A stretch of DNA of 64,000 bases from the NCBI RefSeq assembly GCF_007829525.1, contig NZ_VLJP01000078.1:44124-108123 (forward strand). The letters run 5' to 3'. Origin of the DNA: Mesorhizobium sp. J18 (GTDB taxonomy: Bacteria; Pseudomonadota; Alphaproteobacteria; Rhizobiales; Rhizobiaceae). Below are positions 1 through 64,000 of the stretch, piece by piece (within the stretch, counting starts at the first letter, position 1; every line of letters begins with the position of its first letter). Under the pieces are notes generated by a model, which was not told the DNA's origin, did not search any database, and saw only the letters and a program-made list of their open reading frames with translations. Position numbers and translations under genes: made by a program.

Positions 1-369
<369 letters not shown>

Positions 370-402
370 TCAAGGCAGCATTCTTGACTGGTCGAAGCCC
401 GC

Positions 403-717
403 TCAGGCGGCTTTCTTGACCGTTTCTTCGGCCTCGATCACGCCCATGATGTCGGATTCCTTCATGATCAGGAGATCCTCGCCATTGAGCTTGATCTCGG
501 TGCCCGACCACTTGCCGAAAAGAATGCGGTCGCCGACCTGAATGTCGAGCGGCTGCAACTGCCCGTTTTCGTTGCGGGCACCGGGGCCGACGGCGATGAC
601 CTCGCCTTCCTGCGGCTTTTCCTTCGCGGTGTCGGGAATGATGATGCCGCCGGCCGTCTTTTCTTCGGCCTCGATGCGGCGGACCAGAATACGGTCGTGC
701 AAGGGACGGAACTTCAT
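403..717 (-). CDS. groES: Co-chaperonin GroES (Hsp10)
   Basis: GroES is the seven-subunit lid that caps the GroEL ring during folding. The protein has 104 residues, the normal length, and shows the family landmarks: [14 protein letters not shown] at the start, the mobile-loop region [18 protein letters not shown], and [25 protein letters not shown] near the end. The open frame extends 40 codons further upstream, but the ATG at 717 is chosen because it has a GGAGGAGAAC ribosome site directly before it and begins at the conserved N-terminus. It is the first gene of the groESL operon and is presumably repressed by HrcA through the CIRCE site 150 bp upstream. Confidence 0.98.
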
Positions 718-868
718 GTCGTTCTCCTCCAGGGACAAACAGTTTCGAGAGGTTCCTCCGCGCCGCATCCGAAAAGGCTTCGACGCGGGGTACGCGACCC
801 TGACCGGCATCGCGTGCAGACGATTTGGTTTATCCATTTTCGCGTTTCAAGATGCCGACGAAAAAATT

Positions 869-895
869 TTGGCACTCTCCCCGGGAGAGTGCCAG
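869..895. promoter_or_regulatory. CIRCE element (HrcA operator) of groESL
   Basis: A 9-9-9 inverted repeat with arms TTGGCACTC and GAGTGCCAG separated by nine bases. The family consensus is TTAGCACTC-N9-GAGTGCTAA, so the arms differ only near their outer ends. It lies about 150 bp upstream of the groES start. In alphaproteobacteria CIRCE is bound by the repressor HrcA. A separate RpoH promoter could not be identified with confidence. Confidence 0.9.
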
Positions 896-961
896 CGGCC
901 TGCGAATACGTGCTTTTCCCGGAGGCTTCGTTATTCGACCCTTATCGCACCCGTCGGCGAT

Positions 962-1648
962 CTACCCCAGCCACCGCTCATAGTCGGACACGAGCAGATG
1001 GGTCGGCTCCTCATCTTCCTCGATCTTGGAAAAGCGGCTGACAGGTTCGGCGAAGACATTGTCTGTCACGTCGTCATTGACCGTCGAAACCTCGCCAATG
1101 AAGACGTCTGCGTCCTCCGCCCAGAAGGCGTGCCAGACGCCCGGCATCAATGTGACGCTTTCGCCGGGCGACAGGCGCAGGATGCCGCCGGGCTCGAAAC
1201 GGCACATCACGCCGTCGGTGGGGACGACCACCGGCGCCTCCTTGTCGATGGAGCCATCCGGCGCGGAAGCATAGAGCTTGAGCGCCAACGTGCCGCCGCC
1301 GCGATTGATGATGTCTTCCGCCTTGATATTGTGGCGGTGCATGGGCGAAAGCTGGTCGCGGCGCGAGATCATCGCCTTCTCCGCATAGAGCATGCCCTTG
1401 CCGCGCGTGAGATCGGCGGCATTGCCGTTGCGCAAGGTGAAGAGGAAAAGGCCGAGGCCGCCGAAATCGCCACGGCCGTAATCGGTGATATCCCAGCCGA
1501 GCCGGGCCTCCACGATGCCGGAAATCTCGCCGCGCCGCGCCTTCATTTCGGCCGGGGTCCAGTAGGCAAAAGGCGGCAGGCGGTAACCGAAGGAGCGGAT
1601 GAAGGCATCGGCTTCGGCAAGGATGCGGTTGACTTCCGAACGTTTCAT
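962..1648 (-). CDS. D-lyxose ketol-isomerase family protein
   Basis: Cupin-fold sugar isomerase of the D-lyxose isomerase family (EC 5.3.1.15). Characterised members interconvert D-lyxose and D-xylulose, and usually D-mannose and D-fructose, with a manganese ion. The 228-residue protein carries the expected metal ligands: His104 and His106 in SPMHRHN, Glu111, and His173 in GVWHAFW. It follows frcA by only 4 bp on the same strand, so it is probably the last gene of the frcB-frcC-frcA transcript. In Sinorhizobium meliloti the corresponding position holds the sugar kinase gene frcK. Here the isomerase suggests that imported sugar is isomerised rather than phosphorylated directly. The exact substrate is not settled by sequence. 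Confidence 0.88.
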   Translation of the reverse strand: MKRSEVNRILAEADAFIRSFGYRLPPFAYWTPAEMKARRGEISGIVEARLGWDITDYGRGDFGGLGLFLFTLRNGNAADLTRGKGMLYAEKAMISRRDQLSPMHRHNIKAEDIINRGGGTLALKLYASAPDGSIDKEAPVVVPTDGVMCRFEPGGILRLSPGESVTLMPGVWHAFWAEDADVFIGEVSTVNDDVTDNVFAEPVSRFSKIEEDEEPTHLLVSDYERWLG

Positions 1649-1652
1649 GGTC

Positions 1653-2441
1653 TCAAGCGGCCAGCGCTTCCTCGGGCGGTTTCCTGGCGCCGGTCATGAA
1701 GGCGACCGCATCCGACATGGAATGCTCCTTCGGGTTGATGACGGCGAGCCGCCGGCCGAGCCGGTGGATATGGATGCGGTCCGCCACCTCGAAGACATGC
1801 GGCATATTGTGCGAGATAAGCACGATCGGCAGGCCGCGGCGCTTCACGTCCAGGATGAGCTCCAGAACGCGGCGCGATTCCTTTACGCCGAGGGCAGCCG
1901 TCGGCTCGTCCATGATGACGACTTTGGACCCGAAGGCCGCGGCGCGGGCGACGGCGACGCCCTGCCGCTGGCCGCCGGAAAGGGTTTCGACGGCCTGACC
2001 TATATTCTGGATGGTCATCAGCCCGAGTTCCGAGAGCTTTTCGCGAGCGCGCCGCTCCATCGCCTGCCGGTCGAGCATGCGGAACACCGATCCGAGAATG
2101 CCGGGTTGCCGTATCTCGCGGCCAAGGAACATATTGTCGGCGATCGACAGGGCAGGGGAGAGCGCAAGATTCTGGTAGACGGTCTCTATGCCGGCGTCGC
2201 GCGCTTCCAGAGGCGATCGGAAGGCGACCGGCCTGCCGTCGAGATGGATCTCGCCCTCGTCCGGCGTGGTTGCTCCGGTGATCGCCTTGATCAGGGTCGA
2301 CTTGCCGGCGCCATTGTCGCCGATAACGGCGAGTATTTCGCCCGGATAGAGGTCGAAATCGGCATGGTCGAGGGCAATGACACGGCCGTAGCGTTTGACG
2401 AGACCGCGGGCGGAGAGGATCGGCTGGGCTGTCTCGGTCAT
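1653..2441 (-). CDS. frcA: Sugar ABC transporter ATP-binding protein, FrcA-like
   Basis: ATPase subunit that powers import of fructose or related monosaccharides in the carbohydrate-uptake-2 family. It has one nucleotide-binding domain of 262 residues rather than the tandem pair found in RbsA. Walker A (GDNGAGKST) is at residues 41-49, the LSGGQ signature at 154-158, and Walker B (VVIMDEP) at 174-180. Length and single-domain design match S. meliloti FrcA (about 260 residues). The ATG at 2441 overlaps the end of frcC by 4 bp (ATGA), showing translational coupling; the longer upstream frame is only a shadow of frcC. Substrate assignment rests on synteny with frcBCA and the linked ROK regulator. 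Confidence 0.9.
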   Translation of the reverse strand: MTETAQPILSARGLVKRYGRVIALDHADFDLYPGEILAVIGDNGAGKSTLIKAITGATTPDEGEIHLDGRPVAFRSPLEARDAGIETVYQNLALSPALSIADNMFLGREIRQPGILGSVFRMLDRQAMERRAREKLSELGLMTIQNIGQAVETLSGGQRQGVAVARAAAFGSKVVIMDEPTAALGVKESRRVLELILDVKRRGLPIVLISHNMPHVFEVADRIHIHRLGRRLAVINPKEHSMSDAVAFMTGARKPPEEALAA

Positions 2442-3520
2442 GCGGAAATCTTCCTGATCCATTGGTCGATGGCCACCGCGACGATGATGAGCAGGCCGAT
2501 CATCAGATAGGTCCATTGCGGGTCGGTGCCCCATAGTCTCAAGCCAAGCGAGAAGACCCCGACGATCAGCGCGCCGAACAGCGTGCCCAGGATCGAGCCT
2601 CGGCCGCCGAAAAGCGAGGCGCCGCCAATGACCACGGCGGTGATCGATTCGATGTTGGAGAACTGGCCTGCCGTGGGCGAGACCGAGCCGATGCGGCCGA
2701 TCAGCGCCCATCCGGCCAGCGCGCAGATGAGGCCGGCGACCACATAGACCGAGACCAGGGTGCGCTTGACCCGCACGCCGGAAAGCTCGGCCGCGACCGG
2801 GTCGTCGCCGACCGCATAGACATGCCGGCCCCAGGCGGTGTGGTTGAGCACGTACCAGATGAGAAAGACGAGAAGCACCAGCAGGATCACCGCATAGGTG
2901 AAAACTGCGCCGCCGACACGGAAGGAATTGCCGAAGAATTGCAGGATCGGCGCATTGGTCTCAATATCCTGCGCGCGGATGGTTTCGTTCGCCGAATAGA
3001 GAAAGTTGGTGGCCAGAAATATCTGCCAAGTGCCGAGAGTCACGATGAAGGGCGGCAGCCTCACATGGGCGACCAGCATGCCGTTGATCCAGCCGCATAG
3101 CGCGCCCACTGCGAAGCCGCTCAGGATCGCCAGCGGGGCCGGCAGGCCGTAGCGGAAGGTGAACTGTCCCATCACAACCGAGGTCAGCACCATGATCGCG
3201 CCAACGGAAAGATCTATGCCGGCCGTGAGGATAATGAGCGTCTGGGCCGCCGCCACAATGCCGGTGATGGCGACCTGCTGCAGGATCAGCGTCAGCGAAA
3301 AGGCCGAGAAGAAGGAGCCGCCGACGAGGAGGCCGAAGGCGATTACCGACAGGACGAGGATGATCAGCGGGACGGCGGCGGGACTCGAATGCAGGAAATG
3401 CTGGATGCGCAGGAAGAATGTCTTCTCGTGGCTCTCGAAGGAGGCCACGCCGCCTGCGCTTTGCGCCAGAACGCCTTCGAACTCCTGTGGTTCGCGCGAT
3501 GCCGAAGCAGGCTCGACCAT
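2438..3520 (-). CDS. frcC: Sugar ABC transporter permease, FrcC-like
   Basis: Integral inner-membrane permease of the RbsC/FrcC family, which forms the channel for a monosaccharide importer. The 360-residue protein has a soluble N-terminal stretch and then eight or more hydrophobic segments. The family motif TAGIDLSVGAIM is visible, as is GRIGSVSPTAGQ and IGGASLFGGRGSILGTLFGALI near the C-terminus. The ATG at 3520 is chosen because CGGGAGGA lies just upstream; it gives the same length as S. meliloti FrcC (360). It lies about 120 bp after frcB, across a GC-rich hairpin, and overlaps frcA by 4 bp. Confidence 0.92.
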   Translation of the reverse strand: MVEPASASREPQEFEGVLAQSAGGVASFESHEKTFFLRIQHFLHSSPAAVPLIILVLSVIAFGLLVGGSFFSAFSLTLILQQVAITGIVAAAQTLIILTAGIDLSVGAIMVLTSVVMGQFTFRYGLPAPLAILSGFAVGALCGWINGMLVAHVRLPPFIVTLGTWQIFLATNFLYSANETIRAQDIETNAPILQFFGNSFRVGGAVFTYAVILLVLLVFLIWYVLNHTAWGRHVYAVGDDPVAAELSGVRVKRTLVSVYVVAGLICALAGWALIGRIGSVSPTAGQFSNIESITAVVIGGASLFGGRGSILGTLFGALIVGVFSLGLRLWGTDPQWTYLMIGLLIIVAVAIDQWIRKISA

Positions 3521-3567
3521 GGATTGTCCTCCCGTTTGCGCCAGCCGTTTCCCATCGGCGCCGGCGA

Positions 3568-3587
3568 GGGGCGGCCCGGACCGCCCC
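3568..3587 (-). repeat. Intercistronic GC-rich hairpin between frcB and frcC
   Basis: Inverted repeat with 7-bp arms GGGGCGG and CCGCCCC around a 6-base loop. On the transcribed strand it is not followed by a run of T, so it does not look like a full intrinsic terminator. It sits in the 119-bp gap between the binding-protein gene and the permease gene. Similar hairpins in other sugar operons stabilise the upstream message or reduce read-through, giving more binding protein than permease. That role is inferred here. Confidence 0.55.
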
Positions 3588-3639
3588 CCCGTCTGATACA
3601 TCTTGCTGTAAAAGTGTCGGACCGATCCGCGAAACCGAA

Positions 3640-4665
3640 TCAACCCCAGCACTTCTCCATGCCTTCCTCGGTGCCAATGGAAGGAACGCCATCGACGGGC
3701 TTGTCCGTTACCAGCGTTACGCCGGTATCGAAGAAGTCCTTGCCCTCGGTCGGTTCCGGCTTCTCGCCCGTATCAGCGAATTTCTTGATCGCCTCGATGC
3801 CAAGCGAGGCCATCAGCAACGGATATTGCTGGGAGGTGGCGCCGATGACGCCCTCGGCGACGTTCTTGACGCCCGGGCAGCCGCCATCGACGGAGACGAT
3901 CAGCACGTCCTGCTCCCTGCCTACGGATTTCAGCGCCTGATAGGCGCCCGCAGCAGCCGGTTCGTTGATCGTGTAGACGACGTTGATGGCAGAATCCTTC
4001 TGCAGGCAGTTCTCCATTGCCGTGCGGCCGCCTTCCTCATTACCGTTGGTTATGTCGTGGCAGACATTGCGCGGGTCGGTCTCGTCTCCGATCCTGTTGG
4101 GGTCGCCGAGTTCAATGCCGAAGCCCTGCATGAATCCCTGATCGCGCAGGACGTCCACGCTCGGCTGGCTGGGGGTCAGGTCGAGATAGGCGATATGCGC
4201 ATCCGCCGCGGCATCGCCGAGCGTCTTGGCGGCCCATTGGCCGATCAGTTCGCCGGCCTTGAAATTATCGGTGGCGAAGGTCGCGTCGGCGGCATCGGTC
4301 GGCTCGAGCGGCGTGTCGAGCGCGATCACCAGTATGCCGGCGTCACGCGCCTTCTGCACGACCGGCACGATGGCCTTGGTGTTGGAAGCCGTGATCAGAA
4401 TGCCCTTGGCGCCGTCTGCAATGCAGCTTTCTATCGCCGCGACCTGGCTTTCATTGTCGCCGTCGATCTTGCCGGCATAGGTCTTGAGCGCAACGCCGAG
4501 TTCTTCCGCCTTGGCGGTGGCGCCTTCCTTCATCTTGACGAAGAAGGGATTGGTGTCGGTCTTGGTGATGAGACAGGCCGAGACATCGGCGGCATTTGCC
4601 GGAGCCGCAAAGGCGGCTCCAAGCGCGAGGGCGCCGAAGAGGGAATAGGTGACGGATTTCTTCAC
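3640..4665 (-). CDS. frcB: Periplasmic fructose/sugar-binding protein, FrcB-like
   Basis: Periplasmic substrate-binding protein that delivers a sugar to FrcC/FrcA. It belongs to the ribose-binding-type peripheral-binding family (Peripla_BP_4). Residues 1-25 form a signal peptide ending APANA. The mature part shows the two-lobe pattern with [19 protein letters not shown] at the start, [19 protein letters not shown], and [17 protein letters not shown] in the second lobe. Four internal cysteines are present. A GTG start at 4665 is chosen because GGGAGGA lies 6 bases upstream and the resulting 341 residues equal the length of S. meliloti FrcB. It is the first gene of the minus-strand sugar operon, divergent from the ROK regulator. 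Confidence 0.93.
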
Positions 4666-4836
4666 GAGGTTCCTCCCGAGTGACGAATGCCGGAATGGCC
4701 GGCTCCAGATCTCTGGCACTTTGATCGAGCAACGGATTACTCCGATGCCAAGCCTCCCGCTCCTCTCCCCGGATCATCTTACTGCCGGAGACGGGAGGCT
4801 TCCACCTCAAGCTCACACCGAAAGCCTGGTGCTGTC

Positions 4837-4865
4837 AATTAATAAATCCACTTGATTTATTAATT
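4837..4865. promoter_or_regulatory. Perfect 12-bp inverted repeat, probable ROK-regulator operator of the frc operon
   Basis: Arms AATTAATAAATC (4837-4848) and GATTTATTAATT (4854-4865) are perfect inverted copies around five bases. The site is very AT-rich in a GC-rich background and lies between divergent frcB and the ROK gene, 55 bp from the regulator's ATG. ROK repressors such as NagC and XylR bind AT-rich palindromes of this kind. On the minus strand a TTGACA -35-like hexamer (4833-4838) overlaps the edge, so binding should block frcB transcription. The pairing with this regulator is inferred from position. Confidence 0.8.
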
Positions 4866-4920
4866 CCCCCTGTCAGATTGAGCATAGGCATCTGGCATAC
4901 CCGACTGAGCCGGGGGAGGA

Positions 4921-6153
4921 ATGGCTCGACCGAGCACCACGAAAAACGGCACGACAGCGGGCAGGGCGGCCAGCCGCGGCTCCAACCAGACCGGCGTGCG
5001 CGCCTATAACGAGCGTCTCGTCATGTCGCTGGTGCGCCGCCACAGCGGGCTGGCGAAAGCCGAGATCGCCCGGCGGACCGGGCTTTCGGCGCAGACCGTT
5101 TCGGTGATCATGCGCGCGCTGGAAAAGGACGGGCTTCTCGTGAGAGGAGCACCGGTGCGGGGTCGTGTCGGTCAGCCATCGGTGCCCATGCATCTCGACC
5201 CGGAAGGCGCCTTCTCTTTCGGCATGAAGATCGGCCGGCGCAGCGCCGACCTGGTGCTGATGGATTTCATGGGCACCGTGCGGGCGCAGCTTCACGAGGC
5301 TTTTCCCTATCCGACGACCGGGAACATGCTGCGCTTCATTGAGAAGGGGGTTTCAACCCTTGGCGCATCGCTTGATGCCCGGCAGCGTTCGCGAATAGCG
5401 GGCGTCGGCCTCGCCATGCCGTTCGAGCTTTGGAACTGGGCGGAGGAGGTTGGCGCGCCGGCGGGTGCCATCGAGGAGTGGCGCAGCTTCGATCTCATGG
5501 CGGAGGTGGCCGAAATCCTGCCCTATCCGGTCTTTCTGGAGAATGACGGAACAGCCGCCTGCGGCGCCGAGCTCGCCTTCGGCCATGGCGCGGACCATCC
5601 AGACTTCCTCTATCTCTTCATCGGTTCCTTTGTCGGCGGCGGGATCGTCCTCAACAATGCGCTCTATCCGGGCCGCACAGGCAATGCCGGCGCAATCGGC
5701 TCCATGCCTGTGCCGGGACCGGATGGCCGGCCGGTCCAACTCATCGAAGCGGCCTCGATCTTCGTGCTGGAGCGCATGTTGAAGGCCGGCGGCATCGACC
5801 CTTCGCCCCTGTGGCTCTCGCCGGACGACTGGAGCGATTTCGGTGCGCCGCTCGAGCAATGGATCGCCGGCACGGCGAAAAGCCTGGCCCATGCCGTCGT
5901 GGCTGCCTCCTCGGTCATCGATTTCCCGACCGTGATCATCGACGGCGGCTTTCCTGTCTCGGTAAAGACGCGCATCGTGGAGGCTACCGCCGCCGCGCTG
6001 CCGGATCTCGACCTGCAGGGGATCGCGGCCCCGCGCATCCTGGCGGGAGGGGTCGGAAGCAATGCGCGGGCGATCGGCGGCGCCAGTCTGCCGCTCTTCA
6101 AGCGCTACCTTCTCGACCGCAATGTGCTCTTCAAGGAAGTAATCGAGGATTGA
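4921..6153 (+). CDS. ROK-family transcriptional regulator of the frc operon
   Basis: DNA-binding repressor related to sugar kinases, probably the equivalent of rhizobial FrcR. Of its 410 residues, about 25-75 form a winged helix-turn-helix (LAKAEIARRTGLSAQTVSVIMRAL). The ROK domain follows, with FLENDGTAACGAELAFGHG and the GSFVGGGIVLNNALY segment. The cysteine cluster that binds zinc in many ROK kinases is absent: the segment reads GNAGAIGSMPVPGPDG. This suggests a regulator that senses sugar without needing catalysis. It is divergent from frcB and adjacent to the 4837-4865 operator. The ATG follows CGGGGGAGGA. A role in activating rather than repressing cannot be excluded. Confidence 0.9.
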   Translation: MARPSTTKNGTTAGRAASRGSNQTGVRAYNERLVMSLVRRHSGLAKAEIARRTGLSAQTVSVIMRALEKDGLLVRGAPVRGRVGQPSVPMHLDPEGAFSFGMKIGRRSADLVLMDFMGTVRAQLHEAFPYPTTGNMLRFIEKGVSTLGASLDARQRSRIAGVGLAMPFELWNWAEEVGAPAGAIEEWRSFDLMAEVAEILPYPVFLENDGTAACGAELAFGHGADHPDFLYLFIGSFVGGGIVLNNALYPGRTGNAGAIGSMPVPGPDGRPVQLIEAASIFVLERMLKAGGIDPSPLWLSPDDWSDFGAPLEQWIAGTAKSLAHAVVAASSVIDFPTVIIDGGFPVSVKTRIVEATAAALPDLDLQGIAAPRILAGGVGSNARAIGGASLPLFKRYLLDRNVLFKEVIED

Positions 6154-6188
6154 GCCTCGTCCTGGACGGATCTTCTTTGCTCATATAT

Positions 6189-6203
6189 TGCAATTCATTT
6201 GCA
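6189..6203. promoter_or_regulatory. Putative Fur/Mur-type metal-response box upstream of sitA
   Basis: The inverted repeat TGCAATT-C-ATTTGCA (arms match in 6 of 7 positions) is followed immediately by further TTGCAT copies, in a short AT-rich patch about 100 bp before sitA. In rhizobia, manganese uptake genes sitABCD are repressed by the Fur-family protein Mur at TGCAA-rich inverted repeats. Binding by Mur rather than another Fur-family protein is inferred from the downstream genes. Confidence 0.55.
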
Positions 6204-6300
6204 TTTGCATCATATGAACAGTCATGGTTTGACTGCAGAAGGCTCGCATTGGTGAGCGCAGCTTGCCCGACATCCTGTTTTGCGACCCAAGGAGAAACAT

Positions 6301-7221
6301 ATGTTCGATAGGCTGAAGCGGCCGGTTCTGGCCGCAATGCTGGCGGCGGTGATCGCATCTCTTACGGCTGGCGGATCGGCATCGGCGCAGGAGAAATTCA
6401 AGGCGGTGACCACCTTCACCGTCATTGCCGACATGGCGAGAAACGTCGCCGGCGACGCGGCGGTCGTGGAATCCATCACCAAGCCGGGCGCGGAGATCCA
6501 TAATTATGCGCCGACCCCGGGCGATATCCGGCGGGCCCAGGGCGCAAATCTGATCCTGTGGAACGGTCTCAATCTCGAAACCTGGTTCGAGAGATTCTTC
6601 CGCAACCTGAGGGATGTGCCGGGTGTGGTGGTCTCGGAAGGCGTGGAGCCTATGAGCATCACCGAGGGACCATATACGGGCAAGCCCAACCCGCATGCCT
6701 GGATGTCGCCCGAAAACGCGCTGGTCTATGTCGACAACATCCGCGACGCCTTCATGCAATACGATCCCGATAACGCCGAAACCTACAAGGCCAATGCCGA
6801 GGCCTATAAGGAAAAGATTCAAGCGGCCGTTGCGCCGATCCGGGAAAAGCTGGGCACCATTCCGGAAGACAAGCGCTGGCTGGTTTCCAGCGAGGGAGCC
6901 TTTTCCTATCTCGCGCGCGATTTCGGCCTGAAGGAACTCTATCTCTGGCCGATCAATGCCGACCAGCAAGGCACGCCCCAGCAGGTGCGCAAGGTTATCG
7001 ACACCGTTCGGACCAATGGCATCCCCGCCGTCTTCAGCGAAAGCACGGTTTCCGACAAGCCTGCGAGGCAGGTCGCGCGCGAGACCGGCGCGCATTACGG
7101 CGGCGTGCTCTATGTCGATTCGCTCAGCGAGGCGGACGGTCCCGTGCCGACCTATATCGACCTGTTGCGCGTGACCTCCGATACGATCGAGAAGGGCCTG
7201 ACCGAAGGGCTGTCCCAATGA
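6301..7221 (+). CDS. sitA: Mn2+/Fe2+ ABC transporter periplasmic binding protein, SitA-like
   Basis: Cluster A-I metal-binding protein that captures divalent manganese (and perhaps iron) in the periplasm for the SitBCD importer. Residues 1-29 form a signal peptide ending ASA. The four predicted metal ligands are visible: His67 (IHNYAP), His132 (NPHAWMSP), Glu198 ([10 protein letters not shown]) and Asp273 (YVDSLS). A Glu in the third place is typical of Mn/Fe proteins; zinc-binding relatives usually have His. The 306-residue length is normal. The ATG at 6301 is preceded by AAGGAGAAACAT. It is the first gene of the sitABCD operon, each following gene overlapping by 4 bp. Confidence 0.93.
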
Positions 7222-8135
7222 ACGAAAGCCTTGCCGATCCCGTTCCCGCCGACACGGGGCCGGGACTTTCCGTAAAGCCGGGACTTTCCGTAAAGGATGT
7301 GACCGTCACCTATCGCAACGGCCACACGGCCCTGCGCGATGCGAGCTTTGAGATACCGGGCGGCACCATCACGGCGCTGGTCGGCGTCAACGGTTCCGGC
7401 AAATCGACGCTGTTCAAGGCGATCATGGGCTTCGTGCGGCTGGCGAAGGGCGAGATTTCGGTTCTCGGCCAGCCGGCCGCGGCAGCGCTCAGGAAGAATC
7501 TGGTCGCCTATGTGCCGCAGGCGGAGGAGGTCGACTGGAACTTCCCGGTCCTGGTCGAGGACGTCGTGATGATGGGTCGCTACGGCCATATGGGCATGAT
7601 GCGCATTCCGAAGGCCGCCGATCGAGAGGCAGTAACGGCCGCGCTCGAGCGCGTTGGCATGAGTGATTTCCGCACGCGCCAGATAGGCGAACTGTCCGGC
7701 GGTCAGAAGAAGCGCGTATTTCTCGCCCGCGCGCTGGCGCAGGACGGCCGCGTCATCCTGCTCGACGAGCCTTTCACGGGCGTCGACGTCAAGACCGAGG
7801 ACGCCATCATCGCCCTGCTGCGCTCCTTGCGCGAGGAGGGCAGGGTGATGCTTGTCTCCACCCATAATCTCGGCAGCGTGCCGGAATTCTGCGACCGCAC
7901 CATTCTCCTCAGAAACACCGTGCTGGCCTATGGCCGCACTTCCGAGACCTTCACGCAGGCCAATCTGGAAAAGGCCTTCGGCGGGGTTCTGCGGCATTTC
8001 GTGCTCGGCGGCGCCGGCCTTCACGACGATGACGACCAACGGCACCTTGCCGTGCTGACGGACGACGAACGGCCCTTGGTCTTCTACGGCGAGAAGGGCG
8101 CGATGCGTCAGAAGACGAGGGGGCCGAGCGAATGA
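7218..8135 (+). CDS. sitB: Mn2+/Fe2+ ABC transporter ATP-binding protein, SitB-like
   Basis: ATPase of the manganese/iron importer. The 305-residue protein has Walker A (GVNGSGKST) at 56-64, then the signature LSGGQKKRV and Walker [13 protein letters not shown]. The N-terminal leader contains an exact 18-bp tandem duplication that repeats the six residues PGLSVK just before the first strand of the domain. A C-terminal tail of about 50 residues after the ABC domain is also present (HDDDDQRH), of unknown use. The start overlaps the sitA stop (ATGA), and the end overlaps sitC in the same way, showing a tightly coupled operon. Confidence 0.92.
7260..7295 (+). repeat. 18-bp perfect tandem duplication inside sitB
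   Basis: The unit CCGGGACTTTCCGTAAAG occurs twice back to back at 7260-7277 and 7278-7295. It keeps the reading frame and adds PGLSVK to the protein. The two copies are identical, which suggests a recent slippage event. Confidence 0.95.
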
Positions 8136-8992
8136 TAGCCATGCTTCTCGAGCCTTTCGGCTACGGCTACATGGTCAATGCCATGTGGGTGTCGGCCCTG
8201 GTCGGCGGCGTCTGCGCCTTTCTTTCCTGCTATCTGATGCTCAAGGGCTGGTCGCTGATCGGCGACGCGCTTTCGCATTCGATCGTTCCGGGCGTCGCCG
8301 GCGCCTATATGCTGGGCCTGCCCTTCTCCATCGGCGCCTTCTTTTCAGGCGGCCTTGCCGCCGCCGCGATGCTTTTCCTCAACCAGCGCACCAAGCTGAA
8401 GGAAGACGCCATCATCGGCCTGATCTTCTCGTCCTTCTTCGGGCTCGGCCTGTTCATGGTCTCGCTGTCGCCGACATCGGTGAACATCCAGACCATCGTG
8501 CTTGGCAATATTCTCGCCATCACGCCCGCGGACACGCTGCAACTCGCCGTTATCGGCTTCGTCTCGCTGGCGATCCTTCTCCTCAAATGGAAGGACCTCA
8601 TGGTCGTCTTCTTCGACGAGAGCCACGCCCGCTCGATCGGCCTCAACCCGGATATGCTCAAGGTAGTCTTCTTCACGCTTTTGTCGGCCTGTACCGTCGC
8701 CGCGCTCCAGACCGTCGGCGCCTTCCTCGTCATCTGCATGGTGGTCACCCCCGGCGCGACCGCCTATCTCCTGACTGATCGTTTTCCGCGCCTGCTTGTG
8801 ATTGCGGTTGCGATCGGAACCGTGACCAGTGTCATTGGCGCCTATGCGAGCTATTTCCTGGATGGTGCGACGGGCGGTATCATTGTCGTGCTGCAGACGC
8901 TCGTCTTCCTCGCGGCCTTCTTCCTCGCCCCGAAGCACGGCATGCTGGCTGCCCGCCGGCGCGCTGCGCAAGCGCTGGAGGCAAAGCCATGA
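8132..8992 (+). CDS. sitC: Mn2+/Fe2+ ABC transporter permease, SitC-like
   Basis: One of two inner-membrane permeases of the manganese/iron importer, from the ABC-3 (ZnuB/MntB/SitC) family. The 286-residue protein shows eight or so hydrophobic helices and the family segments [28 protein letters not shown] and [32 protein letters not shown]. Both ends overlap neighbouring genes by 4 bp. It resembles sitD throughout, as expected for an ancient duplication; the two are thought to form a heterodimeric channel. Confidence 0.93.
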
Positions 8993-9834
8993 GCATGGTC
9001 GAGACGCTGCTTGCGCCGTTCCAGTTCGAGTTCATGGTCTATGCCTTCATCATCTCGGTGCTGGTCGCGGTGCCGACGGCATTGCTTTCCTGCTTCCTCG
9101 TGCTGAAAGGCTGGTCGCTGATGGGCGATGCGATCAGCCACGCGGTCTTTCCTGGCGTGGTCATTGCCTACATTGTCGGCCTGCCCTATGCGATCGGCGC
9201 CTTCGTTGCCGGCATGATCTGTGCGCTGGCAACGGGCTTCCTCAAGGACAACAGCCGCATCAAGCAGGATACGGTGATGGGTATCGTCTTTTCCGGCATG
9301 TTCGGGCTTGGGCTTGTTCTCTATGTGAAAATCCAGTCCGAGGTGCATCTCGACCATATATTGTTCGGGGACATGCTCGGCGTGGGTTTGCGGGATATAG
9401 CCGAGACGGCGGCCATCGCGGCCCTGGTGGCGGGCGTTATCGCCTTCAAATGGCGGGACCTTCTGCTGCACGCCTTCGATCCGGCCCAGGCCAAGGCAGT
9501 CGGTCTGCGGGTCAATCTGCTTCATTACGGGCTGTTGTGCCTGATTTCGCTGGCAATTGTCGGCGCGCTGAAGGCGGTCGGCCTGATCCTCGCCATCGCC
9601 ATGCTGATAGGGCCGGGGGCGGTCGCTTTCCTGCTGACGCGCAAGTTCAGCACCATGCTCGTCGCCTCGGCCGCCATCGCGGTGATTGCCTCTTTCCTCG
9701 GCGTCTATCTGTCCTTCTTCATCGACAGCGCGCCCGCGCCGACGATCGTTCTCCTTCTGGCAATCGCCTTTGTTGCGGCTTTCGTGTTCGCGACGCGCAG
9801 AGCGGCACGCGCCGAGGCGGGAGAGGCGGCATAG
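8989..9834 (+). CDS. sitD: Mn2+/Fe2+ ABC transporter permease, SitD-like
   Basis: Second ABC-3 family permease of the importer, 281 residues with about eight hydrophobic segments. The same family segments as in sitC occur: CFLVLKGWSLMGDAISHAVFPGVVIAYI and VGLRVNLLHYGLLCLISLAIVGALKAVGLIL. It is the last gene of the sitABCD operon and is followed 13 bp later by a strong hairpin terminator. Presence of all four genes in order supports a functional SitABCD system. Confidence 0.93.
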   Translation: MSMVETLLAPFQFEFMVYAFIISVLVAVPTALLSCFLVLKGWSLMGDAISHAVFPGVVIAYIVGLPYAIGAFVAGMICALATGFLKDNSRIKQDTVMGIVFSGMFGLGLVLYVKIQSEVHLDHILFGDMLGVGLRDIAETAAIAALVAGVIAFKWRDLLLHAFDPAQAKAVGLRVNLLHYGLLCLISLAIVGALKAVGLILAIAMLIGPGAVAFLLTRKFSTMLVASAAIAVIASFLGVYLSFFIDSAPAPTIVLLLAIAFVAAFVFATRRAARAEAGEAA

Positions 9835-9847
9835 CCCGCCATAGAAA

Positions 9848-9877
9848 AAGGGCCGGAAACCTTTCATCCCGGCCCTT
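9848..9877. terminator. Bidirectional hairpin terminator between sitD and a lipoprotein gene
   Basis: Perfect 9-bp arms AAGGGCCGG and CCGGCCCTT around a 12-base loop. An A-rich run precedes it (AAAAA) and TTCAA follows. It lies between two convergent genes and can serve both, more clearly the minus-strand transcript, which gets the T-rich tail. Confidence 0.8.
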
Positions 9878-9896
9878 CAATCCTGCTTGTGAGCGA

Positions 9897-10163
9897 TCAG
9901 TAGCCGCTCGGGCAGCGATCCACATATTCGCGTCCGTAGCGATCGCGATAGATACAGTTGTTCCTGTTTTCCGCCGAACGTCCGATCAATGCGCCGGCAA
10001 CGGCACCGACCGCGCCGCCGATCACCGCGCCTTCAACATCATTGCCCGCTACCGCGGCGCCTACCGCAGCGCCGCCGGCGCCGCCGATCACCGCGCCTTG
10101 CTGGGTGGGCGTACAGGCCGCAACCGGCGCGATCAGCATGGCGACCATAATAAGTTTCTTCAT
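9897..10163 (-). CDS. Small glycine-zipper outer-membrane lipoprotein
   Basis: An 88-residue lipoprotein. Residues 1-17 form a type II signal peptide with lipobox VAAC (Cys17). The centre is a glycine-zipper repeat (GAVIGGAGGAAVGAAVAG and GAVIGGAVGAVAGALIG), a pattern thought to insert in or pack against membranes. The C-terminus is NNCIYRDRYGREYVDRCPSGY, with two cysteines. Such proteins are common in alphaproteobacteria and are usually of unknown function. The ATG is preceded by AAAGGAGAGGATATC. It is a single-gene unit convergent with sitD and divergent from the BCCT transporter. Confidence 0.85.
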   Translation of the reverse strand: MKKLIMVAMLIAPVAACTPTQQGAVIGGAGGAAVGAAVAGNDVEGAVIGGAVGAVAGALIGRSAENRNNCIYRDRYGREYVDRCPSGY

Positions 10164-10448
10164 GATATCCTCTCCTTTAAGGCATCGTCCTTCAACCGGC
10201 TGGAACGTCCGAGCGACGACTTTGTTCCCTTTTGACCAGTCATATGGCCAATTTCAGGCAATCCGGCGGGAAAATTATTGCGCGCTTGTGAGAGAAATTG
10301 CACTTCGAAGCTTCAAAATTAGTCTATTTCCGCCGGAAACAAGTCGTAATCGGAAAGATTTTGCTGTTCCTTTTGCGTCACGCTACCCTCGCAAAGACTA
10401 TTGCGCCGCGAGGGGGAACGGCTCGTGGCGCCAAAAAAGGAGGGCATC

Positions 10449-12035
10449 ATGAATGATACCCAGGCATCGGTTGACCTCGACCACGGACTGGAAGCAGGTC
10501 AGGACAACATCCGCTTTCTTGGTCTCGATGTGCACAACCCGGTTTTTTTCGTCTCCGGGGTGGCCATCGTCGCCTTCGTCATCGCGGCGCTGATCTTTCG
10601 CGAAAGCGCTGCTGAAGCTCTGGGCGGCCTGCGGGTATGGCTCACGTCCTATTTCGACTGGGTTTTCATGATCGCGGCCAATCTTTTCGTGCTCTTCTGC
10701 GTGGTTGTTGCGGCCTCGCCTCTCGGCAAGGTGCGCATCGGCGGAGCTGACGCGGTCCCGGAATTCTCCTATTCCGGCTGGTTTGCCATGCTTTTCGCTG
10801 CGGGAATGGGCATTGGCCTGATGTTCTTCGGTGTGCTCGAGCCGATGTATCATTTCAACAATCCGCCGCTCGGGCTTGCTCCGCCCGTCGTCGACGGGGC
10901 GCTTGTCGAAGGCGCGGTCGAGGATGCACGCGAATTGGGAATGGCGGCCACGATCTTCCATTGGGGCCTGCATCCCTGGGCAATCTACGCCCTGATGGGG
11001 CTGTCGCTGGCGCTGGCTACCTATAACAAGGGCTTGCCGCTTTCGATCCGCTCCGCCTTTTATCCCGTCTTCGGTGAGCGGATTCGCGGCTGGATCGGCC
11101 ATGTCATCGACATCATGGCTGTTTTCGCAACGCTTTTCGGGCTTGCAACCTCGCTCGGCTTCGGCGCCTCGCAGGCTCTCGCCGGCCTTAATGCCCTCTA
11201 CGGGGTGCCAGATACCGACACGATGAAGGTGGTGCTCATCATTGGCATCACGGCGATCGCTCTGGCTTCGGTTGTTGCTGGGCTGGATGCGGGCGTGAAG
11301 CGTCTGTCGGAGATCAACATGGTCCTGGCGGCCTTGCTTCTGCTGTTCGTGATCATTCTCGGGCCCACTCTAGCAATCATCACCGGCTTCTTCACCAACA
11401 TGGCGGACTATGTGAAGAACCTGCCTGCGCTTGCCAACTGGGTCGGCCGGGAGGACGACGAATTCCTCCATGGCTGGACGACTTTCTATTGGGCATGGTG
11501 GATTTCCTGGTCGCCATTCGTGGGCATGTTCATCGCGCGGGTTTCCAAGGGACGGACCGTGCGCGAGTTCATCGTCAGCGTGCTCCTCGTGCCGTCGCTC
11601 GTCTCCGTGCTCTGGATGACAGCCTTCGGCGGCACGGCGCTCAACCAGTTCCTGGTGGACGGCTATGCCGGCGTGCAGCAGACCGTGGTGGACTACGTAC
11701 CGGAGCTGTCGCTTTTTGCCATGCTCGAACCACTGCCGCTGGCGGGTTTCACATCGCTGATCGGCATCATTCTGGTGATCGTCTTCTTCGTGACCTCTTC
11801 GGACTCCGGCTCGCTGGTGATCGACACCATCACGGCGGGCGGGAAAGTCGACGCCCCTGTTGCCCAGCGCGTGTTCTGGGCGATCTTCGAGGGGCTGGTC
11901 GCCATTGCCCTGCTTCTTGGAGGCGGGCTTGCAGCATTGCAGGCCAGTGCCATCGCGACAGGCTTTCCCTTCGCGATATTAATGGTGCTGATGGTCTATG
12001 CGACCTGGCGATCCCTGATGACCGAACCGCGCTGA
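10449..12035 (+). CDS. BCCT-family betaine/choline/carnitine transporter
   Basis: Secondary transporter for quaternary ammonium compounds, with a twelve-helix core in the inner membrane. The 528-residue protein carries the glycine-rich substrate motif GMGIG at 119-123, as in the betaine carrier BetP, and the TM8 aromatic box WAWWISWSPF at 348-357. Together these favour glycine betaine or a close relative as substrate, with sodium coupling likely. The N-terminus is short, and the protein ends almost at once after the last helix, so the long regulatory C-terminal tail of BetP is absent. ATG 10449 follows AAAAAAGGAGGGCATC. It stands alone; a role in osmoprotection or in betaine catabolism cannot be told apart. 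Confidence 0.9.
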   Translation: MNDTQASVDLDHGLEAGQDNIRFLGLDVHNPVFFVSGVAIVAFVIAALIFRESAAEALGGLRVWLTSYFDWVFMIAANLFVLFCVVVAASPLGKVRIGGADAVPEFSYSGWFAMLFAAGMGIGLMFFGVLEPMYHFNNPPLGLAPPVVDGALVEGAVEDARELGMAATIFHWGLHPWAIYALMGLSLALATYNKGLPLSIRSAFYPVFGERIRGWIGHVIDIMAVFATLFGLATSLGFGASQALAGLNALYGVPDTDTMKVVLIIGITAIALASVVAGLDAGVKRLSEINMVLAALLLLFVIILGPTLAIITGFFTNMADYVKNLPALANWVGREDDEFLHGWTTFYWAWWISWSPFVGMFIARVSKGRTVREFIVSVLLVPSLVSVLWMTAFGGTALNQFLVDGYAGVQQTVVDYVPELSLFAMLEPLPLAGFTSLIGIILVIVFFVTSSDSGSLVIDTITAGGKVDAPVAQRVFWAIFEGLVAIALLLGGGLAALQASAIATGFPFAILMVLMVYATWRSLMTEPR

Positions 12036-12059
12036 TCGGAGCCGCGTGGAGTAAAAGGG

Positions 12060-12080
12060 AGCCCCGCTTCGGCGGGGCTT
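12060..12080 (+). terminator. Hairpin after the BCCT gene
   Basis: Arms AGCCCCGC and GCGGGGCT enclose the stable tetraloop TTCG, 25 bp after the transporter stop codon. The T tract is short (TTCT), so termination strength is uncertain. Confidence 0.7.
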
Positions 12081-12139
12081 CTGCTGAGGGTGCTCCCGAT
12101 CTTGCCGACGGCCGGGAATCGGGAATAAGTTCCCCCCGA

Positions 12140-13306
12140 ATGCAGCGCGAATCGCACCCACCCCTCAGAATGGCATTTGCTGGAATGATCACCATGGCGG
12201 TTGTCATGGGGATCGGCCGCTTTGTCTATACGCCCATCCTGCCCGGCATGATGGAAGGGCTTGGCATATCCGCTTCGGATGCCGGCCTCATCGCTTCGGC
12301 GAACTATCTTGGCTATCTGATCGGTGCGATCCTTGCCGCCGGTGGATGGGCGCAGGGCCGGGAGCGGGCAATTGTGCTGGCCGGATTGGCCGCCAGCGCC
12401 ATCCTTGCCGCCTGGATGGGCTTCACGGAGAGCGTTGCAGCCTTCCTGGCGATACGCTTTCTCGCCGGCATTGTCAGCGCGCTCGTCATGATTTGCGTCT
12501 CGACCATCGTGCTCGCGCGCCTGGTCTTGGCGGGCCGCAGCGATCTGCAAGCCGTCCATTTCGGCGGCGTCGGTCTCGGCATTGCGATTTCCGGGCTCAT
12601 GACGGGGACGCTCTTTCTTGCCCATGCGCAGTGGCAGGCCGGATGGATCTGGTCCGGCGTGATTTCCGCCGCGGGTTTCCTCCTCGTCCTTGTCATGGTG
12701 GACCGAGCCCCGCGCGCCGCCGGGGCGGCCTTGCCGGAGCCGAACCTGCCGAAGGATCGCGCGCTCTATCAGATCATCTTCGCCTATGGCCTGTTCGGCT
12801 TCGGCTATATTGTAACGGCGACCTTCCTGGTGGCCATCGTCCGTCAGGCAGGGGCAGGGCAACTCTTCGAATCTACCGTATGGGTGGTCACAGGCCTTGC
12901 CATCCTCCCTTCCGTCTGGTTCTGGGGGACAGTGGCCAAGCGCATCGGCGCGATGGCTACCCTCGCGCTCGGCTGTTTCGTGGAGGCGATGGGCGTCGTC
13001 GCCAGTGTGACAATGGGCGGTCATGCCGGTCCCTTGATCGGAGGGGCGCTTCTCGGCGGCACCTTCATGGCCGTCACCGCGCTCGGCCTGCAGGCGGCGC
13101 GCGCCTTGGCGCCGGCAGCGCCGCGGCGGGCATATGCGCTTATGACCGCGTCATTCGGAACAGGGCAGATACTCGGACCCATGGCCGCCGGCTATCTGGC
13201 CGACTGGACGGGCAGCTTCCTGATGCCTTCCGTGATGGCCGCAATCGCGCTCGTATTTTCTGCCATCGTCGCATGGCAGGCGGGACGGGGACATCCGATG
13301 CGGTAG
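12140..13306 (+). CDS. MFS transporter of the YbfB/YjiJ family
   Basis: A 388-residue inner-membrane protein with about twelve hydrophobic helices, related to the YbfB/YjiJ branch of the major facilitator superfamily. Members are putative sugar or drug exporters; no substrate is established. Family features include [21 protein letters not shown] at the start, [15 protein letters not shown] in the second helix, and [28 protein letters not shown] in the C-terminal half. The open frame reaches back into the BCCT gene, but ATG 12140 starts at the conserved region; the ribosome site is weak. It lies after the BCCT terminator and 98 bp before the bacA-like gene on the same strand. Confidence 0.8.
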
Positions 13307-13404
13307 TGACGCCGTTGCGCTTGTCGGCAAGCGCCGGCGCCAATAAGAATGGCGGTCGGTGCGGTCCCGCCGCGCTGCAGAACAACACTCCAGAGGATCA
13401 GCCT

Positions 13405-14664
13405 GTGTTCGTATCTTTCTTTCCGCGGCCGACGCTGTTTTTTACGTCAGCCTGCATCTGGACCCTCGTGGCGGTGCTTTTCTGGTATTTCGGCGGCGAG
13501 GAACTCGGGGCCTTGTTCGGCATGCCCCCGCTGCCGGCCGGCACCCAGCCCATCATCGGTGTCTCCATCTTCTGGTCGCCGCAATTCCTCTGGTTCTACA
13601 TCTACTACACGCTGGTCGTGCTGATCTTCGCCGGTTTCTGGTTCTGGTTCAGCCCGCACCGCTGGCAGATGTGGTCGATCCTCGGCACTGCGCTTATCAT
13701 CTTCGCCACCTATTTCTCCGTGCAGGTCAGCGTGGCGGTGAATGCCTGGTACGGACCTTATTATGACCTGATCCAGCAGGCGCTGGCCAAGACCGAGCCC
13801 GTGACGGTTGGGCAGCTTTACGCCGGCATGGTCACTTTTGCCGGCATCGCCTTCCTAGCGGTGACGGTCGGCGTGCTCAACCTGTTCTTCATAAGCCACT
13901 GGATCTTCCGCTGGCGCACCGCCATGAACGAATATTACATGGCCCACTGGGACAAGCTGCGTCATATCGAAGGCGCGGCCCAGCGCGTGCAGGAAGACAC
14001 TATGCGCTTTTCCACCACCATGGAGGGACTGGGCGTCAATCTTGTCCGCGCGGTGATGACGCTGATCGCCTTCCTGCCGGTGCTGTTCGCGCTTTCGGCC
14101 AATGTCACCGAACTGCCTTTTGTCGGTGAAGTGCCTTATGCGCTCGTGGTCGCGGCCATAGTCTGGTCGCTCTTCGGTACGGTGTTCCTTGCGCTTGTGG
14201 GCATCAAGCTGCCCGGACTCGAATTCCGCAATCAGCGCGTCGAAGCGGCCTATCGTAAGGAACTCGTCTACGGTGAGGACGATCCCTCGCGCGCTGACCC
14301 GCTGACGGTTGCCGAACTGTTCGCGAATGTCAGGAAGAACTATTTCCGGCTCTATTTCCACTACATGTATTTCAATATCGCACGCATTTTCTATCTGCAG
14401 GCCGACAACATTTTCGGCTTGTTCGTGCTGGCGCCGTCCATCGCGGCCGGGCGGCTGACCCTCGGCGTCATGACGCAGGTCCTGAACGTCTTCGAACAGG
14501 TGCGGGTGTCGTTCCAGTATCTCGTCACCTCATGGACGACGGTCGTCGAGCTTCTGTCGATCTACAAGCGCCTGCGGGCCTTTGAGGCGGCGATCGAGGG
14601 CGAACCTCTGCCGGAAATCGACCAGCAGTTCCTCGAAGGCAGCACTGCAGTGGAGGACGCTTGA
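13405..14664 (+). CDS. bacA: BacA/SbmA-family peptide transporter
   Basis: Inner-membrane, proton-driven peptide importer. S. meliloti BacA protects against host NCR peptides, and Escherichia coli SbmA imports microcin B17, bleomycin and proline-rich peptides; BacA also affects very-long-chain fatty acid modification of lipid A in some species. The protein opens [19 protein letters not shown] and has 419 residues, the usual 406-420, with about seven hydrophobic helices and the conserved [34 protein letters not shown] region in the middle. The GTG start at 13405 is chosen because AGAGGA lies 8 bases upstream and the family begins here; the open frame upstream is a shadow of the MFS gene. It is not fused to an ATPase domain. 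Confidence 0.92.
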
Positions 14665-14668
14665 GGAT

Positions 14669-15658
14669 TTAGAGGTTCCCGGCATTGCCGGCGGCGGGAG
14701 GCGTTTCTTCTATATATTGCCGGTAGGAGACGCAGCGCACCTCGCCCCGGACGCAGACTTCCCTGGCGAAGCGTTCGAGCGCACGCCAATAGGCTCCGTC
14801 ATTCATCAGCGTGAAGTGAAAGCCGATCTGGAGCGGCAGTCGCTTTCCGGAAAACTGCCTGTCAAAGGCCGCATGAAAGGCTGCATAGGCGCGCTCCTCG
14901 AATTCAGCCGAGCGCTCCGGCTTTTCCTTGGCGCCGGAATGACGGGCAAAGAAATTGTAGTCCATGGCGATCACGGGACGCCCCTTCGCGCCTTCGGGAA
15001 TGAGGGGCAGCGAAAAGCGCATCACGCCTCCTTTCGCTGCCGGCATGACCGGTCCTTGTGAAACCGAGCCGGCCTCATAAACGAATCCCCTTTCCGCCAG
15101 CGCTTCGTAGAGCCCTGGCCCGGCCGACAGATAAGGTACACGAAATCCCTGGATTTCCTTGGCGGCGAACTGGCGCCAGCCTTTCGGCTCGAAGGGAATG
15201 TCATTGATCGTCCAGGCGTCGCGCAGAATGCGGTCGAACTGGTCGAACTCCTGCAACCACATTGCCTTGGACCAATCCTTGCCGTCGAAATGACCGCAGG
15301 CATGGCTGGCGATCTCGTGTCCCTCCAGCCGGGCAGCCCAGATCTGGCGCAGACGTTCCGCCACGTCTTCACGCGAATAACCGCTGCCGACATTCGTCCT
15401 GCCCGGCTTCATGCCGGGGCCGCGGTAAAGGTGGCGGGTTTCGGGCGACAGGAGATAGACGCAGGAGAGGAAATAAGTGAAGTCCGCGCCGGTCTGGCGC
15501 GCGAGCGCCCGGCTGCGTTCCCACTGGCTGTTATGCAGCGCGCCGTCAAAGGAGATGATGACATATTGGGGAGACAAGGCCCGGTCGCTCGCCAGGGCCG
15601 ATGTCCAGGAAAGGCAAAAGGTCAACAGCAATATCGCGGCGCGCGAGAAAGCGGACAT
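14669..15658 (-). CDS. Secreted polysaccharide deacetylase-like protein (NodB fold)
   Basis: Carbohydrate esterase family 4-like protein of 329 residues, secreted by a signal peptide (residues 1-23, ending ALA). Motif 2 is IASHACGHFDGKDW, with the metal-binding histidines, and motif 3 is GFRVPYLSAG. Motif 1, usually TFDDG, reads SFDGA, so the second aspartate is missing; activity may be altered, or the family may use a different residue. Such proteins usually act on peptidoglycan or exopolysaccharide. It converges with bacA, with a gap of only 4 bp, and diverges from the YfgM-like gene. Substrate unknown. Confidence 0.8.
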   Translation of the reverse strand: MSAFSRAAILLLTFCLSWTSALASDRALSPQYVIISFDGALHNSQWERSRALARQTGADFTYFLSCVYLLSPETRHLYRGPGMKPGRTNVGSGYSREDVAERLRQIWAARLEGHEIASHACGHFDGKDWSKAMWLQEFDQFDRILRDAWTINDIPFEPKGWRQFAAKEIQGFRVPYLSAGPGLYEALAERGFVYEAGSVSQGPVMPAAKGGVMRFSLPLIPEGAKGRPVIAMDYNFFARHSGAKEKPERSAEFEERAYAAFHAAFDRQFSGKRLPLQIGFHFTLMNDGAYWRALERFAREVCVRGEVRCVSYRQYIEETPPAAGNAGNL

Positions 15659-15912
15659 CCGAACGTCGATCTGAAATGAGAAGTCCCCAGCGAACAGGTC
15701 TGGCTAGGCTGCAATTATGGCGAGCATGGGATCGCCGCCGCCGTGAGATGCGGGGATGGTTAACATCCAATGCCGCCTTCGTTCCCGCGGACAGATAATG
15801 GATATAGGCCCGCCATTTGCGCATGCCCCCTTCCATGCGTGGGAAATTTCGTTAAAAGGCTGGCTCAACTCAGAACCGGAGCGATGCCGCCCCGGCAGGA
15901 ACGGTTTTATTG
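15659..15912. other. Intergenic region between divergent deacetylase and YfgM-like genes
   Basis: This 254-bp stretch should hold both promoters. The only ordered feature seen is the small inverted repeat GGATG-GTTAA-CATCC at 15754-15768, which contains a GTTAAC core. No gene or terminator was recognised. Confidence 0.5.
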
Positions 15913-16578
15913 ATGTCCGACGACGGTTTCATTCGCGAGGTCAACGAGGAGATTCGCCAGGATCAGATGAAGGCGCTGTGGTGGCGCTATGGTCCGGCTG
16001 CGATCGTCATCGCCGTCCTCGCCGTTCTGGGAACTGCCGTCTATGTCGGCTACGATTACTGGCAGCAGACGCGCGCCAACCGGTCCGGTGATGCCTTTTC
16101 CCAGGCGCTCGAACTCGCCAATCAGGGACGCAGCGACGAGGCCCTTGCCGCACTGGAGGAACTGCAAAAGACCGGCCACGGAGCGTACCCGCTGCTCGCC
16201 CGCATGCGCGCGGCGACCGTGCTCGCCGACAAGGGAGATTATGAGGGCGCTGTAACGGCGTTCGACGAGGTGGCGAACGACCGCTCCGTGCCCGAGGCGA
16301 TCCGCGACGTCGCCCGTATGCGCGCCGGTCTTATCCTGGTCGATCACGGTTCCTATGAGGATGTTTCCTCCCGGGTCGAGGAGCTTGCCGTCGATACCAA
16401 TCCGATGCGCCATACCGCCCGCGAGGCGCTCGGCCTTGCCGCCTGGAAGGCGGGGCGGCTCAAGGACGCAATGAACCTTTTCGAGCAGATCGAGAACGAC
16501 GCCGAAGCGCCGGCCAATGCTCGTCAGCGCGCCGGGACAATGACCGAGCTGATCGCCGGCTCCACATCCTCTTCGTGA
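15913..16578 (+). CDS. YfgM-like membrane-anchored TPR protein
   Basis: A 221-residue protein with a cytoplasmic N-terminus (DDGFIREVNEEIRQDQMKALWWRYG), one transmembrane helix near residues 27-48, and a periplasmic domain with TPR-like repeats (SGDAFSQALELANQGRSDEALAALEEL, YPLLARMRAATVLADKGDYEGAVTAFDEVA). It resembles E. coli YfgM, a partner of the periplasmic chaperone PpiD and the translocon. The next gene, der, starts 6 bp later, an order also seen in gammaproteobacteria as yfgM-bamB-der; here bamB is missing. The true start is ATG 15913, directly after a TTG. Confidence 0.85.
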   Translation: MSDDGFIREVNEEIRQDQMKALWWRYGPAAIVIAVLAVLGTAVYVGYDYWQQTRANRSGDAFSQALELANQGRSDEALAALEELQKTGHGAYPLLARMRAATVLADKGDYEGAVTAFDEVANDRSVPEAIRDVARMRAGLILVDHGSYEDVSSRVEELAVDTNPMRHTAREALGLAAWKAGRLKDAMNLFEQIENDAEAPANARQRAGTMTELIAGSTSSS

Positions 16579-16584
16579 GGAAGG

Positions 16585-18021
16585 ATGAGCTTCAAGGTCG
16601 CCATCATCGGCAGGCCGAATGTCGGCAAGTCGACGCTTTTCAACCGGCTGGCCGGGCGCAGGCTGGCGCTTGTCGATGACACGCCGGGTGTGACGCGCGA
16701 CAGGCGCGTTCATGCGGCGCGCCTGCAGGATTTGCGCTTCGAAGTCATCGACACGGCCGGTCTCGAGGATGCCGGTGCCTCGACGCTCGAAGGGCGAATG
16801 CGGGCGCAGACCGAACTGGCGATAGACGAGGCCGATGTCACCCTCTTCCTTATCGATGCCAAGGCAGGCCTCATGCCTGATGACAAGACCTTTGCCTCCC
16901 TGCTCCGGCGCCGGGGAAAGCCGGTCATCCTGGTCGCCAACAAGTCCGAGGCGCGTGGGGCCGAGGCGGGCCTGCTCGATGCCTGGGAGCTCGGCATGGG
17001 TGAGCCGGTGGCGATTTCGGCCGAACACGGGCTCGGCATGGGCGAGTTGCGCGATGCCATCATCGCCGCACTCGGAGAGGAAAAGGCGCTCCGCCGCGAA
17101 CCGGAGACGGAGTTCCCGACCGCCGACACCATTCTCGTGGGCGACGACATCGATCCCGATGCCGAAGAGCCCGCCTACGATCCGACCAGGCCTCTGCGCA
17201 TCGCCGTGGTTGGACGGCCCAATGCCGGCAAGTCGACGCTCATCAATACGCTGATCGGCGAGGAGCGCCTGCTGACCGGGCCGGAAGCCGGCATCACGCG
17301 CGATTCCATTTCCGTCGACTGGGAGTGGAACGGCCGCCGGATCAAGCTCTTCGATACGGCAGGCATGCGGCGCAAGTCGCGTGTGCAGGAGAAACTGGAA
17401 AAACTCTCCGTCGCCGATGGCCTGCGCGCCGTGCGCTTCGCCGAGGTCGTCATCATCCTTCTCGACGCGACGATCCCGTTCGAGAAGCAGGATCTGCAGA
17501 TCGCTGATCTCATCATCCGCGAGGGCAGGGCGCCGGTCATCGCTTTCAACAAATGGGACCTGATCGAAAGCCCGCAGGAGATGCTTGCCGAACTGCGTGA
17601 GAAGACCGAACGCCTCCTGCCGCAGGTGCGCGGTGTGCAGGCGGTGCCGATTTCGGCCGAGACAGGCCGCGGTCTCGACAAGCTGATGGCGGCGATCCTG
17701 CGCACCCATCAGGTATGGAACACTCGCATTTCCACCGGCAGGCTCAACCGCTGGCTGGAAGGCGCGGTGGCGCAGCACCCGCCGCCGGCCGTGGCCGGCA
17801 GGCGGCTGAAGGTGAAATACATGACACAGGTAAAGACGAGGCCACCTGGCTTCGTGCTTTCCTGTTCCCGGCCGGAAGCCATGCCGCAATCCTATGTCCG
17901 GTATCTCGTCAACGGGCTGCGTGATTCCTTCGACATTGCCGGGGTGCCGATCCGCATGGCCCTGCGCACGTCCGAAAATCCCTATGCGGGACGCGCCCGC
18001 AAACGCCGATCCTCGACCTGA
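16585..18021 (+). CDS. der: Ribosome-assembly GTPase Der (EngA)
   Basis: Essential GTPase that acts in maturation of the 50S ribosomal subunit. The 478-residue protein has the two tandem G domains unique to this family. The first shows [16 protein letters not shown] and NKSE; the second shows [16 protein letters not shown] and NKWD. A KH-like C-terminal domain follows, with [39 protein letters not shown]. The length is normal. It begins 6 bp after the YfgM-like gene, so the two are cotranscribed. The ATG follows GAGGAAGG. Confidence 0.98.
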
Positions 18022-18058
18022 CATTCTGTCGCAGACGAAAGGCCATTTTTCGGCCGTC

Positions 18059-18081
18059 GTTAACCGCTGATCAAGGTTAAC
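18059..18081. promoter_or_regulatory. GTTAACC inverted repeat upstream of the SleB-type hydrolase gene
   Basis: Perfect 7-bp arms GTTAACC and GGTTAAC around nine bases, 50 bp before the hydrolase start. CtrA half-sites in alphaproteobacteria contain TTAAC, but the full CtrA box is TTAA-N7-TTAA and here the spacing is 13, so this is not a standard CtrA site. It may bind an unknown dimeric regulator. Confidence 0.4.
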
Positions 18082-18130
18082 AACCTACCTTCTTCGGAAA
18101 CGGGTTGAGTTTGCGTTCGGAGAGGGTTGG

Positions 18131-19345
18131 GTGCATCTTCCACGTCTAGAGCCGCTGTTTCTATATGTAGAGCGGCTGGCTCCTCACTTTGTCCGCTTGC
18201 GGGCGACGATCGACCGGAATCGGGCTTTTATCGCTCCTCTGGCCGTCGGGCTTTGCCTGTCGGTGGCCTCGCCTACCGCCACGGCCTATCAGGACATGCG
18301 CAGCATGATATCCGGCCTGGAGACCGGATCGGACCGCTGGACGACCTTTGTCGAGCGCTCGGTCGCCGGTTCCGTGCATCAGGCCGAAATGCCCTTCATC
18401 GACAAGAGCATCCGCACGGGCGCGGTTTCCGGCGCGGGCGTCGAACTGCCCGGCATCGGCTCCGTCGCCTTTCGCGCCAAAGGGGGCTTCCGCGGCACGA
18501 CGCCCGACGAAGTGCGGATAAACCGCGCCGAAAAGCAGGGCCGCGTTGCCAATACCGTTCCCGTCGCGCCGCCGAAATTCTTCAATGCCGGCTCGATCTT
18601 CGAGCAGAAAGCCTCTCTCCTTGGATCGTCGTCGGAATATGTGATGGCTTTCGTCAAGCCCGAGATCAAAGGGAAGGAGGTCCAGATCGCCTCGACCTTC
18701 TTCGTCAAGGAGACAGATAAGGCCGCGTCCAATTTGCCGCCGATGGTGGCTGAACTGGTCAACAACGACAAGGCCGACATATTGGCGACGGCCTTCGCAC
18801 CGGCAGAGCCGAATTATGCGAAGGAATCGCCCTTCGCCAGCATCCTGAAGGACGAGAACGACGGCAGATTCATTCCGCCGGTGATGGACGACGACCATCC
18901 ATGGGCAAAGACTCCATTGCCGCCGAGCGTCTTTTCCGAGCGCGAGCAGCAGTGCCTGGCCGCAGGCGTCTATTTCGAGGCGCGCGGCGAATCGGTGAAA
19001 GGGCAGGCTGCCGTCGCCCAGGTCATCCTGAACCGTGTGCGCAATCCCGCCTATCCGAGCACCATCTGCGGCGTCGTCTACCAGAACGACAAATGGCGCA
19101 ACCGCTGCCAGTTCTCCTTTGCCTGCGACGGCATTCGCGACAGAGTGAAGAGCCCGTCCCACTACCGGATCGCGGAAGAGGTGGCGCTGGCCGTCACGGC
19201 GGGCAAGATCTGGCTTCCCGAGGTCGGGACCTCGACCCACTATCACGCCACCTATGTGCAGCCGCGCTGGGCCGGCGCGATGGAGAAGATGAAGAAGATC
19301 GGGCGTCACATCTTCTATCGCACCCATGGCGGCGGCTGGAACTAG
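18131..19345 (+). CDS. Cell-wall hydrolase of the SleB (Hydrolase_2) family
   Basis: Peptidoglycan hydrolase related to the spore-cortex enzyme SleB, which acts as a lytic transglycosylase. The 404-residue protein has an N-terminal membrane segment around residues 33-54, which may be a signal anchor, a long linker domain with no recognised fold, and the catalytic domain in the last 140 residues. The latter shows ECLAAGVYFEARGES-type signature (QQCLAAGVYFEARGE, with the catalytic Glu), NRVRNPAYPSTICGVVYQ and CQFSFACDG. Non-spore-forming alphaproteobacteria use such proteins in cell growth or division. It starts with GTG at 18131 and is a single-gene unit after der. Confidence 0.85.
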   Translation: MHLPRLEPLFLYVERLAPHFVRLRATIDRNRAFIAPLAVGLCLSVASPTATAYQDMRSMISGLETGSDRWTTFVERSVAGSVHQAEMPFIDKSIRTGAVSGAGVELPGIGSVAFRAKGGFRGTTPDEVRINRAEKQGRVANTVPVAPPKFFNAGSIFEQKASLLGSSSEYVMAFVKPEIKGKEVQIASTFFVKETDKAASNLPPMVAELVNNDKADILATAFAPAEPNYAKESPFASILKDENDGRFIPPVMDDDHPWAKTPLPPSVFSEREQQCLAAGVYFEARGESVKGQAAVAQVILNRVRNPAYPSTICGVVYQNDKWRNRCQFSFACDGIRDRVKSPSHYRIAEEVALAVTAGKIWLPEVGTSTHYHATYVQPRWAGAMEKMKKIGRHIFYRTHGGGWN

Positions 19346-19477
19346 CGGGCTGGCGGCGGGATTCCGCGGCGGATTCGCAACACTATTCCATCCCGCCGTC
19401 GCGCGCGCATTGTCGCACATGGTCAAGTTGTTGTTTTCATTGTATTAATCTGATGGTTTGCGGACCTTCGGCGTGGC

Positions 19478-19506
19478 TTGACTGGCGCGGGGCCGGTCTC
19501 TATGTT
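19478..19506 (+). promoter_or_regulatory. Probable housekeeping promoter of the atp F0 operon
   Basis: -35 hexamer TTGACT (19478-19483) and -10 hexamer TATGTT (19501-19506) are separated by 17 bases, the best spacing for sigma-70. The promoter lies 56 bp upstream of the proposed atpI start and would drive the whole atpI-B-E-F'-F cluster. Confidence 0.6.
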
Positions 19507-19562
19507 GCGCGCGACTTTGAAGCGGACAGCCGCTGACCGGCTTGCCGGGCATGGAGGTTGCG

Positions 19563-19919
19563 GTGGCCAACGGGGACCAGCCGAACGATCTGGATCGTCG
19601 GCGTCGCGAACTTGAGGCCGCGCTTGCATCTCGAAGGCCCAAAGAGCCGGAAGGGGGCGGAGACTCGAAGTCCGACGGCGTCGGAGGATTCGGCAATGCG
19701 CTGAGGCTTTCCAGCGAGTTCATTGCCGGGATTGTCGTCGGTGCGGGTCTTGGCTGGTTCATCGACAGGATGGCCGGTACGTCGCCCTGGGGCTTGATTG
19801 TTTTCCTGCTCCTGGGTTTCGCGGCCGGAGTATTGAATGTTCTGCGTTCGGCCGGGCTGGTCGCGGATTTCGGATCCAGGGCGCCCAAGCGGGCCCCGGA
19901 TGCCGGTGATGAGAACTAG
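19563..19919 (+). CDS. atpI: ATP synthase assembly protein AtpI
   Basis: Small membrane protein that helps assemble the c-subunit ring of ATP synthase. The polar N-terminus contains LDRRRRELEAALASRR, and two helices follow (SSEFIAGIVVGAGLGWFID and GLIVFLLLGFAAGVLNVLRS), which is the AtpI/F0F1 assembly family pattern. The GTG at 19563 is chosen because GGAGG lies 5 bases upstream; this gives 118 residues. An ATG at 19551 or TTG at 19542 would add 4-7 residues. It is the first gene of the F0 cluster, 36 bp before atpB. Confidence 0.85.
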   Translation: MANGDQPNDLDRRRRELEAALASRRPKEPEGGGDSKSDGVGGFGNALRLSSEFIAGIVVGAGLGWFIDRMAGTSPWGLIVFLLLGFAAGVLNVLRSAGLVADFGSRAPKRAPDAGDEN

Positions 19920-19955
19920 TTTGCGCTATGCGCGTTTGAGGATGAGGGGTACACG

Positions 19956-20705
19956 GTGGCAAACGATCCGATCCACCAGTTCCAGATTTCCAAATTGATC
20001 CCGATCGAGATCGGCGGCCTCGATTTCTCTTTCACCAATTCGGCAGCCTTCATGGTCGCGACCGTTGCGGCTTCGGGCGCCTTCCTGTTCCTGACGACCT
20101 CCAGCCGCGGCCTGGTGCCGGGGCGTTTGCAGTCCATCTCAGAGATGCTTTATGAATTCGTGGCATCGATGCTGCGCGACGCGGCAGGCTCCCACGGCAT
20201 GAAGTTCTTCCCCTTCGTCTTCTCTCTCTTCATGTTCGTGCTGGTCGGCAATCTGCTTGGCTTGTTCCCCTATTTCTTCACGATCACCAGCCACATCATC
20301 GTCACCTTCGCGCTGGCGCTGCTCGTCATCGGCACCGTGATCGTTTACGGCTTCTGGAAGCACGGCCTCGGTTTCCTGAAACTGTTCGTGCCGAGCGGCG
20401 TGCCGGCGGTGCTTGTCCCGCTCGTGGTTCTGATAGAAGTCGTTTCGTTCCTTTCCCGCCCGGTCAGCCTCTCGGTTCGTCTTTTCGCCAACATGCTGGC
20501 CGGTCATATCACGCTCAAGGTTTTCGCCGGTTTCGTGACATCGCTCAGCGCCTTCGGCGTGGCCGGCATGGCCGGAGCGGTTCTTCCCTTCGTCATGGTG
20601 GTCGCGATCACCGGCCTCGAAATTCTGGTGGCCTTCCTGCAGGCCTATGTCTTTGCGGTTCTGACTTGCATGTACCTCAACGACGCCTTGCATCCCGGCC
20701 ACTAG
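19956..20705 (+). CDS. atpB: ATP synthase F0 subunit a
   Basis: Membrane stator subunit that carries the two proton half-channels against the c ring. The 249-residue protein has about five or six membrane helices and includes the essential arginine in [19 protein letters not shown], as well as the [11 protein letters not shown] segment before it and [29 protein letters not shown] at the end. It starts with GTG at 19956 after GATGAGGGG. Order atpI-atpB-atpE-atpF'-atpF, separate from the F1 genes, is the usual arrangement in Hyphomicrobiales. Confidence 0.97.
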
Positions 20706-20756
20706 AGAACCCGCCACACCCCAATCTGGAATTCTCGATTCACAAGGAGTTCAAAA

Positions 20757-20981
20757 ATGGAAGTAGAAGCAGCTAAGGCAATCGGCGCTGGTATCGCCTG
20801 TCTCGGCATGGGCGGCGCCGGTATTGGCCTCGGCCATATCTTCGGCAACTATCTTGCCGGCGCCCTGCGTAATCCGTCTGCCGCCGACGGCCAGTTCGGC
20901 CGCCTGATCTTCGGCTTCGCCGTGACCGAAGCTCTGGGCATCTTCTCCCTGCTGGTCGCGCTTCTCCTGCTCTTCACGTAA
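20757..20981 (+). CDS. atpE: ATP synthase F0 subunit c
   Basis: Proton-carrying ring subunit of 74 residues that forms a two-helix hairpin. The ion-binding carboxylate is Glu58 in [22 protein letters not shown]; the polar loop is [14 protein letters not shown]. Residues that define sodium-binding c rings are not seen, so protons are the likely ion. ATG 20757 is preceded by AAGGAG. It follows atpB by 51 bp. Confidence 0.98.
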
Positions 20982-21052
20982 GAATCGGCAGGCATGCGTA
21001 AGAGCCGGCTGCGAGCCTTTTCGCGGCCGGCCTGTCATAACGGGAAAAGCAC

Positions 21053-21637
21053 ATGTTTGTGGCACCGGCATTCGCGCAATCGGCAGACGAGGGCGCTGCG
21101 GGCGAGACCCATACGGAAACGGGCGTGGAACACGGAAGCGGCCATGAGGCCGGTTTCCCGCCATTCGATTCCAGCACCTTTCCATCCCAGCTCCTCTGGC
21201 TGGCGATCACCTTCGGCCTTTTCTATCTCTTCCTGAAACGGGTCGCGCTCCCGCGCATCGGCAATATCCTGGAGGTCCGCCGCGATCGCATCGCGCAGGA
21301 TCTCGATCAGGCCGCCCGCATGAAGGACGAGGCCGACGCTGCCGTGGCGGCCTATGAGCAGGAGCTTGCCGAAGCACGCAAGAAGGCCAATGTGATCGGC
21401 CAGGAAGCGCGTGATCAGGCGAAGGCCGAAGCCGAGGCCGAACGCCGGAAGGTCGAAGCCCGGCTTGATGAGCAGCTTAGCGAAGCCGACGAGCGCATCG
21501 CCACGATCAAGTCGACGGCGATGAAGGATGTCGGGGCGATCGCCGAGGAAACGGCCGCTCTCATCGTCCAGGAACTCATCGGCTCCAAGGCCGACAAGAG
21601 CGCGGTTGCCGCCGCGGTCAAGGCTGTGAGGCAGTAA
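21053..21637 (+). CDS. atpG: ATP synthase F0 subunit b' (second b subunit)
   Basis: Peripheral-stalk subunit b', found in photosynthetic bacteria and most alphaproteobacteria, which pairs with b to hold F1 against rotation. The 194-residue protein has an N-terminal stretch ([14 protein letters not shown]) that may be a short signal-like segment, one membrane helix around residues 49-66 ([19 protein letters not shown]) and a long alanine- and glutamate-rich coiled coil. The next gene, atpF, starts 1 bp after the stop. The symbol atpG is used in some genomes for the gamma subunit, so atpF' is a common alternative name. Confidence 0.93.
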
Positions 21638-21638
21638 G

Positions 21639-22124
21639 ATGGCATTGGACGCTACATTCTGGGCCACGATCGGTCTCATCGTCTTCGTGGCGATCCTCAT
21701 CTATATGAAGGTGCCGGGAATGCTGTCGCGCGCGCTCGACCAGCGTGCCGAGCGCATCCGCAACGAGCTCGATGAGGCGCGCCGGCTTCGTGAGGACGCC
21801 CAGCAGCTTCTCGCCGAATATCAGCGCAAGCGCCAGGAGGCCGAGAAGGAAGCGGAGGACATCGTCAACGCCGCCCGCCGCGAAGCGGAGCTGATCGCCC
21901 AGGAGGCAAGGGAGCGGACAGAAGATTATGTCGCCCGTCGCACCGCTCTGGCCGAGCAGAAGATTGCCCAGGCCGAGCGCGATGCGGTGAGCGAAGTGCG
22001 CTCCAGCGCCGTCGACATCGCCATCGAGGCGGCCCGCCGTCTCCTGACGGAAAAGGTGGACGTCAAGACCACCCATGATCTGTTCAAATCGTCGGTCCAG
22101 CAGGTCAAGTCGAAGCTCAACTGA
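21639..22124 (+). CDS. atpF: ATP synthase F0 subunit b
   Basis: Peripheral-stalk subunit b, 161 residues. It has an N-terminal helix (FWATIGLIVFVAILIYMKVPGML) followed by a long coiled coil (RIRNELDEARRLREDAQQLLAEYQRKRQEAEKEAEDIVNAARREA). Last gene of the F0 cluster, followed by a strong terminator at 22146. Length is typical of alphaproteobacterial b. Confidence 0.95.
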   Translation: MALDATFWATIGLIVFVAILIYMKVPGMLSRALDQRAERIRNELDEARRLREDAQQLLAEYQRKRQEAEKEAEDIVNAARREAELIAQEARERTEDYVARRTALAEQKIAQAERDAVSEVRSSAVDIAIEAARRLLTEKVDVKTTHDLFKSSVQQVKSKLN

Positions 22125-22145
22125 AGTTCTGCACAGAGACATCGA

Positions 22146-22175
22146 ACGCCGTCGGGGAGACCCGGCGGCGTTTTT
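22146..22175 (+). terminator. Rho-independent terminator of the atp F0 operon
   Basis: Stem ACGCCGTCGGG / CCCGGCGGCGT (one G-T pair) with a GAGA loop, followed directly by TTTTTGTTT. It lies 22 bp after the atpF stop and has all features of an intrinsic terminator. Confidence 0.92.
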
Positions 22176-22310
22176 GTTTGTCCAGTATGATGAAAGGCTG
22201 CCTGCCTTGGGATTTCTTTCACCATCACTGGGTGGCATTTCGATGACCACGAAGGTCAGCGGAGGTCCCGATCGAATCAGGATGACACCGGGGGTGCTTT
22301 TACGCGCAAC

Positions 22311-22961
22311 TCACAATCGGAACGGTGCGAAGGTCATCCGATGGAGGCGGGTGATCGGGCCATGTTCCACAATGGCGCTGCGATGCCGCTCGGTGGCGTA
22401 GCCCACATGGGTTTCGAAACCGTAGTGCGGATTGACTGTGGCGCTGCGCATCATCATGCGGTCGCGGGTCACCTTGGCGACTATGGAAGCGGCGGCAATC
22501 GACTGGGAACGCTGGTCCCCCTTCACCACCGCGCGCGCGGCGCAGGGCAGGCCGGGAGGGATGTCGCGCCCGTCGGCCAGCGCAAAGGCGGGCTGCACGC
22601 AAAGCCCGCGCAGCGCCCGCCGCATGGCCTCAAGGCTTGCCCTGAGGATGTCCGACCTGTCGATGGAAGAGGCCGAAACCGACGCAACCGAGACGGCTAC
22701 GGCCGTATTGAAGATCGCGGAATACAGCATCTCGCGCGTCTCGGGCGGCATCCGCTTGGAATCATCGAGGCCGTCAGGAATGCGCTCCGGATCGAGTATG
22801 ACCGCGGCGGCCACGACGGGGCCGGCAAGCGGCCCGCGGCCCGCCTCGTCCAACCCTGCGACCGGCGCCAGACCGTCACGGATGACAGCCCTCTCGAGGG
22901 TGAAATCCGGCCGCACCGGAATATCGAAAAGAAGTGGAGAATCGGTCTGCGTGCGAGCCAT
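22311..22961 (-). CDS. rnhB: Ribonuclease HII
   Basis: Endonuclease that removes RNA from RNA-DNA hybrids and single ribonucleotides from DNA. The 216-residue protein has the family signature [12 protein letters not shown] (Asp38, Glu39), DDSKRM, the third acidic residue in ALADGRDIP and the motif [15 protein letters not shown]. Length is normal for type 2 RNase H. It lies downstream of the SplB-like radical SAM gene on the same strand, 152 bp away, and may share its SOS-linked promoter. Converges with atpF. Confidence 0.97.
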
Positions 22962-23113
22962 GATGCGGCGATGCTCGCATCGCGACCGATTCTCCGCAAG
23001 TCCTTCCCGACGTCATGGGTTTACGTCAGGGAAGTCTCCGTCGGCATCGCAGGGGACGGGCGGCCGAACGGAATTCCTTGGCTATCCGCCATCGGGAAGC
23101 GGACATGCCTTTG

Positions 23114-24268
23114 TCACAGAAGCACGAGTTGCTCTCCGCCTCCGGACGGGGCTTTGAAGAGATCATTGCGCAGCTTGCGTCTTTCGGTATTGAAGCCGAT
23201 CCGCCGCGCTGCGATCTCGAAGCGGCGGCCGATCTGCCAGGCATAGGGGCCGGTGCCCTTCATGCGCTTGCCCCATTCCGAATCATAATCCTTGCCGCCG
23301 CGCATCGACCGCACCAGCGTCATGACGTGGCGGTAGCGGTCCGGAAAATGCCGCAGTAGCCAGTCCTTGAAGATCGGGCTGACCTCCAGCGGCAGGCGCA
23401 GGATGATGTAGCCTGCCTCGCGCGCGCCGGCCGCATAGGCCGATTCCAGGATGCGTTCGATCTCATGGTCCGTCAGCCCGGGAATGACGGGGCCGATCAT
23501 GACCGAGACCGAAACGCCGGCATCGCTCAACGCTCGCATGGCTTCCAGCCGCCTCGGCGGTGTGGCCGCGCGCGGCTCCATGGTCCGCGCCACCTTGCGG
23601 TCGAGCGTCGTCACCGAAAGCGCGACCTTGGCGAGACCCTGCTCGGCCATGCGCGAGAGAATGTCGATATCGCGCATCACCAGGGCCGATTTGGTGACGA
23701 TCCCGACCGGATGCCTGTATTTTTCGAGCACTTCCAGGATCTCGCGCATGATGCGATATTGCCGCTCGATTGGCTGATACGGGTCCGTATTGGTGCCGAT
23801 GGCTATGGTCTGCGGCTGATAGCCGTCCTTCGACAGTTCACGTTCCAGAAGAGCGGCCGCATCCGGCTTGGCGAACAGCTTCGATTCGAAGTCGAGGCCC
23901 GGCGAAAGGCCCATATAGGCATGGGTCGGGCGCGCGAAGCAGTAGACACAGCCGTGTTCGCAGCCGCGATAGGGATTGATGGAGCGGTCGAAGGAAATGT
24001 CGGGAGATTCGTTGCGCGTTATGATCCGGCGCGGCTTCTCGACCTGAACCTCGGTCTTGAAGGGCGGCAGTTCCTCCAGCGAGTTCCAGCCGTCGTCGAA
24101 GATGTGCCTTGAAACCGGCTCGAAGCGGCCCGAAGGATTGATTCCGGCCGCGCGGCCCCTGCGCCGGTCGAAACCGATGCGAATGCCGCTTTCCTCTATG
24201 ACTGCATTGGCCATCGTCGCGCCTCCGCCTTTGAAGGCGGCAACGTCTGCGCGGCTGATCTGTTCCAT
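23114..24268 (-). CDS. SplB-like radical SAM protein (PA0069 family)
   Basis: Radical S-adenosylmethionine protein related to spore photoproduct lyase (COG1533, DNA-repair photolyase-like) and of the PA0069 family. The iron-sulphur cluster motif CEHGCVYC gives Cys103, Cys107 and Cys110 (CX3CX2C). Other landmarks are NPYRGCEHG, IAIGTNTDPYQPIERQ and VTKSALVMRDIDIL. True function is unknown; repair of DNA damage is inferred. The divergent region upstream holds a LexA-type box (24346-24360). Start may be 24268 (weak GGAG) or ATG 24214, which has GGAGGCG 7 bases upstream; the longer form is given. Confidence 0.85.
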   Translation of the reverse strand: MEQISRADVAAFKGGGATMANAVIEESGIRIGFDRRRGRAAGINPSGRFEPVSRHIFDDGWNSLEELPPFKTEVQVEKPRRIITRNESPDISFDRSINPYRGCEHGCVYCFARPTHAYMGLSPGLDFESKLFAKPDAAALLERELSKDGYQPQTIAIGTNTDPYQPIERQYRIMREILEVLEKYRHPVGIVTKSALVMRDIDILSRMAEQGLAKVALSVTTLDRKVARTMEPRAATPPRRLEAMRALSDAGVSVSVMIGPVIPGLTDHEIERILESAYAAGAREAGYIILRLPLEVSPIFKDWLLRHFPDRYRHVMTLVRSMRGGKDYDSEWGKRMKGTGPYAWQIGRRFEIAARRIGFNTERRKLRNDLFKAPSGGGEQLVLL

Positions 24269-24345
24269 GTTCCGGTCTCCATAAGCCGGGTTCAGCGTGA
24301 GGCGAATCGCGCCTCAAGATGAATCTATTCCTATCCATCAAATGA

Positions 24346-24360
24346 GAACAAATCAAGAAC
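24346..24360. promoter_or_regulatory. LexA-binding SOS box, alphaproteobacterial type
   Basis: GAAC-AAATCAA-GAAC, i.e. GTTC-N7-GTTC on the minus strand, which is the established LexA site of alphaproteobacteria. It lies 78 bp upstream of the SplB-like gene and 72 bp upstream of the proposed start of the small glycosyltransferase. The match is exact and sits in an AT-rich promoter-like stretch. LexA control of the SplB-like gene, rather than of the glycosyltransferase, is the more likely reading. Confidence 0.72.
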
Positions 24361-24431
24361 TTTTGCACCTGCCACAGGTGCTGCATCGCACAACTGGCGC
24401 TCGGCTCCGCTTTCGTTTATTGGCTAACCAA

Positions 24432-24959
24432 ATGCTCAGTGTCCTGATAGAGACTTGCAACCATGAGGAGGAGCTGGCGAGGACATTGGCCTCGCTCGTG
24501 GGCGGCGCCGTTGAGGGCGTCGTGCGCGAGGTAATCGTCTGCGACACCGGTTCCACCGACAATACGCATCTGGTCGCCGAACATGCCGGCTGCCGCTATG
24601 TCGCCGAGGGCGGGATCGGCACGGCCTTGCGCCAGGCAAAGGGTGAATGGCTTGCGCTGCTGGAGCCTGGCGCCCGGCTCTGCGACGGCTGGATGGACGG
24701 CGTGCTTGACCATGTGGCGCGCTCGACCGCGCCGGCATGCTTCACGCGCTCGAAGCAGGGCAGGGCAAAATTCCTGGTACGTGTCTTTTCCGCCAAGCGA
24801 CCCTTGGCTGACGGACTCCTGATAACGAAGCGGCAAGCGGCAGCGCTGGTACAGAAGGCCAGGCACGCCGACGACATCGCCCGCGGACTGGCCATGAAGC
24901 GGCTGGACGGGGAAATTTTCGTTGCCGGCCGGCCGGCGGCCACTTCTCAGCGGAAGTGA
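24432..24959 (+). CDS. Small family-2 glycosyltransferase-like protein
   Basis: A 175-residue protein beginning [23 protein letters not shown], a nucleotide-sugar-binding start typical of GT-A glycosyltransferases, followed by [25 protein letters not shown]. The usual DXD motif is not seen where expected, and the protein is shorter than most family members (over 220), so it may be a single-domain relative without activity, or act on an unknown substrate. A longer frame starts at 24297, but ATG 24432 begins at the conserved region. The next gene, coaX, begins 25 bp later, so they are likely cotranscribed. Confidence 0.7.
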
Positions 24960-24984
24960 AGAGAGGCGCAGGAGGAGCCGAGCC

Positions 24985-25758
24985 ATGCTTCTTGCCATTG
25001 AGCAGGGCAATACCAACAGCCTTTTCGCCATCCATGACGGCGAGCGATGGGTCGCGCAATGGCGCACCGCGACGGAAGCGAACCGCACCGCCGACGAATA
25101 TGCGGTCTGGCTTGCGCAACTCCTCAATATGGCCGGCCTGCAGCTCAAGATGCTCGATTCCTGCATCATCTCCAGCGTCGTCCCGCAATCGATCTTCAAT
25201 CTCCGCAATCTCGCCCGCCGCTATCTGAATGCCGAGCCGCTGGTGATTGGCGAGAATGCGGAGCTTGGCATCCCCATACGCACCGCCAAGCCATCGGAGG
25301 TCGGCTCCGACCGCATCGTCAATGCGCTTGGCGCGCATATCGCCTATCCCGGCCCGCTTATCGTGGTCGATAGCGGCACGGCAACGACGCTCGACGTGGT
25401 CGCCGCGGACGGAGGCTTCGAGGGCGGGGCGATCGCTCCCGGTATCCATCTTTCGGTCGAAGCCCTGCATGCCGCCGCCGCCAAGCTTCCCCGCGTGGCG
25501 CTCAGAAAGCCCGAGCGCGTCGTCGGCAACGACACCGTCAGCGCCATGCAATCGGGCGTCTTCTGGGGCTATATCTGCCTCATCGAGGGCATGATCGCGC
25601 GCATCAAGGAGGAACGTAAGGAGGAGATGACGGTGATCGCCACCGGAGGCGTGGCCTCGCTCTTCTATGACGCCACCACGGTGATCGACCATTTCGACCC
25701 GGATGTCACGATCCGTGGACTTCTGGAGATCCATCGGCGCAATACGGGTCTGGGTTAG
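24985..25758 (+). CDS. coaX: Type III pantothenate kinase
   Basis: Catalyses the first step of coenzyme A synthesis, pantothenate to 4'-phosphopantothenate, and needs a monovalent cation. The 257-residue protein has the acetate/sugar-kinase fold: phosphate-binding loop [12 protein letters not shown] at the start, [25 protein letters not shown], and [23 protein letters not shown]. The first motif usually starts with Asp (DXGNT); here Glu6 takes the place, which I recall for some related alphaproteobacterial proteins. ATG 24985 follows GGAGGAG. Expected genes nearby in other Hyphomicrobiales (birA, rnj) are not present. Confidence 0.93.
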
Positions 25759-25860
25759 AGCCGCTGCGGTTTTGTGCGCGGCAAGATCTTGGCTGCAAAC
25801 GCTTCCCCGTCCGTCATCCTCGACCTCGAAGCTAAGCGAAGAGTGTTGGAATATGGGATT

Positions 25861-26418
25861 TCAGCCCGGTTTGCCCGCTCCGCGCTTCAGATGCTCGTCC
25901 AGCCGGGGCATGATCTCGACGAAATTGCACGGCATGTGCCGGTAGTCGAACTGATCCTTCAGGATCAGGTCCCATCCGTCGCGGCAGGCGCCGGGCGAGC
26001 CAGGCAAGACAAAGACGAAGGTCTGCTGAATCAGCCCGGCGGTCGCCCGCGACTGTATGGTGGAGGTGCCGATCTTGTCATAGGAGATGCGGTGGAAGAC
26101 TTCCGAAAAGCCGTCCATGCGCTTTTCGAACAAGGGCTCCAGCGCCTCCGGGGTGACGTCGCGCCCGGTGAAGCCGGTGCCGCCCGTGGTGATCACCGCG
26201 TCGATGGCGGTGTCGGCGCACCATTGCAAGACGATGGCACGGATCGCCTCGATATCGTCGGGCACGATCTGGCGGTCCGCAACCTTATGACCCGCTTCGC
26301 TGATCCGGTCGCAAAGCAGCAGGCCTGACTTGTCGTCGGCGAGGCTGCGCGTGTCGGAAACCGTCAGGACGGCAAAGCCGACCGGGATGAAGGGGCGCCC
26401 TGCACCTTTATCGGCCAT
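25861..26418 (-). CDS. moaB: Molybdenum cofactor biosynthesis protein MoaB
   Basis: MoaB/Mog-type protein that adenylates molybdopterin in molybdenum-cofactor synthesis (the exact role of MoaB paralogues is debated). The 185-residue protein shows VLTVSDTR at the start, ITTGGTGFTGRDVTPEAL in the substrate site and VFVLPGSPGACRDGWD near the C-terminus. Two ATGs lie next to each other; the second (26418) has GGAGGGAA at best spacing and is chosen. The gene overlaps the end of ispE by 11 bp. It converges with coaX. Confidence 0.93.
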   Translation of the reverse strand: MADKGAGRPFIPVGFAVLTVSDTRSLADDKSGLLLCDRISEAGHKVADRQIVPDDIEAIRAIVLQWCADTAIDAVITTGGTGFTGRDVTPEALEPLFEKRMDGFSEVFHRISYDKIGTSTIQSRATAGLIQQTFVFVLPGSPGACRDGWDLILKDQFDYRHMPCNFVEIMPRLDEHLKRGAGKPG

Positions 26419-27307
26419 CATTTCCCTCCACGGGCGCAATTCTCGTTGCGGAAACGAACCATGCCGGGGCTGCGTCCGAGATTGCCGCAGCGGCGCGCTC
26501 GGCTTCGCCTTTCGACCGGAATATGCCGAAGCAGGTGGCGCCGGAGCCGGACATGCGGGCGAGGATGGCGCCATTGTCGCGCAAGGCCTGCAGCGCATCG
26601 GCTATTTCCGGGGCCAGCGACATTGCCGGCTCCTCCAGATCGTTGCGCGTGGCGCTCAGCCAGTCGATGACGGCATCCGCGTCGCCGTCAGCCGATATGA
26701 CGGGCATGGTCTGGTTGTTGGCCCTGGAAAGCGCCTGGAAGACATGCGCCGTCGCCAGTGGTACGCCCGGATTGACCAGAACGACGAAAAGGGCGGGGAA
26801 ACGCTTCAGCGGCTCGATCTTTTCGCCGATTCCGCGCGCCAGAAGGGGGCGCGCCGCGAGGCACATGGGCACGTCGGCGCCAAGCTGCAAACCGAGCCGC
26901 GCCAGTTCGGCATCCTCCGCCTCAAGCTTCCAGAGCCGCGCCAGCATGCGCATTGTGGTGGCCGCGTCGCTCGATCCGCCGCCGATGCCCGAGGCGACCG
27001 GCAGATTCTTTTCCAGCCGCAGCGCCACCGGCTGCGTTGCAGCGGCGCCGAAACGCTCGCGCAGGAGATCGCGTGCTCTGATAATGAGGTTGGCTTCGCC
27101 TATTGGAACCTGTGCCGCGTAGCGGCCGGCGACGGTGATGTCGTCGGCCTCGGCCGGTTCGGCGCTCAGATGGTCGCCGTCTTCAGCGAAGACGGCCAGG
27201 CTCTCGATCAGGTGATAGCCGTCGCTGCGCCTGCCGACGATGTGCAGCGCCAAATTGATCTTCGCCGGAGCGATGAAGGTAAGGGGCCCGGTCATATAAC
27301 AGGTCAT
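26408..27307 (-). CDS. ispE: 4-diphosphocytidyl-2-C-methyl-D-erythritol kinase
   Basis: Fourth step of the non-mevalonate (MEP) isoprenoid pathway: ATP-dependent phosphorylation of CDP-ME. GHMP-kinase fold with APAKINLALHIVGRRSDGYH at the start, GIGGGSSDAATTMR (107-120) as ATP loop and RMSGSGATCFG near the C-terminus. The 299 residues from ATG 27307 are normal; ATG 27295 is an equally possible start, since neither has a strong ribosome site. Overlaps moaB by 11 bp. With dxs (55.6 kb) it shows that the MEP route is used. Confidence 0.96.
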   Translation of the reverse strand: MTCYMTGPLTFIAPAKINLALHIVGRRSDGYHLIESLAVFAEDGDHLSAEPAEADDITVAGRYAAQVPIGEANLIIRARDLLRERFGAAATQPVALRLEKNLPVASGIGGGSSDAATTMRMLARLWKLEAEDAELARLGLQLGADVPMCLAARPLLARGIGEKIEPLKRFPALFVVLVNPGVPLATAHVFQALSRANNQTMPVISADGDADAVIDWLSATRNDLEEPAMSLAPEIADALQALRDNGAILARMSGSGATCFGIFRSKGEAERAAAAISDAAPAWFVSATRIAPVEGNDGR

Positions 27308-27329
27308 GAGAATGGCCGCTGGACCGCGG

Positions 27330-27515
27330 TCAGTCCTTGGCAAGACGGTATTCGCCCGTCTCCGGGTCCAGTACCAGAGTGCCTTGCGTTCCGGTCGCCG
27401 CTTCCCGCTCGGCGCGGCGCACGCGGGCGGTGACGCGCTTTGCCTCGCGCATCATGGAGCGGTAGCCCAGATAGCCGGCGACACCGACAATGGCGAAAAA
27501 GATCAATTGAGGCAT
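27330..27515 (-). CDS. Small conserved single-helix membrane protein
   Basis: A 61-residue protein with one N-terminal membrane helix (LIFFAIVGVAGYLGY), a basic stretch (MREAKRVTARVRRAERE), and the C-terminus GTLVLDPETGEYRLAKD. The strong ribosome site GGGAGGAGGGA and its position directly upstream of ispE on the same strand support a real gene. I recognise no function. Confidence 0.75.
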   Translation of the reverse strand: MPQLIFFAIVGVAGYLGYRSMMREAKRVTARVRRAEREAATGTQGTLVLDPETGEYRLAKD

Positions 27516-27589
27516 GATCCGGTCCCTCCTCCCAAGCCCTGAATGTCGATTGGCCTCAGGTGAAGACCCATGCTATTCGCCTTGCCGCC

Positions 27590-27727
27590 TTATTCATAGT
27601 GCTTCGTTTCCAACATTTGCATCCCATTAATATCAGTCGCGAAGGCAAATATCAGAATAAAAACCGCCATCAACTTTATGATTTTATTGTGATTTTTGAA
27701 TTTGGAATTCGATTTCCAGGCTAACAT
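27590..27727 (-). CDS. Possible AT-rich small membrane peptide gene
   Basis: A 45-codon frame (MLAWKSNSKFKNHNKIIK at the start, then a hydrophobic stretch LMAVFILIFAFA). Its codons (AAT, AAA, TTT, ATA) are unlike those of the neighbours, in a local AT-rich island (about 27595-27760). No clear ribosome site is visible. It could be a small transferred gene or noncoding chance frame. Confidence 0.25.
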   Translation of the reverse strand: MLAWKSNSKFKNHNKIIKLMAVFILIFAFATDINGMQMLETKHYE

Positions 27728-27749
27728 CGAACTGGTATCGAATGTCAAT

Positions 27750-28655
27750 TCATTCCAATAATCCGTATCGCTGCCAGAGCGCATGTTCCTCGGCGGCATC
27801 GATGATGCCGGCGGCGGCAGCGGCGGCGATTTCCGGTCCGATCTCCACACGGCCGCCCAGCAAGGCAAGGCGTCGCCCTAGCAATCCCCGCTGCGGGGCG
27901 ATGAGCTGGAGCCGCGTCTTGGGGCCGTAGCGCTCCTTCAGATAAGAGCGCATGTCGCCGATCGCGTCGACCAGCCCCAGCTCCTTTCCGCGCAAACCGG
28001 TCCAGAAAAGGCCGGTGAAAAGGTCCGGATGGTCGGAGAGCTTGGCGCCGCGACGCTCCTTGACGAGATTGATGAAGGTCTCGTGCACGTCGAGCTGGAT
28101 CGCTTTCAGCCGCTCGACATCCTCCTTCTTCTCCGGCCGGAAGGGGTCTAGCGTGACCTTGTTTTGCCCCGCGGTATGGACGCGGCGTTCGATGCCGACC
28201 TTCTTGATCAGCTCCTGAAAACCGAAGGAGGCCGACACCACGCCGATCGAGCCGACAATGGAGGAGGGATCGGCGATGATCTCGTCGCCGGAGAGTGCGA
28301 TCATGTAGCCGCCGGAAGCGGCGATATCCTCGACAAAGACCAGGACTGTCTTGTTCTTCTCCGTCGCCAGGTCGCGGATGCGCCGGTAGATCAGGCGCGA
28401 CTGCACCGGCGACCCGCCGGGAGAATTGATGGAAATGGCGATGGCCGGTGCATCCTTGAAGGAGAACGCCTTCTCGATCAGCCCGGCCGTCGAGGAGAGC
28501 GAAAGATGCTGCCTGAACTGGCTTGCTCCGGCCATGATCGCGCCATGCAGGCGGATGACCGGAATGGTGACGCCTTCGGGGCGGAAGCGCTTGGGAAGCA
28601 GGCGGCTCAGGCTAGGTCTCACGGAAGGATGCTCCAGAATTGGGTCGAGATGCAT
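27750..28655 (-). CDS. Signal peptide peptidase SppA-like S49 serine protease
   Basis: Membrane-associated S49-family protease that degrades signal peptides or membrane proteins with a Ser-Lys dyad. The 301-residue protein is of the short SohB-like type. The nucleophile is Ser114 in DIAASGGYMIA and the general base is probably Lys166 in TAGQNKVTLDPF; the 52-residue spacing matches SohB. SINSPGGSPVQS is the third conserved segment. No strong membrane helix is seen at the N-terminus, unlike most members, so attachment is unclear. Start at ATG 28655 is chosen at the conserved region; the longer frame is unlikely. Confidence 0.9.
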   Translation of the reverse strand: MHLDPILEHPSVRPSLSRLLPKRFRPEGVTIPVIRLHGAIMAGASQFRQHLSLSSTAGLIEKAFSFKDAPAIAISINSPGGSPVQSRLIYRRIRDLATEKNKTVLVFVEDIAASGGYMIALSGDEIIADPSSIVGSIGVVSASFGFQELIKKVGIERRVHTAGQNKVTLDPFRPEKKEDVERLKAIQLDVHETFINLVKERRGAKLSDHPDLFTGLFWTGLRGKELGLVDAIGDMRSYLKERYGPKTRLQLIAPQRGLLGRRLALLGGRVEIGPEIAAAAAAGIIDAAEEHALWQRYGLLE

Positions 28656-28692
28656 GTAGGCATTTCTGCCGTTTGCGCAATGTCGGAAAGCT

Positions 28693-29475
28693 TCAATCCC
28701 CGAATAGCGAAGCGCGGCCGTTATTGATGTCGTCGGCGCGCGCCGTGAAGCTGTCCCCCTTTCCATGCAGGAAGAGGGGAGGGCGGACAGACAGGCCGCC
28801 GCGCGCCCCGGCGCGGGCGCGCACCACGATCCGGATCGCCGCCGCATCCTCGCGCGGATGGACCGGCAGGATCTCCGCATTGCCGAAGCGGCCGGCCATG
28901 GCCATCAGAATGGCATGAAGCGAGCCGGGCCGTGCGATCAGCGCGAGGCCCCCGCGCGGCTTCACGATTGCGGTTGCCGTCCTGATCCAGCGTTCGAACA
29001 GATCGTCATCCATGACATGGGCGAGCCGCTTCAGTGCATCAGGCGTGGCGCGGTCGACACCGGCATTGAAGGGCGGGTTCATGATGGCGAAATCGAAGGA
29101 GCGGTCTTCCAGCCCTGCGGCGTTCCTTTCCTTGCCCGCAAGCGTGACATCGGCCTCCAGAATGTCGATCCTGTTCCTCAGATCCTCGTTCTGTTCGAGC
29201 GCAAGGCTCCGTCTGGCAAATTCCAGCATTTCCGGCGAACGGTCGACAAGGGTGACGCTCGAGGCGCGACAGCGAGCGACAACGGCAAAACCTGCCGCAC
29301 CCGCGCCGGAACCGAGATCGGCCAGCCTGCCTGAAAAGGAGCCGGGCACCGCGGCGGCCAGCATCATCGCATCAACGCCGGCCCGATGGCCCCGGCGCGC
29401 CGGCTGTACCAGCCAGAAGGCGCCGCGATGGAAGGCGTCGAGCGTTACCTCTTCCTCTGTCATCGCCTCATTCAT
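28693..29475 (-). CDS. TrmN6-like RNA/DNA adenine-N6 methyltransferase
   Basis: SAM-dependent methyltransferase of the YfiC/TrmN6 group, which in E. coli makes m6A37 in tRNA1(Val). The 260-residue protein has the SAM-binding motif ADLGSGAGAAGFAV (52-65) and the amino-methyltransferase motif NPPFN (133-137). The start overlaps the stop of the upstream DUF2007 gene by 8 bp, so the pair is translationally coupled. An ATG at 29463 with GAGG is a second possible start. Target specificity is not proven by sequence. Confidence 0.85.
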   Translation of the reverse strand: MNEAMTEEEVTLDAFHRGAFWLVQPARRGHRAGVDAMMLAAAVPGSFSGRLADLGSGAGAAGFAVVARCRASSVTLVDRSPEMLEFARRSLALEQNEDLRNRIDILEADVTLAGKERNAAGLEDRSFDFAIMNPPFNAGVDRATPDALKRLAHVMDDDLFERWIRTATAIVKPRGGLALIARPGSLHAILMAMAGRFGNAEILPVHPREDAAAIRIVVRARAGARGGLSVRPPLFLHGKGDSFTARADDINNGRASLFGD

Positions 29476-29695
29476 TTTCGGCCGTTTCCCCGCCGATTCC
29501 TGCATCCCGCAGAAGCCTGCGCGCTTCCGCCTCGTCGGCCGGATCGATCATGACGCGGCGCGGCAGGATGCCGAGCGAACCTTCCATGATGCTCATATTC
29601 TGGTCGGCGACGAAAAACCCGATTTCGGCATCGCGCAGCAGGCTTTCGATGAACGAAATGAGGACGGGATCGTTGGTTCTGACGAGTTCTATCAT
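29468..29695 (-). CDS. DUF2007-family small protein
   Basis: A 75-residue protein (MIELVRTNDPVLISFIESLLRDAEIGFFVADQNMS and so on), of the DUF2007 putative signal-transducing family. It has a ferredoxin-like beta-alpha-beta pattern and acts on an unknown target. The start at 29695 begins at the conserved region; the long upstream frame is antisense to the polyprenyl synthase gene. Directly coupled to the TrmN6-like gene in many Hyphomicrobiales, so a shared role is possible. Confidence 0.85.
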   Translation of the reverse strand: MIELVRTNDPVLISFIESLLRDAEIGFFVADQNMSIMEGSLGILPRRVMIDPADEAEARRLLRDAGIGGETAENE

Positions 29696-29849
29696 GTGCG
29701 CGACGTTTGCAGGTTGAAACAAGGTTGTAAACGCCGATGAATCCGTGCAGTGGAAGATGCCGCGCCAATTCGTCGCTTGCCGACCGGAAGGGCGCAGCCC
29801 TAGAATTCGGTAAGGGAAGATATCGGCTTCCCGTAACGGAGCGTGAGTT

Positions 29850-30866
29850 TTGGGCGTAGTACTCAATCTGGAAGGCGGGAAACGCGAGACGGCCTCCATC
29901 AAGCGGCTCATGGAACTGACCGCGCCCGACATGGCGCGCGTCAACGAGCTGATCCTGTCCAAGGCGGGCTCGGACGTGGAGCTCATCCCGCAGATCGCCA
30001 GGCACCTGATTTCTTCAGGCGGCAAGCGTCTTCGCCCGATGGTGACGCTCGCTGCCGCCCAGATGTTCGGCTATTCCGGTGACGGGCACGTGAAGCTGGC
30101 CACCAGCGTCGAGTTCATGCATACGGCGACGCTCTTGCATGACGATGTGGTGGACGAAAGCAACATGCGGCGCGGCCGCGAGACCGCGCGCACCGTTTGG
30201 GGCAACCAGGCGAGCGTGCTTGTCGGCGATTTCCTGCTCGGTCAGGCCTTCCGGATGATGGTGGATGTAGGCTCGCTCGAGGCGCTGGACATCCTTTCCT
30301 CCGCCGCTTCCGTCATTGCTGAGGGCGAGGTGATGCAGCTCGGTGTGTCGAAGAATCTCGACACGACGGAGGACGAATACCTGACCGTGATCAAGGCGAA
30401 AACTGCCGCCCTCTTTTCGGCCGCTGCCGAAGTCGGCCCGGTGATCGCTGAAGCCTCGCGCAATGATCGCGCCGCACTTCGCTCTTATGGCACGAATCTC
30501 GGGCTTGCCTTTCAGCTTGTTGACGATGCGCTCGATTATGGCGGCACCACCAGCGAACTTGGGAAGAATGTCGGCGACGACTTCCGCGAGGGCAAGGTGA
30601 CTCTTCCCGTCATCCTGAGCTATCGCCGCGGTTCGGCCGAGGAACGCGATTTCTGGAAGCGCGCCATCGAGAATGCGGAAACGGACGATGCCGCTCTCGA
30701 AAAGGCGATCGGCCTGATGGCCCGCCATGGCGCGATCGGTGACACGATAGGCCGCGCAAGGCATTTCGGCGAGATCGCCCGCGATGCCCTGGCGCCGCTC
30801 AAGGACACGCCGCAGAAGACGGCGCTGCTCGACGTCATCGACTTCTGCATCAGCCGGGTGACCTGA
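29850..30866 (+). CDS. Polyprenyl diphosphate synthase (ubiquinone side chain)
   Basis: Trans-prenyltransferase that builds the long isoprenoid tail of ubiquinone, probably decaprenyl as in most alphaproteobacteria, or octaprenyl. The 338-residue protein has both aspartate-rich motifs: DDVVD (98-102) and DDALD (225-229), with GGKRLRP before the first. The frame begins with a TTG at 29850, with GGAG 8 bases upstream; there is no ATG near. Product length cannot be read with certainty. ubiA at 48.6 kb supplies the next step. Confidence 0.92.
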   Translation: MGVVLNLEGGKRETASIKRLMELTAPDMARVNELILSKAGSDVELIPQIARHLISSGGKRLRPMVTLAAAQMFGYSGDGHVKLATSVEFMHTATLLHDDVVDESNMRRGRETARTVWGNQASVLVGDFLLGQAFRMMVDVGSLEALDILSSAASVIAEGEVMQLGVSKNLDTTEDEYLTVIKAKTAALFSAAAEVGPVIAEASRNDRAALRSYGTNLGLAFQLVDDALDYGGTTSELGKNVGDDFREGKVTLPVILSYRRGSAEERDFWKRAIENAETDDAALEKAIGLMARHGAIGDTIGRARHFGEIARDALAPLKDTPQKTALLDVIDFCISRVT

Positions 30867-30985
30867 GACGCTTCGACTCTATCCGAAGTGACGGATTGAA
30901 GCCTAACCGCAAAAAGGCCATGCTCTTCGGCTTGAAGGGATTGCGAATCCGTCACACTGTTCAGGGACCGATGGGAAGGGAAACG

Positions 30986-33040
30986 ATGCGGCGTATACGG
31001 GCAAGACTTCTGGCGACCGTCGGCATGGCCGTCGCACTCGCGCTGACCGCCGGGGCCGGGCTTGCGAAGGAAGAGGCGGCCAAGCCCGTCGCGACGAGTT
31101 CGTTTTCCGGCGCCTTTCTGGCTGCACGGTCGGCGGAACTGGAGAATGATCTCGACAATGCGGTCACCTTCTACGAACGTGCTCTCTCCTACGATCCGGA
31201 CAATCGGGACCTCCAGCAGAGCCTCCTGCTTGGACTGATCTCCAACGGCTCCTTCGACAAGGCGCTGCCCTATGCAGAGAAGCTGAAGACCGTCCCCGAG
31301 GTTGAACGCTTCTCGCGCCTGGCGCTGGCGGTGGATGCGTTTCGCAAGGAAGACTACGCAAAGGTTCAGGACTGGCTCAATATCGTGCTGGAGTCGGACC
31401 TTGATCGCCTTATCAACGGGGTGATGGCGGCCTGGGCAAAGGTCGGTGCGGAGAATGCCGATGCCGGCCTCAAGCATCTCGATTCCCTCAATGGCCCCGA
31501 TTGGTATGCGCTGTTTACCGGCTATCACCGCGCACTGATGGCGGCGGTCGGCGGGAAGCACGAGGAGGCGGTGAAGGAGTTCGACGCCGTCCTCAACAAT
31601 GTCGCCGCGGGCGGTGCTGCACCGGAAACCTATATGCGCGCCGCAGAGGCCTATGCCGGCTATCTCGCAGGCGGGGGCGACAAGGACGGGGCGCTGAAAG
31701 TCCTCGACAAGGCGGAGGAATTCATCACCGGCCGCGCTTCCACGGTACTCCTGCGAGAGCGGATCGAATCCGGCAACCGCGTCGATGCAATCGTCGGCAA
31801 TCCGGCCCAGGGCGCTTCCGAAATATTGCTGAATGTGGCGACGGCGCTCAATCGCGGCGGCGGCGAATCCTTTGTCCGGCTATACCTGCAATATGCGCTG
31901 GCGCTCAGACCTGCCAATGACGAGATCCTGACGCAGCTCGGTTCGGTCGCCGAACAGCAGAACCAGCCCGAGGCGGCCATTGCCTTCTACGAGAAGGTTC
32001 CCGAGGCTTCGCCGCTGCGGCGCATTGCCGAACTGCAGATCGGGCTCAATCTCGCCGATCTCGACCGCAAGGAAGAGGCGATCAGCCACATAAAGGCTGC
32101 CCTGGAGGAAGACCCGAACGACATGCGCGCCTATATCGCGCTTGGCAGCGTCTATGCCTCGCAGGAGAACTATCGGGCCGCCGCGGAGGTCTACGAGCAG
32201 GCCGTGAAACGGCTCGAGGAGCCGACGCGCGAGCATTGGAATATCTTCTATCAGCGCGGCATAGCCTATGAGCGGCTTAAGGAATGGCCAAAGGCCGAGC
32301 CCAATTTCCACAAGGCCCTGGAGCTTTATCCGAACCAGCCGCAGGTGCTGAATTATCTCGGCTATTCCTGGGTGGATATGGGCATTCACCTCGAGGAAGG
32401 CCTTGAACTGATCAAGACCGCCGTCGAACTGCGTCCGAGCGACGGATACATCGTCGATTCGCTTGGCTGGGCCTATTACCGCCTCGGGCAGTATGAGGAC
32501 GCCGTCCGCGAGCTGGAACGCGCGGTTTCCCTGAAGCCGGGTGATCCGGTGCTGAACGACCACCTCGGCGACGCCTATTGGCGCGTCGGCCGCCGGCTGG
32601 AGGCGACGTTCCAGTGGTCGCATGCCCGCGATCTCGATCCCGAACCCGACCTCCTGGCTTCCGTGTCGAAAAAGCTGGAAGAGGGTCTGCCTCCCGAGGA
32701 GGACGTCAAGGTGGCCCAGGCGCCGGCTGCTGCGAAGGACGCCGTCCGCGATACAGCGGATACCCCCAAGGAACCGGTGGACGATGCCGAGGAGCCCGCG
32801 GACGCCGCTGGCGACAAGCCGCAGGAGACCGAAGACAAGGCCAAGGGTGCCGAAGCTTCCGTGAAGGATGCGGCGCAGCCCGCTTCCTATATCGTGAAGC
32901 CGGGACAGACGCTGTGGTCGATTGCGGTCGAGCGTTTCGGCGACGGCAACCGCTATCGGGACATATTGGAGCTCAATCCGCAATTGCGCACGAGCCCCGA
33001 CAGCCTGCATCCCGGACAGGAGCTCCGGCTGCCGCAATAG
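30986..33040 (+). CDS. Secreted TPR protein with C-terminal LysM domain
   Basis: A 684-residue protein. Residues 1-27 are a signal peptide (VALALTAGAGLAKE), followed by about ten tetratricopeptide repeats, for example AAEVYEQAVKRL and LGWAYYRLGQYEDAVRELERAVSL. A Glu/Asp/Ala/Pro-rich linker (about residues 565-634) leads to one LysM domain at 635-684 (YIVKPGQTLWSIAVERFGDG onward), which binds peptidoglycan. It may scaffold periplasmic proteins on the cell wall. Start ATG 30986 is chosen because AAGGGA lies before it. The gene lies 120 bp after the polyprenyl synthase on the same strand. Confidence 0.85.
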   Translation: MRRIRARLLATVGMAVALALTAGAGLAKEEAAKPVATSSFSGAFLAARSAELENDLDNAVTFYERALSYDPDNRDLQQSLLLGLISNGSFDKALPYAEKLKTVPEVERFSRLALAVDAFRKEDYAKVQDWLNIVLESDLDRLINGVMAAWAKVGAENADAGLKHLDSLNGPDWYALFTGYHRALMAAVGGKHEEAVKEFDAVLNNVAAGGAAPETYMRAAEAYAGYLAGGGDKDGALKVLDKAEEFITGRASTVLLRERIESGNRVDAIVGNPAQGASEILLNVATALNRGGGESFVRLYLQYALALRPANDEILTQLGSVAEQQNQPEAAIAFYEKVPEASPLRRIAELQIGLNLADLDRKEEAISHIKAALEEDPNDMRAYIALGSVYASQENYRAAAEVYEQAVKRLEEPTREHWNIFYQRGIAYERLKEWPKAEPNFHKALELYPNQPQVLNYLGYSWVDMGIHLEEGLELIKTAVELRPSDGYIVDSLGWAYYRLGQYEDAVRELERAVSLKPGDPVLNDHLGDAYWRVGRRLEATFQWSHARDLDPEPDLLASVSKKLEEGLPPEEDVKVAQAPAAAKDAVRDTADTPKEPVDDAEEPADAAGDKPQETEDKAKGAEASVKDAAQPASYIVKPGQTLWSIAVERFGDGNRYRDILELNPQLRTSPDSLHPGQELRLPQ

Positions 33041-33051
33041 GGCCGCAGCGG

Positions 33052-33069
33052 CCGTACCGGCGGGTACGG
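33052..33069. repeat. Palindromic repeat, left copy (convergent intergenic region)
   Basis: CCGTACCGGCGGGTACGG is a hairpin with 7-bp arms CCGTACC and GGTACGG. Its exact reverse complement recurs at 33150-33167, 80 bp away, so the pair can form two small hairpins or one long stem. It lies between two convergent genes and might terminate transcription, though neither copy has a T tract. Confidence 0.8.
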
Positions 33070-33149
33070 TTGCCGATCCTCGAAGACGGGCACCGGACTG
33101 CGAAGCCCGAAAAAGCTTGCTATCCGTGGCTGTTGCGGATTTTACCTTG

Positions 33150-33167
33150 CCGTACCCGCCGGTACGG
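33150..33167. repeat. Palindromic repeat, right copy (inverted)
   Basis: CCGTACCCGCCGGTACGG is the perfect reverse complement of the 33052-33069 copy. Just after it a direct repeat GGCCGGTAG occurs twice (33171-33179 and 33187-33195), each followed by GTTACGG or TTACGG. This looks like a small repetitive extragenic element. Confidence 0.8.
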
Positions 33168-33195
33168 TCAGGCCGGTAGGGGTTACGGCCGGTAG

Positions 33196-33519
33196 TTACG
33201 GATTGACGGAAATGCCATAGCGCGGTTTCACCGGACAGGCGACCCAATTGCCGCCCTCTGTCGTATAGCAGGCCAACCGCAGCCGGGAGAGGTTCTGTTC
33301 GCCGGGATTCTGCTTCTTGCAGATGCAGCGTGTCCCCGGCAGGCGCAGCACGCTGCAGAAATTGTTCACGCAGGGATAGCCGGAGACGAGGTCGCGGTGA
33401 TGGGCTGGCCCGCCATCTCCGGGAAACTGCCCGGCCGCGGTGGTTGCAACGGAGAAGGCGAAGGCGAAAGCCGCAAGCCCGCAGCCGGTGAAGATTGCCA
33501 GTCCGGATTTCATTCTCAT
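33196..33519 (-). CDS. Small secreted cysteine-containing protein
   Basis: A 107-residue protein with an N-terminal signal peptide ([30 protein letters not shown]). The mature part has at least six cysteines ([25 protein letters not shown]), suggesting disulphide bonds in the periplasm. It ends [12 protein letters not shown]. No family was recognised. ATG 33519 has GGAG 8 bases upstream. Convergent with the TPR-LysM gene and divergent from glyQ. Confidence 0.65.
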
Positions 33520-33695
33520 ATGCTCGGCTCCATTCGCCAGGGGTCGCGAAAGCCCGGTCGGGACAAAAATACGCCCGGCCAAGGGATTGTACCTACCGTA
33601 TCCGCTGTTATAGCACTTGCTCGTTCAAATTCACGCGAGCGTCAATTGCCTCGGAGGCGGTGGCGCTTGAAGAGACCGACCCCCGGAGAGACGTC

Positions 33696-34649
33696 GTGAC
33701 CGTCAGCACGCCATCCCATATGGACCCCCGCCGCTCGTTTCAGGGCCTGATCCTGACCCTGCATAATTACTGGGCGGAGCAGGGTTGCGTCATCCTTCAG
33801 CCCTACGACATGGAAGTCGGCGCCGGCACCTTCCATCCGGCCACCACCTTGCGCTCGCTCGGGCCGAAGCCGTGGAATGCCGCCTATGTGCAGCCGTCGC
33901 GCCGGCCGAAGGACGGCCGCTACGGGGAAAACCCGAACCGCCTGCAGCACTATTACCAGTATCAGGTAATCCTGAAGCCGAATCCGCCGAACCTGCAGGA
34001 GCTCTATCTGGGCTCCCTGGCAGCCATCGGGCTCGATCCGCTGGTGCACGACATCCGCTTTGTGGAGGACGACTGGGAAAGCCCGACGCTAGGCGCCTGG
34101 GGGCTCGGCTGGGAATGCTGGTGCGATGGCATGGAGGTCTCGCAATTCACTTATTTCCAGCAGGTCTGCGGCATCGAATGCGCGCCGGTTTCCGGCGAAC
34201 TGACCTACGGTCTTGAACGGCTCGCAATGTATGTGCAGGGGGTGGACAATGTTTACGAGCTTAACTTCAACGGGCTCGAAGGCGAGGGCAGGGTCACCTA
34301 TGGCGAGGTGTTCCTGCAAGCCGAGCAGGAATATTCCCGGCACAATTTCGAATATGCCGATACTGCCATGCTGTTCCGCCATTTCGAGGATGCCGAAGGC
34401 GAGTGCCGGCGGCTGCTCGAATTGGGCGCAAACAGGCCCGCGGGCGAAGCCCATCGCATGGTCCTTCCTGCCTATGACCAGTGCATCAAGGCTTCCCACG
34501 TCTTCAACCTGCTTGATGCGCGCGGCGTGATCTCGGTGACCGAACGCCAGAGCTACATCCTGCGCGTGCGCAACCTTTCCAAGGCTTGCGGGGAAGCGTT
34601 CCTGGAGACGGAAGGGGGCGGATTCAACTACAACAGAGAGGCCGCGTGA
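33696..34649 (+). CDS. glyQ: Glycyl-tRNA synthetase alpha subunit
   Basis: Catalytic alpha subunit of the bacterial alpha2-beta2 glycyl-tRNA synthetase. The 317-residue protein opens with [28 protein letters not shown] and contains [20 protein letters not shown] and the class II motifs; the family is around 300 residues. A GTG at 33696 with GGAG 7 bases upstream is chosen; ATG 33720 (MDPRRSF) is the alternative. The isochorismatase-family gene begins inside its stop codon (TGATG), and glyS follows, so glyQ-hydrolase-glyS form one operon. Confidence 0.97.
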
Positions 34650-35236
34650 TGGCTAAGACGCTTCTGCAATTGGCGGGCGCGGACCTGACGCCGCCGAAGC
34701 TGGCCGAAACGGTGGTCGTCGTCATCGACGCGCAGCGCGAATATGTGGACGGCATGCTGCCGCTGCCGGGCGTGGAGCCGGCTCTGGACAATATCGCGCT
34801 CCTTCTCGAAGCAGCACGCAGGCAATCGGCGCCGGTCGTCCATGTCCAGCATCGCGGCAAGCCCGGCGGGCTTTTCGATCCCGAGAAGACTGCCTTCCGG
34901 TTTGCCGATCAGGCAACACCCGAGGACGGCGAAACCATTGTCGAGAAAGGCCTGCCAAACTCTTTTGCGGGAACAAAGCTGAAGGAGATTCTGGACAGCC
35001 TCGGCCGGAAGAAGCTCGTCCTCGCCGGTTTCATGACGCATATGTGCGTCTCTTCCACGGCCCGCGCCGCCCTTGATCTCGGCTTCCAGACGGTGGTCGT
35101 CTCCGACGCCAGCGCGACGCGGGATCTTCCTTCGGGAGACGGCGTGGTCGCTGCCGCCGATCTTCACCGCGCCGAGCTCGCCGCCCTGTCGGACCGCTTC
35201 TCGATCATCTGCCGCACTGCCGATCTGGTGAATTGA
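34649..35236 (+). CDS. Isochorismatase-family cysteine hydrolase
   Basis: Cysteine hydrolase of 195 residues with the isochorismatase fold. The triad is visible: Asp27 (VVVIDAQREY), Lys100 (IVEKGLPN) and Cys133 (GFMTHMCVSSTARAA). Such enzymes cleave nicotinamide, N-carbamoyl compounds, or other amides; the substrate is not known here. It starts in the stop codon of glyQ (TGATG) and ends 3 bp before glyS, so it is inside the glycyl-tRNA synthetase operon, an arrangement often seen in rhizobia. The reason is unclear. Confidence 0.9.
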   Translation: MAKTLLQLAGADLTPPKLAETVVVVIDAQREYVDGMLPLPGVEPALDNIALLLEAARRQSAPVVHVQHRGKPGGLFDPEKTAFRFADQATPEDGETIVEKGLPNSFAGTKLKEILDSLGRKKLVLAGFMTHMCVSSTARAALDLGFQTVVVSDASATRDLPSGDGVVAAADLHRAELAALSDRFSIICRTADLVN

Positions 35237-35239
35237 TCC

Positions 35240-37645
35240 ATGCCCGATCTTCTTCTCGAACTACGCTCCGAGGAAATTCCCGCACGCATGCAGCGAAAGG
35301 CGGCGGGCGACCTTCGCAAACTGGTCACCGACGGCCTTGTCGATGCCGGGCTGACCTATGAAGGCGCGCAGGAATACTGGACGCCGCGCCGGCTGGTGCT
35401 CGATGTCCGCGGTGTCACCGCGCGTTCCAAGGACGTGCGCGAGGAGCGCAAGGGACCGAGCACGAAAGCGCCGGAGCAGGCGATCCAGGGTTTTCTGCGC
35501 TCGGCCGGGCTGAATTCGGTCGATGAGGCCGAAGTGAAATCCGATCCCAAGAAGGGCGATTTCTATGTCGCGGTCATCTCGAAGCCGGGCAGGGCGGCCG
35601 AGGAGATCATCGCCGAGATGATGCCGCGCATCATCCGCGATTTCCCCTGGCCGAGATCCATGCGCTGGGGCGCGGCTTCGGCCAGTCCCGGCTCGCTGCG
35701 CTGGGTGCGCCCGCTGCAGTCGATCGTCTGTACCTTCGGCCCGGAGACCGAGGAGCCGATCGTCATCGATTTCGAGATCGACGGCATCCGCGCTGGCAAT
35801 GTCACCTACGGCCATCGCTTCCATGCGCCGGAGGCCATCACCGTGCGCCGCTTCGAGGACTATGCCGCCAAGCTGGAAGCGGCGAAGGTGATCGTGGACG
35901 CCGAGCGCCGCAAGCGGATCATTCTGGACGATGCGCGCAATCTTGCCTTCGCCAATGGCCTCGAACTGGTCGAGGACGAAGGGCTTCTGGAGGAAGTTTC
36001 GGGCCTTGTCGAATGGCCGGTCGTGCTGATGGGCGAGTTCGAGGAGGAATTCCTGGAAATTCCCGCCGAGGTCATCCGGCTGACGATCCGGGCGAACCAG
36101 AAGTGTTTCGTTTGCAGCCCGCAGGATGCGCACCCCGCCCCGGCGCTACGCGCTGACCCTCCCCATGGAGGGGAGGGTAAAGTCGCGGCCGGTCTTGCCT
36201 CCCCCTCTGGTGCGGGAGGGGGTGAAGCAGTGCTTTCCAACCGCTTCATCCTCACCGCCAATATCGAGGCCAAGGATGGCGGCAAGGAGATCGCCTTCGG
36301 CAACGGCAAGGTCGTGCGCGCCCGCCTTTCCGACGCGCTCTATTTCTGGAAGACCGATCAGGCGGACCTGCCCGATCTCGACCGGCTGAAGGAGTCGGCG
36401 GAAAAATTCGGACTGGACCTGAAGAAGCCTCTCGACCAGCGCATGGCGCGACTCGATCATCTCGGCGTCACCTTCCATGCCAAGCTCGGCACGCAGGGTG
36501 AACGCGTGGAGCGTATCCGCCGTCTGGCGCGCGAACTGGCGCCGATCGTGGCACGCTCTTTCACCTCCCCCTTGAGGGGAGGTCGCAACGCCGAGCAAGG
36601 CGAAGGCGGCGCGGGCGGAGGTATTTCTGGTGCCGTCACCCCCACCCCGGACCTGCGGTCCGACCCTCCCCTCAAGGGGGAGGGTGAGGACCTTGCCGCC
36701 CTTGCCGAGCGCGCTGCCGTTCTCGCAAAGGCCGACCTGCAGACCGAAGTCGTCGGCGAGTTCCCCGAGTTGCAGGGCGCGATGGGCCGCAAATATGCGA
36801 CGCTGCAGGGGGAGCATGCCTCCGTAGCCGCCGCGATCGAGGAACATTACAAGCCGCTCGGCCCCTCCGATATCGTGCCGACCGATCCGGTGTCCGTCGC
36901 AGTCGCGCTCGCCGACAAGCTAGACACGCTGGTCGGCTTCTGGGCCATCGACGAGAAGCCGACGGGCTCGAAGGATCCCTATGCGCTACGCAGGGCTGCT
37001 CTGGGCGTGATCCGGATTGTAGTGGAGAATGGGGTGCGGCTGGAGCTATTGAAGCACTGCCGACAGGCGGCCATTCTGGTTTTAGAGAATCCAAACGGGA
37101 TTGCTGGACCGGGCATTGGTGCTGTGCCGGATCTCCTCTCTTTCTTCCATGACCGCCTGAAGGTCTATCTGCGCGACAAGGGCGCGCGGCACGACCTGAT
37201 CGATTCCGTCATCACGCCGGAGGCGGACGACCTGTTGTTGATCGTCAGCCGTGTGGCCGCGCTGGGCTCCTTCCTCGACACCGAGGCCGGGAAGAATCTG
37301 CTCGCCGGCACCAAGCGCGCGGCGAACATTCTTGCCGCCGAGGAGAAGAAGAAAACGCGCGTCGCCGATGCCGTCGATCCGGCCCTTCTCACCGAAAAGG
37401 CCGAGATCGCGCTGTTTTCGGCGGTGAATCAGGCTGAGAAGGAAGCCGCCCAAGCTATTAAAAACCAAGACTTTTCCGCCGCCATGGCCGCGCTTGCAGC
37501 ATTGCGTGAACCCGTTGATTCATTTTTCGAGGAGGTTCTCGTGAATGTTGAAGACGAAGCCGTGCGGGCGAACCGTCTGGCGCTGCTGGAGCGCATCCGC
37601 AGCGCAACGGCGCAGGTCGCGGATTTCTCCAGGATAGCAGGCTGA
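35240..37645 (+). CDS. glyS: Glycyl-tRNA synthetase beta subunit, with two palindromic-element inserts
   Basis: tRNA-binding beta subunit of glycyl-tRNA synthetase. The start [21 protein letters not shown] is typical, and conserved segments such as [61 protein letters not shown] and [13 protein letters not shown] are present. The 801 residues exceed the usual 690-760. The extra lengths are two low-complexity inserts of Gly, Pro, Ala and charged residues, around residues 297-331 and 441-483, encoded by palindromic elements (36130-36230 and 36562-36686). The frame stays open, so the protein is probably made with the extra loops. Third gene of the glyQ operon. Confidence 0.95.
36130..36230 (+). 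repeat. Palindromic repeat element inserted in frame in glyS (first copy)
   Basis: About 100 bp that interrupt the conserved glyS sequence between NQKCFVC and [13 protein letters not shown]. Two stems are visible: CCCTCCCC / GGGGAGGG (36157-36177) and CCCCCTC / GAGGGGG (36201-36222). The base pattern matches palindromic elements found many times between genes in Hyphomicrobiales. Boundaries are approximate. Confidence 0.75.
36562..36686 (+). repeat. Palindromic repeat element inserted in frame in glyS (second copy)
   Basis: A 125-bp segment whose ends are near-perfect inverted repeats: CACCTCCCCCTTGAGGGGAG (36562-36581) against CTCCCCTCAAGGGGGAGG (36666-36683), with a G extra near the right edge. 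Its middle is GC-rich (GCGGGCGGAGG, CCCCACCCCGG). It inserts after [10 protein letters not shown] and before [17 protein letters not shown] in the protein, in a stretch that is short in other GlyS proteins. It keeps the frame open. Confidence 0.85.
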
Positions 37646-37681
37646 TTGCGGCCTGCCGCCACTTGCGATTGGAGCAGGACC

Positions 37682-38656
37682 TTGGCTGAAATTCTTTCCG
37701 CCGATATGGCGCTGGAGCGGGCGGCCGCCCTGCTTGCGGCTGGCGAAACGGTGGCGATCCCGACCGAGACTGTCTATGGCCTCGCCGCCGACGCCACCAA
37801 TGGCGAGGCGGTGGCGCGTATTTTCGAGACCAAGGGGCGGCCGCGCTTCAACCCGCTGATCGCCCATGTTTCCGATATGGCGATGGCCGAGCGCATCGCG
37901 GTCCTCGATCCTCTATCGCGCAAGCTCGCGGATGCCTTCTGGCCTGGCCCGCTGACGCTGGTCCTGCCGCTGCGGGAGGAAAGCGGAATTCATCCGCTGG
38001 TGACTGCAGGGCTCGACACGGTTGCGCTCAGGATGCCGAAAGGTTTCGGGGCCGAGGTCGTACGCCGCCTTGGTCGACCTCTCGCCGCGCCGAGCGCGAA
38101 TTCTTCCGGCCGCATCAGCTCCACGACGGCGGAAGCCGTGGCAACCGATCTGGGCTCCCGTATCGCCCTTATCGTCGATGGTGGGCCGACCCCGGTCGGA
38201 CTGGAATCGACCATCGTGAAGGTGGAAGACGGAGCTGTCAGGCTGCTGCGTCCTGGTGGGCTCTCCGCCGAGGAAGTCGAGAAGGTGATCGGCAATCCCA
38301 TGCTGCGCGGCTCGGCAGGTGCGGTCGTGGCGCCGGGCATGCTGGCCTCGCACTACGCGCCCGCAGCACGGATGCGCCTCGACGCCGCTGAGGTGTGGCC
38401 CGGCGAGGCCCTGCTTGCCTTCGGCCCGAAGCGGGTACGGGCCGCCGAGAATGCCGTGGCCGTCGCCAACCTGTCGGAAGCGGGCGATCTGCGGGAGGCG
38501 GCGGCCAATCTCTTCTCGCATATGCTGAGGCTAGACCGTTCCGGAGCGACGACGATCGCCGTCGAGCCGGTGCCGAAGCACGGCCTGGGCGAGGCGATCA
38601 ACGACCGGCTTGCGCGCGCCGCCGCTCCGCGCGACAAGCCTCTGGCCGAAGAGTGA
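37682..38656 (+). CDS. L-threonylcarbamoyladenylate synthase (Sua5 type)
   Basis: Makes threonylcarbamoyl-AMP from threonine, bicarbonate and ATP for the t6A37 modification of tRNAs. The YrdC domain covers the first 200 residues (AIPTETVYGLAADATNGEAVARIFETKGRPRFNPL, KLADAFWPGPLTLVL, PLAAPSANSSGRISSTTAEAV) and the C-terminal Sua5 domain the last 100 (PGMLASHYAPAARMRL). The 324-residue length shows the two-domain type rather than short TsaC. No ATG fits the conserved start; a TTG at 37682 with GGAG 7 bases upstream is chosen. It is 36 bp after glyS. Confidence 0.93.
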   Translation: MAEILSADMALERAAALLAAGETVAIPTETVYGLAADATNGEAVARIFETKGRPRFNPLIAHVSDMAMAERIAVLDPLSRKLADAFWPGPLTLVLPLREESGIHPLVTAGLDTVALRMPKGFGAEVVRRLGRPLAAPSANSSGRISSTTAEAVATDLGSRIALIVDGGPTPVGLESTIVKVEDGAVRLLRPGGLSAEEVEKVIGNPMLRGSAGAVVAPGMLASHYAPAARMRLDAAEVWPGEALLAFGPKRVRAAENAVAVANLSEAGDLREAAANLFSHMLRLDRSGATTIAVEPVPKHGLGEAINDRLARAAAPRDKPLAEE

Positions 38657-38675
38657 TCTCAGGAGAGCAGGTGAC

Positions 38676-40088
38676 ATGCTCGACGACGCGCTGATCCATC
38701 GCTTTGCCGAAATCGTCGGCGACAAATATGCGCTTCGCGCGGTGGGCGAGATCGCGCCTTATGTCGAGGAGCCGCGCGGTCTCTTCGCCGGCCGCACACC
38801 ACTCGTGCTGAAGCCTGCGACCACGGAAGAGGTCAGCCGCATCCTCAGGCTGGCGAGCGGGACCGGCACAGCCATCGTGCCCCAGGGCGGCAATACGGGC
38901 CTTGTCGGCGGCCAGATGCCGGACCGCTCCGGGCGCGAGGTGGTGGTTTCGCTGTCGCGGCTGAACCGCATCCGCGAGGTTGATGTCCAATCAAACACGA
39001 TCACGGCCGAGGCCGGCGTTATCCTGCAGACGCTCCAGCAGACGGCCGAAGAGCACGGCCGGCTGTTCCCCCTGGCTCTCGCCTCGCAGGGCTCGTGCCA
39101 GATCGGCGGCAACCTGTCCTCAAACGCAGGCGGCATCGGCGTTCTCGCCTATGGCGGTGCGCGTGAGCTCTGCCTCGGCGTAGAAGTAGTGCTGCCGACA
39201 GGCGAGGTGCTGGACGATTTGCGCAAGCTGAAGAAGGATAATACCGGCTACGACCTCAAGAACCTTTTCATCGGCGCGGAAGGCACGCTCGGCATCATCA
39301 CGGCGGCAGTCCTGAAGCTCTTTCCGCTGCCGAAGGGACGAGACGTCGCCTGGGCGGCTCTGTCCTCGCCGCGTGACGCGCTCGGCTTCTTCGAACTGGC
39401 GCTGGCGCGGGCGGGCAACGGTTTGACCGCTTTCGAACTCGTCGGCGCGACGCCGCTGGAATTCGCGCTGCGTCATGTGCCGGGCGCCGTCGCGCCGCTT
39501 TCCGGCAGTCATCCCTGGTATGTGATGGTCGAGATTTCGTCCGGCATATCCGCGGAGGCTTCCGGCATGCTCATGGAGGAGGTTATGACGGCGGGCTTGG
39601 AGGCCGGACTGGTGATCGACGCCGTCATCGCGCAAAGCACCGCGCAAGCGGAAGCCTTCCGCAACCTGCGCGAGGCCCTGTCTGAATCGCAGAAGCCGGA
39701 AGGCGGCTCGATCAAGCATGACATTTCAGTGCCGGTCGTCTCCATTCCCGATTTCATCGAACAGGCGGGAAAAGCGGTGCAGAAGGTCGTTCCGGGCAGT
39801 CGTGTCGCCTGCTTCGGCCACATGGGCGACGGCAATCTTCACTACAACATCTCCCAGCCGGTGGGGGCGGACAAGCAGGAGTTCCTGTCGCATTACCGGG
39901 CCATGAACGACGCCATACACGAGATCGTGCGCGCCATGGGCGGCTCCATCTCGGCCGAGCACGGCATAGGCCGCATGAAGCGAGACGAGTTGCTGGTCAC
40001 TGCTCCGCCGGTCGCCATCAACCTGATGCGCCGCATCAAGCAGGCCTTCGATCCGGCAGGGATCATGAATCCGGGCAAGGTGATTTGA
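38676..40088 (+). CDS. FAD-linked oxidoreductase (D-2-hydroxyacid dehydrogenase type)
   Basis: Flavoprotein of the vanillyl-alcohol-oxidase superfamily, with an FAD_binding_4 domain (LVLKPATTEEVSRILRLA, VPQGGNTGLVGGQ, GNLSSNAGGIGVLAYG) and a C-terminal FAD-oxidase domain (GHMGDGNLHYNIS, SAEHGIGRMKRDEL, KQAFDPAGIMNPGKV). The 470-residue protein is most like D-2-hydroxyglutarate or D-lactate dehydrogenases and GlcD. Electron acceptor and substrate are unclear. The ATG at 38676 follows AGGAGAG and lies 19 bp after sua5, so they are probably in one transcript. Confidence 0.85.
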   Translation: MLDDALIHRFAEIVGDKYALRAVGEIAPYVEEPRGLFAGRTPLVLKPATTEEVSRILRLASGTGTAIVPQGGNTGLVGGQMPDRSGREVVVSLSRLNRIREVDVQSNTITAEAGVILQTLQQTAEEHGRLFPLALASQGSCQIGGNLSSNAGGIGVLAYGGARELCLGVEVVLPTGEVLDDLRKLKKDNTGYDLKNLFIGAEGTLGIITAAVLKLFPLPKGRDVAWAALSSPRDALGFFELALARAGNGLTAFELVGATPLEFALRHVPGAVAPLSGSHPWYVMVEISSGISAEASGMLMEEVMTAGLEAGLVIDAVIAQSTAQAEAFRNLREALSESQKPEGGSIKHDISVPVVSIPDFIEQAGKAVQKVVPGSRVACFGHMGDGNLHYNISQPVGADKQEFLSHYRAMNDAIHEIVRAMGGSISAEHGIGRMKRDELLVTAPPVAINLMRRIKQAFDPAGIMNPGKVI

Positions 40089-40108
40089 CGCCGCATTGCC
40101 GCCAATTC

Positions 40109-40699
40109 CTATAGCCACTCCAACATGCCATCCTCGACGTGCAGGATGCGATCCTGCCGGACATCCATGGCGGCGGCCCTTTCGGGTGAAGTTCCGGCGA
40201 CGAGGTGGAATATGACCCGTATGATGCCACCATGGGTGACGCAGACGGTCGGGCGCTCGATTTCATCCAGCCATGGCTTCACGCGTTCGGTCAGCATGGC
40301 ATAGCTCTCGGCGCCTGCGCCGGGCGGCACGAAATGCCATTTCTGGCGCGAGCGCGCCTGCGTCACGCCGGGCTGCCGGGCTTCCAGTTCGGCATAGGTG
40401 AAGCCCTGCCAGTCTCCGAAATGCACTTCGACAAGGCGCGGATCGGTACGGTAGCCTTCGGGAGCCAGGCCCATGGCGAGGCGAACGCGCTCCATCGTTT
40501 CGCGGGTGCGCCGCAGCGGGCTGGCGACGAAATCGAAGGCTGCCGGATCGTCGATCAGTTCCGCCAGTCGATGGCCGTTGCGATCTGCCTGCGAGCGGCC
40601 GACATCGTTGATGTCGGTATCGGCCTGGCCCTGCAGGCGTCTCTCGACATTCCAGTCGGTCAGGCCATGCCGGACTATGTAGAGGGGAGGGCGGGTCAA
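40109..40699 (-). CDS. Histidine phosphatase family protein
   Basis: Phosphoglycerate-mutase-like phosphatase of 196 residues. The catalytic motif is IVRHGLTDWN at the start, with DFVASPLRRTRETMER and VCVTHGGIIRVIFH for the second histidine. Substrate unknown; short members hydrolyse sugar phosphates, nucleotides, or phosphoproteins. The start overlaps the fabI stop by 4 bp, so the genes are translationally coupled, as in other Hyphomicrobiales. Confidence 0.88.
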   Translation of the reverse strand: MTRPPLYIVRHGLTDWNVERRLQGQADTDINDVGRSQADRNGHRLAELIDDPAAFDFVASPLRRTRETMERVRLAMGLAPEGYRTDPRLVEVHFGDWQGFTYAELEARQPGVTQARSRQKWHFVPPGAGAESYAMLTERVKPWLDEIERPTVCVTHGGIIRVIFHLVAGTSPERAAAMDVRQDRILHVEDGMLEWL

Positions 40700-41514
40700 T
40701 CCGTAATAGTGGAGATATCAGGCGCGTCCACCGCCTTCATGCCGACGACATGATAGCCCGAATCGACATGCAAGACCTCGCCGGTGACGCCGCGCGACAG
40801 GTTGGACAGAAGATAAAGCGCTGAATCGCCCACTTCCTCGATGGAAACGACCCGCTTCAGCGGGGAATTGTACTCGTTCCAGCGCAAAATGTAGCGGAAA
40901 TCGCCGATGCCCGATGCGGCAAGCGTCTTGATCGGGCCGGCCGACAAGGCGTTGACGCGGATGCCGTTGCCGCCCAGATCGACCGCGAGGTAGCGCACGC
41001 TCGCCTCCAGGGCCGCCTTGGCGACACCCATGACATTGTAATGCGGCATGACCTTCTCGGCGCCGTAATAGGTGAGCGTCAGCATGGATCCGCCATCGCT
41101 CACCAGCGGCTCGGCGCGCTTGGCAATGGCCGTGAAGGAATAGACCGAGATATCCATGGTGCGCAGGAAGTTGTCGCGGGTGGTCTCGACATAGCGTCCG
41201 TCGAGCTCGTCCTTGTCCGAAAAGGCGATGGCGTGAACGAGGAAGTCCAGCTTGCCCCAGCGCTTCTCGACTTCGGCGAAGACGGCGTCGACGGTAGCAA
41301 GATCAGTCACGTCGCAATGGCCGACAAGGATGGCGCCAAGTTCCTTGGCCAGCGGCTCGACACGCTTCTTGAAGGCATCACCCTGATAGGTAAGCGCGAG
41401 TTCGGCGCCCTGAGCCGCACAAGCCTTGGCTATACCCCAGGCGATCGAACGGTTGTTGGCGACACCCAGGATGAGGCCGCGCTTTCCGGCCATCAGGCCA
41501 CTTTCACCTGCCAT
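40696..41514 (-). CDS. fabI: Enoyl-[acyl-carrier-protein] reductase (NADH)
   Basis: Final reductive step of each fatty-acid elongation cycle, and the target of triclosan. Short-chain-dehydrogenase-like protein of 272 residues with LILGVANNRSIAWGIAKA as cofactor site, and the active-site tyrosine and lysine at Y159-X6-K166 (YNVMGVAK). The SAGPIKTLAASGI segment is typical of FabI. The start at 41514 has GGGAG upstream; an ATG at 41493 is the alternative. Coupled to the downstream histidine phosphatase gene. Confidence 0.97.
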   Translation of the reverse strand: MAGESGLMAGKRGLILGVANNRSIAWGIAKACAAQGAELALTYQGDAFKKRVEPLAKELGAILVGHCDVTDLATVDAVFAEVEKRWGKLDFLVHAIAFSDKDELDGRYVETTRDNFLRTMDISVYSFTAIAKRAEPLVSDGGSMLTLTYYGAEKVMPHYNVMGVAKAALEASVRYLAVDLGGNGIRVNALSAGPIKTLAASGIGDFRYILRWNEYNSPLKRVVSIEEVGDSALYLLSNLSRGVTGEVLHVDSGYHVVGMKAVDAPDISTITD

Positions 41515-41624
41515 GCGACGCTACTCCCGCAATCGGATCCTAGGCGCTGCCTATCGCACAGCGGGTCCAAGGCATCAAGCGAGTTGCACGGGCGGAGACG
41601 GGCTGTACACACGCAATGCGGACA

Positions 41625-42581
41625 TCAGCCGCCCGAATCCCTGAAAAGTGCCTCCAGCTTCGGATCTCCTCCTTCCGGCAGCATGATCCGCACATGGGCA
41701 TAGAGATTGCCGTTGCCGCCGGTCTTTTCCGGCAGGCCGCGGCCCTTCAACCGCAGGCGCCGGTCGGAACTGGACCAGGCGGGCACGGATACCGCCACGC
41801 GCCCCGTCGGTGTCTCGACAGCCACTTTCGCGCCGAGGACTGCGTCGCGCAGGCTGACCGGCAGGTCGACATGCAGATCGCGCCCTTCGACGCGATAGCG
41901 CGGATGCGGCTTGAAGCGGATCTTCACCAGCGCATCGCCCCGTTCGCCGAAAGGCGTCTGGTCGCCTTGCCCCTTGAGCCTGATCGTCTGGCCGTCCTCG
42001 ACATAGCGCGGCAGCTTGACCGCGATGCGCCGGCCGTCAGGAAAGACCGCCTGCACCTTCTCGGCGCGGGCTACATCCTCGATGCTGACGTCGAGCGTCG
42101 CGTTGAGATCGCCCATACCGGCAGGGCGGCGGCCGCTACCACCACCAGCGCGATAGGCACGCGTGCTGCCGGCCGAACCGCCCTGACGGAAGGCCTGCCC
42201 GAAAATCTCGCTGAATATGTCGGCACCGCTCAAGGGATCACCATCGAAGCCGCTGGTGCGGAATTCGAAATGCGTCTCCCCGGGCCCGGCCCGGCCCGAG
42301 CGCCGGAAGCCGGCGAAGGGATCGCCGCCACCGGCGCCCTCGAAGCCGTGGAAGCGGGGCTTGCCCTCGGCGTCGATCTCGCCATTGTCGAAGGCCTTGC
42401 GCTTCTTCTCGTCGCCGAGAATCTCATAGGCCTGACTGATCTCGTTGAACCGTTCCTTGGCCTTGGGATCATCCGGATTCTGGTCAGGATGATACTTCTT
42501 GGCCAGCTTGCGGTAAGCCGACTTTATCTCTTTCGTCTCGGCGCTTCGGGCCACGCCCAAAGCCTCATAGGGGTCGCGCAT
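41625..42581 (-). CDS. DnaJ/CbpA-like J-domain co-chaperone
   Basis: J-protein that stimulates DnaK, of the CbpA/DjlA-free type with a C-terminal substrate domain but no zinc fingers. The 318-residue protein begins [10 protein letters not shown], with HPD in [19 protein letters not shown] (the DnaK-binding motif), then a Gly/Phe-rich stretch and a DnaJ C-terminal domain ([51 protein letters not shown]). ATG 42581 is chosen at the conserved region. It is next to fabI on the same strand, 110 bp away. Confidence 0.9.
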
Positions 42582-42684
42582 AGTCCAATTCTGCCGGATT
42601 CGGTCATCATGACCAATGGAAATCGTCACAACCTATATGCGCACGACTAGGAAGAAATTCCAGCCCGAAGGCGAATGAGCAGCC

Positions 42685-43152
42685 TCAGATGGCCTCGAAG
42701 CTCCGCATGGTCCAGGCACCACTGGGGCCAAGGCAGGCCTCGCCCTGATAAAGCGCGACGCCTTCGAAGCTTTCGCGCGTCGTGGTGAAGCGGCGGCAGA
42801 GGAAGATATCGTCGCGATATTCTGCCAGATCCGTGATCCTGCCGCGCGACCCCGTTTCGGGATTGGCCCAGCCCAGCTCGCTGCCGCCAAGCTGCTCCAC
42901 ATCCACCGAGGAGACCGCGTTGCGGATGGTCAGGGCGTCGGAAACGTCATGATCCGCCGGTTTGGGTGCTGACGGCTTGGAAATGGAGCCGGTGATCAGG
43001 CTGCGGTCGGCGGCCAGCCGCTCGAGATCCATGCCGCCGCGCCCGCCGCAGGCGGAAACCAGAATGCCGAGAATCAGAAGTGTCGCGGAGCATGCGAACT
43101 GCCGCCAAAAAGGTCGAGTATGGAGGTCTTTCGCTTGCACTCGCCGCGACAA
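42685..43152 (-). CDS. RT0821/Lpp0805-type surface lipoprotein
   Basis: A 155-residue lipoprotein with a type II signal ([12 protein letters not shown], lipobox LVSAC). The C-terminus carries the characteristic [20 protein letters not shown] then [16 protein letters not shown] pattern of the RT0821/Lpp0805 surface-protein group, common in alphaproteobacteria and of unknown function. It is divergent from pdxH with only 42 bp between starts, and 103 bp before dnaJ on the same strand. Confidence 0.8.
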
Positions 43153-43194
43153 TCGGCATTCTCCTCGTCATGCTACAGAATGCGAGCCTGCAGT

Positions 43195-43809
43195 ATGGTT
43201 GAAACCGACTTAACAAGTGGTGACTTTACCGAAACCATGGAGCCTTTCCGGCTCTTCGCCGAATGGCTGGCGGATGCGGAGACGTCCGAGCCGAATGACC
43301 CGAACGCTGTCGCGCTCGCAACCGTGGATGCCGAAGGCATGCCGAATGTGCGGATGGTGCTCCTGAAGGGCTTCGATGAGCACGGTTTCGTCTTCTACAC
43401 GAATTTCGACAGCGCCAAGGGCCGGGAAATCCTCGGGCAGCGCAAGGCGGCCATGTGCTTTCACTGGAAGAGCCTGCGTCGGCAGGTGCGTTTGCGCGGT
43501 CCGGTGGAGATCGTCAGCGACGAGGAGGCGGATGCCTATTTCGCCTCGCGTCCGCGCGGCAGTCGTATCGGCGCCTGGGCCTCGAAGCAGTCGCGGGAGC
43601 TTGAAAGCCGCTTCGCTCTGGAAAAGGCCGTTGCGGAATATACGGCCAGATATGCCATCGGCGAGATCCCGCGTCCGAGCTACTGGTCGGGCTTCCGCAT
43701 CGTGCCGGGAACGATCGAGTTCTGGCACGACAGGCCGTTCCGCCTGCATGACCGGATCGTCTTCACGCGCGAAGGCGATGGCTGGAGCAAGAAGCGGCTT
43801 TATCCGTGA
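43195..43809 (+). CDS. pdxH: Pyridoxamine/pyridoxine 5'-phosphate oxidase
   Basis: FMN-dependent enzyme that forms pyridoxal 5'-phosphate from the pyridoxine and pyridoxamine phosphates. The 204-residue protein has [36 protein letters not shown] at the start, [28 protein letters not shown] and [27 protein letters not shown] in the C-terminal half, all typical. ATG 43195 is chosen; a start at 43180 is possible. Ribosome site is weak. Divergent from the surface-lipoprotein gene. Confidence 0.96.
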
Positions 43810-43907
43810 GATAGCCTGATCTCGACCTATATTTTCGCCTCGGCGCGGTTGGAGTTCGGCCCATCGTCAGCACCCGCCATTTGCCGTCAGGCGGTGCCCT
43901 ATTTGGT

Positions 43908-44660
43908 CTAACCCTTCTTGCGGTTCATGAAGGCCATGAAGGCTGCCTTGGCCTCCTCGGAGGTGAGCCGCTGGCGGAAATGCACGCCTTCTTCCTCTAT
44001 GCGGGCCACAATCGCATCGCGCGGGGCACGCATCAGTTTGCGGGCGATTCTCAACGCCTCGGGCGGCTTGGCAGCGATGGCTTCGGCGGCGGCAAGAACG
44101 GTTTCCTCCAGTTTCGAGACCTCCACCACCTCATAGATCAAACCAGCGGCCTTTGCCCTTTCGGCGGGGAAAGCCTCGCCCATGGCAAGAAGCGCAAAAG
44201 CCTGCTGGCGGCCCATGATCGCCGGCGCAAGCAGGCTTGATCCGGCTTCGGGCACAAGGCCGAGATCGACGAAAGGCGTGCGGAAACTGGCTTCCGGCGT
44301 GGCGAAGGTCAGGTCGCAATGCAGATGGATCGTGGTGCCGATGCCGACCGCCAGGCCGTCGACCCCGGAGACGATCGGTTTCTCGGATCGTGCCAGCGCC
44401 ATCAGGAAATCATAGACCTCCCTGCCGTCTTCTCCTCCGGTCGCGACTGCCAGAAAATCGGCCAGATCGTTGCCGGAAGAGAATGCTCCGGGCACGCCGA
44501 AAAGCACCCGGCAGCGGATCGTCTTATCCGCGTCGCTTTCGGCCAGAGCCTTGGCCATGGCGGCGTACATGGCGCGCGTGATGGCATTCTTCTTCTCCGG
44601 CCGGTTCATGCGGATGATCTGGATCGCGCCCCGGCGCTCGACGGAGACATGCTCGCTCAT
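43908..44660 (-). CDS. Enoyl-CoA hydratase/isomerase
   Basis: Crotonase-family protein of 250 residues that hydrates or isomerises enoyl-CoA, probably in fatty-acid or organic-acid breakdown. The CoA-binding part RPEKKNAITRAMYAAMAKAL and the oxyanion-hole SGVDGLAVGIGTTIHLHCDLTFA are visible. The usual second catalytic Glu region reads FVDLGLVPEAGSS, as in enoyl-CoA isomerase/hydratase types. It follows the acyl-CoA dehydrogenase gene by 10 bp on the same strand, so they are cotranscribed. Confidence 0.92.
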   Translation of the reverse strand: MSEHVSVERRGAIQIIRMNRPEKKNAITRAMYAAMAKALAESDADKTIRCRVLFGVPGAFSSGNDLADFLAVATGGEDGREVYDFLMALARSEKPIVSGVDGLAVGIGTTIHLHCDLTFATPEASFRTPFVDLGLVPEAGSSLLAPAIMGRQQAFALLAMGEAFPAERAKAAGLIYEVVEVSKLEETVLAAAEAIAAKPPEALRIARKLMRAPRDAIVARIEEEGVHFRQRLTSEEAKAAFMAFMNRKKG

Positions 44661-44670
44661 GAAATGTTCC

Positions 44671-46446
44671 TCAGGCGGCCGAAAGGATGGAAGCGGCGGC
44701 GGACAGGCTTTCCGCGCCGCCGATGACGCGATCCTTGAGCGCCCCTGTCTCGCCGGCGAGATTTTCTGCGAAGAAGCGGCAAAGCCGTGCCTGCCTTTCG
44801 TCTCCGCCGGCCACCGCCCCGCGCCCGATCAGCGCTCCGCCGGCGGCGAGCGAGAAAAGGCGCAGATAGGGCGTAGCACCCGCGAGTGCCGTTTCCATGC
44901 GGCCATTGGCAAGCTCGCCCTGGATGAAGCGGGTTGCTTCTTCAAGATCCTTCAGTGCCGTTTCGAGACGCGTGGCGGCATCACCATATTCGGGCTTGTT
45001 GGACTGGCACACTGCTTCGGCATCCTTGCGCAGTTCGGCGATGAAACCATGCACATGCTCGCCGCCCGATTGCGGCAGCTTGCGGGTCACGAGGTCGATC
45101 GCCTGTATGCCGTTGGTGCCCTCGTAGATCGGCGCGATGCGCGCATCGCGGTAGAGCGCGGCCGCGCCCGTTTCCTCGATGAAGCCCATGCCGCCATGGA
45201 TCTGGATGCCGATCGAGGCAACCTCGACGCCGATATCGGTCGGAAAGGCCTTGGCCAGCGGCGTCAGCAGATTGGCGCGCTCCTGCCAATACCGGCTTTC
45301 ATCGCCCTCGGTAGCCCGCGCCATGTCGGTCGCATGGGCGCAGGAATAGCAGATGGCGCGCGCCGCCTGCGTCAGGGCCTTCATGGTCAGTAGGTTGCGC
45401 TGCACGTCCGGATGGCCGACGATCGGGCTCATGCCCGAACCGGTCTCTCCCGGCGCGCGGCCCTGCCGTCGCTCCTGCGCATAGGCGAGCGCCTTCTGAT
45501 AGGCAGCCTCGGCCACCGCCACGCCCTGCATGCCGACCATCAGGCGCGCATTGTTCATCATGGTGAACATGCAGGCGAGCCCGCGATTTTCCTCGCCGAC
45601 GAGCCAGCCGATCGCGCCCGGCCTGTCGCCATATCTGCCGTCGCCATAGATCATGGTGCAGGTCGGCGAGGCGTGGATGCCGAGCTTGTGCTCGATGGAG
45701 GCGCAGACCACGTCGTTGCGCGGTCCCGGCGTGCCGTCCTCGTTCAGAAGGAATTTCGGTACGAGGAAGAGCGAGATGCCCTTGGTGCCGGCCGGCGCAT
45801 CCGGCAGGCGGGCAAGCACGAGATGAACGATATTGTCGGTGAAATCGTGCTCGCCGTAGGTGATGAAGATCTTCTGGCCGAAGATGCGATAGGTGCCATC
45901 GCCCACGGGCTCGGCGCGCGTGCGCAGCGCGTTGAGATCGGAGCCTGCCTGCGGCTCCGTCAGGTTCATGGTGCCCATCCATTCGCCGGAGACGAGCTTT
46001 TCCAGATAGGCGGATTTGAGTTCGTCGGAAGCATGCGCCTCGATAGCTTCTATCGCGCCCATGGTCAGCGTCGGGCCGAGGGCGAAGGCGAGCGAGCCGG
46101 AATTCCACATCTCGACGGCGGCCGCACCGAGCATCAGGGGAAGCCCCTGACCGCCGTGGCTTTCGGGCGCGGAAAGCGCATTCCAGCCACCCTCCCTCCA
46201 GCGGGCGTAAAGCTCTTTCCAGCCCGCCGGCATGGTGACCGAACCGTCCTTGAAGACCGCGCCCTGTTCGTCCCCGACCCGCGCCAGCGGCGCTACTTCC
46301 TCGCTGGCGAAACGGCCGGCCTCATGGAGGATCGCATCGACCAGATCTTCCGAAAGGTCACCGAAGCGGCCCTCTGCAAGGGCATTTGAAAGCCCGGCTA
46401 CATGCTTCAGCGTGTAGGCGATCTCGTCGACGGGGGCGCGATACAT
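44671..46446 (-). CDS. Acyl-CoA dehydrogenase, DmdC-like long type
   Basis: FAD-linked acyl-CoA dehydrogenase of 591 residues, longer than the common 380-residue type. The extra C-terminal domain is that of the group containing DmdC (3-methylmercaptopropionyl-CoA dehydrogenase). Landmarks are GTMNLTEPQAGSDLNALRT (substrate/FAD site), IQIHGGMGFIEETGAA, and the catalytic Glu442 in IYEGTNGIQAIDLVTRKL. Most such genes in bacteria without DmdB are for general acyl-CoA oxidation, so DMSP use is not claimed. ATG 46446 has AGGAGGAA upstream. First gene of a two-gene unit with the enoyl-CoA hydratase. Confidence 0.9.
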   Translation of the reverse strand: MYRAPVDEIAYTLKHVAGLSNALAEGRFGDLSEDLVDAILHEAGRFASEEVAPLARVGDEQGAVFKDGSVTMPAGWKELYARWREGGWNALSAPESHGGQGLPLMLGAAAVEMWNSGSLAFALGPTLTMGAIEAIEAHASDELKSAYLEKLVSGEWMGTMNLTEPQAGSDLNALRTRAEPVGDGTYRIFGQKIFITYGEHDFTDNIVHLVLARLPDAPAGTKGISLFLVPKFLLNEDGTPGPRNDVVCASIEHKLGIHASPTCTMIYGDGRYGDRPGAIGWLVGEENRGLACMFTMMNNARLMVGMQGVAVAEAAYQKALAYAQERRQGRAPGETGSGMSPIVGHPDVQRNLLTMKALTQAARAICYSCAHATDMARATEGDESRYWQERANLLTPLAKAFPTDIGVEVASIGIQIHGGMGFIEETGAAALYRDARIAPIYEGTNGIQAIDLVTRKLPQSGGEHVHGFIAELRKDAEAVCQSNKPEYGDAATRLETALKDLEEATRFIQGELANGRMETALAGATPYLRLFSLAAGGALIGRGAVAGGDERQARLCRFFAENLAGETGALKDRVIGGAESLSAAASILSAA

Positions 46447-46538
46447 ACCGGCAATTCCTCCTCTGCGGTGGGTTATATAAGCTAGCGGCAAACCGCATTG
46501 TGGGCCACCGCCGCTTGCCACAGTGAGCTAATTTCTTT

Positions 46539-46546
46539 TTACGTAA
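46539..46546. promoter_or_regulatory. TTACGTAA palindrome upstream of the acyl-CoA dehydrogenase
   Basis: An 8-bp palindrome in the 170-bp divergent region, 93 bp from the dehydrogenase start. Regulators of acyl-CoA catabolism such as LiuR bind sites with TTACGT arms, but a single short palindrome is weak evidence. Confidence 0.25.
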
Positions 46547-46615
46547 GGGTCAATCCAGGCCTGCATTGCCTTGAACCGCCAGTCGGAGCTAAAAGGGTAC
46601 GGCAAAGGATCGACA

Positions 46616-46873
46616 ATGCTCGCACGACCGGAAAAACATATCTGCATCGAATGCGGCAAGACCTTCGGCCGGCCCGATTTCGCCTATTATCACGGTGATA
46701 TCGCCCAGGGGCCGGCCTACTGGTCGGACCGGGGTATCCTGTGCTCCGCGCACTGCTCGATCGAGCACTACAAGAAGCGCGCGGCCGAAGGGACAGCGCC
46801 GCAGTATCCCGCGCCGGACCCGTTTGAGGACGCAAGTCTCGAACCCTTTTTCTTCAGCCGGTTTTCGAAGTAG
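46616..46873 (+). CDS. Small zinc-finger-like protein
   Basis: An 85-residue protein with CIECGKTF near the start and ILCSAHCSIEHYKKRA later, which may be four cysteine ligands for zinc (CX2C and CX3C). It contains RPDFAYYHGDIAQGPAYWSDRG between them. No family name was recognised. The ATG at 46616 is preceded by AAAGGA. Single gene, divergent from the acyl-CoA dehydrogenase and convergent with purD. Confidence 0.7.
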   Translation: MLARPEKHICIECGKTFGRPDFAYYHGDIAQGPAYWSDRGILCSAHCSIEHYKKRAAEGTAPQYPAPDPFEDASLEPFFFSRFSK

Positions 46874-46970
46874 GCTTTCTCTTCCCTCTGCAGTGGGATG
46901 CACTGTCGAGACCTGGGTTCCAAGTCTCTACGTAGCCGACGCCCGCCATCGACGACACTTGGGCCGACGT

Positions 46971-48251
46971 TCACTTCCCGGCCTTCTCCCGTTCCACCGC
47001 TCGCCAGCCGATGTCGCGGCGGCAGAAGCCGCCCGGCCAATCGATCCGGTCGACAGCGGCGTAGGCATGCTCGCGTGCCTCGGTGACGGTCGCGCCCGTG
47101 GCGGTCACATTGAGGACACGGCCGCCATTGGCGATGAGCGTGCCGTCGCGAAGCGCCGTGCCGGCATGGAATATCTCGACGCCATCCTCGGCAACCTCAT
47201 CCAAGCCGCTGATGACACTGCCCTTTTCCGGCGTGCCGGGATAGCCCTTGGCGGCCATCACGACTGTCAGCGCCGCCTCGTTCCGCCACTTCGCCGATAC
47301 GCCATCCAGCCTGCCTTCGGCAGAAGCCTGCAGAAGCGGCACGAGATCGTCCGCAAGGCGCATCATCAGCACCTGGCATTCCGGGTCGCCGAAGCGGACA
47401 TTGTATTCGATGAGCTTCGGGCCCTCGGCGGTAATCATCAGGCCGGCATAAAGGACGCCTGCAAAGGGGGAGCCCATTTCAGCCATGCCGCGCATGGTCG
47501 GCTCGACGGTCTCGCGCATGACACGGTCTATAAGTTCGTGCGTCATGACCGGGGCGGGCGAATAGGCGCCCATGCCGCCGGTGTTCGGTCCGGTGTCGCC
47601 TTCGCCGACCCGCTTGTGGTCCTGCGCCGTGCCGAAAGGCAGCGCGGTTCTGCCGTCACAGAGGCAGAAGAAGCTTGCTTCCTCGCCGGTGAGGAATTCC
47701 TCCACGACGACTTCGGCGCCTGCTTCCCCGAAGGAGCCTTCGAAGCAGTCATCAATCGCGGCAAGCGCCTCATCGACGGTCTGCGCCACCGTCACGCCCT
47801 TGCCGGCGGCAAGCCCGTCGGCCTTTATCACGATCGGCGCGCCCATGCGGCGCACATAGGCCTTGGCCTTGGGCGCATTGTTGAAGCGCTCATAGGCGGC
47901 GGTCGGGATGCCGTAGCGGGCACACAGGTCCTTGGTGAAGCCCTTCGATCCTTCCAGCCTTGCAGCCGCGGCGCCTGGCCCGAAGACCGCGATGCCGGCT
48001 TCGCGCAATGCGTCGGCAAGGCCCGCGACCAGCGGGGCCTCTGGCCCGACCACCACAAGCCCGATCTCGCGCGTTTTGCAGAAATCCGCCACGGCACCAT
48101 GATTGGCGACGTCGAGCGATACGCATTCGGCCAGTTTTGCAATGCCCGGATTGCCCGGCGCAGCATAGAGCTTCGTCAGCCTCGGCGAGGCCGCCAGCTT
48201 CCATGCAAGCGCATGCTCGCGCCCGCCCGAACCGATGAGAAGGATATTCAT
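46971..48251 (-). CDS. purD: Phosphoribosylamine-glycine ligase
   Basis: Second step of purine synthesis: joins glycine to phosphoribosylamine using ATP. ATP-grasp enzyme of 426 residues. Landmarks are [19 protein letters not shown] at the start, [33 protein letters not shown] (ATP site), [15 protein letters not shown], and [17 protein letters not shown], all typical. The ATG is preceded by GGGCGAGACAACC, a weak ribosome site. Stand-alone, as purD usually is in this group. Confidence 0.98.
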
Positions 48252-48349
48252 GGTTGTCTCGCCCGTTCATCGAACGGTTTTCGCCTATGGCGGCAGGCGA
48301 GGAATAGCAACCCCTTGATCGCATCCTGCCTTATTGTCCACCATCTGCT

Positions 48350-48574
48350 GTGACAGTTGCTCTCATACTGATTGCGGGTTCGGCGCAATGGCACATATCA
48401 AAATATGGGCATCGCGTGACTTCGCCGGAATGGTGGAAGCATCTCCGGTATGTAAAACGCCTGTTCTGGAAACGTCATCGCAAAGCCGAGCAACGCGAAG
48501 CGGCGGCGCGTCTTGCTCAACTCGGAGGTACCGAACCCCAGCTTGAAGAGCCGCGGCGGAATCGGCACGCTTGA
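48350..48574 (+). CDS. Possible small basic protein
   Basis: A 74-codon frame from a GTG, with the distinctive stretch SPEWWKHLRYVKRLFWKRHRK and an Arg/Glu-rich end. Such tryptophan-rich small basic proteins occur in related genomes, but the start is uncertain and the frame is short. It lies between divergent purD and ubiA, where a 350-bp gap would otherwise be empty. Confidence 0.35.
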   Translation: MTVALILIAGSAQWHISKYGHRVTSPEWWKHLRYVKRLFWKRHRKAEQREAAARLAQLGGTEPQLEEPRRNRHA

Positions 48575-48605
48575 CGCCCCACGATCCGCCTGCCACTCCA
48601 TCGGC

Positions 48606-49589
48606 ATGGAACAGATACAGACAAAAGGCATAAGGGGCCGCGTCGCCGATGCGCCGTCAGGCCACTGGGTCTACCGCGCCCTGCCGCGCTGGCTCTGGCC
48701 CTATGCACAGCTTGCGCGCTGGGACCGGCCGATCGGCTGGTGGCTGCTTCTGTGGCCATGCTGGTGGTCTGCGGCATTGGCCGCCAGCGCCTATGCCATA
48801 CCGGGCGAGCCGCTCGCCACGCTGCTGCCACCGGCATCGCATCTGCTCTATTTCCTTATCGGGGCGATCGCCATGCGCGGCGCCGGCTGTACCTATAACG
48901 ACCTTGTGGACCAGAATATCGATTCGGAGGTCGAGCGCACGCGCTCACGGCCTTTGCCGTCAGGGCAGGTCAGTCGCAAGCAGGCATGGGCCTTTCTCGT
49001 CCTGCAGGCACTGGCCGGTCTCGCCGTGCTGCTTCAATTCGGCAGCTTCGCCATCCTTCTCGGCATTCTTTCGCTGGCCGTGGTGGCGATCTATCCTTTC
49101 GCAAAGAGATTCACCAACTGGCCGCAATTCTTTCTCGGACTTGCATTTTCCTGGGGGGCGCTGATGGGCTGGGCGGCTCAGTTCGACGACCTCGATCTCG
49201 CGCCGGTGCTGCTCTATTTCGGCTCGATCCTGTGGGTCATCGGCTATGACACGCTCTATGCCCATCAGGACAAGGAAGACGACGCGCTGATCGGCGTGCG
49301 CTCCACCGCGCTTCTGTTCGGGCAGAACACGAAGCAATGGCTGATCGGACTCTATGGCGGCGCGTTGCTGTTCTTCGCCGTCGCCTTTGCCAATGCCGAG
49401 GTCCCCATGCCGGCCCTTGCGGGGCTGGTGGCCGCAGGGGCGCATATGGCGCGGCAGATCCGCATCCTCGATATCGACAATCCGGACCAGTGCCTGCGGC
49501 TCTTCAAGTCGAACTCGACGGTCGGCTGGCTGATCTTCCTCGGCCTCCTTGGCGGCGGCGTATGGGCCTATATCAGCCCCAATTTTTGA
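48606..49589 (+). CDS. ubiA: 4-hydroxybenzoate polyprenyltransferase
   Basis: Joins the polyprenyl tail to 4-hydroxybenzoate in ubiquinone synthesis. The 327-residue integral membrane protein has about eight helices. The first Asp-rich motif is NDLVDQNID (98-106, N-D-X2-D-X3-D) and the second is YDTLYAHQDKEDDALIGVRST. The start at 48606 is the first ATG after a purine-poor leader; the longer frame upstream is unlikely. With the polyprenyl synthase at 29.9 kb it supports ubiquinone formation. Confidence 0.94.
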   Translation: MEQIQTKGIRGRVADAPSGHWVYRALPRWLWPYAQLARWDRPIGWWLLLWPCWWSAALAASAYAIPGEPLATLLPPASHLLYFLIGAIAMRGAGCTYNDLVDQNIDSEVERTRSRPLPSGQVSRKQAWAFLVLQALAGLAVLLQFGSFAILLGILSLAVVAIYPFAKRFTNWPQFFLGLAFSWGALMGWAAQFDDLDLAPVLLYFGSILWVIGYDTLYAHQDKEDDALIGVRSTALLFGQNTKQWLIGLYGGALLFFAVAFANAEVPMPALAGLVAAGAHMARQIRILDIDNPDQCLRLFKSNSTVGWLIFLGLLGGGVWAYISPNF

Positions 49590-49592
49590 AGA

Positions 49593-50156
49593 TCACTGCC
49601 GGGCGACGATCTCCTCGCCGTCTATGACGAGGCGGAGACCGAGATCGCCGGTCTTGCGTCTGGCCAGGAAGCGCGGCCGGCGCGAGCGTATCGGATTTCC
49701 CTTGCGGCGTCCGGCGGGCGGCGCGGTCTTCACCTGACCCGCCGATTCCTCGAGCGTGCGTGCGACGCCGTCCGCCTCGATCAGCAGCATTGGCAGTCGA
49801 TAGGCTTCTGCCCATGCACGCCAGTCGGCTGCGACATCGTCCAGATCGTCGGCGACCAGCAGCGGCACCGATAGCATGGGGTCGCTGTGAAGGAATTCCA
49901 GCGTTACGGTGACGTTGCCACCGTCGTCCTCGATGGCACGCGCCGCCACGCCGAGAAAGGCGCGGGGCGGCAATGCGAAGGTCACCGGCAGGCCGCTCCG
50001 GCCGAGCCTGCGGCGCATGGTGACGCCCCGCTCCGCGATGGTGAAACTCACCTCGCCATAGTCGTCGTGGGTTGCGTAGCTGACCGCCTGCGGCAGTCGG
50101 AAGGGATCGAGCCGCATGTTACGGCCCGCCCATACCGGCATGACACCAGTGTTCAT
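49593..50156 (-). CDS. Conserved protein, DUF6101-like
   Basis: A 187-residue soluble protein known mostly from Hyphomicrobiales. The N-terminal half is beta-rich (MRLDPFRLPQAVSYATHDDYGEVSFTIAERG) and the C-terminal end is basic (GRRKGNPIRSRRPRFLARRK). No function is known. Convergent with ubiA (3-bp gap). The 5' side contains the two hairpins at 50181-50222. Confidence 0.75.
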   Translation of the reverse strand: MNTGVMPVWAGRNMRLDPFRLPQAVSYATHDDYGEVSFTIAERGVTMRRRLGRSGLPVTFALPPRAFLGVAARAIEDDGGNVTVTLEFLHSDPMLSVPLLVADDLDDVAADWRAWAEAYRLPMLLIEADGVARTLEESAGQVKTAPPAGRRKGNPIRSRRPRFLARRKTGDLGLRLVIDGEEIVARQ

Positions 50157-50180
50157 TCTCTGCGCCTTCCTGTTATTCCT

Positions 50181-50222
50181 GAGAGCCGGTCTTCCGGTTC
50201 TCTCCGGGCCGGTTTTCCGGCC
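50181..50222. repeat. Two tandem hairpins between DUF1344 and DUF6101-like genes
   Basis: Hairpin 1: GAGAGCCGG / CCGGTTCTC (50181-50202), one mismatch. Hairpin 2: GGCCGG-TTTT-CCGGCC (50207-50222), perfect. Both genes on either side are on the minus strand. The pair may end the DUF1344 transcript or mark the 5' leader of the DUF6101-like gene. No T tract follows on the minus strand. Confidence 0.6.
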
Positions 50223-50289
50223 TCGTTTGTATGGCGCGAGACTAGCGCCCGGTTCTTACCACCGGGCTTAGAAGTTCGGTTAAATTTTG

Positions 50290-50301
50290 CTGAGCGCTCA
50301 G
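50290..50301. repeat. 12-bp perfect palindrome CTGAGCGCTCAG
   Basis: Lies in the 214-bp gap between the DUF6101-like and DUF1344 genes, 134 bp upstream of the former. Could be a dimeric-protein site; no match to a named operator is claimed. Confidence 0.4.
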
Positions 50302-50370
50302 ATGGTTAGCGATTTCCGACCTGCGGAAAGGAATCCGAAACCGCCCTGCCGCAAGCCGGGAGGGCCGGCC

Positions 50371-50616
50371 TTACTCCGGCAGGACCATGTCGGTGATCTG
50401 CCGCACGCCGTCTTGCTCGCGATAGGCGATGACCACGTCCATTCCCTCCGACAGTGCGCTGATATCGATCTCGGCGGGCAGCTTGTAGGTGTTGCCGTCT
50501 TCCAGCGTGATGGTCATCTGCTCTTCGTCGATGCTGGTGATGTTTCCTTCGGTCTCTGCGGCCAGGGCCGAAGTCATCATCAATCCGAGAGCGAAGGCGG
50601 CAGCGACAAGACGCAT
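50371..50616 (-). CDS. Small secreted DUF1344 protein
   Basis: An 81-residue protein with a signal peptide (MRLVAAAFALGLMMTSALA) and a mature part ETEGNITSIDEEQMTITLEDGNTYKLPAEIDISALSEG, of the DUF1344 family, which is a small beta-barrel-like fold (OB or SH3-like). Found in Hyphomicrobiales; role unknown. ATG 50616 follows AGAGG. Confidence 0.85.
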   Translation of the reverse strand: MRLVAAAFALGLMMTSALAAETEGNITSIDEEQMTITLEDGNTYKLPAEIDISALSEGMDVVIAYREQDGVRQITDMVLPE

Positions 50617-50842
50617 CGAAGAACCTCTTTCCTGATATTGTCCTCGCGGGACGCGCAACTGGTTGGCTATGGAGAATCAACCACCACAATATGTCAAAAC
50701 TTATGTCACCACCCGTGTGGCTCGGGGAGCGATCATCTGTGGAACATGTCGCCGCCGCGGTCGATCTGATCGTTTGACCGACTGGTGAAACGCCAATAGA
50801 AGCGTGACGCGTAAAGCCGCCGACGGTCAGGAAACCGCATCC

Positions 50843-51940
50843 ATGTCGCACAACACCTTCGGGCATCTGTTCCGCGTCACCACCTGGGGTGAAAGCCACG
50901 GGCCGGCGATCGGCTGTGTGGTGGATGGCTGCCCGCCGGGCATCCGCTTCACCCTGGCCGAGATACAGGCCGAGCTCGATCGCCGCCGTCCTGGCAAATC
51001 GCGCTTCGTGACCCAGCGGCGCGAGCCCGACGAGGTGAGGGTGCTTTCCGGGGTTCTGATGGAGGATGACGGCGTGACCATGGTGACGACAGGCACGCCG
51101 GTTTCCATGATGATCGAGAATATCGACCAGCGATCCAAGGATTACGGAGAGATCGCCAACCGCTATCGCCCCGGCCACGCCGACTACACCTATGAGGTCA
51201 AATACGGCTTGCGGGACTATCGCGGCGGCGGCCGTTCGTCCGCGCGCGAGACCGCCATGCGTGTCGCAGCCGGTGCGCTGGCGCGAAAGGTCGTGCCCGG
51301 CATGAAGGTGCGCGGCGCGCTCATTTCCATGGGCGAAAAGGAGATCGACCGCAGCCGCTGGGACTGGGATTTTGTGGACAGCCCCGAAAACCCCTTCTTC
51401 ACGCCCGACCCGCAATCCGTGCCGGTCTTCACCGAATATCTCGACGGCATCCGCAAGGCTGGCTCCTCGGTTGGCGCGGTGATCGAAGTCGTGGCCGAGG
51501 GCGTGCCGGCAGGGCTCGGCGCACCGATCTATGCCAAGCTGGACCAGGACATCGCCTCCAACCTGATGTCGATCAATGCGGTCAAGGGCATCGAGATCGG
51601 CAACGGTTTTGCCGCGGCCCGCATCACCGGCGAGCAGAATGCCGACGAGATGCGCGCCGGCAACGAGGGCAAGCCGCGCTTCCTATCCAACAATGCCGGC
51701 GGCATACTCGGCGGCATCTCGACCGGTGAACCGATTGTGGCGCGCTTCGCGGTGAAGCCGACTTCCTCCATCCTCAATCCGCGCAGGTCCGTCGACCGGC
51801 AGGGCCAGGAGGTGGATATCGTCACCAAGGGCCGGCATGACCCCTGTGTCGGCATCCGCGCGGTGCCCATCGGCGAAGCCATGCTTGCCTGCGCCATCGC
51901 CGATCATTACCTGCGGCATCGGGGACAGACTGGGCGGTGA
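50843..51940 (+). CDS. aroC: Chorismate synthase
   Basis: Last step of the shikimate pathway, EPSP to chorismate, using reduced FMN. The 365-residue protein has [33 protein letters not shown] at the start, [39 protein letters not shown], and [25 protein letters not shown], the three signature regions. ATG 50843 is chosen at the conserved start. Upstream of ribBX, with a repeat-rich 116-bp spacer in between. Confidence 0.98.
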
Positions 51941-52048
51941 ATGGTGAATAGTAAAATGGTGAATGGAAAGGGCTTCGCCTTATGACTTCTGCATTTCGAG
52001 CCGGCCGTCCGGCGATCGCCATTCACCATTCACCATTCACCACTCACC
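51936..52048. repeat. GGTGAAT heptad inverted-repeat element between aroC and ribBX
   Basis: Three GGTGAAT copies are on the left (about 51936-51966, overlapping the aroC stop) and four of the reverse complement, ATTCACC-type, on the right (52019-52048), giving a long imperfect inverted repeat that encloses about 50 bp. The unit count suggests a variable-number repeat. The right block ends only 8 bp before the ribBX start and so covers its ribosome-binding region. Confidence 0.8.
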
Positions 52049-52056
52049 ACTGACCC

Positions 52057-53157
52057 ATGCCCTACGACCAGAAAAAGATCGTCGATGCCCTGCGTGCTTT
52101 CGAGTGCGGCGAAATCGTCGTCGTCATGGACGATGACGGGCGCGAGAACGAGGGCGACCTTATCGTCGCGGCAGTGCATTGCACGCCGGAAAAAATGGCC
52201 TTTATCGTTCGCCATACCTCCGGCATCGTCTGCGCGCCGATGACGCGGGACGACGCGCGCCGGCTGAACCTCACGCCGATGGTGGCCGATAACGACGCAC
52301 CGCACTCTACCGCTTTCACCGTCAGCGTCGACTTCAAGCACGGCACGACCACGGGCATTTCGGCGGAGGACCGCACGCTAACCGTCCGCAATCTCGCCAA
52401 TGGCAATGTCGGCGCCTCGGACTTCGTTCGCCCGGGCCATATTTTCCCGTTGGTCGCGCGCGAGGGCGGCGTGCTTATGCGCTCCGGCCATACGGAAGCG
52501 GCGGTCGATCTCTGCAAGCTCGCCGGACTGCCGCCGGTCGGCGTAATCTGTGAACTCGTCAACGACGACGGCACAGTGATGCGTGGGCCGCAGGTTACCG
52601 CCTTTGCCGAGAAACACGGGCTGAGGCAGGTTTCGGTGGCCGACCTCATTGCCTACCGCCAGCGTCAGGAGACGCTGGTCGAACGGGTCGCCAGTTTCGA
52701 CATCATGACCCATGGCGGCCCCGCCAGGGCGCACACTTACACGCTGCCCTGGGAGGTGATGCAGCATCTCGCCATCGTCTATGGCGACATCCGCGACGGT
52801 CACGACATTCCGGTGCGCCTGCAGTCGGAGGATGTGGTCACCGATGTCTTCGGCACCAAGGACCGGCTGCGCGAGGTGATGGCGAAGATGGCCGAGGCCA
52901 AGCGCGGCGTCATCGTCTATCTGCGCGAAGGTTCCGTCGGCGTCGCTCATCAGTCGCGGCAGCGGCCGGGCGCAGAGGGCCGGGAAACCCATGAGGAAGC
53001 TCTGCGCCGCGAGAGCGAATGGCGCGAGGTCGGGCTCGGTGCGCAGATTCTGAAGGATCTGGGCATCTCCTCGATCAGGCTGATCGCCTCGCGCGAGCGT
53101 CATTATATCGGCCTCGAGGGCTTCGGCATCGAGATCGCCTCGACGGAGATTCTCTGA
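52057..53157 (+). CDS. ribB: 3,4-dihydroxy-2-butanone 4-phosphate synthase with degenerate GTP cyclohydrolase II half (RibBX)
   Basis: Riboflavin precursor enzyme: ribulose 5-phosphate to dihydroxybutanone phosphate. The N-terminal RibB domain (1-205) is intact, with MDDDGRENEGDLI, TSGIVCAPMT, HSTAFTVSVDFKHGTTTGIS and RPGHIFPLVAREGGVLMRSGHTEAAVDL. The C-terminal half is RibA-like, but the zinc cysteines of GTP cyclohydrolase II (SECLTGD-LRCDC region) are replaced by SEDVVTDVFGTKDR, so it should not bind zinc. This two-part form is called RibBX and is typical of alphaproteobacteria. A true RibA is not in the window. Confidence 0.93.
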   Translation: MPYDQKKIVDALRAFECGEIVVVMDDDGRENEGDLIVAAVHCTPEKMAFIVRHTSGIVCAPMTRDDARRLNLTPMVADNDAPHSTAFTVSVDFKHGTTTGISAEDRTLTVRNLANGNVGASDFVRPGHIFPLVAREGGVLMRSGHTEAAVDLCKLAGLPPVGVICELVNDDGTVMRGPQVTAFAEKHGLRQVSVADLIAYRQRQETLVERVASFDIMTHGGPARAHTYTLPWEVMQHLAIVYGDIRDGHDIPVRLQSEDVVTDVFGTKDRLREVMAKMAEAKRGVIVYLREGSVGVAHQSRQRPGAEGRETHEEALRRESEWREVGLGAQILKDLGISSIRLIASRERHYIGLEGFGIEIASTEIL

Positions 53158-53244
53158 GGCCGCCTTGCCCAGTAGTCTGTTGAGCAGCCGCGCATACGCA
53201 GCTTCCGACATGGCCAAGACGCCGGATTGCGCCTATATCGGGGC

Positions 53245-54171
53245 ATGACCACACGTTTCTATTCCCATCCGATCTATCTTGAACATCTGACGCCCGCCGG
53301 CCATCCGGAACGTCCGGATCGCCTGCGTGCCATCGCCCGGGTGCTGGAGCATGATGTCTTCGACGCCCTCGACCGCGTCGAGGCGACGCTCGGCGACGAG
53401 GCGACGATCCTCTATGCCCATCCAGCCGAGCAGCTTGAGCGCGTGAAGGCGCAGATCCCGGCGGAGGGCATCGCCCGCATCGACGCCGATACCTCGGCCA
53501 GCCCGAAAAGCTGGGAAGCGGCGCTGATGGCGATCGGCGCGGCGAATGCGGCGGTGGATGATGTCTTCACCGGCAAGGCCGACAATGTCTTTGTCGCGGC
53601 GCGACCGCCCGGCCATCATGCCGAGAAGACGAGGGCCATGGGCTTTTGCCTCTTCAACAATGCGGCGATCGCCGCCCGTCATGCCCAGAAGGCGCATGGC
53701 GCCGAACGCATTGCCATCGTCGACTGGGATGTCCATCACGGCAACGGCACGCAGGATATCTTCTGGGACGATCCGACCGTGCTTTATTGCTCCACACATC
53801 AGATGCCGCTCTATCCCGGCACCGGCGCGAAGAACGAGACCGGCGCGGGGAATATTGTCAACGCACCGCTTTCCCCTCAATCTGGCGGCGAACTGTTCCG
53901 CGAAGCCTTCGAATCGCACATCCTGCCGGCGCTCGACGATTTTCGTCCGGACCTGATCATCATCTCCGCCGGCTTCGACGCCCATCAGCGCGATCCGCTT
54001 GCCGAAATCAATCTGGAGGAGGCGGATTTCGCCTGGGCGACAGCCGAGCTGATGGACAGGGCAGGGCGCTGGTCGAACAATCGGCTCGTGAGCCTGCTCG
54101 AAGGCGGATACGACCTCCAGGGCCTTGCGCTGTCGGTGGCGGCTCATCTCGGCCGTCTGATGAAGGGTTGA
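53245..54171 (+). CDS. Histone-deacetylase-family hydrolase
   Basis: Zinc-dependent amidohydrolase of the arginase/deacetylase superfamily, probably acting on acetylated small molecules (such as acetylpolyamines) or proteins. The 308-residue protein has RPPGHHAEKTRAMGFCLFNNAAIAA, the zinc-ligand motif DWDVHHGNGTQ, AGFDAHQRDPLAE and LEGGYDL. The substrate is unknown. The xseB gene begins 3 bp after its stop, so they are cotranscribed; the order deacetylase-xseB-dxs is conserved in Hyphomicrobiales. Confidence 0.9.
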   Translation: MTTRFYSHPIYLEHLTPAGHPERPDRLRAIARVLEHDVFDALDRVEATLGDEATILYAHPAEQLERVKAQIPAEGIARIDADTSASPKSWEAALMAIGAANAAVDDVFTGKADNVFVAARPPGHHAEKTRAMGFCLFNNAAIAARHAQKAHGAERIAIVDWDVHHGNGTQDIFWDDPTVLYCSTHQMPLYPGTGAKNETGAGNIVNAPLSPQSGGELFREAFESHILPALDDFRPDLIIISAGFDAHQRDPLAEINLEEADFAWATAELMDRAGRWSNNRLVSLLEGGYDLQGLALSVAAHLGRLMKG

Positions 54172-54174
54172 AGA

Positions 54175-54426
54175 ATGATCGAAGAAGCAAATCAGGACAT
54201 CAAGGAGATGAGCTTCGAGCAGGCTTTGGAAGCCTTGGAGCGCATCGTTGAGGATCTTGAGCGCGGCGACGTGCCGCTCGACCAGTCGATCCGCATCTAC
54301 GAGCGTGGCGAGGCCCTGAAGAAGCATTGCGAGACGCTTCTGAAGGCGGCCGAGGACAAGGTCGAGAAGATCCGCCTGTCACGCGAAGGCAAGCCCGCAG
54401 GTGTGGAACCGCTGGACGGGGAATAG
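54175..54426 (+). CDS. xseB: Exodeoxyribonuclease VII small subunit
   Basis: Small subunit of the single-strand DNA exonuclease VII, which works with XseA. The 83-residue protein has [41 protein letters not shown], the coiled-coil signature of the family. It starts 3 bp after the deacetylase stop. The TAG stop at 54424 is in frame with the vapC remnant that follows. Length is normal. Confidence 0.97.
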
Positions 54427-54606
54427 GCACAAAGCTTCTCTTTGCTGGATGTCAACGCCACGCATGCGGCCTTTATCGAACGGCTGCCGCCTGTTCATGC
54501 TGATCCCTTTGACAGGCTGATGCTGGCACAGGCCATGATTGAGAATCTGCAATTGGTGACATTCGACCGCCATCTCTCGCGCTATGATGTAGCCATATTG
54601 ACTTGA
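54427..54606 (+). pseudogene. C-terminal remnant of a VapC-like PIN-domain toxin gene
   Basis: The frame directly after the xseB TAG codes for 59 codons up to TGA 54604. The second half reads ERLPPVHADPFDRLMLAQAM followed by IENLQLVTFDRHLSRYDVAILT, which matches the C-terminal half of PIN-domain toxins (HxDPFDRxLxAQA and LVTxDR). The N-terminal half with the first acidic residues is missing, and no start codon or antitoxin gene is present. It lies between xseB and pirin, where related genomes usually have dxs. It is in the same frame as xseB, so stop-codon read-through would give a fusion. Probably a decayed toxin-antitoxin locus. Confidence 0.7.
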
Positions 54607-54637
54607 TCCCAACCGACTTCACGCGAAAGGAACCGCG

Positions 54638-55558
54638 ATGAGCTTCTTTCCCGGACCTGACCCGCTGCCCGGTGATGCCTTCGCCTGCGACGCCATCGAG
54701 ACGCTGATCATTCCGCGCGCCAGCGATATCGGCGGCTTCGAGGTGCGCCGGGCTCTGCCCTCGTCGCGTCGCCGCCTCGTCGGCCCCTTCATATTCTTCG
54801 ACCGCATGGGCCCAGCCGTGCTGCGCGCCGGCCAGGGGCTGGACGTGCGGCCACACCCGCATATCGGCCTGTCCACGGTCACCTATCTGTTCGACGGCAA
54901 GATCCGCCATCGCGATTCGCTCGGCACGGAAATGGTCATCGAACCGGGCGACCTGAACCTGATGACGGCGGGCAGGGGCATCGTGCATTCCGAGCGCTCG
55001 CCGGAAGAATTGCGCGGCTCGCCCATGTCTGTTTCCGGGCTGCAGACCTGGCTGGCGCTGCCCGACGGCGGCGAAGAGGTCGATCCGGTATTCGAGAACA
55101 CCTCGCGAACAGTCATGCCCGAAATCGACGACGGCGGCGTCAAGGCGCGCGTGGTCATAGGCAATCTGGACGGTGCACGCTCGCCGGTGCGCACGCCGAC
55201 CGACACGCTCTATGCCGACATCCGCCTGGGAGCGGGCGCACAGTTCCGTATCCCGGCCGAGGCCGAGGAGCGTGCGATCTATGTGCTGGAAGGCCATGTG
55301 GAGATCGCCGGCGATCGCTTCCCTGCCGACAGGCTCCTGGTCTTCCGCCCGGGCGACGAGATCGTCGTGCGGTCGGAGGCGGGCGCGCATTTCATGCTTT
55401 TCGGCGGCGCGGCGCTCGGGTCGCAGCGCTACATATGGTGGAATTTCGTCTCTTCCTCGAAGGAGCGCATCGAACAGGCCAAGGAGGAATGGCGAACCGG
55501 CCACTTCGATATCGTGCCGGGCGACGAGGAAGAGTTCATTCCCCTGCCGGAGGGATGA
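54638..55558 (+). CDS. Pirin-family protein
   Basis: Iron-binding cupin of 306 residues; bacterial pirins such as YhhW have quercetinase activity, others bind and regulate enzymes. The metal site is in the N-terminal cupin: His73 and His75 in RPHPHIGLST, His117 and Glu119 in IVHSERS. The C-terminal cupin (GHVEIAGDRFPADRLLVF and so on) is of the usual type. ATG 54638 follows AAAGGAACCGCG. It lies between the vapC remnant and dxs and is likely an insertion into the xseB-dxs unit. Confidence 0.92.
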   Translation: MSFFPGPDPLPGDAFACDAIETLIIPRASDIGGFEVRRALPSSRRRLVGPFIFFDRMGPAVLRAGQGLDVRPHPHIGLSTVTYLFDGKIRHRDSLGTEMVIEPGDLNLMTAGRGIVHSERSPEELRGSPMSVSGLQTWLALPDGGEEVDPVFENTSRTVMPEIDDGGVKARVVIGNLDGARSPVRTPTDTLYADIRLGAGAQFRIPAEAEERAIYVLEGHVEIAGDRFPADRLLVFRPGDEIVVRSEAGAHFMLFGGAALGSQRYIWWNFVSSSKERIEQAKEEWRTGHFDIVPGDEEEFIPLPEG

Positions 55559-55624
55559 CCGCGGGCAGACATTGCAAATCCGCTCACGGCGCGCCGACGA
55601 GACGCGTTTACTTTCGGCGCCCAA

Positions 55625-57583
55625 ATGCCTATGTCCCTTGCAAGGCTATCATCTATAAGTGACGCGCGCGTGAAATCGCCCCCCGAAACCCCGCTTCTCG
55701 ATCGGATCACATATCCTTCGGACCTGAAGCAGCTTCCCGAAAGCGCCTTGCCGCAATTGGCGAGCGAGCTGCGGGCGGAGATGATCGATGCCGTCTCGCA
55801 GACGGGCGGGCATCTGGGTGCCGGCCTCGGCGTGGTTGAGCTCACCGTCGCGTTGCACTATGTTTTCGACACGCCTGCCGACCGCATCATCTGGGATGTC
55901 GGGCATCAGGCCTATCCGCACAAGATACTGACCGGACGGCGCGACCGCATCCGCACGCTTCGCCAGGAAGGCGGACTTTCCGGCTTCACCAAGCGGGCGG
56001 AGAGCGAATACGACCCTTTCGGCGCGGCGCACTCCTCGACCTCGATTTCCGCTGGCCTTGGCATGGCCGTCGCCCGCGACCTGAAAGGCGGGAAGAACAA
56101 TGTTATCGCTGTCATCGGCGACGGCGCCATGTCGGCCGGCATGGCCTATGAGGCCATGAACAATGCCGGCGCGCTCGACGCGCGGCTTATCGTCATCCTC
56201 AACGACAACGACATGTCCATCGCGCCGCCTTCCGGGGCCATGAGTCACTATCTGGCACGGCTTGCCTCGGGCCGGACCTATGCCGGCTTCCGCGATTTCG
56301 GCAAGAAGCTTACTTCCTATCTCGGCAAGCGCGTGGATCGGGCGGTCACCCGCGCCGTGGAACATGCGCGCGGCTATGTTACCGGCGGGACACTGTTCGA
56401 GGAGATGGGCTTCTATCATATTGGCCCGATCGACGGGCACAATCTCGAGCATCTCGTGCCGGTGCTGAAGAATGTGCGCGATAATGGGAGTGGCCCGGTT
56501 CTGATCCACGTCGTGACGCAAAAGGGCAAGGGCTATGCGCCCGCCGAGGCGGCTGCCGACAAATATCACGGCGTCAGCAAGTTCGATGTCATCACCGGCA
56601 CGCAGGCGAAAGCGCCGGCCAACGCGCCGAGTTATACCAGGGTTTTCGCTGAGAGCCTGATCCAGGAGGCGCGCGAGGACGATAAGATCGTCGCCATCAC
56701 CGCTGCCATGCCTTCCGGCACCGGGCTGGACCTTTTCGGCAAGGAATTTCCGGCTCGCACTTTCGATGTCGGCATTGCCGAGCAGCATGCCGTAACCTTC
56801 GCCGCGGGGCTTGCGACCGAGGGCTTCAAGCCTTTTGCCGCGATCTATTCGACCTTCCTGCAGCGCGCCTATGACCAGGTGGTTCACGATGTGGCGATCC
56901 AGAGGCTGCCCGTCCGCTTTCCGATCGACCGGGCAGGCTTTGTCGGTGCTGACGGCCCGACCCATTGCGGCGCCTTCGATACAGCCTATCTGGCGGCACT
57001 TCCCGGTTTTGTCGTGATGGCGGCGAGCAACGAGGCGGAATTGCGCCACATGGTGCGGACCGCCGTTGCCTATGACGAAGGCCCCATCACTTTCCGTTAT
57101 CCGCGCGGCAATGGTGTCGGCGTCGAAATGCCCGAGCGCGGCAGCGTTCTTGAAATCGGCAGGGGCCGTATCGTCAAGGAAGGCACCAAGGTGGCGCTTC
57201 TTTCCTTCGGCACCCGGCTGGCAGATTGCCTGCTGGCGGCCGAGGAACTGGATGCGGCAGGGCTCTCGACCACCGTTGCCGATGCGCGTTTCGCCAAGCC
57301 GCTTGACACCGATCTCGTCCGCCGTCTGGCGCGCGAGCACGAGGTGCTGATAACGATCGAGGAAGGCTCGGTCGGCGGTTTCGGGTCGCATGTTCTGCAC
57401 TTCCTGGCAACAGAGGGCTTGCTCGAAAACGGCTTGAAGGTGCGCCCGCTGGTGCTGCCCGACGCCTTCGTGGACCAGGCAAAGCCGGAAAAGATGTATG
57501 CCGATGCCGGGCTGGATTCCGCCGGCATCGTGCGTGCGGTCTTTGCCGCATTCGGCCATTCCGCGCAGGCGGTGCGGGCCTGA
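55625..57583 (+). CDS. dxs: 1-deoxy-D-xylulose-5-phosphate synthase
   Basis: First enzyme of the MEP isoprenoid pathway: pyruvate and glyceraldehyde 3-phosphate to DXP, with thiamine diphosphate. The 652-residue protein has [37 protein letters not shown], the TPP motif [18 protein letters not shown] (GDG-X-NDND), [17 protein letters not shown] and [14 protein letters not shown]. The start is uncertain: ATG 55625 and 55631, or a GTG at 55673, all lack a strong ribosome site; the conserved part begins near [12 protein letters not shown]. Followed by tlyA and an RNA methyltransferase gene, as in related genomes. Confidence 0.97.
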
Positions 57584-57640
57584 GGATGTCCTTTATGTCT
57601 GGTCCGATTGACCAAACTCCCATTCCGTCCCGCTGCATGG

Positions 57641-57705
57641 GACACCTCTCCCCCACTTCGTGAGAGAGGAAGGGCGGCAACGGCAATTGGGCCCTCTCTC
57701 TTGCC
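57641..57705. repeat. Palindromic repeat between dxs and tlyA
   Basis: CCTCTC (57645-57650) pairs with GAGAGG (57664-57669), and GAGAGAGG (57662-57669) pairs with CCTCTCTC (57693-57700), so alternative stems are possible. The sequence style (CCTCTCCCCCACTTCG) resembles the palindromic elements in glyS. Boundaries are approximate. Confidence 0.6.
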
Positions 57706-57726
57706 ATCCTCTCCATCATCCGACAC

Positions 57727-58500
57727 ATGAGGCGCATGGCCGCCGAGACCGCCGACAGCAACCGCATCCGCCTCGACCATCTGCTTGTCGAACGTGGCTT
57801 CTTCGCAAGCCGGGCACGCGCGCGGGATGCGATCCTGCGCGGGACGGTCTCGGTCGGCGGAATGCCGGCGTCCAAGCCAGGGCAGAGGACGCCGCTCGAC
57901 GCCACGGTATCCGTTGACGATCCGGCACGGAAATATGTTTCGCGCGCTGCGTTGAAGCTCGTCCACGCACTGGATGCTTTCGGCCTCGAACCGCGTGGGC
58001 GTCATGCGCTCGATCTCGGTGCCTCCACCGGCGGCTTCACGCAGGTCTTGCTGGAGCGGGGTGCGGCCCATGTGACGGCAGTCGATGTCGGTCACGGCCA
58101 GATGGGTGCCGGCTTGCGGGCCGATCCACGCGTGACCTGTGTCGAAGGGGTGAACGCGCGCGATCTGACGCCGGCCGATCTGGGCGGCGCGGCACCTGGT
58201 TTCATCGTCTCCGATGTCAGCTTCATTTCGTTGAAGCTGGCACTGCCGCCGGCGCTGGCACTCGCGGCTCCCGGTGCGCATGGCATCTTCCTCGTCAAGC
58301 CGCAATTCGAAGCCGGCCGCGAAGCCATAGGCAAAGGCGGCATCCTGCGTGATCTGCGGCACGGCCGGCGGGTCGCCGAGGAAATGGCCGTCTGGCTCGG
58401 CACGAATGCCGGCTGGCATGCGCTCGGTGTGAAGGATTCGCCAATCGATGGTGGCGACGGCAACCGTGAATATCTGTTGGCGGGGGCCAAGGCCACATGA
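57727..58500 (+). CDS. TlyA-family rRNA 2'-O-methyltransferase
   Basis: Likely rRNA cytidine-2'-O-methyltransferase. The 257-residue protein has an N-terminal S4 RNA-binding domain (IRLDHLLVERGFFASRARARDAILRGTVSVGG) and a FtsJ-like SAM domain (ALDLGASTGGFTQVLLERGAAHVTAVDVGHGQM). In mycobacteria TlyA methylates 16S and 23S rRNA, giving capreomycin sensitivity. A start at 57736 (MAAETAD) is also possible. It overlaps the next gene by 4 bp. Confidence 0.9.
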   Translation: MRRMAAETADSNRIRLDHLLVERGFFASRARARDAILRGTVSVGGMPASKPGQRTPLDATVSVDDPARKYVSRAALKLVHALDAFGLEPRGRHALDLGASTGGFTQVLLERGAAHVTAVDVGHGQMGAGLRADPRVTCVEGVNARDLTPADLGGAAPGFIVSDVSFISLKLALPPALALAAPGAHGIFLVKPQFEAGREAIGKGGILRDLRHGRRVAEEMAVWLGTNAGWHALGVKDSPIDGGDGNREYLLAGAKAT

Positions 58501-59738
58501 CCGCTACACTTCGGATCGAGCGCCTCGGCGCGCAGGGCGACGGCGTTGCGGATACGCCGAAAGGCCCCGTTTTCGTGCCTTTCACATTGCCGGGCGAGCG
58601 GGTCAGAGCCAGCATCGGCAAGAACCGCGCCGATCTTCTCGCCATAGAGGAAGCCTCGCCGCTGCGCACCGATCCGGCCTGTCGGCATTTCGGCACATGC
58701 GGCGGCTGCGCGGTGCAGCATCTGGAGGAGGGCACATACCGGACCTGGAAGCGCGAACGTGTCATCACTGCGCTGAACAACCGCGGAATAGCCGTCGAAG
58801 TCGATCCGCTGGTGCCTTGCCTGCCGGCATCACGGCGGCGGATGACCTTCGCGGCCCGCAGGACCGAAGGCGGGATACTGCTCGGCTTCAACCAGGCGCT
58901 TTCTCATCGCATCGTCGATATCGAGGAATGCCCTATCGCAGTTCCCGAGATCGTTGTACGGCTGGAAGAATTGCGCCGATTGGCGGGCCTCGTCTGCAAC
59001 ACCTCGGATTCCTTCCGTCTGACGGTAACTGCAACGGCCTCCGGTCTCGACGCCGCTTTCGAGGAAAGCGGAAAGATCAGCGAGAAGGCACGCCGCGCGG
59101 CTTCGGATTTCACGATCCGCCATGGTTTTGCCCGGCTGTCCGTGGCAGGCGAGATCGTGGTGGAGCCGAAAAAGCCGATGATCCGGTTCGGCGATGCTTC
59201 CGTCACGCCGCCGCCCGGCGGCTTCCTGCAGGCGGTTGAGAGTGCCGAGGATGCGATGGCCGGGTTCGCCGTCGCTCATCTTGCCAATGCGAAGAAAGTG
59301 CTCGACCTGTTTGCCGGCTCCGGCGCTTTCGCATTGCGGCTGGCGCGCGACAGCGAGGTGCATGCAGTCGAGGGCGATGCAGCGGCACTTGCAGCCCTCG
59401 ATCGCGGCTTCCGCTTCGCGGCTGGCTTGAAGCGGGTAACCACGGAACGCCGCGATCTCTTCCGCCGGCCATTCACTTTCAAGGAGCTGGACGCTTTCGG
59501 CGGGCTCGTCTTCGATCCGCCGCGCGCCGGGGCAGAGGAGCAATCCAAACAGATTGCGCGCTCCTCCGTGCCGCTTGTCGCAGCCATTTCCTGCAATCCG
59601 ACAACGCTTGCGCGTGACTTGGCCATCCTGATCGCGGGCGGCTATGTCCTGAGGCGCGTGGTGCCGATCGACCAGTTTCTCTGGTCGCCGCATGTGGAGG
59701 CGGTGGCTCTGCTGGAGAAGCCGAGAAAGCGGCGCTAA
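58497..59738 (+). CDS. RumA/RlmD-type 23S rRNA (uracil-C5)-methyltransferase
   Basis: Class I RNA methyltransferase that makes 5-methyluridine, probably U1939 of 23S rRNA (RlmD type). An iron-sulphur cluster motif is present: Cys62, Cys68 and Cys71 in CRHFGTCGGC, with Cys145 in IEECPIA as the likely fourth ligand. The SAM motif is VLDLFAGSGAFALRLA and the catalytic Cys is in SCNPTTLARDLA. The 413-residue length is normal. The TRAM domain is short at the N-terminus. Overlaps tlyA by 4 bp; convergent with the sirtuin. Confidence 0.9.
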   Translation: MTATLRIERLGAQGDGVADTPKGPVFVPFTLPGERVRASIGKNRADLLAIEEASPLRTDPACRHFGTCGGCAVQHLEEGTYRTWKRERVITALNNRGIAVEVDPLVPCLPASRRRMTFAARRTEGGILLGFNQALSHRIVDIEECPIAVPEIVVRLEELRRLAGLVCNTSDSFRLTVTATASGLDAAFEESGKISEKARRAASDFTIRHGFARLSVAGEIVVEPKKPMIRFGDASVTPPPGGFLQAVESAEDAMAGFAVAHLANAKKVLDLFAGSGAFALRLARDSEVHAVEGDAAALAALDRGFRFAAGLKRVTTERRDLFRRPFTFKELDAFGGLVFDPPRAGAEEQSKQIARSSVPLVAAISCNPTTLARDLAILIAGGYVLRRVVPIDQFLWSPHVEAVALLEKPRKRR

Positions 59739-60436
59739 ACTTTCAGAAGGCGTTCCACAAAGGCTGGCACGACTTCCGTCGCGCGGCCGTGAATGGCCTC
59801 GGCGAAGTCGTCGATGCCTTCGGAAGGTTCAAGGTTGAGTTCAACCGTATAGGCGCCGGCCCGGGCTGCCTCCTGCACGAACTGGGCCGCCGGATAGACA
59901 TTGCCGGACGTGCCGATGGAGATGAACAGGTCGGCACTCCTCAGCGCCTGATAGATCGCTTCCATGTGATAAGGCATCTCGCCGAACCAGACCACGTCGG
60001 GCCGCAAATAGCCCTTCGAGCCGCAGGCGGGGCAGGGGATCGCCCGGGAAAGGTCCTCGCGCCACTCGTGACGGCTGCCGCAATTGGCGCAAAGCGCCTT
60101 GGTGTGCTCGCCATGCATATGGAGAAGCTTCTGCGAGCCGGCCTTTTCGTGCAGGTCGTCTATGTTCTGCGTAACGAGGAGGAATTCGCCCTGAAACTCC
60201 CGTTCGAGCCGGGCAAGAGCGAAATGGGCGGCATTGGGCTGAACATCCTTCATGCGTTGCCGGCGCATATTGTAGAATTCGTGAACCCGGTCCGGGTCCC
60301 GCGCGAAGCCTTCCGGCGTCGCCACGTCGCGATAATCGACCTTCGACCAGATGCCGCCCTTGTCGCGGAAGGTGTCGACGCCCGATTCGGCTGAAATGCC
60401 GGCGCCAGTGAGGATGACAATCCGGGAGAAAGGCAT
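59735..60436 (-). CDS. cobB: NAD-dependent sirtuin deacylase (CobB-like)
   Basis: Sir2 enzyme that removes acyl groups from lysine using NAD, for example from acetyl-CoA synthetase. The 233-residue protein has LTGAGISAESGVDTFRD at the start, TQNIDDLHEKAG, the catalytic His108 in LLHMHGE, and zinc cysteines Cys116/119/135/138. The Tyr55-X2-Arg58 pair (FYNMRRQ) is typical of class III sirtuins that also desuccinylate. The start at 60436 is one base within the tldD stop (TGATG), so the genes are coupled. Overlaps the 3' end of the RNA methyltransferase gene by 4 bp (convergent). Confidence 0.92.
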   Translation of the reverse strand: MPFSRIVILTGAGISAESGVDTFRDKGGIWSKVDYRDVATPEGFARDPDRVHEFYNMRRQRMKDVQPNAAHFALARLEREFQGEFLLVTQNIDDLHEKAGSQKLLHMHGEHTKALCANCGSRHEWREDLSRAIPCPACGSKGYLRPDVVWFGEMPYHMEAIYQALRSADLFISIGTSGNVYPAAQFVQEAARAGAYTVELNLEPSEGIDDFAEAIHGRATEVVPAFVERLLKV

Positions 60437-61851
60437 CACGCCTGAGTGCCACCGACCGTCATCCGATCCATCCGGAGATGCGGCTGGCCGACGCCGACGG
60501 GAACGCCCTGGCCTGCCTTGCCGCACATGCCTATTCCGGTGTCGAGCTTCATGTCATTGCCGATCATCGAGACCCTGTGCATGGCATCGGGGCCGTTCCC
60601 GATCAGCATGGCGCCTTTTATGGGCCGGGTGACCTTGCCGTCCTCGATCATGTAGGCCTCGGTGCAGCCGAAGACGAATTTGCCGGAGGTGATATCCACC
60701 TGTCCGCCGCCGAAGGAAACGGCATAGATGCCTTTCTTGACCGAAGCGATGATCTCCTCGGGGGTCTTGTCGCCAGCGGTCATATAGGTGTTGGTCATGC
60801 GCGGCATCGGTTCATGCGCATAGGATTCGCGCCGCCCGTTGCCCGTCGGAGCCATGCCCATGAGGCGGGCGTTCAGCCTGTCTTGCATATAACCGACGAG
60901 CCTGCCGTCCTCGATCAGCACGTTGCGAGCGCTGGGTGTTCCCTCATCATCGATTGTCAGCGAGCCGCGACGCTCGGCGATCGTGCCGTCATCGACGACC
61001 GTGACGCCTCTCGCCGCCACCTGGCTTCCCATCAGGCCGGCGAAGGCGGAGGTCTTCTTGCGGTTGAAATCGCCTTCAAGCCCATGGCCGACCGCCTCAT
61101 GCAGCATGACGCCCGGCCAGCCGCTCGCCAGTACGATATCGAAAGTGCCGGCCGGCGCCGGCGCGGCCTCGAGATTGACCAGCGCCTGCCGCAACGCCTC
61201 GTCGGCAGCGAATTTCCAGGAATCGTCGGCGACAAATTCCCCGAAGCTCTTGCGTCCGCCCATGCCGTAGGAGCCGCTCTCCTGCCGGTCGCCGTCGCCG
61301 ACCACGACGGCCACATTGACCCGGACCAGCGGACGGATGTCACGCACGAGTCGGCCATCGGCGCGCAGTATCTCGACATGCTGCCAGGATGCGGCGAGTG
61401 ATGCGGTCACCTGCCGAACGCGCGGGTCCTTGTCGCGCAGGAAGGCGTCGATCTTCTGCAGGAGGCGCACCTTCTCCTCGAAGCCGGGAGAGGCGATGGG
61501 GTTCTCGTCGCCGTAAAGCCGCCGGTTCGTGCCGGCCGGAGCATCCGCCAGCGTTCCCGAATAGCCGGCCGTCACCGTGGAGACGGCATCGGAGGCACGG
61601 CGCAATGCGGCCCCGGAAAGCTCGCTCGAATGGGCGTATCCGGTGGCCTCGCCGGCCACGGCGCGCAGGCCGAAGCCCTGGTCGGTATTGAAATTGGCCG
61701 TCTTCAGACGGCCATTGTCGAAGACCAGCGCCTCGCCCTCGCGATATTCGAGGAAAAGCTCGCCGTCATCGGCACCCGCCAGCGATTCGGTCACAATCCG
61801 GCGCACGGTTTCGTCGGAAATGTCGAATCGTTCGATGAGGCTGGAAGTCAT
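60436..61851 (-). CDS. tldD: Metalloprotease TldD
   Basis: TldD works with TldE (PmbA) as a zinc-dependent protease that degrades unfolded peptides and matures microcins such as B17. The 471-residue protein has the zinc motif HEAVGH (251-256). The usual second Cys ligand is in the C-terminal half (FVFGCTEAYMIEDGK). It is interesting that a BacA/SbmA-type transporter, the microcin B17 importer, is also in the window, but the genes are 46 kb apart. Coupled to the sirtuin gene by TGATG. Confidence 0.95.
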   Translation of the reverse strand: MTSSLIERFDISDETVRRIVTESLAGADDGELFLEYREGEALVFDNGRLKTANFNTDQGFGLRAVAGEATGYAHSSELSGAALRRASDAVSTVTAGYSGTLADAPAGTNRRLYGDENPIASPGFEEKVRLLQKIDAFLRDKDPRVRQVTASLAASWQHVEILRADGRLVRDIRPLVRVNVAVVVGDGDRQESGSYGMGGRKSFGEFVADDSWKFAADEALRQALVNLEAAPAPAGTFDIVLASGWPGVMLHEAVGHGLEGDFNRKKTSAFAGLMGSQVAARGVTVVDDGTIAERRGSLTIDDEGTPSARNVLIEDGRLVGYMQDRLNARLMGMAPTGNGRRESYAHEPMPRMTNTYMTAGDKTPEEIIASVKKGIYAVSFGGGQVDITSGKFVFGCTEAYMIEDGKVTRPIKGAMLIGNGPDAMHRVSMIGNDMKLDTGIGMCGKAGQGVPVGVGQPHLRMDRMTVGGTQA

Positions 61852-61932
61852 GTGAATACTCCGAGAACAAACCCGTTCTCCTAGGGTCCTGACTCTAGAT
61901 AGGAGGTCGGGACCGGTTTGTCACACGGGGTA

Positions 61933-62451
61933 TCAGGGCAATGCGTCGAATCCCTCGCCGAAACCGTTCAGGTCGACCGGAATGCCGATTCCCTCCTCGG
62001 GCGTCTGGAAGACGATGAAAGTGGCGGATTCGCCGCTCCTGAGCGTGCCGAGCAGCGGCTCTTCCAGGATAACCTCGGCATAGCAGCCGTCCTGGAAGCA
62101 GCGCACGAAATAGGCCCGGCCGATATCCTTGCCGTCGACATTCAGGCCGAGCCCGTTTGGAAGAAGCACTCCAAGCGGCGCCAGCACGCGCAGGATTTCT
62201 GCCTTGTTGTCAGCCGTCTTCAGCACCACGACCGACAGGCCGACCTCTGGCCGGTCCTCTGCCATCACATTCTGAATCATGGCGCATTGCTCGCCCGATG
62301 CGCCGGCCGGCGTGTCACAGATGATCGACCATGCGCCGTGGGTAGAGCGCACATTGCCCGTCGGTTGCTGCTGCGCCATGGCAGGTGTTGCGACAACAGC
62401 GGCGAAGGCGAGCGCTGAAAGGAGGCGCGTTACGAACGGCACAGAGATCAT
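61933..62451 (-). CDS. Invasion-associated locus B (IalB)-family secreted protein
   Basis: A 172-residue secreted protein of the IalB family, common in Hyphomicrobiales; in Bartonella it helps erythrocyte invasion, elsewhere the role is unknown. Residues 1-27 are a signal peptide (LLSALAFAAVVATPAMA). The mature part has three or four cysteines (SIICDTPAG, EQCAMIQ, RCFQDGCYAEV) which may form disulphides. ATG 62451 follows GGGAG. It is upstream of tldD on the same strand, 81 bp away, and divergent from coxB. Confidence 0.88.
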   Translation of the reverse strand: MISVPFVTRLLSALAFAAVVATPAMAQQQPTGNVRSTHGAWSIICDTPAGASGEQCAMIQNVMAEDRPEVGLSVVVLKTADNKAEILRVLAPLGVLLPNGLGLNVDGKDIGRAYFVRCFQDGCYAEVILEEPLLGTLRSGESATFIVFQTPEEGIGIPVDLNGFGEGFDALP

Positions 62452-62870
62452 GTCCACTCCCAAGCGAATCAATGCAATCTATCCTGCCGCGAGCCCCGAC
62501 GAAAAAGAAAAACGCCTTCTGCAGCCAACCGCATGGCAGTTGGTCACATTTTTCGATGAATCCGACTGAAATGCGACCGAAAGAGAAGGCATCCAGCCCT
62601 GATTCAACACATTTTTCCACCACAATGGGCCGATTTTCCCGCGCTTACCGGGGCAGGGGCGGGATCGCGCGCAAAAATGCCGCATGCATCCCACCATGCC
62701 TTTCTTGCGGATCGAATGAGAGTATGGTTTGAACGCGCGTGATAAAGCCCGGCTGCCATGATGGCGACGAGATTGTCGTCGCGGATGCGCTCAAGCTCGG
62801 GGCCTGCCAGTGCGGCTGCCGGCCGGCGCGGTTGCGCCGCGATCTTGTCGATCGGGAGATGAAGAGGGTG
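62452..62870. other. Intergenic region between ialB-like gene and coxB
   Basis: About 420 bp that must contain the promoters of the ialB-tldD-cobB and coxBA transcripts. It has A-rich patches (AAAAAGAAAAA, near 62501) and imperfect repeats (CCAAC/GTTGG around 62525-62543). No convincing promoter, FnrL/FixK box or small gene was found. An open frame from 62739 leads into coxB but does not look like protein. Confidence 0.5.
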
Positions 62871-63737
62871 ATGAAGAAATTCCTTGCGATCCTTGGCGTT
62901 CCCGCGCTGCTCGCCGCAACAACCGCGACATTTGCCGCGCAGCCTGAGTCGTGGCAGACACGTTTTCAGCCGCCGGCAACCCCGATCATGCGTCAGATCG
63001 AATGGTTCGAGGCCTATACTCTTTGGTTCATCGTGCCGATCACTCTGCTGGTGCTGGCGCTTCTTGCCTGGTGCATCATCCGCTACCGGGCCAGCGCCAA
63101 CCCTACGCCTTCGCGCACCAGCCACAATACGATGATCGAGGTTCTGTGGACTGTCGGCCCGGTGGTGGTGCTGCTGTTCATCGCCGTTCCGTCCTTCCAG
63201 CTTCTGACGGCGCAATATACGCCCAGCGAGGAGCCGACCATGACGGTCAAGGCGACCGGCGTGCAGTGGTACTGGGACTACGAATACCAGTATGACGAGC
63301 CGCTCACCTTCTCCTCGCTCATGCTGCAGGAAGGGGACCGGGAGGCTGCCGGCAAGCAGGATGTGGCGGCATATCCGCGGCTCCTGGCGGTCGACAACGA
63401 GATGGTCGTGCCTGTCGACACCACCATCCGGCTTCTGGTCACCGGCAGTGACGTGATCCACGCCTTCGCCATGCCGGCATTCGGAATCAAGGTCGACGCC
63501 GTGCCGGGCCGCATCAACGAGACCTGGTTCAGGGCCGAAACCGAGGGCCTTTATTACGGCCAGTGCTCGGAACTGTGCGGCAAGGATCATGCCTTCATGC
63601 CGATCGCAATCCGCGTGGTCTCGGCGGAACAGTATGAGAGCTGGCTGACGGCCGCGCAGACCGATCTGGAGGGCGCGAACCGGAATCTGATGGCGCAAAT
63701 CGAAAGCGGGAAAAAGCTTGCGGCCGCGGGCAATTGA
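62871..63737 (+). CDS. coxB: Cytochrome c oxidase subunit II
   Basis: CuA-bearing subunit of the aa3-type terminal oxidase. It receives electrons from cytochrome c on the periplasmic side. The 288-residue protein has a signal peptide (FLAILGVPALLAATTATFAA), two membrane helices (LWFIVPITLLVLALLAWCIIRY and TVGPVVVLLFIAVPSFQLL), and the CuA site VIHAFAMPAF with GQCSELCGKDHAFMP (two Cys, His and Met). ATG 62871 is chosen as the start at the signal peptide; ATG 62859 is in frame. coxA follows 37 bp later. Confidence 0.96.
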   Translation: MKKFLAILGVPALLAATTATFAAQPESWQTRFQPPATPIMRQIEWFEAYTLWFIVPITLLVLALLAWCIIRYRASANPTPSRTSHNTMIEVLWTVGPVVVLLFIAVPSFQLLTAQYTPSEEPTMTVKATGVQWYWDYEYQYDEPLTFSSLMLQEGDREAAGKQDVAAYPRLLAVDNEMVVPVDTTIRLLVTGSDVIHAFAMPAFGIKVDAVPGRINETWFRAETEGLYYGQCSELCGKDHAFMPIAIRVVSAEQYESWLTAAQTDLEGANRNLMAQIESGKKLAAAGN

Positions 63738-63774
63738 GCCCGGCATCGGCCAGTAAGGACAATGGAGCGGTAAA

Positions 63775-64000
63775 ATGGCAGGCGCAGCGACTCACGACGC
63801 TCACGATCACAAGCCTCACGGCTGGGTCCGGTGGGTTTATTCGACCAACCATAAGGACATCGGGACGCTTTACCTGATATTCGCGATCTGCGCTGGCATC
63901 ATCGGCGGCGCCCTGTCCGTCGTCATGCGCATGGAGCTCCAGGAGCCGGGAATCCAGATTTTCCACGGCCTGGCCGCCATGGTCTACGGCTTTGAGGGCG
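63775..64000 (+). CDS. coxA: Cytochrome c oxidase subunit I, N-terminal part, cut by window edge
   Basis: Catalytic haem a/a3-CuB subunit of the oxidase. Only the first 75 codons are visible: a His-rich start ([16 protein letters not shown]), then [19 protein letters not shown], the family signature of the first helix, and [16 protein letters not shown] 63775 follows GGAGCGG. The frame runs off the right edge. With coxB it begins the coxBA(C) operon. Confidence 0.97.

Follow-up and report, generated by a model that had tools for sequence, protein, structure and literature searches.

Does LexA control a relative of spore photoproduct lyase (SPL) in bacteria that form no spores, and if so, would its product repair the same lesion? 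We followed this question in a stretch of 64,000 nucleotides from the alphaproteobacterium Mesorhizobium sp. J18, referred to as the window. There, a LexA box with GAACAAATCAAGAAC as its plus-strand letters (24346-24360) sits in the 163-base gap between two divergent start codons, that of a radical SAM gene (24268, minus strand) and that of a glycosyltransferase-like ORF (24432, plus strand; Table 1). The original prediction had placed a GTTC-N7-GTTC box at exactly this position, in the divergent promoter region of a PA0069-type radical SAM gene with rnhB downstream on the same strand, and our analysis agrees on each of these points. The encoded protein matches the PA0069-family model NF033668 over profile positions 1-348 of 348 with 581.9 bits (cut-off 360). 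The gene has a second possible ATG at 24214; many of the 80 named orthologues described below align across residues 1-384 of the window protein.

Table 1 Features of the radical SAM locus. Positions refer to the window; the last column names the evidence for each assignment.
Feature	Position	Strand	Basis
Conserved element GGACTTGCGGAGAAT between radical SAM gene and rnhB	22989-23003	-	
rnhB (ribonuclease HII), 152 nt past the radical SAM stop	22311-22961	-	NF000595, 224.9 bits
PA0069-family radical SAM protein, 384 aa	23114-24268	-	NF033668, PF04055
Putative -10 TAGGAA, 17 nt from the -35	24328-24333	-	Sequence; spacing kept in family
Putative -35 TTGATT, within the LexA box	24351-24356	-	Sequence; TTG spacer kept in family
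LexA box (SOS box) GTTC-TTGATTT-GTTC	24346-24360	-	Exact match and orthologue conservation
Glycosyltransferase-family-2-like ORF, divergent	24432-24959	+	PF00535, 32.3 bits

Conservation of the box in Alphaproteobacteria

Exact matches to GTTC-N7-GTTC are common. The window holds two, with 1.57 expected, and 46 stretches with at most one mismatch, with 41.9 expected. The whole genome contains 123 exact boxes compared to 82 matches of the reversed pattern, and 37 compared to 15 for the control when the stricter GTTC-N6-T-GTTC is used. The window's other exact match (55096-55110) is located within an ORF (54638-55558) that is presumably pirin-like, and is most likely due to chance. A motif match by itself is weak evidence, no better than chance. 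Since the motif alone is insufficient, we judge the site to be real because it is conserved upstream of the orthologues.

Orthologues were located by the motif C-x-[HY]-G-C-x-Y-C, which makes the invariance of those residues partly a matter of construction, and for each gene we scanned the region that begins 600 or 700 nt and ends 60 nt 5' of the first cluster-cysteine codon. We examined 70 of the 114 genomes that were positive in the family sample, 69 of the 118 that exceeded the cut-off in the sample of the class and each of the 39 that did so outside the class. A further set of named records comprised the best 80 of at least 596 stretches and is biased to close relatives; nearly all of its records are titled Alphaproteobacteria, and two are titled just 'Proteobacteria bacterium'. 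A pseudogene (L104) and L239 were left out, and three genes were present twice (L254/L066, L278/L111, L319/L129), which leaves 215 distinct class orthologues from 218.

The exact box was found upstream of 201 of these 215 orthologues and the reversed pattern upstream of three. Conservation upstream of orthologues was one of the checks to which the original prediction had tied its claim, and the claim withstands it. Box and reversed control were found in 66 and 0 of 69 loci of the same family, 28 and 0 of 29 of the class, 34 and 1 of 40 in a further class set and 76 and 2 of 80 among the named records. Other spacings were rare in the named set (N5 1, N6 3, N8 0 and N9 5 of 80), and first-order Markov resamples of the 80 upstream regions contained the box in 1.9%. 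Most of the 14 loci without an exact box (L060, L105, L112, L145, L161, L168, L172, L179, L181, L183, L291, L302, L317, L318) carry a one-base variant at a similar place; L105 stops at a contig edge.

The radical SAM gene and its box are both retained in a Bartonella (L292) which we take to be a bee gut bacterium. Caulobacter vibrioides matches in the control panel of the class survey, which does not give its status relative to the cut-off. Within the same family, a genome of 1.5 Mb contains a decayed PA0069-type gene (G110:C2:50376-51362) with five TGA, one TAG and two TAA codons inside, and the gene had no match in the six other genomes below 2 Mb of the family sample, nor in one that is 68% complete.

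Promoter geometry and target of the box

The spacer of the box is constrained as well. In most loci, the first GTTC is followed by TTG, and 51 of the 66 family loci have a TAGGAA-like -10 element at a distance of exactly 17 nt from TTGNNN; beyond the family, the -10 is far less conserved. Bound to the predicted site, LexA would cover the -35 of the radical SAM promoter.

Given how common exact matches are, and with the box only 72-86 nt from the ATG of the glycosyltransferase-like gene, one might suspect a chance occurrence or a site that serves this divergent neighbour. However, a chance origin is ruled out by the conservation in 201 of 215 orthologues. Of 218 loci, 202 have the box on the strand that is sense for the radical SAM gene and two have it exclusively on the opposite strand, and the -10 geometry is directed at the radical SAM gene. 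Furthermore, a glycosyltransferase homologue was detected in 49 of the 80 named loci, and the box is retained in 28 of the 31 loci in which none was detected. Orientation and these latter loci rule out control of the glycosyltransferase gene by the box; the divergent ORF is not its conserved target. We give next to no credence to this explanation in either form, and regard control of the radical SAM gene by LexA, as judged from the sequence evidence, as very likely.

Downstream, an rnhB homologue is present in 66 of the 80 named loci, some of which end too early to show it. It is possible that rnhB is co-transcribed with the radical SAM gene, yet a conserved promoter-like element, GGACTTGCGGAGAAT, lies between both. 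Allowing up to two mismatches, we found this element in 33 of 110 loci; CGG follows directly after it, so that a GANTC site is contained. Possibly, it represents rnhB's own promoter.

A different LexA motif outside the class

The outside-class set covers the other classes of the phylum and is not split into beta and gamma. The alpha box was found in none of its 37 orthologues, and 27 of them carry CTGT-N8-ACAG, compared to 0, 0, 1 and 1 of 37 for four control patterns. Two more loci (L213, L234), which were left out of the 37-gene count because their cluster motif reads CEHAC, contain CTGT-N8-ACAG as well, giving 29 of 39 in total. Among the ten loci without it, L204 has the palindrome TTAGTAATAATACTAA, presumably the Xanthomonad LexA palindrome, 288-289 nt upstream of the cluster-cysteine codon, and this looks like a third LexA motif. 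The remaining nine show none of the alpha box, CTGT-N8-ACAG and the TTAGTAATAATACTAA palindrome. By eye, we noticed a TGAGAC followed by a GCGTA-like stretch near the start codon in L202, L206, L211 and L212, which have no recognised LexA site.

The switch of the LexA motif between classes joins conservation, orientation and the overlap with the -35, and together they bear out the original reading of the box as a LexA site for the radical SAM gene.

SOS regulon context

The genome carries lexA, and boxes adjoin lexA itself, uvrA, ssb, ruvA, a YifB/ComM-like gene and an imuA-like gene, the last with 53.7 bits under a cut-off of 150. This survey covered 17 of the 37 GTTC-N6-T-GTTC boxes and 20 nearby ORFs. 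Five of these ORFs encode a gamma-glutamyltransferase, a RecD2-like helicase, a D-Ala-D-Ala carboxypeptidase, a glutamate racemase and a cytosine methylase, and nine of the 20 had no family match at the threshold used. With GTTC-N7-GTTC conserved in its promoter, and with lexA and other SOS genes carrying the same box, the radical SAM gene has the features of an alphaproteobacterial LexA regulon member.

Across 240 genomes of the class, the radical SAM gene was found above the cut-off in 118 and lexA in 202, in 181 of them over its cut-off. Both occur together in 115 of the 118 genomes, and the radical SAM gene is present in three of the 38 genomes without detected lexA. This co-occurrence is weak support because the genomes without lexA are mostly small, which confounds it with genome size.

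Family and predicted fold of the radical SAM protein

The window protein matches PF04055 (radical SAM) with 76.5 bits and carries the CxxxCxxC motif as C103-E-H-G-C107-V-Y-C110. The cluster cysteines are present in all 256 proteins compared, partly by construction, as the search used the motif. The next closest curated family is that of the Rv2578c-family radical SAM proteins (NF038135; 228 bits, under its cut-off of 430). Radical SAM mobile pair protein B (TIGR04470) is also related, at 103.6 bits far under the 410-bit cut-off, and its mobile pair partner is not among the three scanned neighbours, namely rnhB, the glycosyltransferase-like gene and coaX.

In the predicted structure, a moderate model (pLDDT 72.9, pTM 0.75), the fold appears to be of the SPL type. 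Foldseek places SPL at ranks 1 to 5, and the structural match to SPL has a Z score of 18.5 with an rmsd of 3.4 over 267 residues, compared to a Z of 14.5 for the next family. The protein thus resembles SplB (TIGR04070; PDB 4FHC) in its fold, in the CxxxCxYC cluster motif and in a C-terminal half that is homologous to SPL relatives. Profile comparison with three SPL relatives located this homology at residues 182-303 (probability 84%, E 7e-6).

At the sequence level, the similarity to SPL appears remote. TIGR04070 scores 13.7 bits on the window protein (E 0.022; cut-off 400), behind the MoaA, TrsS, Mmp10 and Elp3 models. On two other PA0069 members, it gave 21.5 bits, above MoaA, for L200 and no listed match for L130. 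A search of the PDB with two family profiles did not find SPL by sequence, while an alphaproteobacterial SPL relative does retrieve it from the same PDB set. Because the fold search ranks SPL first, we take this null result to mean only that the similarity lies below the reach of the method.

The closest folds after SPL include lipoyl synthase and NifB, and the radical SAM superfamily is functionally very diverse. It may therefore be asked whether the gene is LexA-regulated, but its product acts on something other than DNA in the damage response, e.g. a tRNA, a protein or a compound of the nucleotide pool. However, the top match, SPL, repairs DNA and exceeds the next family by about 4 Z units, and LexA control under different motifs is also seen for repair and translesion genes. 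We consider such a substrate rather unlikely and infer that the enzyme acts on DNA.

Catalytic residues compared with SPL

SPL uses an intrinsic cysteine as H-atom donor, C141 in Bacillus subtilis and C140 in Geobacillus thermodenitrificans, and Y99 serves as its radical-relay tyrosine. The whole window protein contains three cysteines, all of which belong to the cluster, and among the 255 other PA0069-family proteins together with that of the window, only the cluster cysteines are conserved. In counts that start at the family model (about residue 37) and leave out the N-terminus, the cluster cysteines are the only ones in 107 of the 218 class members; 91 such members remain when up to 40 upstream open-frame residues are added. 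Outside the class, all 37 proteins contain four to eight cysteines, i.e. one to five beyond the cluster, most commonly at position 152 (42 after the third cluster cysteine; 17 of 37) and at position 368 (17 of 37). In neither set is any non-cluster cysteine shared by half of the proteins.

The residue after the third cluster cysteine, which we take from the SPL cluster numbering to be the Tyr99 position, is F111 in the window protein. At this position, 208 of the 256 proteins have Phe and 48 have Tyr, with 19 Phe and 18 Tyr among the 37 outside the class. Unlike SplB, the PA0069 family thus has no conserved H-donor cysteine and has mostly Phe at the Tyr99 position. As hhalign did not reliably align the stretch around SPL's cysteine, our statement on the missing donor rests on cysteine counts and conservation. 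By eye, SCYTDP of an SPL relative lies opposite GTNTDP at 158-163, which would put Thr159 at the place of the cysteine, and Cys is not among the commonest residues at this position in the PA0069 family. The missing-residue argument appears firm for the class and weaker outside it because of the extra cysteines in all 37 proteins and the Tyr in 18 of them.

The enzyme might nevertheless be a true spore-photoproduct-type lyase at work in vegetative cells, in which another residue or a relocated cysteine replaces Cys141. The literature on 'splB' and photoreactivation under SOS control implies this, and the best structural neighbour, the distant profile homology and the Tyr before the third cluster cysteine, for which the search motif selected, would agree with it. 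L200, one of three members tested, ranks TIGR04070 above MoaA, at just 21.5 bits. The extra cysteines in 37 of 37 outside-class proteins would offer candidates for a relocated donor, and a precedent appears in a report that Clostridium acetobutylicum SPL uses a cysteine at another place (PMC5368176). However, a relocated cysteine is impossible in the class members that have no non-cluster cysteine (107 of 218, or 91 with the added N-terminal frame), and non-cluster cysteines stay below half in both sets. The predominance of Phe over Tyr at the Tyr99 position, the 13.7 bits for TIGR04070 compared to a cut-off of 400 and the failure of two family profiles to find SPL in the PDB by sequence, where a true relative does, argue against it as well, as does the Bartonella that keeps both gene and box. 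We regard a true lyase of this type as improbable, and spore-photoproduct repair by the known mechanism as unlikely. Our preferred reading is a different lesion.

SPL relatives in one genus

Seven SPL relatives (L329-L335) were found in one genus of the same order. TIGR04070 gave about 254-282 bits for three full-length proteins, under its cut-off, and about 110 bits for four weaker ones; L332, the one of these four compared with TIGR03886 (spore photoproduct lyase family), scores 624 bits for that model. The cluster reads YCY in all seven, with an additional Cys at +52 in the three closest. In the five genomes that contain both kinds of gene, the LexA box is present at the PA0069-type gene in five of five, one of them as far as 610 nt from the cysteine codon, and at none of the seven SPL relatives. 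In this small sample of one genus, SOS control thus seems to go with the PA0069-type family rather than with SPL itself. Together with the missing conserved donor cysteine, the Phe at the Tyr99 position and the TIGR04070 score far below its cut-off, this weakens the original suggestion that the protein repairs a UV lesion in the manner of SPL.

Relation to earlier work on SOS-regulated splB

In its passages on splB, the study by Sanchez-Alberola et al. 2012 (PMC3323433) predicted SOS control of this gene in alpha- and beta-Proteobacteria, noted two divergent LexA motifs for it and presented this as the first evidence for a photoreactivation enzyme under SOS regulation. Vibrio LexA was used in the gel shifts that these passages report. 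The alpha set of that study includes Agrobacterium, Sinorhizobium, Brucella, Ochrobactrum, Paracoccus and Rhodobacter. The splB described in these passages shares with our locus the alpha LexA motif, an SPL-like gene and the SOS prediction, and presumably belongs to the same gene family. The study differs in its set of species with multiple chromosomes and in calling the enzyme a photolyase, whereas the catalytic residues of SPL are missing here. The trait is described there as not seen in the gamma set, and our outside-class set is not divisible into beta and gamma for comparison.

According to the relevant passages of further papers, a 2021 Bacteroidetes study treats splB/COG1533 as an SOS gene (PMC8565304), Aravind et al. 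2013 place SplB-like radical SAM proteins in SOS networks (PMC3765255) and a LexA target table of Streptomyces venezuelae includes a radical SAM gene (PMC9380542). The Gram-positive core SOS regulon of a 2020 comparative study also includes a radical SAM protein (PMC7739468), and this protein may be of the Rv2578c family. Neither a radical SAM gene nor splB or a photolyase gene is named in the main texts of LexA studies in Caulobacter (PMC12700426) and Dinoroseobacter (PMC6473078). SOS control of this gene had thus been predicted before, and our analysis adds breadth to it: the gene is an already known SOS gene whose switch is conserved, and its 'photolyase' label is doubtful. The point of the missing Cys and Tyr was not met in those parts of the SOS and splB literature that our search, which was not aimed at it, brought up, and we make no claim that it is unpublished.

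Proposed mechanism

We propose that LexA binds the GTTC-N7-GTTC box, which holds the -35 of the radical SAM gene, and would thereby keep the gene switched off. DNA damage would lead to RecA filaments and self-cleavage of LexA, upon which the radical SAM gene would be transcribed. Its product, a radical SAM enzyme of SPL-like fold whose [4Fe-4S] cluster would be held by C103, C107 and C110, most probably uses 5'-deoxyadenosyl-radical chemistry to remove or convert a damaged base or nucleotide. Because there is no internal cysteine donor of the SPL type and no Tyr99, the reaction would have to be closed in another way, for example by direct return of hydrogen from 5'-deoxyadenosine, by consumption of SAM or by an external donor. 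For the same reason, the lesion on which the enzyme acts is probably not the spore photoproduct but a different one. As a whole, the statement that a LexA-controlled enzyme of SPL fold carries out SOS-induced radical repair of another lesion seems to us fairly probable.

Implications

It may be speculated that this SOS enzyme of SPL fold has lost, or never had, the Cys/Tyr relay and performs a new radical repair of a common, light-independent lesion in non-sporing bacteria, with LexA control kept through a wholesale change of motif between classes; we put this forward tentatively, with slightly less than even confidence. As damage control of the radical SAM gene is kept by two very different LexA motifs in one phylum, the gene probably belongs to the core SOS functions. 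With the catalytic Cys and Tyr missing, the published label of a photoreactivation enzyme is not to be trusted, and the missing residues make one question testable, namely on which lesion the PA0069-type enzyme acts.
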